Translations under genes and position numbers: made by a program
The notes under the pieces: generated by a model
Database searches by the model: none
Seen by the model: only the letters and a program-made list of their open reading frames with translations
What the model was told of the DNA's origin: nothing
Part shown: one piece after another, positions 1-64,000 of the stretch
Position numbering within the stretch: position 1 is the first letter of the stretch
How the letters are laid out: each line of letters opens with the position of its first letter
From: Chloropicon primus
Taxonomy: Eukaryota > Chlorophyta > Chloropicophyceae > Chloropicales > Chloropicaceae
Reading direction: 5' to 3'
Assembly: GCA_023205875.1 (NCBI GenBank)
Contig: CP060767.1
Span: 525,409 to 589,408 of the forward strand
DNA length: 64,000 nucleotides

Positions 1-728
1 ACGGGCGTCAAACCTGCGCCGTTTGCCCTGTCCTTGTCCGCACCGGACTCGAGAAGCATGCGCAAGCACTCGACTTGGTTCTCCGCAGCCGCATAAATAA
101 TGGGTGTGGTGCCGTCCACGTTCGCAATGTCCGGCGACGCTCCGACGTCAAGCAGAAAACGCAAGCATTCGATATGGCCGCCGCGGACGCAGAATTGCAG
201 AGGGGTCATGTCACCACTCTCCAAGAGAGAGTCCTTTTCGGCACCGTAAGCGACGAGCAAACGAAGACACTCGACGTGGCCCCTCTCCGCAGCTTCGTGA
301 ATAGGGGATAAACCGTCAATTTGGACGTTCGGATCAGCGCCATGTTCAAGAAGAATTCGAAGACAGTTGGGGTGATCGTTGATGACAGCCCTCAGAACAA
401 GCGTCCACTCATCGTCCCCATCGAGACCGGAGTCGAGCTCAATATTACCGAACTTCAACAGCACACGAAGGCAGTCGTAGCTGCAACGGTCCACGCTTTC
501 GTGGGCGGCTTCCAACGCATACGAGACGCCAACCTTGACCATCTTCTCAAGATGGTCGGGCATGTCAAACATTGCCAAAATGCGTAAGGACGAATCCCAT
601 CCGCCTATGTATGTGCGTGAGCGGGCATCAAATGAGGGTGAGAGAGCGAGTGCGACCCATTCCTCAAGCAACTCACGAATAACACGCCCCCTCCAGGGCT
701 TCCAAACACCAGAAGAGGGGGGTGTCAT
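1..728 (-). CDS. Ankyrin-repeat protein, partial (runs off left edge)
   Basis: The minus strand is open from an ATG at 728 to the window edge. From about 480 downward it encodes consecutive ankyrin repeats: visible cores are TPLQFCVRGGHIECLRFLL and TTPIIYAAAENQVECLRMLL, each followed by a GA(D/S)-type turn. The first part (728 to about 480) has a Trp-rich stretch without clear repeats and begins MTPPSSGVWKPW. A second possible start is Met at 572 (MFDMPDHLEK). A GTGAGT donor at 676 and a TAG acceptor at 605 would define a 72-bp intron that is also open in frame, so both spliced and unspliced forms are possible. The ATG overlaps the stop of the upstream nuclease-repeat ORF (ATGA, 725-728). Ankyrin repeats mediate protein binding. 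The specific role is unknown. Confidence 0.7.
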   Translation of the reverse strand, partial: MTPPSSGVWKPWRGRVIRELLEEWVALALSPSFDARSRTYIGGWDSSLRILAMFDMPDHLEKMVKVGVSYALEAAHESVDRCSYDCLRVLLKFGNIELDSGLDGDDEWTLVLRAVINDHPNCLRILLEHGADPNVQIDGLSPIHEAAERGHVECLRLLVAYGAEKDSLLESGDMTPLQFCVRGGHIECLRFLLDVGASPDIANVDGTTPIIYAAAENQVECLRMLLESGADKDRANGAGLTP

Positions 729-3700
729 GCATCAATCATGGCAATCATGGCCTCGTGTTTCCTTTTCTTGTTCCGCAGCGAAACAAGCAGCTGGTGCGCT
801 GCGCCCTCGTCGCTGCACGCCTTCAGCTTGGCGGCGAGCGTGCCGATCATGTTCATCAACTTCGCGTTCTCCTTGTTTAACACGGTCCGCAACTCTTTGA
901 CGGGATCCAATCCCAGGACCGACAGAGCGTCCCCGCATGCGACTACCGCGTCCACAAACCCAGGCTTCAACATGCGCGACGCGAAGGCGTTCGAACCCGC
1001 TATCAGCACGCCGCCTTTGCCGACCATCTGCTCGAGCTCTTCAAGCACGGCGTAAAGTGCCTCGGGATCGTCGAACTTCGCCGCAACGCTATTGCAAACA
1101 AAGGTCTGGAGATTCTTGATACCGAAGCGCGTCCTCAGCGTGTCGAGCACGGCGTAGAGCGCGTCGGGATCGTCGAACTTCGCCGCAACGCTATTGCAAA
1201 CAAAGGTCTGGAGATTCTTGATACCGAAGCGCGTCCTCAGCGTGTCGAGCACGGCGTAGAGCGCGTCGGGATCGTCGAACTTCGCCGCAACGCTGTTATT
1301 CACAAAGGTGATACCGAAGCGCGTCCTCAAAGTGTCCAGCACGGCGTAGAGCGCTGCGGGATCGTCAAACCTCGCCGCAACGCCTCCTGAAACAAAGGTT
1401 TGGAGACTCTTGATGCCGAAGCGCGTCCTCAAAGTGTCGAGCACGGCGTAGAGCGCGTCGGGATCGTCAAACCTCGCCGCAACGCCTCCTGAAACAAAGG
1501 TTTGGAGACTCTTGATGCCAAAGCGCGTCCTCAAAGTGTCCAGCACGGCGTAGAGCGCTGCGGGATCGTCAAACCTCGCCGCAACGCTGTCTGAAACAAA
1601 GGTCTGGAGACTCTTGATGCCGAAGCGCGTCCTCAAAGTATCGAGCACGGCGTAGAGCGCTGCGGGATCGTCAAACCTCGCCGCAACGCTGTCTGAAACA
1701 AAGGTCTGGAGACTCTTGATGCCGAAGCGTGTCCTCAAAGTGTCGAGCACGGCGTAGAGTGCCTCGGGATCGTCAAACCTCGCCGCAACGCCACCACAAA
1801 CGAAGGTCTGGAGACTCTTGATACCGAAGCGCGTCCTCAAAGTGTCGAGCACGGCGTAGAGCGCGTCGGGATCGTCAAACTTCGCCGCAACGCCATCACA
1901 AACGAAGGTCTGGAGACTCTTGATACCGAAGCGCGTCCTCAAAGTGTCGAGCACGGCGTAGAGCGCGTCGGGATCGTCAAACTTTGCCGCAACGCCACCA
2001 CAAACGAAGGTCTGGAGACTCTTGATACCGAAGCGCGTCCTCAGCGTGTCGAGCACGGCGTAGAGCGCGTCGGGATCGTCAAACTTTGCCGCAACGCCAC
2101 CACAAACGAAGGTCTGGAGACTCTTGATACCGAAGCGCGTCCTCAGCGTGTCGAGCACGGCGTAGAGCGCGTCGGGATCGTCAGACCTCGCCGCAACGCC
2201 ACCACAAACGAAGGTCTGGAGACTCTTGATACCGAAGCGCGTCCTCAGCGTGTCGAGCACGGCGTAGAGCGCGTCGGGATCGTCAAACCTCGCCGCAACG
2301 CCACCACAAACGAAGGTCTGGAGACTCTTGATACCGAAGCGCGTCCTCAGCGTGTTGAGCACGGCGTAGAGCGCTGCGGGATCGTCAAACTTCGCCGCAA
2401 CGCTGTCTGAAACAAAGGTCTGGAGACTCTTGATGCCGAAGCGTGTCCTCAAAGTGTCGAGCACGGCGTAGAGTGCCTCGGGATCGTCAAACCTCGCCGC
2501 AACGCCACCACAAACGAAGGTCTGGAGACTCTTGATGCCGAAGCGCGTCCTCAGCGTGTCGAGCACGGCGTAGAGCGCGTCGGGATCGTCAAACTTCGCC
2601 GCAACGCCTCCTGAAACAAAGGTTTGGAGACTCTTGATGCCGAAGCGCGTCCTCAAAGTGTCGAGCACGGCGTAGAGCGCTGCGGGATCGTCAAACCTCG
2701 CCGCAACGCTGTCTGAAACAAAGGTTTGGAGACTCTTGATGCCGAAGCGTGTCCTCAAAGTGTCGAGCACGGCGTAGAGTCGTCGCCGCAACGCCTCCTG
2801 AAACAAAGGTTTGGAGACTCTTGATGCCGAAGCGCGTCCTCAAAGTGTCGAGCACGGCGTAGAGCGCTGCGGGATCGTCAAACCTCGCCGCAACGCTGTC
2901 TGAAACAAAGGTTTGGAGACTCTTGATGCCGAAGCGTGTCCTCAAAGTGTCGAGCACGGCGTAGAGTGCCTCGGGATCGTCAAACCTCGCCGCAACGCTG
3001 TCTGAAACAAAGGTTTGGAGACTCTTGATGCCGAAGCGCGTCCTCAAAGTGCTGCGGGATCGTCAAACCTCGCCGCAACGCTGTCTGAAACAAAGGTTTG
3101 GAGACTCTTGATGCCGAAGCGCGTCCTCAAAGTGTCGAGCACGGCGTAGAGCGCGTCGGGATCGTCAAACCTCGCCGCAACGCTGTCTGAAACAAAGGTC
3201 TGGAGACTCTTGATGCCGAAGCGCGTCTTGAGCGCCGTGAGGATGTCAAAGAGTTTCTCCGGATCGTCGAACTTTGCAGCGACGCCGCCGCAGACAAACG
3301 TGCCCAAGTTGGTTATGCCGAACTTGGGATCTTGCAACCCTTTGATGCTTTTCTCGAAGGCTCCCGTCAGGACACGCGAAGGCACTCCGGGGGTGGCCAT
3401 GAGCTTTCGCGCCAGGTCGAGATCACCACCCACGAGCGTCGCGACGCGCTGCTCGGCGGCTTCAAACTCCTTGCTCATGCGCGCCCACACGTCCGCGGCG
3501 GCATCGTTGGCGGCGGCGTTGTCATGGTTGCTGCTCGGGCACGCCTTGGTCGCTGCAGCACCGCCTTGATGGATGCGCTGCGCGACGGCGGTCACAGCAG
3601 CTGACGCGGCAACGTTCGGTAATTGCGACTCGGTGACGACGACGAGCACGTTGTCCCCCACTGCGAAAGCTGCTCGAAGTGTGCGGCGCCCACGCGCAAG

Positions 3701-4044
3701 CGGACCACGAACGCGTCAGGGAACATTTCGCGGAGCTTGGTCGTCTTGCGTTGGTCGCGTCCCACGTCGGAGTCGCCGTGCGTGAAGCCCGGGTCGTACT
3801 CGAACAGCACTTCCGTGCCATTCGTGAGCTTGAAGAACGCATCGGTGTTGTGGTGGGTCTTGCCTTCCGTCAGGTGCTTCGCGAGCGAGCGCCCGGTCAC
3901 GCCCTGCTCAAGCAAGCCGTTCTCAAACAACAGCTGCGCCACATGCGCGACGTGACGTGTCTCGGCCTTGGACGCGCCGATCGGAGACGGCACGTCGTAG
4001 TCGTCGACACGGCGGCGTTTGCTCGGCGGCGCGTCCGACGCCAT
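725..4044 (-). pseudogene. Vsr-like nuclease plus 23-unit 34-residue repeat array, frame-disrupted
   Basis: Reading on the minus strand from ATG 4044: residues 1-20 hold a basic NLS-like cluster (PPSKRRRVDDY). Residues about 60-125 look like a Vsr/PD-(D/E)XK endonuclease core (HHNTD, then VLFEYDPGFTHG, then D97-xx-K100 and VVRLRVGA). A linker follows, then 23 repeats of 34 residues with unit FGIKSLQTFV-xxx-VAA and FDDPDALYAVLDTL. The C-terminal cap (1040-725) is helical and Lys-rich. Variation sits mainly at unit residues 11-13 (SDS, CGG, SGG, CDG, CNS, NNS). The reading frame is broken three times: a C-run at 3655-3659 one base short, a 19-bp deletion at 3050 and a net 17-bp deletion near 2780. 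The two deletions total 36 bp, so the frame is the same on both sides of the pair. This could be real decay or assembly error. A GTAAAA donor near 4147 and a CTGCAG acceptor near 4098 suggest an upstream intron. Confidence 0.7.
1040..3325 (-). repeat. 102-bp coding tandem repeat array (23 units)
   Basis: Twenty-three head-to-tail units of 102 bp encode the 34-residue repeat. Units are nearly identical at the DNA level, which implies recent amplification or gene conversion. The first unit (NLG and EKLFDIL variants) and the last three (NS class, KNLQ) are the most diverged. Unit 21 lacks 12 bp in frame, losing KSLQ. Units 3 and 6 carry the frame-breaking deletions. Confidence 0.9.
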
Positions 4045-4207
4045 GACGCGCACCTCGAACGCGGTGATGCGGCCATTGCGAAGCGGCGGTGCGCTGCAGA
4101 AAACAAAAAAATGACGATTTTTTTAAAACCGGGACAGTTTTTACCTCCGTGTTTGTTTTCACCCACATTATCATTTGACGTGCACACTGTACTACATCAA
4201 TGCAACA

Positions 4208-4465
4208 ATGAAAGTCCTCGAAGAAACACCATTCTTTTCGGCGGAGAATGAAGGACACAACATCATTCAGCCCCCTCAAGTCATTGAAGGAATATCAGCA
4301 GTCGACCACTCGCCTTACGACTTCGTTTTCGAGCACCTTGAAGGTTTATCCATCGAAACGCGGGTACTTGCGCTCTGCGTGGTTGCATCGTCAGTGCTAA
4401 GCGCGCTCACCTCATGGCGCATCCGTACAATCGAGGCGACTCGGCGACAACGGGCGCGTGACTGA
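4208..4465 (+). CDS. Hypothetical small protein (85 aa) with one hydrophobic segment
   Basis: The ORF starts at ATG 4208 (MKVLEETPFFSAEN). It has an acidic N-terminal half and one hydrophobic stretch (LALCVVASSVLSAL, about residues 56-70) followed by a basic tail, a pattern of a small single-pass membrane protein. The local sequence is AT-richer than the flanking genes. It lies in the same orientation as the 72-residue ORF 81 bp downstream and divergent from the nuclease-repeat gene. I do not recognise a family. It may be a real accessory gene or a chance ORF. Confidence 0.4.
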   Translation: MKVLEETPFFSAENEGHNIIQPPQVIEGISAVDHSPYDFVFEHLEGLSIETRVLALCVVASSVLSALTSWRIRTIEATRRQRARD

Positions 4466-4546
4466 CCGGATGGGCCCCCCGTTTGTTTCTGTAAGATGAA
4501 TTGTATCGTTTGTTTCGTTTCTCTTTCTGATCCATTCAATTGAGCG

Positions 4547-4765
4547 ATGTCGACTCCTTTTGATGAAATCGTGAAGATCGTGCGGGACGAAGACCTCGTC
4601 GATTGGCTTGTGTATCATGTCCCCGATGACCCCTTGGGACGCTTCATCATGGATGAACACCCTTACCTCGATTTTATACTGTCGAGAACCAAGTATAAAC
4701 ACAACAAAGTCACGTTCGCGTTGTGCATGGAATCGGCCCAAAAGCAATTGAGAGAACGTATATAA
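4547..4765 (+). CDS. Hypothetical small acidic protein (72 aa)
   Basis: The ORF starts at ATG 4547 and ends TAA at 4765. The product (MSTPFDEIVKIVRDEDLVDW..., ending CMESAQKQLRERI) has a normal residue mix, alternating hydrophobic and acidic helices and no low complexity, unlike the chance ORFs elsewhere in the window. It sits in an AT-richer block with the preceding ORF. Compact spacing and small size resemble viral or mobile-element genes, but that is inference. No family recognised. Confidence 0.45.
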   Translation: MSTPFDEIVKIVRDEDLVDWLVYHVPDDPLGRFIMDEHPYLDFILSRTKYKHNKVTFALCMESAQKQLRERI

Positions 4766-4789
4766 AGCATCCGAAACAGGCCATTAGCA

Positions 4790-5167
4790 ATGTCCGTCGA
4801 ATGGAGCGGTGGTGAAGGAGCGCGAAACCGCGGTCGTCGTAGTACGAAATTTTCGACCTTGGCCGTGACAGAGGAAGAAGATGCAAGTGCTGCCAAGGAC
4901 GGTGACGTCGTATCCGTCTTCAGGACCCTGCGGCTGTCTCCACTCTATTGGACGTACGTGGCGGGCATTTTGCTTCATCTTGCATCGCTGATCGTGTTAG
5001 ACCAAGGAGATGAGCCGGAGCAGAGGATGGCCATGGGATGGGCCATGGGAGGAGGAGGGAAGGACGGAGGAGGGAGGGATGGGAGGGATGGGAGGAAGAG
5101 GGTGGGAGGCGTTGACTCTGCTTCCTCTCTTTTCAAGATGAACAAGGGTCACTTGGAAAAGGAATGA
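4790..5167 (+). CDS. Hypothetical protein with one TM segment and Gly-rich tail
   Basis: The ORF starts at ATG 4790, 25 bp after the preceding stop. Residues 1-45 are polar, about 46-66 form a hydrophobic segment (YWTYVAGILLHLASLIVL), and the rest is translated from a GGA/GGGATGG simple repeat (5029-5110), giving a Gly/Arg/Asp-rich tail. The tail may be non-coding, with the true end elsewhere. No family recognised. Confidence 0.3.
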   Translation: MSVEWSGGEGARNRGRRSTKFSTLAVTEEEDASAAKDGDVVSVFRTLRLSPLYWTYVAGILLHLASLIVLDQGDEPEQRMAMGWAMGGGGKDGGGRDGRDGRKRVGGVDSASSLFKMNKGHLEKE

Positions 5168-5334
5168 GGAGGGGAGGGGGGAGACCATTCTTTTTATTTT
5201 GCCGGAGACGACTGACGACACAAAGGACAAAGGGAAGGAAACGTTCATCACCGACATTACGTTATTCGCTGGTCTTCTTGCGCACGTAAAACCTTTTGCA
5301 AATTACGCTTGGCTTTAGGTCTCTTTTGGATCCA

Positions 5335-5612
5335 TCAACGAACCTTCTCCAGCTTGCCGTTCTTGAGTATGTAGGAGCCCGGCGACCCGATGAAGTAGTT
5401 TGCGTCAAAGGAGGGCTTGTCCCACTCGTACTCTCCGTCGTTGAGCACGAACTCGAGGTTCGAGGCGGTGATACTAAAAATTTTGTGGTTTGGCAGCTCC
5501 CCCGTTTTCATCTTCATGCCAGGGGAGTCGGTCCAACCGGACTGCTCTGGGCTGTTGAAGTGGATGAAGGCGGGCTCCCAGGACGTCTCGTACAAGATCG
5601 AGATCACCCCGG
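5335..5612 (-). CDS. CBM25-type starch-binding domain, C-terminal exon
   Basis: The minus-strand reading VISILYETSWEPAFIHF, then WTDSPGMKM, LEFVLNDGEYEWDKP and NYFIGSPGSYILKNG to the stop at 5335 fits the CBM25/CBM53 fold seen in starch synthase III and amylases: paired Trp residues, FVxNDG and the terminal Pro-Gly-x-Tyr. It covers essentially one complete domain of about 90 residues, so it is the last exon of a longer gene or a single-domain protein. The 5' boundary near 5612 lies in a GATC simple repeat that is probably intronic. A possible upstream exon is the open frame 6148-5830 on the same strand, starting MTQLTSSVKRRVRIR, which could be a targeting peptide. The junction is not resolved. 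Confidence 0.6.
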
Positions 5613-6270
5613 ACGGATCGATCGATCGATCGGGAGGGAGAAGAAGCTGGAGAGGCGACGACGGCGTGAAGCGGAGAGGCTAGGTGTCTGGAGGATCGTG
5701 ATCGTGTCGCGATCTTCTTCCTCTTTCGTTTCAACCTTTGGTGGAGGATTAGAATCTTTTGGAAACGAAAAGAGATCATTCGATCATTCGATCATTCGAT
5801 CATTCGATCGAACGAGAGACACGCACGCGCGCGAGGACGAGGAGGAGGGCGTTGAGGCGGAGGATTCTTTTGTTCAGGAAGGTTCCGATCGCTAGGAACG
5901 CGGCTCGAGCTTTCGGTGGAAACTCGCTTCGCCTCGGTGTCGTCCCTGGACGCGCGCTTGACGTATTCATTCATCGAAGAGGAGTCGAGGACGAGGGCAT
6001 TGAGGTCACCAAAGGCAACGAGGTGCGCCAGGTTGGACTCTCGTTTCGTCGTTCGATCGATCGAACGAACGAACGAACTTTTTTTCTTCTTCCTCTCCGC
6101 TAGACGTATCCGAACTCGGCGCTTGACCGAGGAGGTGAGCTGCGTCATCCCACAAGGTGGCAGGCAAGGTTTTTAGGGCTGGTCATCACCAGAAAGGACT
6201 CGTCCGAAGTCTCCTCGGTTCATCGGAGGACACGGCATTGAATTGAATTGAATTGTTCACCGTGTTCAGA

Positions 6271-9200
6271 ATGAGCACTGCTGGGAGTTGTGATGGGTCA
6301 CCTGGTTCTGAACCGAGCAGGTCCAGGGCGTTTAAGCGGTTAGAGAGTCTCGACCCCGAAGCGGAGTTCGGCGGGTACGACGTCCCGCTGCCTCTTGGTC
6401 CGGAGGATCGTGAGAAGTTCCGCCACGGGAGGCTTCCCAATGGCCTGAGGTACTACTTGAGGAAGAATGCGTATCCAAAGAGCAGGTGCGCCCTGTCTTT
6501 GGCGGTTCAAGCGGGCTGCGTGCAGGAGGAGGACCACGAGCAGGGCATCGCGCACATCCTGGAGCACCTGGCATTCAGGGGGACGCAAATGTTCACGAAT
6601 TATGATATTGTCCGGTTTCTCGAGTCTATAGGTGCGGACTTCGGCGCTGATCAGAACGCTTACACGTCCTTCGACGAGACCGTGTACGAGCTCTTTGTGC
6701 CCTGCGACAAGCAGAGCAGGGAACGCGACCGCGGCGGAGGGGGCGAGGAGGGGAGCATGGAGTCACTCTCGACGCTTGACAAGGGTCTGTTGGTCCTGTC
6801 AGAGTTTGCGTTTGGCGTCACCGCAACCAAGGAGGAGCTGAATGTGGAGCGGGGGACTGTGTTGGATGAGTGGAGACAGTCGAGAACGTCTCAGTCCAGG
6901 GTGGTGCAGGCGCACTGGAAGGCAATCATGAAGGGGTCAAAGTACGAAGACAGGCTGCCGATTGGAATAGAGAAGGTCATCAGGGAGTGCACGGCTGAGG
7001 AAGTACGAGCTTTTCGGGACCGGTGGTATGCCCCCGAGAGAATGGCTATCACCGTCGTTGGCGACTTTGAAGAAAGCATGGATGAGATGGAGAACAAGGT
7101 AGCCACGATGTTCGACCAGCAGGGGTACGGCAAGGATAGCAACCCTAGGGACTGGCCGAATTATCGCACAAAGGTGCACGAGGAGCCGCAGTACATGTGC
7201 CAAACCGACGAGGAAGCTACGCAGAGCAGCGTGAACGTCTCGTTTGTCAAACCCTGTGAGATGTCGGGCACCACCTGGACCCTGAAAGACTACAGGGACA
7301 TGATTGTGGGCGACATGTTCGTAACGGCGATCAACAGCAGACTGTTCAGGCGGAGTCACTCCAAGGAGACTTCCCAGCCGTTCTACACCGCAGCTTTCTC
7401 AAACGATAGGATATGCAGCAACGCGCAATGTGCCACCTTGACCGCAAGTTGCAAACTCGGTGGGACTCTGATCGCCCTCGAGTCCCTCCTCGTGGAGCTG
7501 GCGAGAATCAGGTGCCACGGGTTCAGCATTCAGGAGGTCGAGGCCGCGAGGAAGGAGCTGCTCCTGGATGCCGAGACTGCCTACACGGAAAGGAGCAAGC
7601 GGAAAAGCGACGACTTGAGGGACGAGTACGTGGGCTCCTTCCTTCTGGGAGAGGCTGTGACGGATCCCGTCACGGAGGCAAGGATCAACCGCTTGCTTCT
7701 GTCGGACATCACGAGGGAAGAGCTCGGCGCCTTTGCGAACCAGTACCAGAGATCGAATGGGATGGTAATACAGACGGTGGAGCCGCCCCACTCGCTCAGC
7801 CTCGGCAAGGAAGACCATGAAAAGCTGGAAGCCGTGGTTCAGAAGGTGATTGGCATGGAGAAGGGGGAAATCAAGCCGCACAAGGATGACGAGAGCAGAA
7901 TGTCCCCGGATGACATCTTGAGGGAAGGGGACATCGGGCACGCCAAACCTAGCTTCGAGCACGAGGTTCGGTCGTACCCCAAGCTGAATGCAAAGGAAGT
8001 CACGTTGAGCAACGGCATGAGGCTGTGCTGGAAGAGGAGCAGCCTCAGGGAAGACCAGCTGCTCATCCACGCGTTTGCGAGGGGGGGGCTCTCCCAGGCC
8101 ATCAGGGGTGTCACGAGCGATCCGTCTGAAGAGGAAGTGAGGAGAATGCGAACTGCGAATGTCAGCTCTTTGTTTGCCTCTGATATTGGCGCGTTTGGAT
8201 TCAGACCACCCGTCCTGAACGAGGCGCTGGCGGGCTTGCGGTGCCACGTGGGGACAAGGGTGAGGCCCTTCGCTCGGGTATTCGAAGGGGAACAAAGCTC
8301 GGGCGACTTTGAGGTCACCTTGAAGCTGATACACCGTCTGTTCAGCACGAGGGTGCAGGCAGTGGACTCCGAGCTCGGAAACATCAAGCAGATGGTGAGA
8401 GAAGCCATCCAGAACCAAATCAGGGATCCCATGACAAAGTACTCTCAGCGCGTCAAGTCGGTGAACTACAACTCGTTCTATTTCAGGCCCTGGACCCTGC
8501 CGGAGTTTGATGCCATTGACGCAAAGGAATCGTGCGAGTTCTATTCCGAGTGCTTCAACCACCCGGGTGAATTCACTTTAATCGTCGTGGGCGACATCGA
8601 CGAGATCGCAGAAACGGACGAGGGCTTCCTTCAGCTGATGGAGAAGTACGTCGGTTCAATCGAGGTCAAGGACCCTGCACGCAATGTGCCCCTCGATAAA
8701 AGTGAAGTCGTTCCTATCCCCTTCATGCAGCCCAAGGAGACTGTCAGGGAGATCGTTAGGGAAAAGCTTGTGGATCCCATGTCCATCACCCAAGTGACTT
8801 TCCCACTGACGATTACGACCATGCCCGTGGAGGTTGCCCAGGAGGAGCTCTTTTGGATCTCGTTCATGTGCCAGCTGCTCGAGATGCAGCTCATGAAAGA
8901 GATGAGGTTCCAGCGTGGAGAGGTGTACAGCGTCAGCGTGGGTCCTTCCTTTGCCATAGAATCGCCGTCTGCTATCCCCTCTGGAAAGGCGAGGGGCGAC
9001 GTAGCGATCAACTTCAGCTGCGAGCCGGGTGGGGTGGCCGAAAAACTCGTCAACCTTGCCGTTGATGAGGTTCAAAGGTTGAGGACCCACCCAGTCACCA
9101 AGTCGGACATCGATTCGTTGCTTGAGATGGAAAAGCGATCCTACGAGCTCGCCGTGGAAGAGAACAACTTCTGGCTCGAGGTGATCGAGATGGCGTACCA

Positions 9201-9537
9201 GAGCAGGAAGTACAAGCAAACGAGGAGCATAGACGAGGCTTACATGTTCAGGAAGAAGATCAGGGAAGCTGTACTCGCTGACATCAACCCGGAAACGATG
9301 GCTGTGGCTTTCTCGAAGTTTTTTGCGGACACCGAGAAGCGCGTGTACACCGCTATCACACTGGAGCCCCAGGACTCTTCTCCGAGCATGATCACCAGGC
9401 TCCTGGCCTCGATTTCGGATTGCCTTTCAACGAAAAAAGTAAGCACCTCGACTCAACAAGTGGTGGCAGGGGCGGTGCTGGCAGTTGGCCTCGGAGCTGC
9501 GTTCGCATACCTCTCTTCCAGTCGGAGACACGGTTGA
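6271..9537 (+). CDS. M16 family zinc metallopeptidase (PqqL-like) with C-terminal anchor
   Basis: The frame encodes 1088 residues from ATG 6271. The inverted zinc motif HILEH (HxxEH) is at residues 95-99 with the expected downstream Glu at about 189 in KEELNVERG. A Gly/Glu insertion near 150-163 lengthens the usual spacing. Four M16 modules are visible: N-terminal catalytic, a second around 330-530, then non-catalytic copies to about 1030. The length matches single-chain M16 enzymes such as PqqL and stromal processing peptidases. The last 30 residues contain a hydrophobic helix (VVAGAVLAVGLGAAFAYL) ending in SSRRHG, a tail-anchor pattern that is unusual for soluble M16 enzymes. No clear transit peptide is visible, so the compartment is uncertain. 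Confidence 0.9.
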   Translation: MSTAGSCDGSPGSEPSRSRAFKRLESLDPEAEFGGYDVPLPLGPEDREKFRHGRLPNGLRYYLRKNAYPKSRCALSLAVQAGCVQEEDHEQGIAHILEHLAFRGTQMFTNYDIVRFLESIGADFGADQNAYTSFDETVYELFVPCDKQSRERDRGGGGEEGSMESLSTLDKGLLVLSEFAFGVTATKEELNVERGTVLDEWRQSRTSQSRVVQAHWKAIMKGSKYEDRLPIGIEKVIRECTAEEVRAFRDRWYAPERMAITVVGDFEESMDEMENKVATMFDQQGYGKDSNPRDWPNYRTKVHEEPQYMCQTDEEATQSSVNVSFVKPCEMSGTTWTLKDYRDMIVGDMFVTAINSRLFRRSHSKETSQPFYTAAFSNDRICSNAQCATLTASCKLGGTLIALESLLVELARIRCHGFSIQEVEAARKELLLDAETAYTERSKRKSDDLRDEYVGSFLLGEAVTDPVTEARINRLLLSDITREELGAFANQYQRSNGMVIQTVEPPHSLSLGKEDHEKLEAVVQKVIGMEKGEIKPHKDDESRMSPDDILREGDIGHAKPSFEHEVRSYPKLNAKEVTLSNGMRLCWKRSSLREDQLLIHAFARGGLSQAIRGVTSDPSEEEVRRMRTANVSSLFASDIGAFGFRPPVLNEALAGLRCHVGTRVRPFARVFEGEQSSGDFEVTLKLIHRLFSTRVQAVDSELGNIKQMVREAIQNQIRDPMTKYSQRVKSVNYNSFYFRPWTLPEFDAIDAKESCEFYSECFNHPGEFTLIVVGDIDEIAETDEGFLQLMEKYVGSIEVKDPARNVPLDKSEVVPIPFMQPKETVREIVREKLVDPMSITQVTFPLTITTMPVEVAQEELFWISFMCQLLEMQLMKEMRFQRGEVYSVSVGPSFAIESPSAIPSGKARGDVAINFSCEPGGVAEKLVNLAVDEVQRLRTHPVTKSDIDSLLEMEKRSYELAVEENNFWLEVIEMAYQSRKYKQTRSIDEAYMFRKKIREAVLADINPETMAVAFSKFFADTEKRVYTAITLEPQDSSPSMITRLLASISDCLSTKKVSTSTQQVVAGAVLAVGLGAAFAYLSSSRRHG

Positions 9538-10065
9538 CTTGATCTCTACAGCTTTGGAATTACAGCACATCATTTACATTATTTGGTTGTTATGTTATAC
9601 TGTTATAAAAATAAGTTAGTCGGGTGGTAGCATCTTCTTCTCCCTGTGTGTACCTCTAGAGGACATGGATATCATCCAAAGATTTTCCTTATCTTTGAGG
9701 AAAGTAACGCACCAACCACCCTCTCAAGGGATGTTGTCCATCTCCATGGAAACCAAGCCAAGGTCTGCCTCTCCCATGATGGAATGGAATGGATCCTCAT
9801 GCGTCCTCCCCTCCATCAAAGGCCTCTTCTCTTCTCCTCTCACTCTCATCACAATCATCCCCTCCAGGGAAGGGGAAAGCATCCGGCCAGAACCGGAACC
9901 CTCGCGCGCGAGAGAGGGAGGGAGGGAGAGAGGAAGAGGGAGGGAGGGAGCGGCGAGGAAGGTGAAGAGGGAGAGGGGGAGGCGGAGGGAGGCCACGGTC
10001 GCGCGCTCCTTTCTTTCTTTTCCTTGCGCGTCGAAAGCCGGAAGCGTTGGACAGCGAGACACACA

Positions 10066-10133
<68 letters not shown>
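9538..10133. other. Intergenic: M16 3' flank and kinase 5' flank
   Basis: No gene is seen. The left part is AT-rich, a probable 3' UTR. A purine-rich GAGG/GGGA block (9905-9990) and an (AC)n(AG)n microsatellite (10062-10131) abut the kinase start codon and are probably its 5' UTR or promoter. Confidence 0.6.
10062..10131. repeat. (AC)n(AG)n microsatellite
   Basis: About 11 AC units run directly into about 25 AG units, ending 2 bp before the ATG of the Raf-like kinase. Confidence 0.95.
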
Positions 10134-10136
<3 letters not shown>

Positions 10137-13116
10137 AAGAGGTTTATGCGTTGGGCTGGTGGAGGGCAAGGAGACAGCGAGCGTCGTGACAGCAGCAGCG
10201 GAAGGAACACGAACCCCAACACGCCGTCGCCGAATTCGAACCAATATTCTTACAACGCGGAAGGGGATGCTTTTGCTGGACACTACAGTGCACTCGCAGA
10301 GTCTCAACAGGACGCTCAGTCGTCCTTACCTCCTGACCCTTACCACCAGCATTACTCTCAGGCTCAGATCTTCCACCACCACAGGAGGACCGCCAGCAGA
10401 GACTCGTACGACTCATTCACAAAATATGGCGGAACACCAAACCAGAGCGACAACTTCCTCGTAAGTCACTCTTCACTTGACTTGACTTGACTTGACTTGA
10501 CTTGACTTGACTTGACTTGACTTGACTTGCTTGAAAGGAGTCCAGAGGTCTTGACTGGAGTTGCCAGCACCAGAGGGCTTTGTGGATGGGTTTGGTTCCT
10601 TTGCTGACGGCTTTTGCTTTGCTTTGCTTTTTTTTTTCTGGGGGGGGATATTGGCTTGGCTTGGCTTGGCTTGTGTGTTTTGGTTTTGTGTGTAGTCGGA
10701 CGAGGAGGAGTACCAGACGCAGCTTGCGTTGGCGATGAGCGTTTCGGAACAGGAGGCCAAGCAGAGGGACTCGATGAGAGATGGACTGCAACCGGAGTCG
10801 CTGACGGACGGGACCATGTCCGGAAAGCGGGCGACGAACGCCCAAGAGCTTGTGGAGAAGTATTGGTACACGAGGAGGGTTCACTGCGACGAGAGTATAC
10901 TCGATGGATTTTATGATTGCGTTGGGAACTTTGACTCTGTGCGAGGAGGAGAATTGTCACCGAGGGGGGGGAGAGACCCAGCAGACAGGGCAGGGAGCAG
11001 GCCAAGCAGCAGACAATCGGGTTCGAATCTTCACAAGACGACTTCAAAGGAACTTCCCAACTTGCAGAGGATACAAAGTGACATGGTGTATCTTTGCGCC
11101 TCGGTGGAGGGTATGGACGAGAGGGAGCTGCTTTTGGTGGACAGAAGGGTGGACGAGAAAATCGTGGCGCTAGCAAAGCAGGCCGAGGCCATCAGCAGCA
11201 GCGGAGGAAGCCCCAAGGAGAAGGCAATCGCTTTGGGAGATCTTGTTGTTGCAAACATGGGAGGGCCAACGAATGGGACGGATGGAGTCGGGTACATGAG
11301 GCAGAGAAATAAGTGGCTTGGGTCCTCCCACCAAGCCAAGGACAACGCCAAATCGTACGTCGTGAAGCTGGGTGACCTCTCCTGTGGAATGTCAAGGCAC
11401 AGGGCCCTCTTGTACAAAGTCTTGAGCGAGGAGGTCCAAGGGTTGGGATGCCAGCTGGTGAAAGGGTGCTTCTACTACACGGACAATGACTCGGATAGCT
11501 TGACCGGAGCCCCCCTACTTGCGGAAGACGAGGCCAAGCCAGCGGAGGGCGAGGGCGAGCCGCAGCTGAATTTGCAGGCCACTTTTGCAGGCCTGCAGCT
11601 GCAGGCACCGACACCACCTTCCGCGCCCGAGGTGGACACGTCTCCATATAGCGTTTCCGTTGGAAAGGACTGCGACAACGGAAGCGTCGTGGTACAGTGT
11701 GACGGGGACCACTACGTTGTCGATCTCATGTCTCAGCCTGTGGAGCTGATACAGTTGCCCAGCAGCGACAAATTCGATACCTTGGGTTGTACGAGATCAA
11801 GCAGTCGGGGGGCACTGAGGAGCACTTTGGAATCGGGAACGTCCAGCCTTTCTGATCGGTCCTGGGTCCAGCAGGAGCTCGAGGCAACGTCTCAGCTGGT
11901 TTCCACCATCGAAAGTCTGATGAGGACGAACAGCATGAAGGACAGTGGGAGGGATCCTGGTGGGAAGGGGACGGCTGACCCTAAGGGTGTGCAAAAGTCG
12001 CAGAGCAATCGTCAGCACGACGCGCTGGACGAGCTTCTGAAGAGGAACAACAGGACCAGCAGCAGTGGTGAAGGCAGCAGCAACAACAGCGGCACCCTTT
12101 CCAGCGGCGGTGGGCATGTGGACATGGGGACCAGCACGGACACATCCAAGAGCGATGCGACCCAAGGCGGTTTACCGAAGAATCAAGGTCAGGCAGAAGG
12201 CAAGGAGAAGGACAGCGCGCAAACTCAATTGAGCATTGATATTATTAAAGAGAGTGTGGGCGTCTCGGACGGAGATAGCCAGTGGAACATCAAGGTCGAA
12301 GACGTGACGTTTGGGGACAGAGTGGGCATCGGTTCCTTTGGCGAAGTGTATCGAGGAATGTGGAGAGGCACTGAAGTTGCGGTCAAGAAGCTCATTGACC
12401 AGGACATCACTGAAGAATCAAAGCAAGAATTTCTTGGAGAGGTCTCGATCATGAGACGGCTCAGGCACCCGAACATCGTTCTATTTATGGGTGTTATTAC
12501 GAGCAGGGACAACTTGGCCATCGTCACCGAGTTCTTGCCGAGGGGAAGTCTCTTCAAGCTCCTGCACCGATCTGGGATCCAGCTGGACCTCCGGAGGAGA
12601 CTCCGAATGGCCGAGGATGTCGCGAAAGGCATGCACTACTTGCACACGTGCAATCCAATGATCGTGCACAGGGACCTGAAGTCGCCAAACTTGCTTGTGG
12701 ACAGGAATTGGTGCGTAAAGGTCACGGATTTTGGCTTGTCTAGGATGAAGCATTCCACCTTTTTGAGCACAAAATCCAATGCGGGCACTCCGGAGTGGAT
12801 GGCACCAGAGGTGCTCCGAAGCGAGCCCGCGAACGAGAAGTCGGACATCTATTCTTATGGCATCATACTGTACGAGTTGATCACGGGAAAGATCCCATGG
12901 GAAGGCCTCAACGCGATGCAGGTCGTCGGTGCGGTGGCGTTCCAGGACAAGAGGCTCAACGTTCCCGAAGGCATCGACGAGGAAGTGAAGGAGCTCATGC
13001 AGAACTGCTGGAGGGGCGACCCCTCCAAGAGACCAAGCTTCGAGGAGATTCTCAAAGCTCTCCGAGTGGTCATCAAGCGCACCCCTGTCCCCACAAGAAA
13101 GGTAACTCCCACCTGA
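10134..13116 (+). CDS. EDR1/CTR1-type Raf-like MAPKKK
   Basis: Join 10134-10460 and 10696-13116 gives 915 residues. The intron has a GTAAGT donor and TGTAG acceptor. The spliced product continues SDEEEYQTQLALAMSVSEQE, the conserved entry to the EDR1/CTR1 regulatory domain (about residues 110-430). It is followed by Ser/Gly-rich linkers and a kinase domain at about 644-905: glycine loop GIGSFGEVYRG, VAVKK, HRDLKSPN, DFG and GTPEWMAPE. All catalytic residues are present, and HRDLKSPN is typical of plant Raf group B. Such kinases act in hormone, stress or osmotic signalling in plants. The algal role is unknown. The intron carries a TTGAC repeat. Confidence 0.95.
10474..10528. repeat. (TTGAC)n microsatellite in kinase intron
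   Basis: About ten CTTGA/TTGAC pentamers lie inside the only intron of the Raf-like kinase. Short CTTGG runs follow near 10655-10672. Confidence 0.9.
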
Positions 13117-13370
13117 AAAGAAGGGAAGTAATTATTCATATTATTTTGAAATTGAGCTCTTCCTTCGGCTTATACTTCCGACGCTCTTGTTCAAGAAAGG
13201 GAAACCCTTTTCGCCGATTACAGAAAACCGCTTAAAAACATTCTTTGTTGCCCCTGCTGCGAGAACTTGTAGCGAGCACAAGGGAAGGGCCCCAACCCAT
13301 TCATTGTCTCCGGGCAAACGCACAGCCAAAGCGATTCGCACGCCGTTACCATTCGCCTCCTCGCCACCGC

Positions 13371-14176
13371 TTAGTCGTCAGCGAAAGGATATTCCTCGTT
13401 GATGTACTCGAGCAGCTTCATGTGAAGCTCAAACCTCTCGTCACCCTTCAGCGGATCTTTCGATATCAAGACTTCCACCTTCATGGAGACTTGCTCAAGG
13501 GCCCCCCGAATGACGCCGCAGAGCAAGTTGCAGTAGCTCAAGGGCTCCAGCTTCTCCGGCAGCTCGACAAAATCAATCAACGGGTTGTCGTTCAAAACCT
13601 GCAAAGGGGGAAGGAGGAGGAACAAGTGGCCGCCGCTCGTGTCAGTACTCTGAGGTGAACGACGGACGCCGCCGGCAGAGAGAGAGAGAGACCTACCATT
13701 TTGCATTCCTTGTCACCTATCTGAGTCACTTTGGCGTCTATGCCGAGGAACATTTTGAAACCCGTGTCAGCAATCGTCTTCACGGCCTCCTTGAAGTTCC
13801 TGCACCTGGTCGTGTTCGTCTTGGCCAAGAAATCATCCACAAGCCTCACTCCTATGTTCTGTCCCATCCTGTCCAGCTGCTTGTTCACTTCCTCTGGCGA
13901 CTCCAAATCCAGGAGAAGATGCCGAACGAGCGCTCCGTACGTCAAAGTAAACAATTCAGAGTTCTTTCACACGCAACACGATCAGACACCGTTCCATCCA
14001 TGCAGAGCAAGCGACGAACATGGGGGTTAGGTCTTGGTTCTAGGTTGATGGGTCATCCCCTCTCTCCTTCGTGTTTCTCCCGAAAGGGACACGAAAAAAC
14101 GATTGCCAATGCGAATTACTTGACCTACGATTCTTTCTCCTGCGACGGAGGATGCCACCTTCCCCTTGGACGACAT
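13371..14176 (-). CDS. BET3: TRAPP complex subunit Bet3/TRAPPC3
   Basis: Three minus-strand exons join in frame: 14176-14129 (16 codons), 13963-13697 (89 codons) and 13598-13371 (76 codons with stop), 180 residues. Donors are GTAGGT at 14128 and 13696. The first junction rebuilds GERINSELFTLTYGA, matching the plant Bet3 start. VNKQLDRMGQNIGVRL, FKMFLGI, NPLIDFVELPE and YCNLLCGVIRGALE are family signatures. Length is as expected. TRAPPC3 is a core subunit of the TRAPP tethering complexes for ER-Golgi transport and Ypt1/Rab1 exchange, and carries the acylated cysteine in FLA-xx-xxx-RC. The long last-exon tail ends EEYPFADD, as in plants. Confidence 0.93.
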
Positions 14177-14977
14177 CGCTTCACCTCCTTTCCTCGTTGT
14201 AGGGCTTCGTCTCCTGCTCCTCTAGTCGTGAAAAAATCTTCTCTTGTCAGCGATAAAAAACGCATCACGGAGCCAACGCCTTCGTGCGACCACTTAAACG
14301 AAAGAGCTCGAGATTATCTTTCCATCGACCCCTGCCTCGACCGATCCTCTTCTCTTCGTCGTCTTCGGCGTCGCGTTGAAGTTGAAGTTCACTCACTCAC
14401 CCTCGTGCTCCGCCCAGCCTCAGCCTGCTTTGCTTTGAGAGGAAGGGCGAACGGCGGAGTACCAGAGAGAAGCCACCTTGTTGGGGACCGTGACGGCGAA
14501 GAAGGTGACAAGAGGGGAAGAGGAAGGTGTCAAACGAAGATTTGTCTCATAAGCTTTCCAACGATACCTTGATCGACCCATTTGGTGCTCAGATTGGTCG
14601 AGGCATCGACTGGGAGGACGGAAAGGGAAGGGAAAAGCATCCAAGAGGCCACCTTGTCGAGGACGGTGACGGCGAGTGAAGGTGACGAGAGGGGAAGAGG
14701 AAGGTGTCAAACGAAGCGTTGTCTCGCGGTTATTCGGTGGAGTACCCGCACGCCTGGTTTGACGCTCGAATTGGTCGAGAGGACGCGGAGAGAGCTGAGA
14801 GAGCAAGAGAAGCGAGGCAGGGGAGAAGGGGGTGGGTGAGGACGGCCAGCCTCGAGAGCCAAGGGGAGAGACCTCGAGAGGCGTGTTGGGTGGAGTGAGT
14901 CGGGGGCGGGAGGGAAGAGGTTTCGAGAATTGTGCCGCCTGTTTCGAGTTTTTTGCCGAGCGGAGAGGTGGTGACTC
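14177..14977. other. Intergenic with a roughly 180-bp tandem duplication
   Basis: No gene is seen between the divergent Bet3 and DnaJ-zinc-finger genes. It holds a two-copy imperfect repeat (about 14463-14600 and 14646-14775), both copies containing a GGAAGAGGAAGGTGTC motif and then TTGGTCGAG. Confidence 0.6.
14463..14775. repeat. Two-copy imperfect direct repeat
   Basis: The copies start with GCCACCTTGT and share GGGGAAGAGGAAGGTGTC, then AACGAAG and, further on, ATTGGTCGAG. The period is about 180 bp and divergence is visible throughout. Confidence 0.7.
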
Positions 14978-15558
14978 ATGACTGGTGGTCTGAGTGGCAA
15001 GGTGTGCTACTGTGGTGCCAGAGAGGAAGGCGTGTTGCTTGCGAAGACCAAGACGTATAAGCTCCACAGAATGCGTAACGTTGCAATGAGGGAAAAGGTA
15101 GCGGAGAAGGCAAACACGAACTTGAATGCTTACTTTATGGTGGCAAAGGAAAGAAACAGCAGCGTCGCGCTGCTGGAGGGGAGAGCCGAGGTAAGCCCAG
15201 CAGGCCAAGAGGAGGAAAGGTAAGGTGTCGACGACGAAACCGCCTCAAATTGTATCCTCTCTCTCCCTCAGCCACTTTCTTTGCGTGACTGACCGCTATT
15301 CGTTAGCCAGTAGAAGGTCAGACGTGCTCACAGTGCCAGGGTCTGGGAAAGTGTGACTGCTTTCACTGCCAGGGTCTGGGAAGAGCGAACTACACGAGCA
15401 CGGCCGTGCTGCCCCGAGGGACGTACCCCGTCTGGTGCGCGGAGTGCGGAGGCGGCGGTGTCGTCTATTGCTTCAAGTGTCAAGGGACGGGAAAGAAGCT
15501 CTTCGCGGAAGGGATTGGTTTTCGTTTACCCCACGACGACGAGCTGAAGGACCCTTGA
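14978..15558 (+). CDS. DnaJ-type zinc-finger protein (BSD2-like)
   Basis: Join 14978-15190 and 15307-15558 gives 154 residues. The donor is GTAAGC and the acceptor TTAG. The C-terminal half has four Cys motifs: CSQCQGLGK, CFHCQGLG, CAECGGGG and CFKCQGTGK, the CxxCxGxG zinc-binding module of DnaJ proteins without a J domain. In plants such small proteins (BSD2, PSA2, LQY1) are plastid chaperones or oxidoreductases for Rubisco or photosystem assembly. The N terminus (MTGGLSGKVCYCG...) is basic and could be a transit peptide, though the true start might be Met 15071. Assignment to a particular family member is inference. Confidence 0.75.
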
Positions 15559-15576
15559 GCGGCGACGGGCGTCATC

Positions 15577-16173
15577 ATGGCTTCCGAAGACGAAGACGAT
15601 GGGATTGGCAGGGAGGTCGACCCGCTGGCAAGCGATCTCATGGGGAACGCTCCTAGTGACAACGGCCTGGTTCTGAGGCTGGTGCTGGAGCAGTTGGCAA
15701 AGCACAGGAAGCCGACGATTCTGGATGATCCCGGTGACCGATGCGGCCAGCAGGTCAACGCCTTCGCGGCAAAGGACTTTCTGTCCTGCGCTATGACCTG
15801 CAAGAGGTGGAACGCCCTGACGGAAGAGTTCCTTTTCAAGCCGGTCTGCCAATCGTTTGGCTGGAGACCGCCCAGAAGGCCAAGGCATCAAGTATCAAGA
15901 GGAACAGATGTCGTGGGCGGCGCGTGGACGCAGCTGTACATCAATCACGCTTGCAGCTTTTGCTACGAGCTCGGGGAGTTTCCCGTCAGGAACCAAGGCG
16001 TGATCCGGAATTGCAGCCAGCTCTTCTTGATCTGCCTCGAGTGCACCAAGAGAACGAAAGTGATCAACCATTTGATCTCGAAGGGCCTGAGGGTCGATCT
16101 CGAGAGTCTGCACGGCAGGCGCCTGTTGGACAACGACGCCAAGTCGAAGAAGAGAAAGAGGAGACGGCGGTGA
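15577..16173 (+). CDS. F-box-like protein
   Basis: A single exon of 198 residues, 18 bp downstream of the previous stop. Residues about 65-95 (AKDFLSCAMTCKRWNALTEE and a following FLFKPVCQSFGW) resemble an F-box, the SKP1-binding motif of SCF ubiquitin ligases. A Cys pair (CSFCYEL) and a later CLEC could bind metal. The C terminus is strongly basic (KSKKRKRRRR), a probable nuclear signal. There is no obvious substrate-binding repeat, and the F-box match is partial. Confidence 0.6.
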   Translation: MASEDEDDGIGREVDPLASDLMGNAPSDNGLVLRLVLEQLAKHRKPTILDDPGDRCGQQVNAFAAKDFLSCAMTCKRWNALTEEFLFKPVCQSFGWRPPRRPRHQVSRGTDVVGGAWTQLYINHACSFCYELGEFPVRNQGVIRNCSQLFLICLECTKRTKVINHLISKGLRVDLESLHGRRLLDNDAKSKKRKRRRR

Positions 16174-16237
16174 CGAAAAGAACGCGAATAAAGAATAATG
16201 TGATTTAGTCTTTTAGGCTGCTCAGCGTGCATGTCGT

Positions 16238-17340
16238 TCATTTCAATTCATCCTGAGTGACTTGCTCTGCCTTGGCCAGAGTGTCGTTCGTGCAAAACAT
16301 GAGGCTAACCATTGCCCTTCGGTCAAAGAACGGCCTGTGAGATTTGAACTGAACGGCGTTGAACGCTTCCATGCTGGAGGAGAATTTGACCAGAAACTTT
16401 TTGGTCAGAGACTTCCCTCTCCCCCCCCCCTGAGTCCCTCCGTAACCCACCCTCTGCTTCTCCTTGAGCTCCTGGATCCCCGTGTTGCACACAATGTTGT
16501 ACCCGCGGAAAAAGTCCTTCACATCCAGCCAGGTCGTGTCATCCGGCACGTTCGTCAGGCTCACGTACTCGTTTCCGTCTGGCAGCACGCACTCCGTCTC
16601 GGACACCATGCTCTGGGCCTGCGTTGCGCTCAGTGACCTCGTTTGGCACTGCAAGAGGCCCAAGCCTTTCCCTTGCAACTTTGCCAGCGCATCCGATGGG
16701 TTTTTCAGGGGCACGTACCAGGAAACGACGTCGAGGGAATTGTTCAATCGCACCCTCAGCGGCTCGTGGCTCGCAAAGGCGACGCCATTCTCAGACAAAA
16801 ACTTGCGAACGTCCTGCAAAGTCGTCGCGTAGGAGACGAGAGAAGGTGGTGTGCGTTAGTCATACGGCGCGCCCCAAAAGCAGAAAAGACTCCGCGTGAA
16901 CTTACCAAGGGAAACACGGCCTTGGGAAGGTCCGACAATTCGATCCACTTTGTTCCAGGCATCTGCAAGGGAACCTCATCCTTGTCCACCCCCTCCTGGG
17001 CTGTGGAGAGCGTCTGGGCCTCCGCGGCCTCGCCACTGTCGAGCTCTTCCTCGAGCTCCCTCCTCAGCGATATGGCTTCCTCCTTGTCCATCTGCTCCTC
17101 CGATGATCCCGTCCCCTCGCCATCCCTCTCGCTCCCTTCCTCCGGACCCGAAGCGAACGAGCGATGCCAACCAACTCCGTGGCTCCACCCTTGGTCCTCC
17201 CTTCCCATGGGACAAGACCTCTGCATGAGGTGGCAAACGACTCGACGCTCGCCACCGCTAGGCACTTTTCTCAAACCTTGCAAGGTCGACGCCAGCCTCA
17301 TCACTCGAGAGGCTGCCCTTCCCACATCCCTCGCACTCAT
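16238..17340 (-). CDS. RRM-like RNA-binding protein, probably organellar
   Basis: Exons 17340-16906 (145 codons) and 16813-16238 (192 codons with stop) join in phase 0, 336 residues. The intron has a GTAAGT donor and TGCAG acceptor. The N terminus is Arg-rich and non-acidic for about 70 residues and contains RSFASG, a typical mitochondrial presequence cleavage context. An acidic linker follows, then an RRM-like fold: EYVSLTNVPDDTTWLDVKDFF as strand 1/helix 1 and KKFLVKFSSSMEAFNAV as the strand 3 region. RNP motifs are degenerate, so RNA binding is inferred from fold pattern only. Confidence 0.65.
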
Positions 17341-18028
17341 TTTGCCTCCCTCTCGTCACTTGCTCTCCTCTTCTCCATCCATTCAGGCAGAAAACAAACC
17401 CAATGCCCAATGCCCAATGCCTCTGTCAGTCTCTCAATGACTCGTTCCGGCGTCGATCCTGACGATCGAGGTGTCCACGGAAAGATAAAAACACGATACT
17501 TCCTTCTGTATGATCGACATCCTCTTCCTCTCTCGTTATCGACCTCAAACACTCACCTCTTTCCTCTCCTCTGTCTCCCTTTCTGCTCCAAACTCCCTGG
17601 GTTCCCTTCCTCAAATCCTCAAAACGCAACCAAATCTTTCCAGCGAGGTGTCTACGGAAAGACAAAAACACGATGCTCGTTCCTATCGCTACGTGATGCC
17701 CTAAAACGCCCGCACTCGAGCTCAGCCTCGTCCGCAATCCTCGCCCCTTCTTCCAAGTTTGAGGCGGCTCTAAACCTAATTTCATTTCACCAGTAAAGGG
17801 AAGGAAAGGATAACGCACCAAAGCAGAGCAGAGGAGAGCAGAGCAGAGGAGAGGAGAGGACAAGATGGATGCAAGTGGGATGGCACGGTATGGCTTGGCT
17901 TGGCTTGGCTCCTGATGAGGTAGCCCAAGCCTTGAAGCATCGAAATGAAACCTAGGTTCAACAAAAGGTATCAAGAAGTGTGTGTGTGTGTGTGTGTGTG
18001 CGTGCGTGCTACAAACATGGCGTGTGGT
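17341..18028. other. Intergenic, 5' flank of RRM-like gene and 3' flank of PH gene
   Basis: No gene is seen. A motif of about 30 bp (GGTGTCYACGGAAAGAYAAA core) occurs at 17470-17498 and again at 17645-17673. A (GT)n run is at 17979-18001, just after the stop of the PH-domain gene. Confidence 0.6.
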
Positions 18029-19348
18029 TTACTTGCCCATGAAACCTTTGAAAGTATCCTTGATGGATTTGGTGAAGTTCTTCTGCTGACCCTTCTTCTC
18101 CTTGTTCAGGGTCGTATTGAAGGTCTTTTTAATCGTCCCCATCACCATGTCAGTCATGCCGGTCACCGCGTTCTTTACGGTTCTCATGGTTCCCGCGCTG
18201 CCACCGTCCCACTTGACGACCTTTTCCGCCGCCTTCTTCAGACTCTCGTCCCAATCCTTCTTGTCCTCCGAAGTCTCAAACTTGAAGATGTGGATCTTGT
18301 CCCCTGTCCTGCCCCCAGGGCCTTCTTTGATGTAGGTGCAGAGCTTCTGGGCATCCTTCGGGATGGCTTCCTTCGCCTTGCCCTTGATCATGGACTGAGC
18401 CTTGAGGTTCGCACCTTTGAGGATGAGAGCCTTTGGTTCGTCTCCCTCCTTCGGACCGTCGGTTCCTTCGGCTTCCGAATACTTCAGGACATAACCCAAT
18501 TCCTGGTCCAGGCACAACACGACCCACCTCTCTCTGAACGCCTTGGTCACGTCACCGCGTTTCTTCAACAAGCCTTCCTTGAACAAGGGGACGTCGTCCT
18601 CCGCAGGTTGCACCTCACCCGAAGACACCTCGACGGCTTCATCATACGTTGGTGGTGGTTGTGACTCCTCGGTTTCCTCCTCCTCATGCTTTTCTTCCTC
18701 TTTTTCTTCTTGTGCTTGACAACAGCCCTGTTGCTGTTCCTCTTGCTCGTTGGCTTGCGGCGGGGCCCCCTGCAAACTCAATCCTGAAAGTAGGCCGCCC
18801 ACCTTGGCTGCGTCCTTCTCGGCCTTCTCCTTGGCTTTCTGCGCATCCAAGGCCGCCTTCTGGGCCGCCTTCTCTGCGTCCTTCTCGGCCTTCAGCCTGG
18901 CTTTCTCAGCGTCCTTTTCTGCTTTTAGCCTGGCCTTCTCGGCATCTTTCTCAGCCTTTTCCCTCTCCTTCTCCGCATCCAAGGCCGCCTTCTGGGCCGC
19001 CTTCTCTGCGTCCTTCTCGGCCTTCAGCCTGGCTTTCTCAGCGTCCTTTTCTGCTTTTAGCCTGGCCTTCTCGGCATCTTTCTCAGCCTTTTCCCTCTCC
19101 TTCTCCGCCTTCTTCTCCGCCATCAGCTTGGCTTTCTCTTCCTTTTTCCTCTCCATTTCAGCACGCTTGGCTGCTTGCTCCTCTTCGTACTGCCTCTGCT
19201 GCTCTGCCACCAACCTCTCTTTGGCCTCCTGCTCAGCTTTCTCAAGCTTCTCCATGAATCCTTCGCAGAATCCTTCCACCAGGCCTGCCTGCTTCATCCA
19301 GTCGGCCACTGGCCTTGGATCAGGCACTGATACTCCTGGCTCGTCCAT
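18029..19348 (-). CDS. Coiled-coil protein with C-terminal PH domain
   Basis: A single exon of 439 residues. Residues about 30-190 form a long charged coiled coil of KAEKDAEKA repeats with a 44-residue block present twice. A Gln/Glu-rich linker contains PPPTYDEAV, a PPxY motif that can bind WW domains. Residues about 255-385 look like a pleckstrin-homology domain (LFKEGLLKKRGDVTKAFRER then WVVLCLD, ending HIFKFETSEDKKDWDESL). The basic C-terminal tail is KKTFNTTLNKEKK and FKGFMGK. A membrane-associated scaffold is likely. The orthologue is unknown. Confidence 0.8.
   Translation of the reverse strand: MDEPGVSVPDPRPVADWMKQAGLVEGFCEGFMEKLEKAEQEAKERLVAEQQRQYEEEQAAKRAEMERKKEEKAKLMAEKKAEKEREKAEKDAEKARLKAEKDAEKARLKAEKDAEKAAQKAALDAEKEREKAEKDAEKARLKAEKDAEKARLKAEKDAEKAAQKAALDAQKAKEKAEKDAAKVGGLLSGLSLQGAPPQANEQEEQQQGCCQAQEEKEEEKHEEEETEESQPPPTYDEAVEVSSGEVQPAEDDVPLFKEGLLKKRGDVTKAFRERWVVLCLDQELGYVLKYSEAEGTDGPKEGDEPKALILKGANLKAQSMIKGKAKEAIPKDAQKLCTYIKEGPGGRTGDKIHIFKFETSEDKKDWDESLKKAAEKVVKWDGGSAGTMRTVKNAVTGMTDMVMGTIKKTFNTTLNKEKKGQQKNFTKSIKDTFKGFMGK
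18790..19130 (-). repeat. Internal coding duplication, 132 bp twice
   Basis: The coiled-coil block KEREKAEKDAEKARLK to QKAALDAE is present twice in tandem with almost identical DNA, a recent in-frame duplication inside the PH-domain gene. Confidence 0.8.
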
Positions 19349-20247
19349 TGGACTCCAAGTCCTCCACTCTCTGCTCTCAAAACTTCACAAGGCGTCCAGT
19401 CCAGCAGACACGACTCACAAAACCAAACCACTCGACGAGTCCCTTCCCTTGGAGACAAAACTTCGCACAGGAGATGCTGCTGGGTGCCAAGACAAGCCTT
19501 CCCGAGTCCCTGCAGTGCCGGTCCTTGCCCAAAGGTCCGGCCTTTGACACGTCTACCGCTTATCTTGGAGAGTCCTTTCTCCAAACGCTAGTATGCACTC
19601 TTGGAGTACTGAGCGTCTACCGAACACAAGGCAAAGTTTGGGGGATCAATGGAAAGCTCGGGAGAAGGCCTATCAATTCCACGGGGCTGTCCTACCAAAG
19701 TTTCTCCCAACCAGGGACCACCTCAACGCTTTCCTTTCTTCGTCCAACGCCAAAACGCTTCCTCCTCGGTCCAACTTTTACTGGAAACGACAGGAAATCG
19801 GCAGGATGGACGACGTTGATGTGGAGACGAGAGGAGAGGAATTTTTACATCTGGCTGGACAGGTCCTCCTCGGGGATGGGGAGGAGGACTGCCTGTGGAT
19901 CACCTTTGCTTTGCTTTGCTTTGCGTCCGTTCTGCTGCTTTGCTCTCTCGGTTTTTCTCAGGGTTTTCTGCCTAGAGGTTGGTTTGGATTCTGTGCAGCT
20001 TCACATCATCCTATCTCAAACACAACAAGACTCTATCCACAGGATTACTTGACGATTAAAGCGCTAATACATGTAGCCAAAGTTCTCAGGACCGACCACA
20101 AGGTGACCCTTTCTTGTGATCGGCAAAGGTTTCCCTTTCTTGCAACAGCATGGCGAAAAAGATGGATGGCGTGTTACAACGAGGGGCAAATGCTTCGAGC
20201 AGGAAGGGAGGACGAGACCCTGTGAGGAGGCAAGTATAAGGCCGACA
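19349..20247. other. Intergenic, no confident gene
   Basis: Several open frames exist on the plus strand (for example from 19806, MDDVDVETRGEEFLHLAG) but none shows a family signature. Part is the promoter of the PH-domain gene. A CTTTG run lies at 19904-19923. Confidence 0.4.
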
Positions 20248-20575
20248 TTATTTCAGTCCCTCCTCTGGCGCCTCTCCAGCACCTTCCCAGGAACTGCCTT
20301 TGCCAAAGGAAGAGTTCATATCACCACAACATCGAAACTTTACCTGGAGGAGGGAGACGAGCACGGCACACGTCAGTCAGCTTGCGAGATCGAGAGGAGA
20401 GCGGGACGGTCGAATAGCAGGACCTTCTTCTCGGGAAGTGGGACCTCTTCCCACCAAACCGGAATCATCAAGCCGCCCGCGGGAACTCACCGTGGCAATA
20501 ATCATGTACGCAAAGGAGTCGCTCCATTCGCCATCATCGCAGCACTCATGACCTCTCCATCTCGGACAGAAGCTT
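20248..20575 (-). CDS. Possible small Cys-rich multi-exon gene (3' exons)
   Basis: Two minus-strand exons fit splice rules: 20575-20491 (acceptor TTCCGCAG before it, donor GTGAGT after it) and 20343-20248 (acceptor CTCCAG, stop TAA). They join in phase 0 and read FCPRWRGHECCDDGEW, SDSFAYMIIAT, then VKFRCCGDMNSSFGKG to APEEGLK. Cysteine pairs suggest metal binding or disulphides. The 5' exon would lie between 20576 and 20803. A frame from Met near 20727 is a candidate, but its donor is not resolved. No family recognised. Confidence 0.35.
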
Positions 20576-20734
20576 CTGCGGAAGGAAACCAGCCACAGAA
20601 CGAGTCAGGACAGTGCAAGTGCAGTGGGGTTAGTCCTCTCTCCCTGTGCCAACGCAAAGTGAGGGAACCCAAGACGAAAGAGGATGCCAGGCAACTCAAC
20701 TCGGATGGACGGAGAATCTTTCTCATCGTGAACT

Positions 20735-20735
20735 G

Positions 20736-20772
<37 letters not shown>

Positions 20773-20800
20773 ACACTCACTCACTCACTCACTCACCTCT
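20735..20800. repeat. (GTGAAA)n and (CACT)n microsatellites
   Basis: About six GTGAAA units are followed by about five CACT units in the probable 3' UTR of the selenoprotein W gene. Confidence 0.9.
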
Positions 20801-20803
20801 CTT

Positions 20804-21186
20804 CTACTGCTGGATGGCTTTGCCAACAGCATTCAATATTTTTTCAATCTTCTCTTGAGAGTCCACGTAACCGTCGCCGTTCTTCTTGCTATGCACGAGT
20901 TCCTGCGTGTCCTCGATGAAGACCTCCAACCAACCCGTCGCTTCAGGCGTCCCGTACCCCTCTATCTCAATATCATTCCCAGGATACTTGGACCGAATAG
21001 CATTGCAGATGCTAACAAAGAGAGAGAGTGACAAGTCAAGTCAGCACCAAGAAGAAGAAGAAGAGAAGAAGAAGAAGAAGAAGAAGAAGAAGAAGAAGGG
21101 AAGGGGTTTGTTGGGTTTCATTCTTACGCCTTATACTTGCTGAAGTACCCTCAGGCACCGCAGTACGTTATCTTCAGCTTCACCAT
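20804..21186 (-). CDS. SELENOW: Selenoprotein W (in-frame UGA as Sec)
   Basis: Exon 1 is 21186-21128 and exon 2 is 21011-20804, 88 residues if the UGA at 21153-21151 is read as selenocysteine. Exon 1 reads MVKLKITYCGA-U-GYFSKYK, the CxxU redox motif of SelW aligned with vertebrate CGAUGY. Exon 2 reads AIRSKYPGNDIEIEGYGTPE, then ATGWLEVFI and HSKKNGDGYVD, the Rdx-family signature. The junction (AAG GC | C ATC) is in phase with a GTAAGA donor and TTAG acceptor. SelW proteins are small cytosolic thioredoxin-fold redox proteins. A SECIS element should lie in the 3' UTR. I could not identify one by eye. Ordinary gene finders would truncate or miss this gene. Confidence 0.9.
21049..21100. repeat. 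(GAA)n microsatellite in SelW intron
   Basis: Nearly pure AAG trinucleotides on the plus strand give a CTT polypyrimidine-like tract on the transcribed minus strand, close to the 3' splice site. Confidence 0.9.
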
Positions 21187-21706
21187 CTCGCTTCTCTCGC
21201 TTTCGCTTCTCTCTCGCGCTGTTCTGGGTTTTCTAGGAGAGGAAACTGAGGCTGGAGAACATGATGGGATGGAGGGAGGGAGGGAGGGATGGAGGGATGG
21301 GCAGGGGGCTTGGACATTGTTCCTTACTGTTGGTACTGCTACTGTCTCCCTCTGGCTTCTCGCTTCTCGCTTCTCGCTTCTCGCTTCTCTCTCTTGCGAG
21401 ATGAGGAGATGATAAAAGGGAGAGGAGGTTCACCGCTGGCTGAGAGGGAAGAGGGGAAGACGAGGACGCGACAGAGGTAGATCTCTCTGGTTCTCCGCCT
21501 GCGCATGGATGAATGATTGCCGGACATGATTGTGTCCATCTCTCTCCGTGACTGGTAACTGCACAGCGTACTCCATATTATACTCTATCACACACACACA
21601 CAAAAAAACAAAAAATTGTGAACCTAAAACTGAAAAAACCAGCAGCGCAGTGCACGCCTCGCGCTCGAATGCCCCAGTGGTTCCGCAAAGAATGAAAAAA
21701 GGCGCC
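21187..21706. other. Intergenic, SelW 5' flank and FAD4 3' flank
   Basis: No gene is seen. It contains GGGATGGAGG and TTCTCGC simple repeats (21258-21300, 21355-21390). Confidence 0.6.
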
Positions 21707-22654
21707 TCATTGCTGGAGAGAATCGCGCATGGTGTCCCGAAGCATATCCTGCTCCTCGATCCAGCACCTGGGCTCCACGCCAGTGGCCTCGAAAATCTTC
21801 TTCTCCAAAAACTGAAGCACGCCGGACCCGTCCAGGGCGTCGTTGCACAGGCCGCTGACGATGCAGTAGTTGTTCTCGAAGGGCTCCCTGTGGTGGCTGC
21901 TGTGGGCCTTCCTGCTGATCAAGAGCCCGGCCTCCTGCAGGTCGTTGACCAGGAAGGGGAGCTCCTGCTTCTTCATGTGGCTCCAAGAGTGGAACTGCTG
22001 GGCGAGGCAAATGAACGCGGAGAAGAGGGACCAGAACATCTGCCACTCGGGATGGTCCACGTCCGTCGCGCACAGCACCAGGAACGGCAGGGTGGGAATG
22101 CAAGTCTTGTACGTGTTGTTGCTGAACTCCCTCATGGTGATCGTCCATGGCTCACCGTGGTGGCCCTGGAACGCCGCGATCACGTTGCCAAGTATCGGGG
22201 TCTTCCCGCTCCCGTAGTTATCCACGCTCCAGTGGAAGATTCCGCTCCCGAGATCGCTCAGAACCCACGCGGCCAAGGCGCTGAGCGCCATCGCGGAGGC
22301 GTCGCCCGCAGAGTCCACCGTGGAGAGGGCCTCCGCCACGCATAGACCGGTCAGCCCGAAGCTCGCCGCGCATATGACTCTCTGACTCCCTGTGCTCTTG
22401 AACCCATCGTTCTCGATGATGAAGTTCGTGTTGCCCTCCATCCTCATCCTCCGCTTCTCCTCCCGGGAGAGGGAGAGGGACTTCTCCTCGACCTCCGACA
22501 CCATGACCTCCGCCCTCGTCCTCGTCCTCAACCACTTGTTCTGCACCCTCTTCCCCACAACATTCCCCTTGCAAAGCCTCCTGCTTGCAATGCCACCACC
22601 ACACACACCCCTCCTCCCCCCATCCACGGAGTTCACCCCCATCCCCATCCCCAT
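21707..22654 (-). CDS. FAD4: FAD4-like plastid fatty-acid desaturase (Kua/TMEM189 family)
   Basis: From Met 22654 the product is 315 residues. The first 50 or so are basic and hydroxylated (MGVNSVDGGRRGVC, then RTRTRAEVM), a plausible chloroplast transit peptide. The family signatures follow: DLGSGIFHWSVDNYGS, FQGHHGEPWTIT, QQFHSWSHMKK, KAHSSHHREPFENNYCIVSG and a C-terminal GVEPRCW. The His clusters (HW, QGHH, HSWSH, HSSHH) are the di-iron ligands. FAD4 makes the 3-trans-hexadecenoic acyl group of plastid phosphatidylglycerol. The frame is open 135 bp further 5' without an ATG (TTG 22789), so a short upstream exon beginning MASCCGGEKS is possible. Confidence 0.9.
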   Translation of the reverse strand: MGMGMGVNSVDGGRRGVCGGGIASRRLCKGNVVGKRVQNKWLRTRTRAEVMVSEVEEKSLSLSREEKRRMRMEGNTNFIIENDGFKSTGSQRVICAASFGLTGLCVAEALSTVDSAGDASAMALSALAAWVLSDLGSGIFHWSVDNYGSGKTPILGNVIAAFQGHHGEPWTITMREFSNNTYKTCIPTLPFLVLCATDVDHPEWQMFWSLFSAFICLAQQFHSWSHMKKQELPFLVNDLQEAGLLISRKAHSSHHREPFENNYCIVSGLCNDALDGSGVLQFLEKKIFEATGVEPRCWIEEQDMLRDTMRDSLQQ

Positions 22655-23452
22655 CCCCCTCCCTCCTCGGTGGTCCGATCCCCCAAACTCTGGTCCGTGC
22701 TGCCGACCCCGAGCTCCAAACAATCCAAGTGAGGGCTCAATGGAAAGATCTCGAGGCGTGCCTTCCAACCCTCTCACCACTGACACCAATGCTCTTCTCC
22801 CCTCCGCAACAAGATGCCATCAAAACACCCACCCAAGACCGAACACAGCCTCCAGAGAGAAGAGATCTCCCTCTCTCTATCGTTCATTCTCAGCCTCAAA
22901 GACTTTGTTCTTCAAGAGACATTCCCTTTTATCTAGAGAACAACTCAATGCGTAACCACTCCCAACGAATGTATGGTACACGTTTTTGACGATCTTCATT
23001 GTTCTTCCATAGACGTACCCCTAAAATGTTACAATACACTCTTGTGATAACGCCTATTATAGAATTTACAAAGCGTACACGTTTTTGACGACACTTTTGG
23101 TGGAAAATTCTTTTTGAATTTCGAGAGTCAAAGGGAACGACGGGAGGCGACGGGTGGCGGAGTCTTTGGTCTTTCTTGAGTTTTTTTAGGACCCTGGAGG
23201 TGAAGAACGCTTCGAGGGAGGTGAATACTTAGAAGAGTCTCGTCGAGATCTTTCCAACGAGTGGTCGCACGAGGATTTTGACCCGAGGTAACGCACTCTT
23301 TCGGACACGGAGGAGGTCAAGCCTGGGAAGCCTGCCTCGCATTGCATTCCTTCATTCCTTCGAGCAGCAGGCAAGCGGCCGGAGAGAGAGAGGGAAGGTT
23401 TCTCCTTTGCGTCGGTTACGTCGGTTACGTCGTGGCGGTGGTGGTGGTTTTT

Positions 23453-23486
<34 letters not shown>

Positions 23487-23494
23487 GGGACTTG
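22655..23494. other. Divergent intergenic region between FAD4 and phosphatase genes
   Basis: A bidirectional promoter region. A 16-bp word (TACACGTTTTTGACGA) occurs at 22977 and 23076, approximately 100 bp apart. A (GT)n tract (23457-23484) lies just before the phosphatase ATG. Confidence 0.6.
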
Positions 23495-25135
23495 ATGAAG
23501 GACGGGATGGAGGATAGCAGTCTGGCTGTGGCGCGTGCAGCATCGGATGAGACGGAGGTCGCGGTGAGGCCGGAGGACATTGAAGTGGTGGACAACGGAC
23601 AAGTGACGCCGGCTTCGAAACTTCGCAGGTTCAGTGGGATACTGGACTCCGCGGTGCGGACTTTCCTTTCGGGTTGCAGGTCACCCCTGAACGCGGCGAC
23701 GTTGACGCAGAGCACGCCGGGGGGGAGCGGTGACCAGGGACAGGTTGTGGACGGGGAGGGGACGAGTGAGGGTGCGCTGTTCAGTCCAGGGGCCGGGAGG
23801 AAGGACTCCTCGGGGGGGAGGAAGAGGCGCATACCTCTGTCGAGCATGAATAACGTGCAAGTGGTGGGCGGGGTGGGGAGGGCCGGGGAGGGAGAGGCCG
23901 GCGAGGGAGGCGAAGGGAACCACGCCACGGCGGTGGCCTCGGCGACGTCTAGCGCGGTGAAGATGAACAGCCCGGCTGCCTACGACCTCATCACCTCGAG
24001 CCAGAGGAAGAAGTCGAAGAAGAAGAGGTTGAACGCCGGCGGCGCGGGCGAGTCCGAGAACGTCCTGCCAAGAAACCTGAACAAGGTGTTCATGGACGAG
24101 GAGGCGGGCGGGCAGAGCGAGGTGCACGACGACAGGAACGGGACCCTTCCAGGCGTCGAGGAGGAGGACGGGGGCGCTGCGGAGGCGAATGACGAGAAGG
24201 GGGAGGGCAAGAGAGGCGGAGGAGTCCTTAGCAACCTCCTCTTTTCCCCCATGTTCACGCTTCTGGGCCGCGGAAAGCAAGCTCAGGAGGGCGACCAGGA
24301 GCGCTACGCGGAGGACCAGGCCGCTGCCAACTTGAACTGCGAGGAGGGCTCCCTGGAAGCCGCGGTCGAGTCGAGCGACGAGGAGGACAGCGTCGACCTG
24401 GTGCCGATCAGGGACGAGTCCGACGAGGACGATAGCGAGGTGGACTACGACTACAGCCAGAGCTTTGACCCGTTCTACTTCATCAAGAACCTCCCCCCGT
24501 TGGAGCTCTGCGTCCCGGCCTACAGGGAGAACCTGTTGCCGAGGCAGACCAGGCAACAGAGGAACAAGAAGACCCTTGTCCTGGATTTGGACGAGACCTT
24601 GGTCCACTCCAGCCTGGAGAACGAGCTCCCTTGCGACGGCATGGAGGAGCAGCTGAAGTACGACTTCACCTTCCCAGTCCACCTGGGAGACGAGAGGTAC
24701 GATGTCTACGTCTACGTGAGACCAGGGGCCCTCGAGTTCTTGGAGAAAATGCAGGAGCTGTACGAGGTGGTGATCTTCACGGCCTCGCAGAAGATGTACG
24801 CCGAGAAGCTGCTGAACATCTTGGACCCCCAGAGACGATTCATCAGGCACCGCTTGTTCAGGGACAGCTGCGTCTTGGTGGAGGGCAACTACTTGAAGGA
24901 CCTGTCCATTATCGGCAGGGACCTCAAGGACACCATCATCGTGGACAACTCGCCCCAGGCGTTCGCTTTCCAGCTCAGTAACGGGATTCCCATCGAGTCC
25001 TGGTTCGACGACCAGCAGGACAGGGAGCTCCTCAAGCTCATTCCTTTCCTCAAGAAGCTCACAAAGGTGGAGGACGTCAGGCCAAGTATCGTGAAGAGGT
25101 ACAAACTTCACGATAAGGTTGCCAAGGCCTGCTGA
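23495..25135 (+). CDS. CTD small-phosphatase-like (FCP1-homology/HAD) protein
   Basis: From ATG 23495 the product is 546 residues. The frame is open upstream but only through a GT microsatellite. The N-terminal 350 residues are low complexity and acidic, with a nuclear-type basic patch (RKKSKKKRL). The C-terminal FCP1-homology domain (about 359-530) has the HAD motif [10 protein letters not shown] (DxDxT), [40 protein letters not shown] and [11 protein letters not shown]. This is closest to CTDSPL2/SCP-type phosphatases that dephosphorylate the RNA polymerase II CTD or Smad-like targets. Catalytic Asp residues are intact. Confidence 0.9.
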
Positions 25136-25259
25136 GAAACCGGCCGGCCTGAAGCGAGAACGGCAAAAGAAGGGGAGAAGGACAAGCCAAACCGAATAAA
25201 TAAAGCACAAACTAAAGGAGAATTCCGACAGACATTGTGTATCTTAACATCATTCATTT

Positions 25260-26566
25260 TTACCGATCAACCTCGGCACCAAGCTTTGAGACAACCTCGG
25301 GGTGGAACCTCCCGTTGCTGCAGATGACACCCAGGCCCCCTGGCCGGAAGTGTGAGCACGGCGTCTTCCCGAGGAACAGCGGGTCCCCCCCGAGGTCTGA
25401 GACTGTTCCACCTGCCTCCGTCACGCAAAGAACTCCGCTCGCGTGATCCCACACCTTGAGGTCTTCTTTCCCTTTCACAGGGTGCTCGATGTAAAGGGAG
25501 CACAAGCCGAGAGCCACGGCAGCGTACTTGACGAGGGACCCACAGCAAGCTTTGAGGACTTTCTTTGGTTTCCTCCCTCGGTACGCCCGGCCGAGGAGCA
25601 GGGAATCATCGAAAAAGTCCTGGCTCTTCGACATCAGCAGGGTTGCCTCCTCGAATGTACGGCTCCCATCCACGCTCACCAGCTCACCGGGGTGAGAGGC
25701 GCCCACCCCTTCGCCGTCCTCGTCCACCGCCATTGCCACCGTTCCACGCCCTTTCTGTGCAGCGATGAGGATGCCTTGCCCACAAACCTCCTCCTCGTCC
25801 AAATCACACTTCGCCCAGTTTGGTAAACCCATCACCCCAACCACGGGTTGCCCTTCTTCGACGAGGCACAGGCCGATCACGTATTGGTCGGCCAAGTTGG
25901 GTGACACGAGCCCTTTCGTGCCGTCGATGGGGTCCAGTATCCACCACCGCTGCTTCCTCGCGTCGTCCTCGTCCTCCGCTTCCGTCGTCGTCGTCGTCTC
26001 TGTGGGGGTTGGGGTTGGCACGACAGAATTCACGAGCTTGCCGACTTCAGTGGCATCGAATTCCATGTTCCCAGCATCCTCCTCCGCTATGAGAGGCGTC
26101 CCGTCTGAGAGGAGGCCCTTCTCGCTGAGCAAGGACAGCGAACGAGGAAGAGAAACTCGTCAGCCGACCAAAGGTTCGAAGGTCACCGCGAAGACGTGAG
26201 GAGGACTGGTAATTCGGAAGCATACCTTAACTCTTGCTCTATCAGGGACTGAATCGCATAATCAGCGATAGTGACGGGCGAAAGGTCGTCCTTCACCGCC
26301 TTGCCACCGCTTCCTCCGGCGAGTTCACTCATCCTCATGCCGAGGACACAAGCCTTTCGCACGGCCTCGATTGCCACCTGGGCCGCCTTATCTCTATAAT
26401 CCGCACCCTCTCGAGCGTCCTCGCAACAACAAGGCCGATGAAAATGCCTTGGAATGACCTCGGCCTCCCTTCCTCCCGCCCTTCGAGGTGTAGCCCCCCT
26501 CCAGTGCCCCCGATCCTTCCAGGTCTGCCACCTCTCGAGTCCTTCCACTCTGCACAGCATCCTCAT
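25260..26566 (-). CDS. SAL1: 3'(2'),5'-bisphosphate nucleotidase (SAL1/HAL2/BPNT family)
   Basis: Exons 26566-26226 and 26124-25260 join in phase (AG | C GAG), 401 residues, with a GTATGC donor and CTCAG acceptor. Signatures are SPVTIADYAIQSLI, LIAEED, WILDPIDGTKG and VWDHASG, the metal- and phosphate-binding motifs of the Li-sensitive inositol-phosphatase superfamily. The AEED plus DPIDGTKG plus Gly-rich region favours PAP phosphatase, which removes the sulphation by-product PAP. The first 60 residues are Arg/His/Cys-rich and could be an organelle-targeting peptide. Alternatively a 5' intron ends at GATTATAG near 26395, and those residues are not coding. Confidence 0.88.
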
Positions 26567-28436
26567 CCCTCCGCCGTTTCTTCCAAGGAAGGAGTCGTTC
26601 GAAAAAAAATGAGATTATGCGTGTGATGATGATCACGCCGCCATCTTCTTCTTCTTCCCTCCTCTCCCTTCCCTCTCTCTCTCTCTCTCTCCACGACACG
26701 ACACGACGAGGCCGAGGTCCTGGAGATTTTGGATAACGCTGCAGAAGAGAGAGAGAGAGAGAGAGAGAGAAGGATCGCATCGCGAGGAGGGGTGAGAGGG
26801 GTGTGGAGGGGAGGTTATCAGGCGGAAGGATCGTCTCTTCCTCTTTCGAATGAGCATCCTCTCGTGTGTGACTCCACCTGACATTGGGGTTGGCTTCATC
26901 GATCCTAAACTGCAGCACAGACAATGAAGAGGATGGATTGTCACAGGGATAAAAGACTCGAGTAATCTCCTTCTCCTTCTCCTGTTGATGATGAGGTGAT
27001 GGTCTCCTCGTTTGGAAAGCAAAGAGTGTCCACCACCAGCACGAACTTGGTCTCCTTGAGCTGTGCTCCATCAAGGCCTCGGTCCAGAGGAAGGATCCTT
27101 CCTTCCTAGTGACGCCATCCTGAGTCAGAATTCCTGACTGCCTTTTGTGACGCCCAAACGGCCATTGGCTGGTGGATCGTTCCAACTGCAAGCCGCCGGA
27201 CAACCCCAAGAGAACCCAGGACGGTGATGCTGCTGCTGCTGGTGACGATCGTGATGGTGATGGGTGACGATGCTCGTGCTGGCGATGGATGGCCGCGGGC
27301 CCTCTCGAGGACGAGGACAAGGATGAGTTGGCAGTGTCAAGGGCAAGTGATGCTGGTGTTTGTGGTCGTGAGCTTGCTTGGTGGTGGTGGTGGTGGTGAT
27401 GATGGTGATGGTGATGGTGATGGTGATGGTGATGATGATGGGTGACGATGCTCGTGCTGGCGATGGATGGCCGCGGGCCCTCTCCTCTCCTCTCTCGAGG
27501 ACGAGGACAAGGACAAGGATGAGTTGGCAGTGTCAAGGGCAAGTGATGCTGGTGTTTGTGGTCGTGAGCTTGCTTGGTGGTGGTGGTGGTGATGATGATG
27601 GTGATGGTGATGGTGATGGTGATGGTGATGGTGATGATGATGGGTGACGATGCTCGTGCTGGCGATGGATGGCGGGCCCTCTCCTCTCCTCTCTCGAGGA
27701 CGAGGACAAGGACAAGGATGAGTTGGCAAGGGCAAGGGCAAGGGCAAGGGTTAAACTCAGATTCTGCAGTGTCAAGTGAATATTTGCATTCACCTATTAA
27801 GTGCTAACAGACAAAAGAAAAACAGAATATTTCGAACAGAATCCAATTCAACCGATGAGCCTCTTGCGCGTCCACAGGTTCCTTCCTCAAGGTACCTCAA
27901 GGGTTTAGGGTTTATGGATGGATGCTTAGAGCCACACGAATCGGTCATCACATTGTGCTCACTCGCTTGACTGGACCTCTTTGCTCGACTCAAGTGCCTC
28001 TTTGTTTTTAGGTAGCTTACTGGTATATTCACCTCTACCCTTTGTCCCCCTTTGTCCCCCTCTCCTCCTCTCCTCCTTGGAGTCCGTGAGGTTTGCGGCC
28101 AAGCAACACGAGAACGAGGGTGAGAGACACCAAGGGAAGGAGACGGAGACACACGGGAACAGCCCTAGTGTTGCCTTGACTCGACTCGCTTGCTCCACTC
28201 TTCATTGTAGTATTCTCTCTCATCTGGTGGGTGCCAAGGTTGAGTCTTGGTTCAAGGGAAGGAGTCCTAGAAGGTAAGAGGGACGACACCGTTGTGCTCC
28301 ATTGGTTTCTCTTCACTCGGTTTCTCACCGGCTCGCTCACTGACTTAACTTGGCCATCTCTGTCTCAGTGAGGACGACTTTCAAGGATGGTGAAGTGAAA
28401 GGGTTCTGGTAGGACGGAAGGAGGGTACTCTGGAGC
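26567..28436. other. 1.9-kb gap with minisatellite, no confident gene
   Basis: It contains a GAGAGA run (26751-26770), an array of trinucleotide-rich repeats (27215-27750), and the probable 5' region of the following kinase. Plus-strand frames such as that from 27981 lack family features. Confidence 0.5.
27215..27750. repeat. Minisatellite, three copies of a unit of about 180-200 bp
   Basis: Each copy has GGGTGACGATGCTCGTGCTG, then GCGATGGATGG, CTCTCGAGGACGAGGACAAG, GATGAGTTGGCA and a (GGTGAT)n tail. Copies start near 27265, 27440 and 27643 and differ in the length of the GGTGAT run and of the CTCTCCTCTC block. The last copy ends in (AAGGGC)n near 27728-27749. Confidence 0.85.
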
Positions 28437-29366
28437 ATGAACCAAGTACCACAAGTTTCCCATCAGGAGTTCAAGGACACCTATGAGCTCAAAGATATCT
28501 TGGACAGGGGGACCTTCTCCTTGGTGCGCAAGGCGGTGGTGCGGAGCACCAACGAGCTCGTGGCAGTAAAGATCGTGGACACGTCCAACTTTCCTGGAGC
28601 GGAAGGGGTGGTCCAGCGTGAGCTCGAGGCTCTCATGGTGGTCCAGCATCCCAACTGCATACAGATGCGAGCGTACTGCCGAAACTCGAACTATGTGTAC
28701 ATCGTGGTCAACCTCGCCAGGGGAGAGGTCCTGGTGGATTGGTTGCAAGAGAAGCGGCAATGCACAGAGCTGGAGACTGCCATCATTGTCCATGGGATCC
28801 TTCAAGGTGTTTTCTATCTTCACTCGAACAACATCGTTCACAGGGACCTCAAGCTGGACAACCTCATGTTTGAGTCTCCGGGGGACATCAATTCTCTTAA
28901 GATACTGGACTTTGGTTTCAGCAAGGTCTTGCAAGGGACAGGGGACATCCTGCAGACTATCTGTGGGTCGCCTCAGTACATAGCTCCCGAGATATTGAAC
29001 ATCACTACGTCTGGGATGAACCAGCCGATACCCTACACGCAGGCGGTCGACTTGTGGAGCATCGGGGTGATCATGTACATGCTTATAGCCGGGTACGCCC
29101 CGTTCGACGAGGACAACGAGATGAAGATGTACCACAAGATCATTAAGGGAGAGTTTTCCTTCCCCTCCGACCCGTGGGACAACGTCTCCAACCAGGCCAA
29201 GGAGCTCATCTACGGCCTGCTGAACGTGGATCCCATGAGGAGGATGACGGTCCCGCAAGCTATTGCCTCGCCTTTTATCACAAAGTACGCGAGGCTTTAC
29301 ACGAACGTGCCAAACAGCAGCAGTGGCAGCGCTTCTACCATCCCACAGAGACTCAAGACGACATGA
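28437..29366 (+). CDS. CAMK-like Ser/Thr protein kinase
   Basis: A single exon of 309 residues, essentially only a kinase domain. Motifs are VAVKIVD (Lys), HRDLKLDN, ILDFGFSK, CGSPQYIAPEIL and DLWSIGVIMYMLIAGYAPF, all typical of the CAMK group (CDPK, RSK C-terminal, DCLK). The glycine loop reads DRGTFSLV, so the first Gly of GxGxxG is Asp and the third is Ser. The remaining catalytic residues are intact, so it is probably active. There are no EF hands or regulatory tail except a short Ser-rich C terminus. The substrate is unknown. Confidence 0.88.
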   Translation: MNQVPQVSHQEFKDTYELKDILDRGTFSLVRKAVVRSTNELVAVKIVDTSNFPGAEGVVQRELEALMVVQHPNCIQMRAYCRNSNYVYIVVNLARGEVLVDWLQEKRQCTELETAIIVHGILQGVFYLHSNNIVHRDLKLDNLMFESPGDINSLKILDFGFSKVLQGTGDILQTICGSPQYIAPEILNITTSGMNQPIPYTQAVDLWSIGVIMYMLIAGYAPFDEDNEMKMYHKIIKGEFSFPSDPWDNVSNQAKELIYGLLNVDPMRRMTVPQAIASPFITKYARLYTNVPNSSSGSASTIPQRLKTT

Positions 29367-29933
29367 GCCAGGAACGACGGAGCGAACAATTGCTGTACGT
29401 TCGAAGCAACGGAGAGAGAGAGAGGGAGGGAGGGAGAGAGCCATATAAACTGGGATGACATTCGTATACTCCTCTGTGCTATACTATAATAGTTTTCACC
29501 TGCCAGGACTGATGCATATCCTCCTCGTACCATGCCACGCTCCTGCTGGCTTTTGAGTCTTCCCTTCGGTAATCGTGATGCAAGATTCTGCCAAGCTTCA
29601 AGCTTGAGCCAACAGAAGACAGGCCTTGCCTCTTCTCCTCATCATCGACGCCGCCGCCGCCGACACGAGACCGCCTCGTGCGTTACGAAGCAAGCCAGCG
29701 GAAATCCATTCATTCCTTGATCCATCGAAAGCGATGGAGAGCAAGCAAGAGTCCTTCCTGATCCTCCTCCCTCCAGTTCCCTCGGCCCTCGCCATCACCA
29801 TCACTCAAGATCTCCTCGAAAACGTCATCCAGAATCCAAGGCGGAGCAGCGCCGAAGCAGCGCGCGAGAGAGACGGACACGCGAGACAAGGTAGAGGGCG
29901 AGGCGGAGGTGGAGGACCCTCCCCTCAGTCGGG
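29367..29933. other. Intergenic between kinase and PPR genes
   Basis: No gene is seen. It includes the GAGAGGGA run after the kinase stop and the PPR promoter. Confidence 0.6.
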
Positions 29934-31961
29934 ATGATGCCGAGGACCAAGACCCTTCACGGGTGCCGCACTTTTGTCCGACGCTTCGCAACGAGGAGGG
30001 AAGGAGCAACGTCATCATCATCGTCATCATCGTCGTCGTCTACGCCATGGGCAACGTCATCCCTGTCGTCGAGGTGGAGACGCGTTGAGGCGCGAGTGTT
30101 TGTTGTGGAGGGGGATGAGGGAAGCGCGAGGGTGAGAGCGAGGGCGACGACGAGTGTCGAGGAAGCGAGCACAAGCGCAAGGTTCACTGAGGTTCTGCTG
30201 GACCCGAGGAACGAGGTAAGCGACCGACAGGAGCAGACCCAGCCTCAAGGGAAGGAGGAAGAGACAGAGACCACTCCGTTCCGCTCGGGTGTCAGGTGGA
30301 TGTCTCGGCATTTCGCGAGGCTTGGCCGTCTCTTCCTTCGCCTGGTCTCTGGTTTCGAAGCAACGTAACGTCCTGACTTTCGTCCTCGCCGTCCTCGTGG
30401 TGTTCAGTGCGAGTTCCCTGTGACTCTGCCAGAAGGTTTGAGGAAGAGGGAGGTGGAACTCCTGGTGCGTACCTTGGCTCAGAGCGAGGAGGATGCGATA
30501 TGGCCGAGGGCAGAGCTCCTGGTGGATTGCTTGGAGGGTGGCAAGAGTTCTAAAACATTTGTGGATTCTTGGATGTACACGGAGGTGCTGCGATGTTATC
30601 GGAAGAGGGGCAAGGCATCGAAGGCTTACGTGTTGTACGAGAAGGCACTGGACCGACGGCCAAAGCTCCGCTTGGACTCACACTTTTACGCGGAGGCCAT
30701 GCTAGCGCTCTCCAAGGGCTCGCGGGACGAAGCAGCCAAGGCAGAACTCGTTTGGAACCACCTGCTCAGGAGAAGCAACCACGAGCTCTTGTCCAAGTAC
30801 GCTCTAACTGCTTTCTTGTGCTGTTGCGCCAAGTCTGGGGACTGGAAGAGAGCTCTTAGGGCCTTTCACAGCGACTTTTTCTTGTTTCAGAGCACTGGGA
30901 GTGCCGCAAGGGAGAGGAGGAAGCTGCCCGACGTCGTTGCGTGCACCGCTTTGATGAAGGCGCTCAAAGTGGGCGGGCAGTGGAAGAAGGGGGAGGAGCT
31001 CCTGCAGTGGATGTACGACAATGGGATCAATCCGAACCCATACACGTACGGAGAACTTTTTGTGTTGCTTGGGGAGTGCAACAAGTGGGAACTGGTGATG
31101 TCGCACTATTACGAGCTGACCCACCGAGGGTCGGGCGACCCACCGCTGCAGCAGAACCAGAGGGTCCTGCCGGAGCCGAACATGCACGTGTTTTCCGCCA
31201 CGATGAATGCCTTGGGCCAGGCAGGAAAGTACGACCTCTGCCAGGAAGTCTTGCAGAAGATGATCGAGTCGGGGAAGAAGCCCAACGCGATGGTGCTGGT
31301 GTCCCTCTTGTCCATTTACGAGAAGAACCACGAAGGGTACAGGGCTCTGCAGGTTTTTCGCTACGTGCAAAACGCAAAGTGCACGAGGATGAACATCTTT
31401 GTCTACAACGTCCTTCTGTCCGCACTGAGCAAGTCGGAGGCCGCGGACAAAGCGAGGGAGGTGTTCGAAGAGATTTTGCGAGCGGAGGGGGGCATCGCAC
31501 CGGACCGGGTCAGTTACGAGACCCTGATCGCAGCGTACGCTCATGTGGGCGACTATTCCAAAGCGAACGAGGTGTTCAAGGAGATGAGAACCAAGGGTTT
31601 CGTCCCCACGGACTACGCTTATGCCGGGAGAATCAAGGCCTACGCGAAGAACAACATGTGGAGGGAGTGCGTGCTCATCCTCAAGGAGGTGGAGGAAGAG
31701 CAGGGTATACAGCCCTCTGTTCACATCTACAACGCCGTCTTGCAGGCTTGCTTTGTCACGAAGAAGTGGGAGCTCGCATTGAAGCTCTTCGCGAGAATGG
31801 AGGAGAAGGGCATAGAGCCCAACAGAGCGACGAAGGCTTTGCTGAGCAAGATCTGCCACGACGGGATCGAGTCCTGCGAGGACAAGCAGAGGCAGGCCGT
31901 CCTCGCTTCGGCCATAGCAGCAGCAGCGGGGGCCCTCGCCATCCGAACCGGGGTGTTCTAA
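29934..31961 (+). CDS. Pentatricopeptide-repeat (PPR) protein, organelle-targeted
   Basis: Exons 29934-30215 (94 codons) and 30408-31961 join in phase 0 through a GTAAGC donor and TTCAG acceptor, 611 residues. The N terminus MMPRTKTLHGCRTFVRRF is Arg-rich with a later Ser run, an organelle transit peptide. P-type PPR motifs follow from about residue 180 to the end (DVVACTALMKALKVGGQWKK, MHVFSATMNALGQAGKYD, NIFVYNVLLSALSKSEAADK, VSYETLIAAYAHVGDYSK, HIYNAVLQACFVTKKW). PPR proteins bind organellar RNA for processing, stability or translation. A hydrophobic segment near the C terminus (AVLASAIAAAAGALAIRTG) is unusual and may be a membrane anchor. Confidence 0.9.
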
Positions 31962-32085
31962 ACCATCACGTTCTTTTGGGTTTCTTTTTATATTACAAGC
32001 ACAAGATCTATCTTCCTCCAGGTGATGGACGATGATATATTATTCCAGTTCGATCAGATTCTCCGTCGTCGTCGGACGATTCTCT

Positions 32086-33784
32086 CTACCAGCCACCGCT
32101 CTTTGCGCTCTGCTGCTGCCTCGCCGGGGCGTTGAGCTCCGAGCAGATGGACTTGAGCTTGCTTATGTGGTTCGAGTAGTAATCCAAGTAGTTCCTCTGG
32201 ATCTTGACATCGCCGATCTGGACCGTCTCCTCCCCAGTCTCCCCGTCGACGTCGACCATGAAGTCGGTGGCGCCGGAAGAGGACGTCTTGTGTTTGAGGC
32301 ACATCAAAAGCGTGAGAAGCTGCTCCGTTCCGCTTCCCATCAAGTCCGCCAGCTTGGAGACAGAAATCGAGGTGTACAGCTTGAGGTACTGCTTCAGCAC
32401 AGGAAGCTGGTTCTGCTGCTGGATCTCCGTGAGGAACATCTTGAGCTGAAGCTTGTAGGCCTCGCTGCTGATGTTGGCGGATGGGTTGCTGTAGTCCGGC
32501 AAGGAGGGCGTGATGAACTTTGGGCAAGCGTAGGTGAAGAGCTCGTCGAAGACAGGGAGCTCGCTCCTCGTCATCTTGGACAGCTTCTCCGCGTGCTTCT
32601 CCCTCAAGTTCGTCTGCACGTTCTCCTCCAGGGACTTGGTTCCGGCTGGGCACAAAGCGACCGCCAAGGCGAGCAGGGCGTACATCTGCTCCATCTTCTG
32701 CAAGATCTGGTCGTAGCCACTGCTCCTACTGTGGTACTGCTTGATCCTCGCGATGAACACCAGGCCCTGGTTGAACACCTTGATGGCGTCGAGGTACCTT
32801 CGCATCATGAGGTAGCAGAATCCGGTGTAGTAGCTCGCGCTGATGTGGCACAAGGTTACCTTGGTGTAAAGCCCGGTCTTGTTGTGCAAGTCCAGCGGCT
32901 CCATCGCCTGGAGACCTCCGCAGTAGTCGCCCAAAATGCAGTGCACCCTGAGAAGTCCAACCCTCGCAAAGTACCCCAAAACCTTCAAGCAGTTGCTCCC
33001 CCTTCCGTTCCTGGCATCCACGTACCCCTCGGTCTCCGCCAATGCCTTTCCTCCATCCCTCTTCAACTCCGCCACAATGTCACTCTTGTCCACGAACGTC
33101 TGCAAGTAGTTCAGCACAGCAAGCGGGGACCACACCTCTCCGCACTGCTTCAGTCCCTCAATCTCCTCCGGCGTCCTTTGGTACAACTTGGCTCGGTACT
33201 GGCAAAAGCTCTGGAACTGATAGATGAATTCATCAATCATCTGCCACAACCATCCATTAGGCAGCTGCATGTTCACGTTCCTGTTCAAGATGATCCCAAA
33301 CAACGAGCAGTAGGTTTCCCAACTCTGGATCCTTTGGTCCAAGCTCGGCGTTAACTTGGCATACAAGTGCCTGAAGTACATCTCCTTGTAAAGCAAACAG
33401 AACACGTGGTCATTGTCCACGTACTCCGCAATCGCTTCCGCGGCAGGCCACGGCGTCGTCTTGAAGTACCTCTCACTGAGTTTATGAAAACTCGAATCGA
33501 ACATGGAATATATCTCATAAATGTTCCTCTCTCTGATGTGCCTATAAAAGTAAACCACAAACTGCTTCACGAGGTCAGGCACCTCACCTCCTCGAAACCT
33601 TTCCATCTTCCCTCTCACTTCCTCGTCCTCCTCCTCGTCGTCTTCGTCGTCGTCGTCGATCGGTTTCACGCGACGCGCGGCGCTCCTTTGGCTCTCTCTT
33701 TCGCTTCGAGCGCTCGCCGCCGCCGTCTACAAAAAAGTGTAAAACAACATACAAGACACCCAGAACACAAACCTCAAAAATCAT
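32086..33784 (-). CDS. EIF3L: eIF3 subunit L
   Basis: Exon 1 is 33784-33773 (MIFE only) and exon 2 is 33726-32086, 550 residues, joined in phase 0 by a 46-bp intron (GTTTGT donor, TTGTAG acceptor). After an acidic N terminus the family signatures are VDNDHVFCLLYKEMYFRHLY, LPNGWLWQMIDEFIYQFQSF, YYTGFCYLMMRRYLDAI and a C-terminal PCI-like region near YLKLYTSISVSKLADLM. Length is close to the human protein. eIF3l is a non-core subunit of the eIF3 translation initiation complex. The four-codon first exon and tiny intron are inferred, and the start could lie elsewhere. Confidence 0.93.
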
Positions 33785-33796
33785 TAACGCCCGAGT

Positions 33797-33843
<47 letters not shown>

Positions 33844-34109
33844 GTTCGGCTTTCGATGGGGGTTATTGCTTGGAGAGGCACTGGCATTCTTTCGTTCTTT
33901 CTAGCGTTGCTTCTAGGCCTGCACGTTGGAGGCTTGCCTTCCTGGGCGGCATGGCTTCATTATTCTAGGCCTGCACTTTAGAACATAACGCTTTATCTGG
34001 CGGGGAGGGAGAGGAGGAGGGGAGCCCTTGTGTTGCTTGGTGAGTTTTTTGACGGCCGGCCGGGGTGGTCGAATCGAGCGAGTACTCCTCTGCTCCTTCT
34101 GCTGCGAAC
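33785..34109. other. Divergent gap with (GAC)n run
   Basis: Promoter space between eIF3l and the transporter. A GAC/GTC trinucleotide tract spans 33797-33841. An 11-bp word, TAGGCCTGCAC, is repeated at 33912 and 33966. Confidence 0.7.
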
Positions 34110-35099
34110 ATGGCCACCCGACGACGGGGACGACGACACGAGTCGCTCGCTCTGGAGACCTGGGTGATCATGGCGTGCTACGGGGTGACGAACATCGCAC
34201 TCTCCTTCGTGAACAAGGACCTGGCGCAGAGCGGGGAGGTCGAGATCCCGCCCCTGCTCCTGGCGCAGTGCGTGGCGACGGTGGTGCTCATGAAGCTCAT
34301 GGCGCCCGCCGCAAAGGGGGAGCCCCGGGCTCTCCGAGCATTCTCACAGAGGATGCTCATCGCCTCGCCGGCGGCTCTCTTGTACGCCGTGCAGCATTAC
34401 ACGAGAATGAAAACCTTCGTCCTCGCGGCGGTCGACGTCGTGCTCGTGGCGAGACAGCTCGTGCCGATCTTGTGCTTCGCCATCGAGAGGGCCACGGGGA
34501 CCGAAGACAAGCCACAAACCACCAAGTCCCTGGCCTGCATGGGGTGCATCATCGCGGGGGTTGCCGTTTATGCTCGTGGAAAAGCCGAAGCTTCGGACCG
34601 AGGGACGAGCGAAGCGGCCACAACGTTCGCCTGGACCCTCGCATTGCACTTGGCCTCCACGTCGGTTGCAAACGTTTACACGAAGCACGTCTGCCAGAGG
34701 ATGCACGCCAGCCAGTACACCCTCGCGGTGAACTTGGTCAGCATTCCCATCTTCCTTTACTCTTCACGGAGGCACCTCGTTCCCGCGCCCGGTTTCGGAT
34801 CCCTTGGCGGGCGGGCGAAAGGCCTCGCCGCCCTCTCAGTGGTCCTCTCCGTCGGGATTTCCCTGGCAGCGTCGATGACACAAAAGCGCATCGACTCGGC
34901 GAGCTTCGCGGTCTTCTCAAACGTGCTGAAGATTGCCACGATTGTGCTGAGTAGTGTTTTGGACAAGGATACTTCGGTAACTGCCACAAGCTGGGTGGGC
35001 ATTGGCGCGGCCTTCGCGGGGTCCTATTTCTACTCCAAGTTCAGGCAAGACCCCAACAATGCCCCGACGGGAAGGAAAGCCAAGTCGAGAACAAGTTGA
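34110..35099 (+). CDS. Drug/metabolite-superfamily transporter (NST/TPT-like)
   Basis: From ATG 34110 the product is 329 residues with about ten hydrophobic segments. WVIMACYGVTNIALSFVNKDL starts TM1, and VQHYTRMKTFVLAAVDVVL and ASFAVFSNVLKIATIVLSS are hallmark positions of SLC35/nucleotide-sugar and triose-phosphate translocators. The conserved NK...T pattern of GDP-mannose transporters is only partly visible, so the substrate cannot be called. The N terminus is short and Arg-rich (MATRRRGRRHESL), arguing for the secretory pathway rather than a long plastid transit peptide. The frame is open upstream to a GTG at 34065. Confidence 0.85.
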   Translation: MATRRRGRRHESLALETWVIMACYGVTNIALSFVNKDLAQSGEVEIPPLLLAQCVATVVLMKLMAPAAKGEPRALRAFSQRMLIASPAALLYAVQHYTRMKTFVLAAVDVVLVARQLVPILCFAIERATGTEDKPQTTKSLACMGCIIAGVAVYARGKAEASDRGTSEAATTFAWTLALHLASTSVANVYTKHVCQRMHASQYTLAVNLVSIPIFLYSSRRHLVPAPGFGSLGGRAKGLAALSVVLSVGISLAASMTQKRIDSASFAVFSNVLKIATIVLSSVLDKDTSVTATSWVGIGAAFAGSYFYSKFRQDPNNAPTGRKAKSRTS

Positions 35100-35195
35100 A
35101 CGCGAGAGAGGAGCAAGCGGGCACCACTGCGATAATATCATTCATTCATGGTGAATAAAACGACTCTTCATTTCTTTTCTTTTGAAATTTTTAAA

Positions 35196-37349
35196 TCACC
35201 TTTTTCGCCTTCCCCTCGCAGGCAAGTTTGGCGCGGCCTTCTTGTCCAGGGGAGCGGAGGATCTGTCCAGCATTTCGTTGACCTTGCCCGCTCCCTGACT
35301 TCCCTTGACCACGTTCTTCTCCTTCTTTTTCTCTTTCCTGGTCTTTTTGTAGCTCGACCTGTCCCTCTTTGCGATCCATCTCTCTGGGTCCGGCTCGGTT
35401 GGGTTGTTTGGATCCAACCCAGCGGGTGCCTTGGCCCTGCGCTTGGCCTTCCTCTTCTTCTGCTCCTTTTGCCTCTTCAGGACGTACTCCTGCCTTTCCG
35501 GGGGCAATGTCTTGAGGAATTCCCTCCTTTGTTGGGCCTTGGACCTTGTTACGAAAACTTCCTCGACTTGAGTCGCCTGTCCCGCTGCTGCTGACTTGAA
35601 TGCCCTGCTTTCTCCCTCCTTGCTCTTCGCAGCGGAGGACGATGCCCCTGGCGCGGACATTGGCTGTCTCTTCACCTTCATCGTGGTCTGCTCCAAGAGC
35701 TCCACGTCAATCTCCTCGATTCCTGGAATGACGGGCATCTCACTCTCGTACTTGTCCGCCAGCGCAGAGTCGTCCACACCGTGGAGCTGCACCAGGCCAG
35801 CCATGGCCTCGCTCCGAAGGGTGGGGTCCTCCGTCTTCGCCAGAACCTTCTGGTAAAGTGCTGCCGCCCCATCCAAGTCTTTCTGCTCGTATTTGTACCG
35901 CCCAGCAATCTTCATGGCGCTGGCATACCTTGCCGCCAACTCGCTCGAGGCCGAGGGGGAGACCATTTGGGCATCCCACCACTCGGTGGCCCCGTCCACC
36001 GCGGCCATGGCCTGCGAGGACTCGTTGCACTTGCCGAAGAGGTGCAGCATGGTCGCCAAAGCCGCGGGCTGGAACTTAATTTCCTCCGGGACGGACAGAA
36101 GCGCTTCGGCTGCCACCTTCCATGACGAGCAAGAGGCTGCCAGGTGGCACTTGGCGAGGTGCAAGTCCACGGAGTTCTCGTCCTTGTACTTCCTTCCAAA
36201 ATCATCCAAGACCGCAAACGCCTTGTCCTTCTTGTCCTTCTTCAGCAGAGCCATAGCCTGCAGAACCACCGCTTCCATCGAGTTGGGTTTCAGCTTCAAG
36301 ACTCCGAGTGCCGTCTTCTCCACCGCGTCAAACTTGTTGCCCAAGAGGCTCAAGATGGCGTAGTTCGTGAGCAGCTCAACGATTTCGTTCTCCTGGAGTC
36401 CCTCTGCCATCTCCGGATCGATCTCGAGTCCCTGGCCCGAGCCCTTGGACTGGAGCTTGTCGAATTTTTTGAGCGAGTCAAACACGTTGGAGTTTCCTCT
36501 CGCGGCCACAAGGTTGTTGGTGGCGATGGCCAGGGTGACATCCTCGGGGGAGATGTTCTTCAACACCTGCATGTTGCTCTCCACGCTTTCCTTGTCATTC
36601 CCAAGCTTGTGCTGGACAAAAGCCTTCTGGGCGAAAACGTGGGCCAACTCCTCCTTCATCTCTTCCTCCGTCATGTCATCCTCGTACAACGACTCGTACC
36701 CCACCCTCTCCGCGACCTGAAGCAGGTCCATTGCGGTCTCGTACTGCCCCAGAGCCAACGAGGTGCACGCGTTGTTGTACGCAATCTCCGGAGTCTCCTC
36801 CAAAGACTTCTTGGTGGCTTTGAGCTGCTTCAGCACGGTCGCCACTTCGGACGCTTCCCCCGCCGCGATATACGCCGCTATGATGTTCCCCAGGAGATCC
36901 GCCGTCACCTTTGACCTCAAGAACCCCTGCTTCTGCTTGGACAAGAGCTCCTGATACACCTTCTTGCTCTCCTCCATCCTCCCCAAACGATACAGCAACT
37001 GACCCTTGAGCTCCAGCGTCCCTTCTGTCTCGCTCCCTTCCCCCTTCGCCTCGAGCACCATCCCCAGCGCTTTGCTCAGGTTGCCGTTCCTGTAGTAGCA
37101 GTACGCCCTCTCCTTCACAAGCTCCCCATCTCCCCACTGGCTCTTCTTGTTCGCGAAACCGTGAGCCTTCTCCAGCTGGCCCAAGTGGATCAACGCCACA
37201 AGCTTACAGTGTTTCGCGGTCCCATCCTCCGGAACAACCTCCAATAACTCCGTCGCGTGCTTAAGCACCTTCTTGTGCTGCTTTCTCCCGCATGCAGCCT
37301 TCAGCTTCGTGAACCCTTGCGCCACCTTACGATCCAACTCTTCCTCCAT
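35196..37349 (-). CDS. SRP72: Signal recognition particle subunit SRP72
   Basis: From Met 37349 (MEEELDRKVAQGFTKLK) the product is 717 residues, matching the family length. TPR-like helices run from about residue 15 to 560. The C-terminal RNA-binding region has the basic run KRKAKRRAKAPAG and the signature DPERWIAKRDRSSYKKTRK, which contacts 7SL RNA in the SRP. The frame is open far upstream, but that part is Glu/Asp and Pro low-complexity and lies in the divergent promoter shared with the condensin gene. SRP72 works in co-translational ER targeting. Confidence 0.95.
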   Translation of the reverse strand: MEEELDRKVAQGFTKLKAACGRKQHKKVLKHATELLEVVPEDGTAKHCKLVALIHLGQLEKAHGFANKKSQWGDGELVKERAYCYYRNGNLSKALGMVLEAKGEGSETEGTLELKGQLLYRLGRMEESKKVYQELLSKQKQGFLRSKVTADLLGNIIAAYIAAGEASEVATVLKQLKATKKSLEETPEIAYNNACTSLALGQYETAMDLLQVAERVGYESLYEDDMTEEEMKEELAHVFAQKAFVQHKLGNDKESVESNMQVLKNISPEDVTLAIATNNLVAARGNSNVFDSLKKFDKLQSKGSGQGLEIDPEMAEGLQENEIVELLTNYAILSLLGNKFDAVEKTALGVLKLKPNSMEAVVLQAMALLKKDKKDKAFAVLDDFGRKYKDENSVDLHLAKCHLAASCSSWKVAAEALLSVPEEIKFQPAALATMLHLFGKCNESSQAMAAVDGATEWWDAQMVSPSASSELAARYASAMKIAGRYKYEQKDLDGAAALYQKVLAKTEDPTLRSEAMAGLVQLHGVDDSALADKYESEMPVIPGIEEIDVELLEQTTMKVKRQPMSAPGASSSAAKSKEGESRAFKSAAAGQATQVEEVFVTRSKAQQRREFLKTLPPERQEYVLKRQKEQKKRKAKRRAKAPAGLDPNNPTEPDPERWIAKRDRSSYKKTRKEKKKEKNVVKGSQGAGKVNEMLDRSSAPLDKKAAPNLPARGRRKR

Positions 37350-38013
37350 CTCTTCCTCTCTCTGTCGATGCAAAGGTTCGGGATGATCGCCTTCGTGTTT
37401 GTTTTCTTCGAGTGCCACCTCTTTCGAAAGGGTAAGAGAAAACGAATCCACGTGCGTGTGTACCCGACCTTGCCTCTGCCTCCCTCTACCCTCGTCCTCG
37501 TCCTCGTCCTCGTCCACCGCTTCCTCACGCGACACAAACGCCTTCGCCGCCAAACCTAATGAAGCCGCTCCGATCAAAGGGCTCGGCTCTGCTGCTGGGA
37601 GGAAGAAGGAAGGAGGAAGGAGGAGGGCTTGGCGATGGTGGATGGGGCAGGAAGTGGAGGGAGGGGCAAGGGAAAGGGCGTGTGGCAAGAGATCGTCTCA
37701 CGAGCTTAGGTTTGAGACTCCACTCCACAGTCGGGAGAAACAGAAACGCTTTGCATTGGCGGTTAGTGTACACAGGCGCAAAAAAGTAGTGTACCACAAA
37801 CAAACCGTTGATTTTCAATTTTCAATTTTGACAGAAGAGCCACGACGACGACGTTCGTTTCGATCGATCGGTTGGCTTCGTTCAGACCGAAACTTCGGAC
37901 GGCACGAGACGACGGGAGCGGAGGGATTGAAAGAAAGCGCGAGTTCGTCTCAAGGGCTTTCGTTTGAGCGTTCACTCGTGTGATTTGAGTACGATTTGGT
38001 CGGTGAAGGAAGG
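37350..38013. other. Divergent promoter region between SRP72 and CAP-D2
   Basis: No independent gene is seen. A short AT-rich core (37805-37840, TTTTCAATTTTCAATTTTGA) and purine-rich GGAGGAAGGAGG (37605-37625) are present. Confidence 0.6.
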
Positions 38014-41000
38014 ATGGCGTTGAAGGTTCCGCTAGAGTTGGTGGAGCTGGAGAGGAAGCAGTATGGAATGGACTTGAGGAAGGAGAGAGGGGAGGAGGTG
38101 GATGGGTTGGCGAGTCAGTTGGTGAAGGAGTTATGCGAGAACGAGGCGACGTGTCTGGCGCACGAGGTCGGGGAGGACAAGGGCGAAGGGGTGCTGAGCA
38201 GAACACTGACGGTGGTGAAGCACTTCAAGGAGGTGGGGAGGGACAACAAGGTGAGGGTGGCGGACTGCCTTGGGTCGAACCTCTCCGTTCTGAATGCCAC
38301 GATTGATGCGACGACGGCGGACATCAAGCAGAGGAAGGCGGGGGCATCGAAGAAGGGTCAGGACGACCAAGTGGAGGAGGACCTGAAGACTCTGAGGGTG
38401 GCGCTCAAGCTCCACGTGTGCTTCCTGGACTGCGTGTTGCGTGAGGCGACGGCGTTCGGGAAGGCGAACCCTGAGACGGCCAAGGCGAAGAAGGGCAGCG
38501 GTGCCGCGGGAAGGAGCAAGACGAGTGGTCAGAACTGGGAGTGGCTCTTCGCCATCGAGAAGGTTCTCAGGCCCCTCGCCTGCTCGAGCGGCCTCGACCT
38601 TCACACTCTCTTCGATGGGAACCAGCTTGAGACCGAGCAACTTCTTCACAAGTTCTCCGGAACGGCACTGCTCGCGCTCAACTGCAACCCTTGCCTGGGC
38701 TCCGGACAGAGCGGGAGCTCCATCAAGGAGTCCCTGATGAGACTCCTCGCCTACACCTGCCACAAGATGATGTTGCTGGACTCGGCCACCCACAGCGGCG
38801 CCTTGCCCGCTGCCGTCGCTGAGGCGGAGGAGGCCAAGGAGGAAGAGGAAGGGCAAGAGAGCGAGGAGGGGGCAGAGAAATCTGCGGAGGCTGACGAGAT
38901 GAACAACCATGTCGCGGCCGACTCCAAACTCGATGCGCTCCTCCCAGCGTTTGTGGACACAATCAACAAGCAAGAGGCCGCTTCGAGTGTTCTCGTTGAT
39001 GCCGTCATCTACGCGAGCCAAGCCCTCGGGAATTCGAGCTTTGGTAAAGAGCTCGTGAACGAGTTGGCAAAGGTGGACCCTCGGGACTACAAGCTGCAGC
39101 AGCAGTCCGACGCTCAGGGTGTGAAGAACGTGGCGTCGTTCTTCATCGACATGGCCGAGAGGCTCCCACAGGTGATGACGTCCTGTCTCAGCATGATCGT
39201 TCCACACTTGGGAGGCGAGGCCTACAACCTGAGATCTGGAATCGTGACCGTGATTTCCAGGATATTGGTACACCACTCGTCCAACGGAGGGGCCGCCGCC
39301 CACGCTCCGACGGGAAGCGAGACCTTCCTCAAGTCCAAGCAGCACTTTTTGAAGATTTTGGTTGAAAGAGTCTTTGATGTCTCAGCCTTCACCCGAAGCA
39401 AGACGCTCCAAAGCTGGTCTTACCTTTGCCAGCACAAGGCAATCCCAATCGGTTACTGGAATTACATCGCTGAGATCGCCATTGGGAGGCTCGAAGACAA
39501 GGCCGCTTTGGTCAGGAAGAGCGCAATGCAGCTCCTGTCCACAATGCTGCAGTACAATCCTTTTGCCCCTTGCTTGCCCGTGACCAAGTTCGAGCTCTCT
39601 CTCCAAGAGTACCAGGAGAAGTTGGAGAGTGCGAAGAAGGAGAAGAAGTCTCCAAAGGAAGACGAGGGAGGCGAGCAGGCACAGGAGTCGGAAGAAGCTG
39701 CGGCCAATGGCGAGGACGGGAAGGACGAGGATGAGGGTGCCGACCCAGAGCTTGCGAGCTTGAGGGCCTTGGTGGCATCCCTCGACGCTGCTGTGAAGTT
39801 CTGCAGGCACTTGACGAGCAGCATCGATGTCATCACCCAGCTCCTGGCCTCTTCATCCATCACGGATGCGACCGAAGCGATATCCTTCATCGTTTTGCTT
39901 TGCCAGTTCCAAATTCAGGGTGCAGACGGTGCCGCGAGGAAGATTTTGCCACTGATATTCTCGCACGAGCAGACCGTGAAGGATGCAGTGATTGACGGCT
40001 TCGCGCAACTTTACGTCAGGGAAAGGATGGATGCACTTGCGACCGTCCTGTCGAAGCTTGTGATTTCGCTGAACGTGGGGGAGATGGCCTCCTTGCAGAG
40101 CATTTTCAAGGAGCTGTGGTCCAAGAAGATACTGGACCACTCTCTGGTTGACGACTTGCTTCGCATGCTTCCATCGAGCGAGACTGATGTCTACACCTTG
40201 CAAGGAGGTCTGCACCTGTTCTCGCTGATTGCCCTGGAGGACTCTGATGTCGTTGTGGACAATTTGAAGACCATCATCGAGGCAGGGTTCGGAAGAGCGG
40301 CAAGGAGGAACCCTTACATCTACAGGTCTGCCTGCAACATCTTGACGAACCTTCCAAAGGGGTCCTTTGTGCTGAAGAACGAGAGCCCTGTTTTCGGGAA
40401 GATCGTGCAGATTATTGCTGGAAGGGACGAGCACATACCTAGCCTTCAGTGGTACAGTGTGGCGGAGGCATGCATTTCCGCTCTGTACTCTCTCAACAGC
40501 AACCCTGAGACCAGCGCGTGCACCATCCTGAGGTTCATGTCCACTCTCATGACAGATGAGAACGGCGTCCTTTCAGTGAAGAGCACCTCTCGCTTCCTCT
40601 TTGCGGCCGGTCAGATTGCGGTGAAGCACCTCGTTCACATCGAGTCTCTTGGCAGCAAAGTGAGGCAGAGGAACCAGACCAAGGGCGGAAAGGACGAAGA
40701 GAAGGACGACATAGCTGATCAGATTGGTGCCGGAGCAGCCGCTGCTGATGCTGCCCTGGACACGCTCTTGGACGAGACCGAGAAGGAGATTTTGTACAGC
40801 AACAACATTGTCTCCCTCTGCGGCCCCTTGCTTCATGTCCTCTGCACGGACAGCGACCTGATGCAGAGCCACATTCAGCTCAGGGTCGCGGCCACGCTGG
40901 CTCTGACCAAGCTCATGTGCTTGGACGCAAAGTACTGCGAGCAGAACCTTCCAATTCTGTTCTCCATGCTTGCGAACAAGTCCAACGAGACTGAGATCCG

Positions 41001-41895
41001 AAGCAACATTGTGATTGCCCTGGGTGACCTCGTGTACAGGTTCCCAAACAAGCTTGAGCCCTGGACGAAGCACATCTACCAGGTTCTGGAGGACCAGGAC
41101 ACCAAGGTGCGCAAGCACGCACTGATGGTGTTGTCCCACTTGATCCTGAACGACATGCTCAAGGTCAAGGGTCACGTCAGCCGCATCGCGAGGCTCTTGC
41201 TGGACTCCGACAAGAGGACCGCCTCCTTCGCTGAACTTTTCTTCCACGAGCTCTCCAGGAAGACGGCCACGACCGTGTACAACCTCATTCCTGATATTCT
41301 GTCCAACTTGAGCAACGACGCCAGCCTCGAGGAGGAGGGGTTCAGGTACATCATGCAGCACATTCTTGCGTTCATCCAGAGGGACAAGCAGACTGACGGG
41401 CTGATCGAGAAGCTCTGCCACCGGTTCGACGCTTGCGGAGAGAACCGCATCAACTGCAACATTGCATTCTGCATCAGTCAGCTCAACGTCACCGAGAAGG
41501 GGTTGAAGAGGCTTTCAGAGAATTTCAAGCACTACAAGCACGTCTTTGAGAACGAGGAGGTCGTGGCGTACTTCCAGCTCATTCTCGCAAAGGCCAAGAA
41601 GGTCGTCGCCAACAAGCAGAACCTCAAGGCGGCTGCGGACGACTTGGAGAGCAAAATCCAGACTGTTGTGACCGAGTCCTCCGAGGCGGACGCGGAGAAC
41701 GGTGGTGCCGAGGAGGGAGCGGACGACGCGAAGCCCGACAACGTCGGTGCCAAGGCGGAGGCCGAGAACCAGGCTTCCGCTGGTTCGACCGAGAAGCACC
41801 ACAAGTCCGAGCCAACCACCGTGCAGGAGACGGAGACCAAGCCTGCCCGTGCTCTCCGGAGCTCGAGCCGTTTCAACAAGAAGACCACGGCCTAA
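38014..41895 (+). CDS. CAP-D2: Condensin complex subunit 1 (CAP-D2)
   Basis: A single exon of 1293 residues, starting MALKVPLELVELERKQ. HEAT-like helical repeats run throughout. The conserved CND1 domain is at about 980-1150, with LSHLILNDMLKVKGHVSRIA, LFFHELSRKTATTVYNLIPD and FRYIMQHILAFI. Acidic linkers occur near 275-310 and 545-590. The basic C terminus (RALRSSSRFNKKT) fits chromatin binding. CAP-D2 is the HEAT subunit of condensin I, required for mitotic chromosome compaction. The large uninterrupted exon is notable compared with plant and animal orthologues. Confidence 0.95.
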   Translation: MALKVPLELVELERKQYGMDLRKERGEEVDGLASQLVKELCENEATCLAHEVGEDKGEGVLSRTLTVVKHFKEVGRDNKVRVADCLGSNLSVLNATIDATTADIKQRKAGASKKGQDDQVEEDLKTLRVALKLHVCFLDCVLREATAFGKANPETAKAKKGSGAAGRSKTSGQNWEWLFAIEKVLRPLACSSGLDLHTLFDGNQLETEQLLHKFSGTALLALNCNPCLGSGQSGSSIKESLMRLLAYTCHKMMLLDSATHSGALPAAVAEAEEAKEEEEGQESEEGAEKSAEADEMNNHVAADSKLDALLPAFVDTINKQEAASSVLVDAVIYASQALGNSSFGKELVNELAKVDPRDYKLQQQSDAQGVKNVASFFIDMAERLPQVMTSCLSMIVPHLGGEAYNLRSGIVTVISRILVHHSSNGGAAAHAPTGSETFLKSKQHFLKILVERVFDVSAFTRSKTLQSWSYLCQHKAIPIGYWNYIAEIAIGRLEDKAALVRKSAMQLLSTMLQYNPFAPCLPVTKFELSLQEYQEKLESAKKEKKSPKEDEGGEQAQESEEAAANGEDGKDEDEGADPELASLRALVASLDAAVKFCRHLTSSIDVITQLLASSSITDATEAISFIVLLCQFQIQGADGAARKILPLIFSHEQTVKDAVIDGFAQLYVRERMDALATVLSKLVISLNVGEMASLQSIFKELWSKKILDHSLVDDLLRMLPSSETDVYTLQGGLHLFSLIALEDSDVVVDNLKTIIEAGFGRAARRNPYIYRSACNILTNLPKGSFVLKNESPVFGKIVQIIAGRDEHIPSLQWYSVAEACISALYSLNSNPETSACTILRFMSTLMTDENGVLSVKSTSRFLFAAGQIAVKHLVHIESLGSKVRQRNQTKGGKDEEKDDIADQIGAGAAAADAALDTLLDETEKEILYSNNIVSLCGPLLHVLCTDSDLMQSHIQLRVAATLALTKLMCLDAKYCEQNLPILFSMLANKSNETEIRSNIVIALGDLVYRFPNKLEPWTKHIYQVLEDQDTKVRKHALMVLSHLILNDMLKVKGHVSRIARLLLDSDKRTASFAELFFHELSRKTATTVYNLIPDILSNLSNDASLEEEGFRYIMQHILAFIQRDKQTDGLIEKLCHRFDACGENRINCNIAFCISQLNVTEKGLKRLSENFKHYKHVFENEEVVAYFQLILAKAKKVVANKQNLKAAADDLESKIQTVVTESSEADAENGGAEEGADDAKPDNVGAKAEAENQASAGSTEKHHKSEPTTVQETETKPARALRSSSRFNKKTTA

Positions 41896-42794
41896 CGGCT
41901 TAACGCTTAACGTTTTTATGGTAGAACTCTCTTCTTTCATCGATAGGATAGGATAGGATAGATCCAAGAGATCCCTCCAAAAGGTCCCTTCCTTTTCCTT
42001 CGTCCCCCTCTCCTGTCCTGGGACAAAGACCAGAGTCAAGGGGATCCTATCTCTATCTCTTTTCTCTCGTAATTCCTCCCCTCCTGTGTTGACCACACAC
42101 CAAGGGATTACCACTCTAGCTCGTCTCGGTCTCGTCGTCACAGAGAGAGGAAGAGAAAGAATCCAACGTCCTCCACACACACTCCTCCACTTTTCGTTAC
42201 AAGACATTCACGTCAACCTGGGGGGCCTACATGGGACCAAAGGTCTTGGGACGAAAAGGAGAAACCGAGGAAAGGAAACCAAAGGAAATATCTCTTTCGT
42301 TTCCAGACGTTCGCACCAATCTGGGGTAACAACGTGGGACCAAAGGTCTTGGGACGAAAACGCGAAACCGGAAGGAAACGAAAGGAAATGTCTCTTTCGT
42401 TTCCAGACGTTCGCGCCAATGTGGGGTAACAACGTGGGACCAAAGGTCTTGGGACGAAAACGCACATGACAGAGAGGCGAGACCTTGGAGCCCCAAGAGG
42501 CGAGAGACCCTGGAGCTGGAGCAAGCACAGGAGCATCATCCCATCCCATCACAAGCCCCCTCCCCTCAGGATGGTCCATGGTTACCTGAGGTGAGGGACC
42601 TGAAGCTTTTCACTTTTCGTACCGACCTTGGGTCCAACAAAGGGAAGCCTTCAAGGGAAAGGGAAGGAGTCCTTGGGTTGTTTGTGTTTGTTTGTGTGTG
42701 TGCGTGTGTTCCGCCATGGAGACCAGCAGGAAGTAGGGGAGTGGGAGACCGCAAGCGTTTGAGGTGGTTGTGTACCGCCGCCTTTCGGTCCGCC
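41896..42794. other. Intergenic with triplicated minisatellite
   Basis: A GGATA repeat (41944-41959) follows the condensin stop. The repeat at 42226-42465 fills much of the rest. The region 42591-42794 is open in frame with the following pseudokinase but has a GTTTGT simple run and is probably 5' UTR. Confidence 0.6.
42226..42465. repeat. Triplicated unit of about 100 bp
   Basis: Three copies contain ACCAAAGGTCTTGGGACGAA (42236, 42337, 42438), preceded by GGGGTAACAACGTGGG in copies 2 and 3 and by TCTTTCGTTTCCAGACGTTC. The period is about 101 bp. Confidence 0.9.
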
Positions 42795-44585
42795 ATGGCA
42801 AACCGGAACCTCCAGTGGCAGCAGAACCAAGTGAGCACTCGCAAGAAAGGCTTGGCGAATTATAAAATCATTCGGGAGGTGGAGTCCTCCCCTTACCAGC
42901 TCTTCAAGGCCCGGCGTATCGTGGACAGGCTGTTCTGCATCATCAAGAGGATTGACCTGTCGAACCTGACGGAGGAGGAGAAGCTCTTGTCATTCAACGA
43001 GGTCAAGGTGTTGGCCAGCTTGAAGTGCCAATACATCGTGACTTGCTATGACTCGTTCACGGAAGGGAACTCGCTGTACGTTGTGGTCGAGTACACTCAC
43101 ATGGGCTCGCTGAAGAAGAAGCTGGCGAACCAGAGGGGAAAGCTCTTGGGGGAGAGGTCCGTCTGGAAGTACTTTTTGCAAATAGCAGCAGCCGTGCTGA
43201 ACATGAACCAGAACTCCATCTTGCATGGAAGTCTGCAGCCTCAGAGCATATTTTTGAACTCCAAGGACGACATAAGGCTGTCGAACTTTGGCAGGGCCAT
43301 CCGGTTGTCCCGGTCGAGTCATCAAAGGGACAGCCACCGGGCCCGGCGGAAGAAGGGGTTGACGTACAACACCAAGACGGAAATGCTTTCGCTCGGTTAC
43401 TTGCTGTACGAGCTTTGCACGCTGAAGAGCGTCAACGACAGCAAGCAGCACTCGAACAACCTTTCGGGGATGGGCCTGGGGGCCGTGAATGGCACCAACC
43501 AAGCGAATGGCAAGGTCTCGTACAACGACCTCGCTCCCATATCTCACGGCTACTCTCCCGAGCTGGAGACTTTGGTGAAGGACTTGCTGTCGAGCGATCC
43601 CAGCCAGCGTCCCTCGATCCAGGAGGTCTGGACGAGCCCCTTGGTGAGGAACAAGGCCCTGAACTCGAACGTGCAGATGCCCAAGGTGTTCTTCCCTCAG
43701 CTCCAGGTTCTGAACGAGATGAAGAACAAGTACAGTTCTGCCAAGGGAGGCAGGCACTGGAGCCGCATCGGGGGGCAAGAGAAGAACTCGAGAGGCATGG
43801 GAAGGAACAACTTTCCTTTGGCGGATGCGATAAGGCAGATAAAATGGGACAACGCGGGGGGCCATGGAGCGGCAGGGGGCTTCGAGCTCCACGATTACAA
43901 CGACCAGCTTCACGAGCTGCAGTACGGGTCGTACCACCACCCCATTAACGGCGACATAAACTACCGGGGCAACAGGGGGAAGGGACAGGACAACGGCCGG
44001 TACAATCTTCGGGGGAGCATGAACGGCGATGGGAACATCCACGCCCAAGACCTTCGAACCAAGGTGGAGTCCGATTGGATTGGCCAGAAGAGGGGGTCGA
44101 TCAATCCATCGTCCCACGGTGCGCAGCACATGGGGTCGCACATGGGGTCGGAGGGGAGCAACAAGGGGCCCATCACTGCAATCATGAGGAAAGGTAACGG
44201 CTACCCTCCGACCGGGAAGGGGGTAACCAGTCCGAAGGGGTCCAAGCCGGGAAACAGGAACCAAGGCCGGCGGAGACTGAAGGACGAGCTGGACAATTGG
44301 ATGGCTAGCAAGGAGAACGACAGTCGCCACAGTCAAATGATGCCTGGGGGCGCCAATGGGGTGAGCAAAGACAATCGGAGCAAGGAAAGGCTCGGGAAGC
44401 GCACCGATTTGCTCAACAACATGATGCCGGATTACGGCAGAAGGAAGAGGGAGATGGAGAACGAGAAGCTTGACTGGTGTCTCAAGTTCTTGGTCATGGG
44501 GCCCATCGGGCCCTGGTCAGACAACGATGACCTCGTGAAGAACGAATTCAATGACTACGTCGCTCGTTCTATACAATACACCTGA
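42795..44585 (+). CDS. NEK-like pseudokinase
   Basis: From ATG 42795 the product is 596 residues. Residues about 20-290 have a protein-kinase fold of NEK type: Lys in FCIIKRIDL, FNEVKVLASLKCQYIVTCYD, LYVVVEYTHMGSLKK and the C-lobe SLGYLLYELCTL. The catalytic loop reads ILHGSLQPQSIF instead of HRDLKPxN and the DFG motif reads LSNFG, so the catalytic Asp and the Mg-binding Asp are lost. The C-terminal half (about 300-596) is Gly/Asn/Arg-rich and disordered. NEKs regulate cell cycle and cilia. This copy is predicted to be non-catalytic and probably scaffolding. Confidence 0.85.
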   Translation: MANRNLQWQQNQVSTRKKGLANYKIIREVESSPYQLFKARRIVDRLFCIIKRIDLSNLTEEEKLLSFNEVKVLASLKCQYIVTCYDSFTEGNSLYVVVEYTHMGSLKKKLANQRGKLLGERSVWKYFLQIAAAVLNMNQNSILHGSLQPQSIFLNSKDDIRLSNFGRAIRLSRSSHQRDSHRARRKKGLTYNTKTEMLSLGYLLYELCTLKSVNDSKQHSNNLSGMGLGAVNGTNQANGKVSYNDLAPISHGYSPELETLVKDLLSSDPSQRPSIQEVWTSPLVRNKALNSNVQMPKVFFPQLQVLNEMKNKYSSAKGGRHWSRIGGQEKNSRGMGRNNFPLADAIRQIKWDNAGGHGAAGGFELHDYNDQLHELQYGSYHHPINGDINYRGNRGKGQDNGRYNLRGSMNGDGNIHAQDLRTKVESDWIGQKRGSINPSSHGAQHMGSHMGSEGSNKGPITAIMRKGNGYPPTGKGVTSPKGSKPGNRNQGRRRLKDELDNWMASKENDSRHSQMMPGGANGVSKDNRSKERLGKRTDLLNNMMPDYGRRKREMENEKLDWCLKFLVMGPIGPWSDNDDLVKNEFNDYVARSIQYT

Positions 44586-45239
44586 ACTTATCATGTAATC
44601 ACCAGTGAATGGTTTCTTTTCACGACGATTTCTTTCGACGCCACCCACGGAGTCATCCGGCCAGTCAGCCCATCTCCCACTGGCGTGTGCGCGAACACCG
44701 CTGGTACGTCCCTCCCCCCGGTCTCCAGAGGTCAGGTCTCTGATGCATGCCGAAGACCAATCCAATCCAATAATGCACAACGCGCAATCCCATCGGACAC
44801 GCAAAGAGTCAAAGCATCTTTCCCATGGATCCCTCCGTGTCCCCCTCCGTCCTCCTCCCTCTCGGTTGCACCCTCCCCCGCGATCCCTCGTCACGGTCCC
44901 CCTGCCCTCCCCTGTGTGTTCCCCTCCGTGGGATTCAAATGCTTTGCTGCTCGAAGGCTCTCTCTCTCTCTCCTTGCTCCTCTTCAGAGACAGGAGAAGA
45001 GAAGAAGAGGAAAGAGTCAAAGGCCAAGGAGGTGGCGGGTCTTTGGAGGACGCGAGGCATCCGTAGGGTCAACGGAGGGGCAGAGGCCAGCAGGGTGCTC
45101 CAAAGGTTCGACCTTTGGTCCTTGGTCCGTCAAAGCTTTGACGAGAGGAGCGGCCAGGGCAAACGACAGGGGCAGACCCATTGGGTTTTCGTTTTTGGAG
45201 TGGAGTGGAGTGGGTGTTTGACTTGAGAGGGAGGAGGCG
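44586..45239. other. Intergenic, no gene seen
   Basis: Pyrimidine-rich CTCTCTC and CCCTCC tracts only. It is the promoter region of the kelch-filamin gene. Confidence 0.6.
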
Positions 45240-48200
45240 ATGGCGGACAACGGGAGGGACGCGATGGAAGCCTTCGGGACGCCGGAGAAGGAGGCGGTGG
45301 GTATTGCACAGGAGGGGTGGAAGGAGACAACCCCAGCAGGAGCAGGGTTGTCCAAGGGGGAGGGGGGGGAGCTCGCCAAGGCCGCACAGGCAGCGAGGTT
45401 GCGTGAGACGGGTGCTCTGGGCTTCGTGGGAGTGGAAGGCATGGGGTCCGTCATCGAGGCTGTCCAGAGGACCTTCAACACGTTGGTATCCACCACCGCC
45501 TCTCAGCAAGACAAGCAAGGTGTGCAGAGCTCCTTGGGAGCAGAGGACGGGCACAAACTCGCGGAGGAGTTGAGGAAGGACGAGGTGGTGAAGCAGTTGC
45601 TGAACGAGCCGGCCAGGATGCGAGAGTCGGACGGCAAGTACGACACCCTTGCAACAGTTCTGGAAGATGTCGCGTCTTTTGGCTCCGGGGAGTCTTCCTT
45701 GGGACAAAAGCAGGTTTTGGAGGTGGAAGACGTCTACAACTTGTTTGGCTTGGGAGGGCCTGACCTCGACCCCTACCAATCCACGTCCACGTTTCTCACC
45801 GCGGAGGACAGCGAAGTGAGGGAAAAGATCTTGCAGGAGCACCTGTGCGAAGAGAGCGCAGGGGAGGTGGGCCAGCTGGTCTACTTTGGGGGTCTCGGGA
45901 AGTCTCACCTGGGCAGGAGCTTGCGAGCGCAGTGGCAGGACATGCTGGCTTCTTCGGGCGAGCAGCCGGAGGGGGAGGAAGGCAAGAAGGGCGGGACAAG
46001 CCTCAGGAGCAAGGTGGAGACTGAAATCGGAACGGATTGCATCCGAAACGACCTTTACTTGCTCAACGCGAACACTTTGCAAGGCAGCAGGCCAACGATG
46101 AACGGTCTGAGCCTTTCCAGCGTGAACCACTCGGTGGGTTTGCAGAACATCGCCGTTCCCCTTCACGCGGTCTCGGAGGACGTCGAGAGCGCAAGGTATC
46201 TCGATGCCTCGGCGGCGGCGGCCTCCGGCTTCGTGGACTTGTCCCACCTCAAGGGGATGGCCCCCACGGAGTTCGACCAGCAGGGGTCGAACTTGTCCTG
46301 CGCGCAGGCTCTGGCTGCGCTGAATGCCTGCATAACCCTCGACCCCAACGCAAGCGACGCCTCCATAAACAGGTCGGTGATCAGCGCGGCGCTCCACAAG
46401 TTCTTGCCCAACACGGAGAGGGAGAGGATACTGGAAGATTCCGTGACCCTGTCCGCTTCGGGTCAAGGTGCTTGCTCGACAAACGTGGACCAGACGGTGG
46501 ACGCCAAAGTCCTCAGGAACGAGCTGATCAAGTCCTCAGACGTCTTGCAACTTCTGCAGGAAAGAAGGGAAGCCTGTAACTTGGACTCGTATCCCCTGAA
46601 CGACTTGAGGGAGATCAAGATCACCATCTCGGAGATCACCTTGAACAGGGAGACCTCGTTCAAGAAGGTCTGGTTCGAGACTTGCCTTATGGACAGCCAG
46701 GAGGACTTCAAGAGCATCTCTTCCTCCGTCAGAATCAGTGGAGCCAGCGGGGCGCACAAGACGGAGTCCTTGGACATCGCATACAACCTCTGCGAGGGAT
46801 CGGGAAGCATCTACAGGTCGTGTCAGAAGATCCTGGAGGGTGAGGTGAGGGACGTCCTTTTGCTGAAGGTTCTGGCCAAGGAAAAGTCGGGGGAGCAAGA
46901 CGGGGTCTGGGTGGGAACGTGTGAGCTCAAGCTCTCCGGAAAATCAGAGCAGCAGATTCAGAAGCTGAGCATCATGCCAGCATCGGACGGGGCCACCATT
47001 GGCAGCCTCCGAGTCAGGGTAGAAGCCAACGCTGCCCTGGCCTGCGTCAAGACTTTCGATGACAACTGCGTCCCCTCGTACAAGCTCTATATCTACGGCG
47101 GCCTCCAAAGGAAGCAGAAAGGCAGCCAGCTGGTACCGTCCAACCGAATTCAGGTGTACGAGGCGGCCACCAACGACCTCGCCACGGGCAAGCCTAGCGG
47201 CTCCCTTCCTCCTCCGACCTCCTGCCACGCGTCCCTCGTCATGGGCGAGATCATGCTGGTCCACGGAGGTCTGGGAAGCAAGGGCAAGGTGGAAGGCCAG
47301 CTTCATGCCCTTCATATGCCAACGATGACCTGGGTGCAGCTTGGCAACGACGACAACGAGAGTGCGCCCGGTGCGAGGTTCGATCACACCGCCACCACGC
47401 TGAGGAATGGGAATGGGCAGGACCACCTGTCTTGCTTTGACGTAGTCTTCTTCGGGGGAGAGAAGGAGAAGGGGTCCCTCTCCAACTCCCTTTCGATTTT
47501 GGAGGTCTCCAACACAAGGCAGGCGGCCCCAAGCGAGGGCCCAGGATCCTTCTCTTATGATTGGAAGATGGCAACGGTGTCCGGAAGCATTCCGCAGCCC
47601 AGGGCCGGCCACGCCAGCGCATCGGTTTCCGTCCAGGGACGGGAAGCCTTGTACGTCTTTGGAGGCAGGATGACAGGCGAGTCAGGGAGCGGCACAAAGT
47701 TGTCCAACGAGATGCTCTGCGGGGTGTTGACCACGGTTGCCGACAAGAAGAACTTCGAGTGGCAGGAAGTTGCAGTCGAGGGGGGCAGCCCTTCGCCGAG
47801 GGAGAAGTGCACCTTGCACGCCATCGGCACGAAGCTTTTGATGTCTCACGGCTGGATCGGAGAGGGCCAGGTGCCGTGGATGAACGACCTTTGGCTCTTT
47901 GACACGAGCACCAGGGTGTGGAAGAGGATCATGCTGGAGAACGCCGCCCAGTTCCCCACTTCGAGGTACGGCATCGGGTCCATGATCCGGTACCACCGGG
48001 AGACGGAAGCGAGCTTGGACTTGTACGCCTGCAACGCCGACGGGACCTTGTCCAAGTGCAACGACGGCGCGGAGGGCTCCCTGCAGGGCGTGGAGATCGA
48101 CGTTGGGTCCACGCAGAGGTTCCTCCTGCAGTCCCTTGACGCAAAGGGGAGACCTTGCAACAAGCCAGGGAAGCCTTACATGGTTCTCGTGGCCAGAAAG

Positions 48201-51137
48201 ATGCCCAACGGATCCAAGGTCACCATGAGCTACCCACAAGTGAAGAAGCTTCCACAGGACACCTCGATGTTTGCTTTCGAATTCACGTCCGTGGTTGCCG
48301 GTGACTACGACGTGGAAGTGTTCACCAGCTGCAAGGACTCCCCAGCTCTGTCCGTGACCGTGAGAGTCAAGGCCGGCGAAGCTTGGCCGGATTGCTTTGT
48401 GGTTTCGGGCCCAGCAACGATCAGCTGCGTTGCTGGCGAGACTGCCCTTCTCTCCATCGCGCTGCACGACAAGTATGGTAACTCTATCGGAGACCTCACG
48501 GACGACCACGTCAGCGGCCTCAAGGCGCTCTTGAAGTACAAGAGGGAGAGCTCCACGAAGGTCTCGATCGAGAAGGGGGAGGGCAACCGAGTGAAGGCTT
48601 CCTTCGTGTTGCAGGAGAGGGGGAACTACAATGTGAACATCTTTTACAAGGGAACCATGGCTACTTCGATGGATGTCAAGTGCCTGGCCGGAGGCATTTC
48701 CCTTCCGAAGACGCACTTGGATCCAGCCTCCGTGAAGAACAAGAAGCTCCTGTGCGGCGTGGAGTGCAAGTTCAGCGTTGTCCTCTGCGACAAGAGCGGG
48801 ATCAAGATACGCGCGCAGGACTTGCAGGGAAGTGAATCGATGCTGAAAGCCTTTGCCGAGGAGTACGGGGAGGACCAAAAGGGAGGGAGTCACGTGAACG
48901 ACTGCGCCGCTTCGGTGAACAAGGACGGGACCCTGGGCTTCACCTTCACCCCGACCCGGTCCGGCGAGTGCGTGATCAACGTGCACTACTACACGACGGA
49001 GTACAAGCCTCGGGCGATCGAGGGGTGTCCCTTCGTCCTCAAGGTGTCCTCCTCGGAGATTGATCCCCAAAAGTGCAAGCTCGTGGAGAAACCTCCGCCC
49101 GCCATTGTGGCCGGCGAAGTGTGCACCTTGCTGGTTCAGGCCAAGGACAAGTACGGGAACAACGTGTCGACGAGCCACGAGGAGGTTCGCTGCAGGGTAG
49201 AGACGGCTGCTTCCAAGAGGACCTGCAAGAAAATCGACGCCATCAACAAGGAGGACGGCACGTACGAGATCAAGCTCCAGCTGACGGATGTTGGGTCGTA
49301 CACGCTTCATTTCGACATGAAGAAGGAGGGGCAGTACAAAGCGATTGGTGGCTCGCCTTCCAAGATCAAAGTGGGCGCGGCGCACCTCAGCCCGAGGCAC
49401 TGCACTGCTTACGGCATGGGAATCCAAGGCACCACTCCTGCTGGTGAGACGACCTCCTTCGTCGTGGTGTCCAGAGATCCGTTTGGCAACAAGATCTCGA
49501 CCTCTGGGTCCAGCTTGGAGGTTAGGGTCCAGAGCGGGGTGAGCGTCCCCTCCAGCATCGTGGACAATGGCGATGGCACCTACACTTGCTCCTACATCGC
49601 CGGCAACGAGGAGCACTTTCATGGCAGGACGGTGTACTCGGTCGCGGTCAAAGTCAACGGAGTGGAGCTGGAGGAGTCCCCGTTCTTCCAGAGGGTCTAC
49701 CCTCCCCAGACTTCGGCCTACAACACCACCGCGGTAGGCGTGCCCCCGAGGATGAACTCCGGCGAGAGCTTGGAGTTCATCATCCAAGCCAGGGACGTGG
49801 AGGGCAGGGAATCCGTGCACGGCATGGACCCCTTCATCCTGAACGTCGAGCTGGAGGAGAAGCAAGTGGGCAAGAAGGAAAAGCCCTCCCTGACCGGGGA
49901 GATCAAGGACCTCCACAACGGCAAGTACCTGGTGAAGCTGTTCGCGGAGGAGAACTTGTACGCGATTGCATCCGTGGGCATCATGCTCGGGACCCTGGCG
50001 GACCCGGTGCAGGAGCACATCAAGGATTCCCCTTTCGAGCTCATGATCACGCCCAAGGGTCTGTTCGGGATGGGCCTCTGGGGCGCAAAGCCATCCGCTT
50101 CCTCGGCCAGCGTGGACGAGTCCCTTGCCAATGCCTTCATGCTCTCCGGGAGGGGCCTGAGGGAGTGCGTGGCCGGCGAGGAGGCCGAGTTCGACCTGAC
50201 CCCGGTGCAGGGGGAGTCCCTTGCCCTGTCCAAGACCATCAAGGCGACCTCCATCGACAGCGGCCTCTTCACCGTGGAGCTGCGGGGTCCGCAGTTCATC
50301 ACGGGACAGGTCGACGGCCCGACCAAGGATGGGCACTTTCGTGCCCGTTACCGACCGTTTGTCGCGGGAGCCTACGTCTTGGTGGTGAAGATCGGGCGAT
50401 TTGTCCTCCAGCAGTGCCCTTTCTCGGTCAAGTGCACCCCCGACGTCACCTGCGCGGAGACGTGCGAGATCGACGACTTTGGCCTGTACAACAAGAAGGC
50501 CGGGGACGACCTCAAGCTGAAGATCATCACCCTGGACGCGCAGAGGAACAAGAACTACTCGGATGAGGAGAGCTTCCACGTGATCTGTCGTGGAGGCAGT
50601 ATTCAAGGCAAGGGAAGGATGGCCAAGTTCAAGAAGCACGTCATGGAAGCGGACTCGAAACCTTTGGGGGATGGCATCCACCAAGTCGTCTTCAAGGTCC
50701 CTCTCGAGGGGGCTTACAGTGTCATCGTGTTGCACACCGATAGGCAGACGGGCGCAAGGAACGAGCTTGAGGCCTCTCCCGTGCCGTTCACCTGTGCCAA
50801 ATCCGACAGGGATCCCAACAACGAGGACGGGGGTCCAAACGCCGCTGCGGTGTCCATGAAGAACCTGATGCAGAAAGCCATGGTGGACTCGGGCACCGAC
50901 GAGGAGAGAAGGCCAAACTTCATGGAGCGCAGGCTGAAGAAGATCTTGGGGGACAAGGACATCGAGCCCGAGGACCACATTCTGAAGCAGGACAAGCCTC
51001 AGCCCATGTTCTCGGCCGGGTTGTGGCACAAGCCGAATTACTGGGAGAAAATCGGCATCTACACCGTTGGAACTCCGCTGAGGAGAGTGCAGTACGAGGT
51101 CATGGAGATGCACAAGAAGGGGCTGAGGAAGGACTAG
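45240..51137 (+). CDS. C2-like / kelch / filamin-repeat protein (1965 aa)
   Basis: One uninterrupted 5.9-kb frame. Residues about 1-450 are unassigned. About 455-600 is a beta-rich, C2-like module (LREIKITISEITL to VWVGTCELKLSG). About 610-890 has kelch repeats (KLYIYGGLQ, EIMLVHGGLGS, ALYVFGGRM, NDLWLFDTSTRVWKRI). From about 950 to 1850 there are six to eight filamin/ABP280 Ig repeats, recognised by KDKYGNNVS, GDGTYTCSY, GDYDVEVF and similar turns. The C-terminal tail has PEDHILKQDKP and ends LRRVQYEVMEMHKKG. There is no signal peptide, actin-binding CH domain or TM. A cytoskeletal or flagellar scaffold is likely. The exact family is unknown. Confidence 0.85.
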   Translation: MADNGRDAMEAFGTPEKEAVGIAQEGWKETTPAGAGLSKGEGGELAKAAQAARLRETGALGFVGVEGMGSVIEAVQRTFNTLVSTTASQQDKQGVQSSLGAEDGHKLAEELRKDEVVKQLLNEPARMRESDGKYDTLATVLEDVASFGSGESSLGQKQVLEVEDVYNLFGLGGPDLDPYQSTSTFLTAEDSEVREKILQEHLCEESAGEVGQLVYFGGLGKSHLGRSLRAQWQDMLASSGEQPEGEEGKKGGTSLRSKVETEIGTDCIRNDLYLLNANTLQGSRPTMNGLSLSSVNHSVGLQNIAVPLHAVSEDVESARYLDASAAAASGFVDLSHLKGMAPTEFDQQGSNLSCAQALAALNACITLDPNASDASINRSVISAALHKFLPNTERERILEDSVTLSASGQGACSTNVDQTVDAKVLRNELIKSSDVLQLLQERREACNLDSYPLNDLREIKITISEITLNRETSFKKVWFETCLMDSQEDFKSISSSVRISGASGAHKTESLDIAYNLCEGSGSIYRSCQKILEGEVRDVLLLKVLAKEKSGEQDGVWVGTCELKLSGKSEQQIQKLSIMPASDGATIGSLRVRVEANAALACVKTFDDNCVPSYKLYIYGGLQRKQKGSQLVPSNRIQVYEAATNDLATGKPSGSLPPPTSCHASLVMGEIMLVHGGLGSKGKVEGQLHALHMPTMTWVQLGNDDNESAPGARFDHTATTLRNGNGQDHLSCFDVVFFGGEKEKGSLSNSLSILEVSNTRQAAPSEGPGSFSYDWKMATVSGSIPQPRAGHASASVSVQGREALYVFGGRMTGESGSGTKLSNEMLCGVLTTVADKKNFEWQEVAVEGGSPSPREKCTLHAIGTKLLMSHGWIGEGQVPWMNDLWLFDTSTRVWKRIMLENAAQFPTSRYGIGSMIRYHRETEASLDLYACNADGTLSKCNDGAEGSLQGVEIDVGSTQRFLLQSLDAKGRPCNKPGKPYMVLVARKMPNGSKVTMSYPQVKKLPQDTSMFAFEFTSVVAGDYDVEVFTSCKDSPALSVTVRVKAGEAWPDCFVVSGPATISCVAGETALLSIALHDKYGNSIGDLTDDHVSGLKALLKYKRESSTKVSIEKGEGNRVKASFVLQERGNYNVNIFYKGTMATSMDVKCLAGGISLPKTHLDPASVKNKKLLCGVECKFSVVLCDKSGIKIRAQDLQGSESMLKAFAEEYGEDQKGGSHVNDCAASVNKDGTLGFTFTPTRSGECVINVHYYTTEYKPRAIEGCPFVLKVSSSEIDPQKCKLVEKPPPAIVAGEVCTLLVQAKDKYGNNVSTSHEEVRCRVETAASKRTCKKIDAINKEDGTYEIKLQLTDVGSYTLHFDMKKEGQYKAIGGSPSKIKVGAAHLSPRHCTAYGMGIQGTTPAGETTSFVVVSRDPFGNKISTSGSSLEVRVQSGVSVPSSIVDNGDGTYTCSYIAGNEEHFHGRTVYSVAVKVNGVELEESPFFQRVYPPQTSAYNTTAVGVPPRMNSGESLEFIIQARDVEGRESVHGMDPFILNVELEEKQVGKKEKPSLTGEIKDLHNGKYLVKLFAEENLYAIASVGIMLGTLADPVQEHIKDSPFELMITPKGLFGMGLWGAKPSASSASVDESLANAFMLSGRGLRECVAGEEAEFDLTPVQGESLALSKTIKATSIDSGLFTVELRGPQFITGQVDGPTKDGHFRARYRPFVAGAYVLVVKIGRFVLQQCPFSVKCTPDVTCAETCEIDDFGLYNKKAGDDLKLKIITLDAQRNKNYSDEESFHVICRGGSIQGKGRMAKFKKHVMEADSKPLGDGIHQVVFKVPLEGAYSVIVLHTDRQTGARNELEASPVPFTCAKSDRDPNNEDGGPNAAAVSMKNLMQKAMVDSGTDEERRPNFMERRLKKILGDKDIEPEDHILKQDKPQPMFSAGLWHKPNYWEKIGIYTVGTPLRRVQYEVMEMHKKGLRKD

Positions 51138-51431
51138 GTCGCCAGCTAAACTTGTAAACAAACAAAACCTCCTTTGATTGGAACGGAGGAACTCGAACAA
51201 CACACACACATGTATTGTATGAAACAAAACAACTCTAAATCATCAACGATCCTGCCAACGTGGTGGACCCACTCAAGTACTCCTTGACTCCTTGGATATG
51301 GCATATAGTCCACGTTCAGTGCGAACAAAGCGGGGGCCCTTTCTACAAGAAGCACTGACAGTGTTCCGCATTTTCTCATTATCAGTAGGCCTTGGTTGAT
51401 TTTTCTTGACGAACGAGCAGGTGCGATTACC

Positions 51432-52124
51432 CTAAAGCTCGTTCTCCAACAGCTCGGAGCTCGTCATGGGTCGAGAGAACATCGGGTACGTCTTCTCCAC
51501 CGAGGCCTTTTGCTCTTCCTCGGACAGAGCTGCGATGACGCACAAGCGAACAGAAAGGAGAAAACAAGTTCAGCAAGACTTGCCTTTGCAGCAGAACGAT
51601 AGCCTAGACTTACCTGCACAGCAATCCGTGAGGGTCACGACGTTGTACCCCTTTTCATACGCGGATCTCATGGTGCTCTCGACGCAGCAATTGGTCAGGA
51701 ACCCGCCGAGGACCACGTTCTCGATGTTGTTCTGCCTCAGCACGAAGTCCAAGTTCGTGGAGGCGAACCCGTCGAGCCCTCTCTTGCCCTCGACGACGAC
51801 GTCGCCGTCCTGGGGCGCGAGATCGTCGCAGATCTTCCCTCCCCACTCGGAAGCCTTGAACGCTCCCCCTTCCTTGACTCCAGCCAATATCCCGTAGGGC
51901 TCGTCGCTCAGCTCCCTGTAGTCGTCCGAGAACGTGATTGGTGCGTGGACTATCGTGCATCCCTTCGCCCTGGCCTTCTCCACCACGTTCATCGTGTTCC
52001 CAAGCATCCCCGTAGTCTCCATCACACCCTTCACACCATCGTGGAGCTTCCCTCCTTCGCACACAAAGTCGTTTTGGTACTCGATGAGAACCACCGCGGT
52101 CTTGCTCGGTTCCAGCGCGTGCAT
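51432..52124 (-). CDS. Isochorismatase-family cysteine hydrolase
   Basis: Exons 52124-51614 and 51529-51432 join (GCA G | CT CTG), 202 residues, with a GTAAGT donor and TCGCAG acceptor. The core reads VVLIEYQNDFVCEGGKL, VEGKRGLDGFASTNLDF (Lys of the triad) and GFLTNCCVESTMRSAYEKGY (nucleophile Cys). The second exon reads LSEEEQKASVEKTYPMFS, conserved in the family. The first triad acid, usually Asp in DxQxDF, is Glu here (IEYQNDF). Members hydrolyse isochorismate, nicotinamide, biuret or ureidoacrylate. The substrate is not predictable. The frame is open upstream to 52196 but Met 52124 gives the complete fold. Confidence 0.88.
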
Positions 52125-52743
52125 CCACGCCCTCGGCCTCCCGCGGCCACGCCCGTCCCACACCCTCACCCCCTTCCACGCCCTCGCGCACTGCATCCTT
52201 CACCTCCAGCCGCCGACCGATCTCCTGGATAACGCTGGTTGTAACTTTGTAACGCTCCGCCATGGCGATGGATGGCGCCGGTTGTGGTGGTGAGGGAGGG
52301 GGTGCGGAGGGATGGTGGATGCCAACTGCCGCCAGGAGGAGGATCTCCTCTTCTGGGATAACGCCGTAACAATCCACCATCCATCCGTCTCCTCCCTCGC
52401 TCGTCATGGTTCGCCATGGCGGTGGATGTGCGCCGGTTGTTGTGGTGAGGGAGGGAAGGGAGGGGGTGCGGAGGGATGGTGGATGGAGGAAGCCAGGGGC
52501 ATCCATCGTGTGCGGATGGGATGGGATGCTCCCTTGGTGGTGTCCGCTTGGCAGGATCGCAAGAGAGTGCGGGAGGTTGAGTTGGATTCGCAGCATCGGC
52601 CAAGGAGTCGGGACGGCATCGGTGTTGTCCGTGATCGGCTTTGTTCCCTGCATTGCAGCATCCATTACATATATATACGATGGCTTACTCTTCTATAAGT
52701 TATATGCCTCTACGGGCTTGTTTGCTCTGCCCGGGTTGTGCCT
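52125..52743. other. Intergenic with imperfect duplicated block
   Basis: A block GCGCCGGTTGTGGTGGTGAG then GGTGCGGAGGGATGGTGGAT occurs at 52274-52320 and again, slightly changed, at 52430-52486. There is no gene. Confidence 0.6.
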
Positions 52744-53466
52744 TCACCGGAACATGGAGGAGAAGAGGGAGAAGACGCCCGAGGAGCACGAGCTCAGCAT
52801 CATCTTCATACCCGCCGAGCCCCCAGGGAAGTAGCTGCTCACGTAATAGAGCAAGGCGAAGATCTGCACTCCGCTAAAGGTGATGCTCAACAAGTAAGAG
52901 TGGAGCCAGAGGGACGCGTAGAGCGTTCCGAAAATGCTTCCGAGGTACGCCCCGGTGAAGGGCAGCCTCTCCTTGGCCGTCATGTGAACGAGCTGCTGCT
53001 TCCAGCCCCTCAGGGCGAAGAAGGACGCCATGACGCAGACGCACCCGAGCGTGAAGGAGGTCGCGAACTTGGCCGGAGCGATCACCAGCATGGGCAGCAT
53101 GACAAATATCGCGAGGGAGAGGAAAAATATCCCGGAGCACAAGAAACCCGCAAAGTACGCCCACTGCTTCTGGGACGGCATGAACTGCGTGGACGCCATC
53201 CCTCCCATTCCCGTCGCCGCCGAAGCCGCCCGACTAATCGACGACGTCGTCGAGTTGAACAAACTCTTCGCCGTGTTCTCCACCGACTTTGTGAACCCAG
53301 TCGTTCCTCCTTCCAAGTCATCCCCAGCCATCTCCGACGACGCAGTGTTCGCCGCGCTGTACGAGTTCCAATCATTCAGCAGAGACCCTTGCCCTCCTCT
53401 GTCTCCTCCTCTGTCTCCTCTGTCTCCTCCTGGACTTCCGGTAAAGTAATTCACGAACGTCGACAT
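52744..53466 (-). CDS. SFT2-domain vesicle transport protein
   Basis: From Met 53466 (MSTFVNYFTGSPGG) the product is 240 residues. A Gly/Asp-rich cytosolic N terminus is followed by four hydrophobic segments: WAYFAGFLCSGIFFLSLAIF, PMLVIAPAKFATSFTLG, YASLWLHSYLLSITF and VQIFALLYYVSSYFPGG. This four-TM layout, with the FLPxLLxxPxKFA-like motif and the terminal YYxxSYxPGG, defines SFT2/Got1 proteins, which act in retrograde endosome-to-Golgi vesicle fusion. An in-frame TTG at 53502 is an unlikely start. Confidence 0.9.
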   Translation of the reverse strand: MSTFVNYFTGSPGGDRGDRGGDRGGQGSLLNDWNSYSAANTASSEMAGDDLEGGTTGFTKSVENTAKSLFNSTTSSISRAASAATGMGGMASTQFMPSQKQWAYFAGFLCSGIFFLSLAIFVMLPMLVIAPAKFATSFTLGCVCVMASFFALRGWKQQLVHMTAKERLPFTGAYLGSIFGTLYASLWLHSYLLSITFSGVQIFALLYYVSSYFPGGSAGMKMMLSSCSSGVFSLFSSMFR

Positions 53467-54313
53467 ATCAATAAAACCTCCTCCTCCTCCTGCTAATGAC
53501 AATGATAATGATAATGATAATATATACGGCTACTCTCTCTCTCTCTGTGTGTGTGTGTGTGTCTCTCTCTCTCTGTGTGTGGGATGAAACCAGGAAAGGA
53601 GGAAAGGATGATCCCGTTCACGAGGGCCGGCGTCTTTGCCTCCTTCTCACCACCGAAACCGGAACACAACACGACGCGGCCAATCACTCCCTCTCTCTCT
53701 CTCTCTCTCTGGCAGTCGCTCGCTCGTGTGGTTTGGTTCCCCTCCTCTGGATCGAGGAGGAGGGAGGTGATGGTGATGGTGATAATGATGGAGGGGAAGG
53801 AGGGGGGGGGCTTTGTGCCTTGCATGGTCTCTTCCACTGGATCTTGCTCCTTCCAAAGAGTCCTGACTTGAAAAGAATGAGGGAGAGAGGGGGAGGACGA
53901 CGGTACCGATTGAGTCATCGGCGATGACCAGGGGGGACAAGGCTATAAAACTTGGCATCCATGGAGTCTTTTGCTTTAATAATACTTGTACAAACAATAA
54001 AGGGTGTGGCTCCGATGGCGATGCTGGTAAGCAACTTGTCATCTAGTCTACATCCATAACTCCTGTGCATGCAGCTTACCAGTCGAGGTCCAAAAAAACA
54101 AAAAACAGAACAGGAGCTGGTGGTGGTGTGGGTTGGCACACCAAGACACGCACGAAGAAAACTCCCTCGAGGGAGTGAAGCCACACGGACATACCAGGAA
54201 GAAAAAGAAACATCCATCACTGGGGTTTCCTTCTTCATGGCAAACCACCTGCTGTGTGAGTTGTCCCTCCTGGGGATGATAGGATAAGATTGAATAAGAT
54301 TGAATATTCCTAT
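53467..54313. other. Intergenic, microsatellites only
   Basis: AATGAT, (CT)n(GT)n and GGTGAT repeats (53497-53580, 53690-53712, 53765-53795). No gene seen. Confidence 0.6.
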
Positions 54314-54640
54314 TCAGTCCAAGCTTTTTCTGTCCCTGGAGGGTGCTGTCTCCAGAATCTTGGGATCCACGTTGTTCATGTAGTCCAGGAGACACTTGAC
54401 GCTTTCCATCTTCTTTTTCATGTCCTCCAACTCGACGGCACTGAAGTGAGTGGGCGACACGTGAAAAGGTCTTTTCCTCAACAACTCCAGGATAGTTTCC
54501 TCTCCCGCGAGCAACTCGTTGGCCAAGTTTTGTATCTTTCCCCTCAGTTCCAGTATACCCCTCAGTTTCTCCGACACCATGTCCTGCCTCGACTCCCCTG
54601 CCTCAGGCTCCACACTCGGCCGTGTCATCTTTGTGTCCAT
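54314..54640 (-). CDS. Hypothetical coiled-coil protein (108 aa)
   Basis: From Met 54640 (MDTKMTRPSVEPEAGES) the product is 108 residues of regular amphipathic helix: MVSEKLRGILELRGKIQNLA, LLAGEETILELLRKR, a middle PFHVSPTHFSAVELED, then MKKKMESVKCLLDYMNNV. The pattern suggests a subunit of a coiled-coil assembly (for example Mediator-like or kinetochore-like), but no signature lets me name it. Codon use is gene-like. An in-frame extension to 54748 lacks an ATG. Confidence 0.55.
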   Translation of the reverse strand: MDTKMTRPSVEPEAGESRQDMVSEKLRGILELRGKIQNLANELLAGEETILELLRKRPFHVSPTHFSAVELEDMKKKMESVKCLLDYMNNVDPKILETAPSRDRKSLD

Positions 54641-56053
54641 CCAAGACCAAGACCTCAATGCCTTCACGTTGCTCCGCACTTGGCACCACAAACAAACACA
54701 ACCTCGGAAGAAGACACAACTCAACAAGCCGCTTCTTCCCTTGTTCACCCTCTCCTGCTTGCCAAGGGTGCTACGTCATCCCATCCCACGTACTCATGGC
54801 TCCCCAGCGCCTCGCTCGGTGAACAATATGTAAAGCAATACCATCGAGTGGATGGTGGACACGATCGTTTACCGTCACGAGTGGCGAAGTGAGGATGATG
54901 GGTCAGCCAAGTGACAAGGATAGGCGGTAGTGTTGTGCCTTGGTTTGTCATAAAGTACACCATCCCATCACATCAGAAACCTCCTGTGTTCCGGAGGACG
55001 AGGAAGGAGGAAGGAGGAAGGATGGTGTTCTCCCAGTAGGGTGACGGTCTTGTCCTGTGTGTTCCTGGCACACTAGGTTCCCTCCTCCGTTTCCCTTCCT
55101 CCTGTCTATAAACAGCTTGCTGCAACAGCATGAACCTCCCCTCCCCTCACCAAGCCAACAAAGGTATGTGAACTCCAGGGTACGGCAGGGAGGTACGGCA
55201 GGGAGGGAGGAGCACGTGTCCTCCTGGACCAGGACGAAGAACAGCAAAGGAGTAACAAAGGAAGACGAACGAGGTTGGAACAAAGGACATAGACTTATTC
55301 CTTGGCAAGAAGGGAGGATCGTACTCACCCCAAAGACGACGAGCAAGACGACGATCCCTTCCATTGACGAAACTGATTAAGGAAACAAAAAGCTTATGAA
55401 AAAACAACGAAGAAAAAGGAGGACGTCTCCTCCCTTCTCTTCTTTTGTCTTCTCTCGAGGGAACTCCTCGCTCGTGCCTCGTTTCACTTCTTTCCTCCTT
55501 CCCAAAACGAAACGAAACGAGCCTGCCTCGCGCGAAAGGAAAAGGATTCAAAAATACTAAACCTCCCTGCAAAAGCAAAGCACGGGTATCCTCGGCCGCG
55601 AGTTGTCAACACACAAACCACGCCGCTGCAAAAGACACAACCTCGGCCTTGGGGGGTCTCGAGCTCCAGGTCTCTGCCTCCCTCTCTCTCTCTGTCACTG
55701 TTGGGACAAGGCCGGCCATACGCTTGCCTTGCGGTGGTTGGGTTGGGTTGGACCGAGACACCCACCACCTAAAACACCGAGCACCAAGCAGCTCGAGTCC
55801 CGACCACCTTGTGTAAGAACGCAAGACCCGACCTTGGGAGTCTCTTTGCTCTTTGCCTCTGCCTCTGTTGTGCAAGAAGAGATTGGAGTGGAGTGCGCCT
55901 CCAGGGGCTCCTATGGTGGCATAGTATTGATATTGATATTGATATTGATATCTATATCAATAGGAGCTCGGTTGAGTTTGAGGACAACTCGACAACTCGA
56001 CAAGGCGGCACTTGGCCGAGTGGAGCGGAGTGGAGTGTAGGAAGGGGAGGAGG
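54641..56053. other. 1.4-kb gap, no confident gene
   Basis: Long open frames on both strands are compositional and show no family features. A (GATATT)n run lies at 55926-55955. The last 100 bp are the DAW1 5' flank. Confidence 0.45.
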
Positions 56054-57551
56054 ATGAAGCTGAAGAAGTTTTTGCTTCGTTATTATCCTCCTGGGGTGAT
56101 CCTACTGTACGAGCAGCAGGGGCAACAGTACCAGAGGACGCTGGACTTGCTTGACCTGAGACCTGGAACGGACGTGGAGGCTCTGGTGAATCAGATACTG
56201 CAGAGCGAGCCCCTGCTGACGGAAAACAGGAGGCACCACCTCTTCAAGCTGATCAACAAGCTCATAGAGAAGCAAAAGTGCAGTGCGGACAAACGGCATG
56301 AGTTCGGACTCCTCCGGGTTCTCCGCGCTCACGTCCTTCCCCTCACAAACTGCGCCTTCAACAAGTCGGGCAGCATGTTCATCACCGGGAGCTACGACAG
56401 GACGTGCAAGGTGTGGTCCACCGCGACTGGGGAGGAGCTCCACACCCTGGAGGGTCACAAGAACGTCGTGTACGCCATCGCCTTCAACAACCCTTTCGGG
56501 GACAAAGTCATCACGGGGAGCTTCGACAAGACTTGCAAGCTTTGGGACGCGAACACGGGAGCCCTGCACTACACGCTGAGAGGTAAGCGAGAGAGAGAGA
56601 ACACAGACACAGGAGAGGAGAGGAGACACACTTTTTCTGACTGACAACGGACAACCGACTCCAATGCCTTGTCCGACTCGTTTTTGGTTCTCTGTCCCCT
56701 GATGTTCCTGGGCTGGCGTGTGGTGATGGATCCCTTGGCTTGGTTGCTCTGCAGGGCACCAAACGGAGATCGTTTGCGTGAGCTTCTCTCCCCAGAGTGA
56801 CATGATCGCGACGGGTTCGATGGAGAACACCGCAAAGTTGTGGGACGTGGAGTACGGGACGGAGAGGAGCACCTTGTACGGCCACAGCGCGGAGATCGTG
56901 AGCCTGCACTTCAACACGCAGGGCAACCTGATGGTGACGGGGAGCTTTGACCACGACAGCAGGATCTGGGACACGAGGACGGGCACGTGCGTGCACCGGT
57001 TGATGGGTCACTCGGGGGAAGTGAGCTCGACTCAGTTCAATTACGGGGGGGACCTCTGCGTCAGCGGGAGCATCGACGCGACGACGAGGGTGTGGGACGT
57101 GAGGATGGGCAAGTGCTTGAGTGTGAAGCAGGGGCACACGGACGAGGTCCTCGACGTTTGCTTCGACAGCAGCGGCACGAACTTTGTCAGCGCGTCCGCG
57201 GACGGCACCGCCAGGGTCTACTCCACGCGGACTGGGGCCTGCCTCGACACTTACGTCGGCCACGACGGGGAGATCTCCAAGGTCAGCTTCAACCCCCAGG
57301 GCACTTCGGTCATCACTGCGTCCTCGGACAAGACGTGCAGGATCTGGGACGTGGCCTCGAGCCAGTCCACCGGGGTGTACAACGGCGGCCAGGACAGCCC
57401 AACGGTGGCTTCTTCGGGGGAGGGAGGCAAGTGCGCCCAGGTCCTGGAGGGCCACATGGACGAGATCTTCTCCTGCGCCTTCAACTACGAGGGCGACCAC
57501 ATCATCACGGGCTCCAAGGACAACACCTGCAGGATCTGGAAGGCAAAGTAG
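56054..57551 (+). CDS. DAW1: DAW1/ODA16 WD-repeat dynein assembly factor
   Basis: Exons 56054-56582 and 56755-57551 join (AGA G | GG CAC), 441 residues, close to Chlamydomonas ODA16. The N-terminal [17 protein letters not shown], then [16 protein letters not shown], is specific to this family. Eight WD-type repeats follow ([122 protein letters not shown]). DAW1 couples outer-arm dynein to intraflagellar transport, so the organism makes or recently made motile flagella. Confidence 0.95.
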
Positions 57552-58138
57552 AACCGTCTAGGATATAGGCTACGATAGGCTAGGCTCCGGTAGGCTAAGC
57601 CAGGCTAGGCACGCACATGCACACGCACGCAGATATATAGACAAATAAGGGATACGATACGATAGGATACGATAGGATACGATAGGGTAGTATAATCCGA
57701 TGGGTTCGAGTTTCGTTCCGTTTCGTTTCGTTTCGTTTCGTTTCGTTTCGCTTGTGTGCGGCCAAGAGAGAGAGAGAGAGAAGAAGAGGGACAGAACCCG
57801 CAGATCCACAGGAAGGAGGCACTGAAGTCGACAAGGACATGCTCCTGTTCCTGTTTCCCCTCCCTCATCTCTCCACTTGTCGGTCCTCCATCTCAATCTC
57901 AATCTCAATCTCAATCTTTAGAGATGGAAAATTTTTCTCGAGTTCATCGATGAGGAAACCGGGAGCGTTACGACGGGACGGACGGACGGAGGACAACGGC
58001 GACGACGGCGAGGAGGAGGAGGAGTCCACAGGCTTGGATTGGCATTGGTATTAGCCCCACACGACGCGACGCGACGCGACGTGACGCGACGCGACGCGAC
58101 GTGACGCGACGCGACACGAGGAAGAGAGCGGAGAGAGG
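57552..58138. other. Intergenic with several simple repeats
   Basis: GATAGGATAC (57655-57690), TTTCG (57718-57748), AATCTC (57893-57916) and CGACG (58060-58120) arrays. No gene seen. Confidence 0.7.
58054..58120. repeat. (GACGC)n pentanucleotide repeat
   Basis: About 12 GACGC/GACGT units lie just upstream of the ATG at 58139. Confidence 0.9.
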
Positions 58139-58984
58139 ATGATGGCTGTGCGACGAGATGGGGTGAAGACCTCCCGGGAGGGTGGGTTCAGGTACCTGAA
58201 TGGCAGGGAGTACGGGGGGCAGAGCAAGAAGAGGAGCGAGGACATGGTGATGTCGTGGATTGAGAGTCTGCCCAACCGCAAGGAGAACCTCAAGAATGCG
58301 GAGGAGAGGGGGGAGGCGGGATCCTCCAAGGCGTCGTCCGGAGGGAGGACCGAGGGGAGCACCTTCTCGAGCCTCTCCATCGTTGTCCCGGAGACGCACA
58401 CGAACGTGTCGAGGAGCGAAGACATCATCGAGCTCAGCGAGGAGGAGGTCCCGTACTTCGCTTCGTTCAACTCGTTCAAGAGCGAGGACGCTCGCACCGC
58501 CGCGGAGGCCCCGGCGGCGCCCCGGGGGTGGCACAAGTGGTGGAAGGACTGCAAGAGCAAAGCCACTGGCATCCAGTCCCTGAGCCTCTCTTCGTTGAAG
58601 TCCAGCGCCTCAGGGAGGAATCAAGGAAGGCGGGGCGCCGCCACCTCGAAGCGCAGGAGGTCCAAGGCCATCAGCAAGGTGCTGGGAAACTACGGGTGCT
58701 ACTCGATCAGGACGAACAGCACGGGGGGTGGGGTGGGCGAGGACCAAGCTCCGGGGTCGGCGGCGACGGCGGTCGCCGAGGACCTTGAGAAAGGCGCCTT
58801 CCCTGGGCCCAAGTCCCCTCAGGCTGCGGAGAAGAAGTCGGCCGAGGACTGCAAGCCCTCCATCGAGAGAGCGGACAAGATGTCATTCCACGTCCCGAGC
58901 AGCTTTCTCACGCTGGCCATCTGCGCGTTCCAGTTCACGCAATCGTCGGGGCTCCTGCTGTCCTTTTACCTCTTCATGCTGTGA
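58139..58984 (+). CDS. Tail-anchored protein of unknown function (281 aa)
   Basis: A single exon, starting MMAVRRDGVKTSREGG. Most of the sequence is Ser/Glu/Arg-rich and probably disordered, with a basic cluster KRRRSKAISK. The C-terminal 30 residues contain a hydrophobic helix (FLTLAICAFQF then GLLLSFYLFML) reaching the stop, as in tail-anchored membrane proteins. No recognised domain. A conserved-looking acidic patch is EDIIELSEEEVPYFASF. Confidence 0.6.
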   Translation: MMAVRRDGVKTSREGGFRYLNGREYGGQSKKRSEDMVMSWIESLPNRKENLKNAEERGEAGSSKASSGGRTEGSTFSSLSIVVPETHTNVSRSEDIIELSEEEVPYFASFNSFKSEDARTAAEAPAAPRGWHKWWKDCKSKATGIQSLSLSSLKSSASGRNQGRRGAATSKRRRSKAISKVLGNYGCYSIRTNSTGGGVGEDQAPGSAATAVAEDLEKGAFPGPKSPQAAEKKSAEDCKPSIERADKMSFHVPSSFLTLAICAFQFTQSSGLLLSFYLFML

Positions 58985-59114
58985 GCGACGGCGGAGCTAA
59001 AGTATTGATAATCGTCCGTAACGTGTAATGATGGATCAACAACTCCTCAGAGGAAAAGTTTACTTTAAAAGACGCCCGAAGCCACATCTATTCGTCCTGG
59101 GCACCAATTGCTTC

Positions 59115-60338
59115 TCACTCGCACTGGACGCTGAAGAAGCCGAAGCGAAGCCTTGGCCCCCGCTCGGGGTGGGCCGTTACAACCGGAGGAGGGCTCTGAG
59201 ACTCCGTCGCGGCCGCCTGCCTCGCCGCGTGCCTCGCCCTGTCCCTGCGGGACGCGAACCTTTGCTCCACCGCGGCAACGGCCGTGGACTGGTGGTTCCA
59301 GGATTCCCTTAGGAAGCGCAAAGGGTTTGTGAAGGGAAGCACACTCATCGCCGCGGAGGAGGAGGAAGCCCCGCCGCCCCGATCTTGCTGAGGCAGCCCC
59401 GTGGTTGCGCTGGGCGCTCTCGAGGTGGTGCCGCCTCCTTGCTCGACGTCTAGCGTGCTGGTCGGGGACCCGGAAGGTGCCGCCTCCTCCTCCCCTGCGG
59501 TCTCCTCCTTCAAGGCATCCCTCACATCCTCCCTGCAGATGGGGCACGAGGGATGGAGCTTCAACCACTGCAGACGAAGGGAGCGAGCGAGAGAGCGAGA
59601 GAGCGAGCGAGAGAGAGAATGTGTGTGCGTGTGAGCGTGTGTCAACAGAGCAGCAGAGAACGATGTACTCACCTCGTCGACGCACTCCAGGTGGAACATG
59701 TGGCCGCACGGGAGCTCCCTGATCCTGTCCCCCTCCTCGAACGCCTCCATGCAGACCGAGCAATCCGTGGTCTGGTACTTTGCCCCCGAGTCCCGGTCGG
59801 GGACGCCCTCCCCCGCAGCGGTGAAGGTGTACTCCTTGAGCTGCCCCAAGGAGGACTGATTCAGGCCGCCCTCGGAGTCCCCCGAGGCGCCGACCCCAAG
59901 GTTGTCGTTGTCGCTGTCGTCGCGTCCGCCCCGCACGGAGGCAGACGCTCCATTCCTCCTCCTGATGGACCACCTCGCCGAGCCCCTCAAGCAGATGAGA
60001 ATCAGGCAGAGCCACAGGGGGATGACGTACAAGGCCACGAGGTACTCCTTGGGCGAGATGTACCCCCCCTGCTCCCCGCTGCTGAAGGCCGACCGCATCT
60101 GCCTGTTTTGCCCCAAGTCGTTGTTCCTCCCCGTCCCTCCCTCCTCATCATACGCCTGCGCCAGCACCCTCCCCGTCCATCTCAACCCCTCACCTCTCGT
60201 GGTCGTGGTCGTGGTCAACGCCTCCCCTCCGCTTGCCAGAAAAACTTCAAGCTTGAGGAGGACACCGAGGAGACAGAGGAAGAGGAAGAGGAAGAGGAAG
60301 AGGGGATGTCCTCTGCCTCTGCTCCGCCCCTCCGTCAT
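59115..60338 (-). CDS. Two-TM RING-H2 E3 ubiquitin ligase
   Basis: Exons 60338-59673 and 59567-59115 join in phase 0 (GAG | TGG), 372 residues, with a GTGAGT donor and CTGCAG acceptor. An N-terminal hydrophobic stretch (LFLFLFLFLCLLGVLLKL) and a second TM (YLVALYVIPLWLCLILICL) flank a lumenal part. The RING-H2 is CSVCMEAF, then CGHMFHLECVDE, spliced to WLKLHPSCPICRED, giving the C3H2C3 pattern split by the intron. The Ser/Arg-rich C terminus is cytosolic. Substrate unknown. The 105-bp intron is itself open in frame, so an unspliced reading frame also exists. Confidence 0.85.
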   Translation of the reverse strand: MTEGRSRGRGHPLFLFLFLFLCLLGVLLKLEVFLASGGEALTTTTTTRGEGLRWTGRVLAQAYDEEGGTGRNNDLGQNRQMRSAFSSGEQGGYISPKEYLVALYVIPLWLCLILICLRGSARWSIRRRNGASASVRGGRDDSDNDNLGVGASGDSEGGLNQSSLGQLKEYTFTAAGEGVPDRDSGAKYQTTDCSVCMEAFEEGDRIRELPCGHMFHLECVDEVSTSFSAALLTHAHTHTHSLSRSLSRSLARSLRLQWLKLHPSCPICREDVRDALKEETAGEEEAAPSGSPTSTLDVEQGGGTTSRAPSATTGLPQQDRGGGASSSSAAMSVLPFTNPLRFLRESWNHQSTAVAAVEQRFASRRDRARHAARQAAATESQSPPPVVTAHPERGPRLRFGFFSVQCE

Positions 60339-60585
60339 CCGCGCCGCGTCTGTCTCGTCCTCGAACTCCCTTCCCTCGGGCGCTACGGCCTCGTGATCAC
60401 GTGGTGGATCTCATACGTTACCTGGGAGATGAAGATATTATTGCAGCACCAGGCGGAGGATTGGATTGGAGGAGGGAAGGGGAAGACAAGCAAGACAAAG
60501 AAGCAATCAGCCAGGACTCTAAGGTGTGTGGGGGTGTCTTGGTGGAGGATCTCCAAGATGGTGGTCCAAAGCTTGCTCTCTCTCC

Positions 60586-60616
<31 letters not shown>

Positions 60617-60718
60617 TGTGTGTCGATGATGGTGGTTGGTTGATAAACTTCCTTTTGTTATTTGGAATAAAGTTTAATGTGTGTGTTTGTGTGTTTTCCT
60701 TCCTTTGTGAGCGACAAC

Positions 60719-62131
60719 CTAGGCAGCGGCCTCCTTCTTCTTCTTCTTCTTTCCTCCCTTCCTCTTCGCCTTCTTGATGGATTGAGTCATCAGCGCCTTG
60801 ATCTCCTCGTCCTCGACCTGCTTTCCGCCGGTGTCCAACTCCTGCAAGGGGAAGCTGCTGAGCTGGTCGCTTCCGTTCTGCATCAGGAGGACGGTGGACT
60901 TGAAGTGAGCCACGAGCTCGCCCGGCTTCTCGTAGAGGACGGGGTACTCGTGCAACAGCTCGTGGTTGCACAGCTCCACCAAACCCAACTTGGCGGTCCT
61001 CTGGTCCTCGATCGCTCTCAGGGTGAAGGGCAAGGCGGGGAACTTCCTGTTGATCTCGGAGAACAAGGCCCTGCTGGCCTTCATCTTCAAGTTGTACTCC
61101 CTATCCAGCGCCCTCTTGTACACCGTGGTCTGCTTCTCGTCCAGGCACCTTGGCTTGCCTTCCCCAGTGCTCACCAAAATGTCGATCGCGTACACCTCGT
61201 TCACGAGGAACTCGTCCTCCTCCACTCCCTCCTCGCTGGTCGGGGTGTTCAAAACCACCTTGTTCCCGTCGAGGATGAACCTCTTCTGCACGTGGGTGAG
61301 CACGCCGTCCAGCATGGTGCAGTCGTAGGCCTTGCAGACGTCGCCGAACTTGTCCGACGCCTCGGTGGTCAGCTTGCCTGGTCTGATGGTCCTCAGGGCC
61401 ACCTGGAAGGCGTCCCTCGCCGCCGCGATCACGTCCGCGGCCCGTCCAGTCACTGGCTTGGTCTTGTCCTCCTGGGCGACCACAGTGTGCGCCGCGACAG
61501 ACACCCAACCGTCAATGTGGCATCCCACGTCCACCTTCACCAGGTCACCTGGTAGCAGCACAGAAGAAAGCGAGAAAGCAACAGAGAGAGAGAAAGAGAC
61601 GCGTGAGTGTCAGGTCCAGCCATCGAAAGGTAGGTTGTGGGCGGCGGACGGGGTCTTTGCTTTGGAGGGAGGAGTTGGGTCCCTTGGCCTCACTCCAACT
61701 CCAACTTGCCAACCCACTCCTTTGCGTGTCGCGTGTTCACGGTTCACGGTTCACGGTCCATGCTGCTGCTGCTGCTGCTGCGGCTGCATCCCGTTGTCGT
61801 GTGTCTTACCTTCCTTGATGACGGTGTTGTCGGATCCCATGGGGGAGAAGTGTCCGCAGCAGTTGTTGATGCTGAGGCAGGTCGGGAAGGCGACACCCTT
61901 CTCGATCATGCCCTCCTTGGTAGGCTTGTTGAAGACCTTTTCTATCTCGGTATCCAACAAAGCATCCGCGCTCTCGCAGAGCTCCACGACAGAAACCCCT
62001 GGAGCGATGGAATCCAACACATACTTCAAGGTCTTGTTCGTGATCTCCGCAGCTGCCTTGTACTTGGTCACCACGTCCGAGTCACTCAAGTCGAGCTCCT
62101 CCTCCTCGGCGTAATCCTCCGCATCCGACAT
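60719..62131 (-). CDS. EBP1: EBP1/PA2G4-like methionine-aminopeptidase-fold protein
   Basis: Exons 62131-61810 and 61548-60719 join (GAA G | GT GAC), 383 residues, with a GTAAGA donor and ACCAG acceptor. The N terminus MSDAEDYAEEEELDLSD precedes the pita-bread fold: GVAFPTCLSINNCCGHFSPM, GDLVKVDVGCHIDGWVSVAA and FLVNEVYAIDILVSTGEG. The Lys-rich C terminus (KAKRKGGKKKKKK) is the RNA/nucleolar-binding tail of EBP1. In the family the metal ligands are degenerate and there is no peptidase activity. EBP1 acts in ribosome biogenesis and growth control in plants. Confidence 0.93.
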
Positions 62132-62240
62132 ACTCCTCTCTCTCTCTCTCTAGGACAACGCACAAGGCAAGGAAACCAAAGCAAGCAAGCCAAGGACACA
62201 CAAACGAAGAAAACGAAGCTACCTCGTCCTCCTCCTCCTT

Positions 62241-62273
<33 letters not shown>

Positions 62274-63500
62274 TTCGAGTGCTCCTCCGTTGTGCGAAGA
62301 ACGAAGCGCCTCAGCCGCCTTTTATCCTATTAGGTTAGGCGGCTGGACAAAATGACAAACTGCATGGGGACCACCACCAGGACGGAGGGAGGAGGACAAG
62401 AGAGAGGGGAAGAGGAGTGATGGTGGTGGTGGAGGATGGTGGAGGATGGAGGATGGAGGATGTGTGTTTCATTTTTTCTTTTTTGTTTTCCTGTCTCTCC
62501 CTTTCTGTCTCTCTGTCTCTCTCTCGTTTGGCTGTCAGTTTGGAAGAAGAAAAGGGAGGTTTAAGGAGGAGAAGGAAACGTCTGGAGACAGACCACAGGT
62601 GCTGGTGATGGTAGGAGTGATGATGGTGGGGGATGATAATGGTGTTGGAAGGCATCCGTGTATTGGGGTTCTTTGGTGCCCTAGGATGAGGATTGGAGAA
62701 CACGAGGGGAGCGGATAGAGGGCCTGTGGAGGGGCTTGCCAAGCCCGGCTTGGGGATACCTTGGAGGTCCATCAGGGAGGCAAAGGAGTGATTTTGAGGT
62801 GTTATGGGGATCTGTGGGGTCCAATTGGCGTCCTTGGAATGCGTTGGTCTCAGTCATCTTGCTCGATGACAATGAGTGGGAGGAGGGGCCGAGCCAGGTG
62901 ATGTGTGGGCTTAGGTCCGGGCACTGGCGTCCAGGGGTGGGAGAGGAGAGGTGTTCTTGGGGCAATGCTGGAGTGTGGGAGAGAAGGGAAGGCAAGGAGA
63001 GGTGTGTTACGGGTATTTGTTCGTGGATTGGATCCTCTTTGTTTGGTTCATGATGACTTGATTGTGTAATGTAGGTGTGTATGATATGATTCTGTAGCTC
63101 TTATTGCCCATTTGGGCCTATTTTTTGGTACGAATAGTGGAGTGACGGATCCAGTTCGTGTCCGATAGCTGTGAAACTTTGTCAGAAGGGGCTTGTATTT
63201 TATATTTGGATACTCCTTTACTATGGTGTTTGTTCCCGTCGTCCTTGAGCCTGTAGAGGTCCATCTGTCGGACCACGAAAACCCAAACCACAGCCCTCCA
63301 TGGATGATGATGATGTTGTGTGAATGGAGTCCGTGATGGAGAGACCTGTTCCGGGTGGAGTGCAATCTAGGGCACCTGACAATAACGAGGTCCAATCGTA
63401 AACCTTACCCTGATCCACTCTTCTGCTGGAATCCGTCGTCTTATGCGACCTGGTTTAGGGCCGACTAAAACCCAGATCACACTTAAAACTTATACCAGAA
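62132..63500. other. Subtelomere-side region, no gene seen
   Basis: A (GTC)n tract at 62236-62275 and GGTGGA/GGATGGA repeats (62418-62462). Open frames have no family features. AT-richer DNA lies at 63060-63240. Confidence 0.55.
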
Positions 63501-63523
63501 AGAAAAAGTGCGGTTTAGGCTTG

Positions 63524-63822
63524 GAGGCACCACGGAAAGCTTGGATGATGCCACGGTGTCTTTCTCTTAGGCTTCTTTTGTTCTCCGGCTCCTTTCCTTG
63601 GCCAGGTCGTCCTTCCTTTCTTCCTCGGGCAAACCCTACTCAAGGCACTTCGGACCCACGAGAGGGCCTTTTAGGCGTTAGGTTTTAGGACTCCCAAGGC
63701 TTTAGGAAACGCGGTGACTCGGAGGCACCACGGAAAGCTTGGATGATGCGACGGTGTCTTTCTCTTAGGCTTCTTTTGTTCTCCTGCTCCTTTCCTTGGC
63801 CAGGTCGTCCTTCCTTAGGTTT
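63524..63822. repeat. Direct duplication of about 95 bp
   Basis: GGAGGCACCACGGAAAGCTT, then GGATGATG(C/G), CACGGTGTC, CTTCTTTTGTTCTCC and GGCCAGGTCGTCCTTCC occur at 63523-63618 and again at 63719-63817 with only a few changes. Confidence 0.9.
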
Positions 63823-64000
63823 GTAGGTTTGTAGGTTGTTAGGTTGTTAGGTTGTTAGGTTGTTAGGTTGTTAGGTTGTTAGGTTTTAGGTTTTAGGTTT
63901 TAGGCCTTTAGGCCTTAGGCCTTAGGTTTTAGGCCCAGGCCTTAGGCCTTAGGCCCAGGCCCAGGCCTTAGGCCCAGGCCCAGGCCCAGGCCTTAGGCCT
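63817..64000. repeat. Telomere-like/subtelomeric short repeats
   Basis: Successive blocks: AGGTTTGT twice, AGGTTGTT about six times, AGGTTTT three times, then AGGCCTT and AGGCCC mixtures to the window end. G-rich strand orientation is 5'->3' towards the right edge, as expected at a right chromosome end. TTTTAGG is one G short of the Chlamydomonas-type TTTTAGGG. Confidence 0.75.

Follow-up and report, generated by a model that had tools for sequence, protein, structure and literature searches.

Does this locus, which lies in a 64,000-nucleotide window (the whole stretch of DNA analysed) from Chloropicon primus RCC138, a tiny marine green alga, encode a natural protein that reads nucleic acid with an array of repeats and cuts it with a nuclease of its own? 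To our knowledge, a nuclease fused to an RVD-like reader array is not known from nature; a literature search found no such fusion in the portions of the publications available, and the nuclease-repeat protein is so far undescribed. If its array reads DNA or RNA, it would offer a second, independently evolved code beside that of TAL effectors (TALE), for comparison and for use, and would bring a new player into genomic conflict or mobility in algae. Even without reading, an array that is nearly uniform save for a short variable spot is a clean case for asking what such a spot recognises.

The gene copies and their arrays

The initial annotation had placed a single nuclease-repeat locus on the minus strand. 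Its strand and both ends were confirmed, but no continuous protein is encoded there, the reading frame being broken at three places (Table 1). The RCC138 assembly was built from nanopore reads and polished with short reads, according to the part of its description available (PMC12301720), so these breaks may reflect either a true pseudogene or a misassembly within the repeat. The array does contain the 23 units described earlier, but they are not uniformly 34 residues long: 19 of the 22 steps measure 102 nt and the remaining three 83, 85, and 90 nt. The outermost unit on each side is a diverged cap, and one of the units comprises 30 residues. Recounting residues 12-13 in the window array returned the tally given before (GG 11, DS 8, NS 3, and DG 1), and the NLS-like cluster was found near the N-terminus as PPSKRRRVDD. 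The start codon of a downstream ankyrin ORF overlaps the stop codon of the nuclease-repeat gene (ATGA).

Table 1 Features of the nuclease-repeat locus within the window
Feature	Positions	Strand	Remarks
Broken nuclease-repeat gene copy	725..4044	-	from ATG at 4044 to stop at 725; frame broken three times
NLS-like basic cluster PSKRRRVD, residues 7-14	4003..4026	-	identified by eye
Vsr/DUF559-like putative nuclease domain, about residues 30-125	3670..3957	-	motif residues and profile comparison
Frame break 1	3655..3661	-	G run one base shorter than in C9 and C15 copies
Middle region, nuclease to array	3323..3660	-	
Repeat array, 23 units	1025..3322	-	caps: first 3322-3221, last 1126-1025; 30-aa unit starts at 1318
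Frame break 2	3044..3060	-	from unit at 3118, step of 83 nt instead of 102
Frame break 3	2780..2790	-	from unit at 2831, step of 85 nt instead of 102
Conserved C-terminal cap, AFASRML...NKENAKLMN	725..1024	-	
Ankyrin ORF downstream of the gene	3..728	-	extends past window edge
Segment duplicated on C9	1..4957	.	reaches about 308 bp left of window; coordinates converted by hand
Portion of the C9-duplicated segment also found on C15	355..4063	.	coordinates converted by hand

Besides the window copy on C14, two full-length open copies are present in the C. primus genome, on C9 and C15 (1016 and 1084 aa, respectively). In the stretches compared, the flanks outside the array are identical among copies but for a single base in the G run of C14, and the arrays themselves differ in how many units they have and how these are ordered. 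The C15 copy extends from 19 bp upstream of the ATG into the ankyrin ORF; no target-site duplication was detected there by script. By eye, the C14 block is flanked by the same 4 bases and the C9 block by the same 3, both of which chance could give. Among the best candidates scored, only these three loci were found as paralogues in the genome, with one extra match on C10 (E 0.65).

Relatives and the putative nuclease domain

Fourteen database relatives have the same architecture, namely an N-terminal Vsr/DUF559-like motif, a middle region, repeats, and the C-terminal cap, and the motif is present in 14 of the 15 members. The architecture persists in relatives whose identity, measured against the query or the first row, is 31-54%; P0002, from EukProt, is 91% identical. 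The repeat step is 34 or 35 aa except at the 30-aa C. primus unit, and open copies carry 2-22 repeats, with few units (2-5) in P0004, P0006-P0010, P0012, P0013, and P0015. Searches of Pfam, NCBIfam, PHROGs, and PDB gave no credible match. Pfam matches far over the cut-off on the array (DUF4113, YAcAr, PBP1_XylR, and others) and matches in the relatives (HTH_16, HSR, and BpsA_C) were judged to be summed partial scores and rejected, because short partial matches add up over identical repeats. A viral or prokaryotic origin was also considered and rejected, as short peptide patterns retrieved no relative from viral_contigs or genome_contigs and none was found among phages. The plasmid search returned one match only (20.7% identical, E 0.1).

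All motif residues listed in the initial annotation (D68, E82-x-D84, H89, D97, K100, and R115-x-R117) were recovered, with R96 directly before D97 and with the codon for D68 of the window copy at 3843-3841 on the minus strand. T-D, E-x-D, H, R-D, K-T, and R-x-R are invariant in an 8-row alignment of the 14 motif-bearing members, in which identity to the first row goes down to 34%. D68, D84, H89, and D97 (C. primus numbering), invariant in the same alignment, match the order of active-site residues in Vsr, whose catalytic residues in E. coli we take to be D51, H64, H69, and D97; D84 stands at the position of Vsr H64 in a register set by eye and hhalign. Vsr, phage Vsr-like, and DUF559 proteins share with the algal domain the order D ... 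E-x-[D/H]-x-x-[F/Y]-x-H ... R-D ... V-x-R. The algal domain differs from them in its fusion to a repeat array, its shorter H-to-D spacing, and its weak profile match. HMMER matched the domain to no nuclease family, and the DUF559 model had no match in the C. primus genome, the three copies included. Comparison with Vsr-type nucleases by hhalign was weak (E 0.13; 6 of 60 shuffles as good in a separate run), as was its best result (E 0.0067, probability 5.7%, 2 of 200 shuffles as good), which came from a comparison leaving out L095, L098, and L099 (near-duplicates of L096), L101-L107 (partial matches), and L110 (motif not found). The nuclease reading proposed earlier is backed by motif residues invariant in distant relatives and by a weak profile match, and the N-terminal domain is probably a DNA-cutting domain.

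Variation within the repeats

Residues 12-13 had been put forward as possibly the most variable across paralogues, and this was borne out in part. Position 12 ranks 1, 2, 1, 1, and 2 in variability among the 34 positions in P0002, P0003, P0004, P0005, and P0011, respectively, with ties counted as best (it ties with 10 and 19 in P0003, 26 in P0004, and 20 in P0011), but it does not stand out in the short arrays P0010 and P0014. Position 13, where the residues are only G or S, is mostly low-ranked in the same five arrays (2, 10, 10, 11, and 9), and position 11 ranks 3, 1, 10, 7, and 4. Under a rotation null over the five arrays, position 12 was as extreme in 0 of 100,000 cases and positions 11-13 together in 5 of 100,000. 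In the C. primus arrays, positions 17 and 22 are as variable as 11-13.

Units 2-5 of P0002 share 32 of their 34 residues, the only differences lying at 12-13 (NS, GG, DS, and DG); they allow direct testing of the reader question. Eight kinds of dipeptide occur at these residues across 106 units from 16 sequences (GG 38, DS 19, NS 18, DG 17, NG 7, SG 4, PG 2, and HG 1), a tally that counts near-identical members repeatedly. The remainder of the unit is strongly conserved. For 54 full internal units of C. primus, in 25 DNA versions, pN was 0.0048 and pS 0.168 outside positions 11, 12, 13, 17, and 22 (pN/pS about 0.03). At positions 11-13, pN was 0.247, 50-fold above that outside the five positions; with a local pS of 0.55, pN/pS there is below 1, and therefore positive selection is not proven. 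Reading the unit together with a crude propensity profile suggests that it folds into helices, possibly three.

What the array may recognise

TAL effectors and TALE-like proteins (RipTAL, BurrH, MOrTL, and STAR), as well as engineered TALENs, likewise have long arrays of 34-residue units, and in TALE-like proteins variability is likewise centred on residues 12-13 and unit order differs between copies. The algal units, at 34/35 residues apart from the 30-aa unit, fall within the 33-35 residues of TALE tandem repeats, and hypervariability at 12-13 is seen at position 12 in five arrays, not in P0010 or P0014, with 17 and 22 also varying in C. primus. They differ from TALE in an extra DDP turn, the green-algal host, the natural N-terminal nuclease-like domain, and the letters at 12-13, which are mostly GG, DS, NS, and DG. 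TALE membership by sequence was rejected: no TAL model was among the Pfam matches listed, and searching PDB with the repeat profile up to E 10 gave 7 sequences, none of them TALE, in agreement with the earlier view that the units are not obviously homologous. mTERF and pTERF also bind nucleic acid through helical units of about this size, as the algal units, with their putative three helices, may do (PMC11417379, available in part). In the passage available, pTERF is reported from bacterial genomes and a nuclease domain is unmentioned; six unit strings had no match in the literature searched and 'LQTF' none in the main texts available, the published STAR, MOON, and pTERF units appearing in figures (PMC11417379).

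We tentatively favour, at rather less than an even chance, a modular nuclease that reads sequence, works in a eukaryote and probably in its nucleus, and has no detectable homology to TALE. Every 34/35-residue unit would fold into the same small helical module and offer residues 11-13, above all 12-13, to a nucleic acid, which is most likely DNA. The target would be written in the unit order, and the N-terminal Vsr-like nuclease would be brought to it for cleavage, presumably in the nucleus; recombination between units would alter the arrays, the remaining gene staying fixed. Its role may be that of a selfish element or of defence against invading DNA. Counted for such a protein are the ranks of position 12, the four P0002 units, the eight dipeptides, the low scaffold pN, the fixed flanks with differing arrays, the invariant motif, and the NLS-like cluster seen by eye. 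Counted against it are the equal variability of 17 and 22 in C. primus, the arrays of P0010 and P0014, the often low ranks of positions 11 and 13, the pN/pS below 1 at 11-13, the results of HMMER, hhalign, and the DUF559 model, and the target search in the alga's own genome described below. Moreover, G, D, N, and S are also tolerated by an ordinary inter-helix turn, and relatives with 2-5 units would read very little. More doubtful is a natural programmable nuclease in the strict sense, belonging to the alga and its relatives, in which repeats without detectable TALE homology would have converged on one nucleotide per repeat via 12-13 (main letters GG, DS, NS, and DG) and would be fused to a Vsr-type nuclease of their own; recombination between repeats would rewrite the targets. 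A search of the alga's own genome for 20-mers spelling the C15 array in a one-letter-per-unit code, in one direction and with simple repeats skipped, gave 87 candidates, and 0 fit; the antiparallel direction served as a count-only control.

There is some chance, though not a large one, that the array serves as a helical scaffold for binding protein, similar to HEAT or ankyrin repeats, with 11-13 as an exposed tolerant turn and the nuclease acting on what a partner brings. The variable letters are largely turn formers, positions 17 and 22 vary too, an ankyrin ORF lies directly 3' of the gene, and the insignificant PDB matches of the repeat profile are SF3B1 (best E 0.38), which we take to be a HEAT-repeat protein, and a ribosomal protein. 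However, a tolerant turn would hardly yield four successive units that carry four different pairs at 12-13 and are otherwise identical, and a hot spot common to five arrays would hardly arise from it alone.

It is unlikely that the protein is a factor for RNA processing or stability, OPR-RAP- or PPR-nuclease-like, in which the repeats would read RNA and the Vsr-like domain would trim it. In algae and plants, modular RNA readers do occur fused to nuclease-like domains, and few-unit members would suffice if RNA were also held elsewhere. OPR-RAP, PPR-nuclease, and PUF proteins are modular readers too, some of them joined to such domains; their unit length and motif differ from those of the algal repeat, and the algal nuclease-like domain is N-terminal. 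Against an RNA factor, no mTERF, PUF, PPR, or RAP model was among the Pfam matches (OPR may itself have no model). The N-terminus is by eye NLS-like rather than transit-peptide-like, and array turnover with a near-fixed remainder would be odd for an organelle maturation factor.

As a role for the sequence-reading nuclease, with the same reading mechanism, a selfish homing-type endonuclease is likewise improbable; the array would set the site and copies would spread by gap repair at cuts. Three contigs carry three copies that are near-identical in the stretches compared, phage Vsr-type nucleases occur next to methylases, and the C15 boundaries described above, with no script-detected target-site duplication, would fit, but no empty site or target was seen and segmental duplication would give an identical picture. 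Finally, a functionless minisatellite drifting in a dead gene, as the three breaks of the window copy might suggest, is very improbable: the two other copies are open, pN/pS outside the five positions is close to zero, and even distant relatives retain the architecture.

Gene copies, their arrays and the genomic setting

Chloropicon primus, a minute green alga of marine habitats, has been described as predominantly diploid; further genes in the window are consistent with a green-algal source, including a CTR1/EDR1-type kinase and a GEX2-type domain. The window lies at the end of contig C14 in a genome of 20 contigs and 17,584,162 bases. The accessible text of PMC12301720 gives the RCC138 genome as 20 chromosomes of 17,584,162 bp, assembled from nanopore reads with short-read polishing, and CCMP1205 as 17,400,691 bp (also PMC6731263).

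All parts that the initial annotation had listed for the minus-strand gene, from NLS-like cluster to repeat array, were present, and its tally of residues 12-13 over 23 units was correct on recount. Its 34-residue spacing held for most of the array; of the 22 steps between units, 3 differ from 102 nt. The reading frame of this copy is disrupted in places (see table), possibly through errors in a repeat, because the assembly combines nanopore reads with short-read polishing. Genome searches found no paralogues beyond the copies on contigs C9, C14 and C15. The C9 copy (protein P0001) is open and encodes 1016 aa with 20 units, including the caps (diverged first and last units) and one 30-residue unit; the C15 copy, counted likewise, is open with 1084 aa and 22 units.

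In the stretches compared outside the arrays, the copies are nearly unchanged. The N-terminal part is identical between C9 and C15 (720/720 nt); for C9 and C14 the base-level comparison of this part covered 380 nt, all identical (380/380), up to a G run that is one base shorter in C14. The gene end into the ankyrin ORF is identical over 600/600 nt (C9-C15) and 1100/1100 nt (C9-C14), as is the upstream stretch between C9 and C14 (965/965 nt). Despite these flanks, unit number and order differ among the three arrays, and therefore recombination probably adds, removes and swaps units, although some array differences could also be assembly errors in the repeat. At E <= 1e-20, the ankyrin ORF matched only the C9, C14 and C15 loci, and it is shortened on C15.

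Features in the window, with positions in nucleotides
Position	Strand	Feature	Detail
4044-725	minus	nuclease-repeat gene	C14 copy
3655-3661, 3044-3060, 2780-2790		frame disruptions	approximate positions, in the C14 copy
725-728		nuclease stop and ankyrin ATG	overlap as ATGA; operon-like, unusual for a nuclear gene
1-4957		block common to C9 and C14	extends further left; converted by hand
355-4063		only part common to C15	starts 19 bp before ATG, ends within ankyrin ORF; converted by hand
18808-19138		K-E-A-rich internal repeat, 11/33 residues	inside PH-domain protein; probably explains why AT skew is strong between 18 and 20 kb
27306-27742		tandem repeat	period 196
42232-42463		tandem repeat	period 100
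45240-51137		ORF, 1965 aa	kelch, filamin and GEX2-type domains; presumably gamete-adhesion-like

Variable positions of the repeat unit

The three copies contain 54 full internal units (17/20, 19/22 and 18/23 in C9, C15 and C14; only caps, 30-residue units and two broken units excluded), in 25 DNA and 14 protein versions. At sites other than 11, 12, 13, 17 and 22, pS was 0.168 versus a pN of 0.0048. At positions 11-13, pN was 0.247 with a local pS of 0.55, and at positions 17 and 22 pN was 0.260 versus 0.247. These pairwise figures are descriptive, since the units share recombination history; they show a strongly conserved scaffold with five positions at which change is either tolerated or driven. 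The pN and pS values (54 units, three copies) do not demonstrate positive selection at these positions.

Variability was scored as the pairwise differences among the units of an array. For C. primus it was near 0.5 at each of positions 22, 13, 11, 12 and 17. Positions were ranked in five arrays of relatives, namely P0002, P0003, P0004, P0005 and P0011 (4, 6, 5, 9 and 6 units), with caps removed except in P0004 and ties scored as best rank; the ranking omitted C. primus, in which the spot had originally been noticed, along with close P0004 relatives and two short arrays (P0014, P0015). In that order, position 12 ranked 1, 2, 1, 1 and 2 (tied with 10 and 19 in P0003, 26 in P0004 and 20 in P0011), position 11 ranked 3, 1, 10, 7 and 4, and position 13 ranked 2, 10, 10, 11 and 9. 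Random rotation of each array reached the observed rank sum in 0/100,000 trials for position 12 and 5/100,000 for 11-13 together; these arrays are not independent, given their homology and the closeness of P0002 to C. primus. Position 12 had no prominence in P0010 and P0014.

P0002 is the sharpest case, with four consecutive units identical at 32/34 residues and carrying NS, GG, DS and DG at 12-13. Position 22 is P in all four, as unit homogenisation would produce, and A, D or E in C. primus. Pooling 16 sequences (14 relatives plus two of the C. primus copies; near-identical ones counted repeatedly, window copy and 30-residue units excluded) gave 106 units, in which only eight kinds of 12-13 pair occurred, four of them accounting for 92 units; residue 11 was C in 67, S in 32 and other in 7. 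NS occupies positions 12-13 of the last unit in C. primus, in the ENA group and in P0011, but not in P0003, P0005, P0014 or P0015.

The N-terminal domain and its relatives

Three database searches, each scoring about 8000 candidates, gave 7, 13 and 6 matches and at least 14 distinct relatives, P0002-P0015, drawn from EukProt, JGI and ENA; further ones may exist. P0002 shows 91% identity and the others 31-54% to the query or first row; P0002 and P0003 each miss one end. Aligned members share the order nuclease, middle, repeats, cap, and the nuclease motif occurs in 14/15 members, missing in P0014.

In an alignment of eight rows picked from 14 members, near-duplicates left out, T67-D68, E82-x-D84, H89, R96-D97, K100-T101 and R115-x-R117 are invariant (C. 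primus numbering). E. coli Vsr and phage Vsr-like proteins align with P-D, E/F-x-H/D-x-x-F/Y-x-H and R-D at corresponding places. With hhalign, the full alignment against 11 Vsr proteins gave E 0.13 (probability 0.5%), and for a trimmed version against these 11 proteins 6/60 column shuffles were equally good. When the trim was altered slightly and the partner set was 18 Vsr and phage Vsr-like sequences, the score was 20.74 (E 0.0067, probability 5.7%); 2/200 shuffles were equally good (best 26.2), and the reversed profile scored 11.6. Motif and hhalign results together suggest that the domain is probably a Vsr/DUF559-like nuclease. The DUF559 model had no match in the genome, nor the nuclease profile among PDB sequences; the repeat profile and P0005 gave only insignificant PDB matches. 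Pfam, NCBIfam and PHROGs searches returned no credible match to the family, and prokaryote, viral, phage and plasmid collections no relative at the sensitivity used. In Mycobacterium phages L096 and L098-L100, an ORF joins a zinc-finger-like part to a Vsr-like nuclease, with a DNA methylase nearby; in Malithi phage, the gene annotated at the Vsr-like ORF site is on the opposite strand.

Possible functions

Six unit strings did not occur in the literature texts searched, and no titles or abstract starts among the matches listed describe the family. The accessible main text of PMC11417379, on new DNA-binding repeat proteins including MOON, pTERF and STAR, and that of PMC5472282, on a screen for TALE-like arrays, lack the string 'LQTF'.

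We tentatively read the protein as a sequence-reading nuclease. The array might instead be a protein-binding scaffold, which we consider rather unlikely; a role as an RNA factor is improbable, as is one as a selfish gene. On the premise that GG and DS denote different bases, 0/87 candidates for the C15-array target in the alga's own genome (one letter per unit, one reading direction) had the seven GG positions alike, as expected if a nuclease must spare its host and equally if the code is wrong. P0002 offers the best starting material for testing binding. Its gene model carries a flavin amine-oxidase domain upstream of the nuclease-repeat protein, perhaps through faulty gene prediction or perhaps as a genuine fusion.
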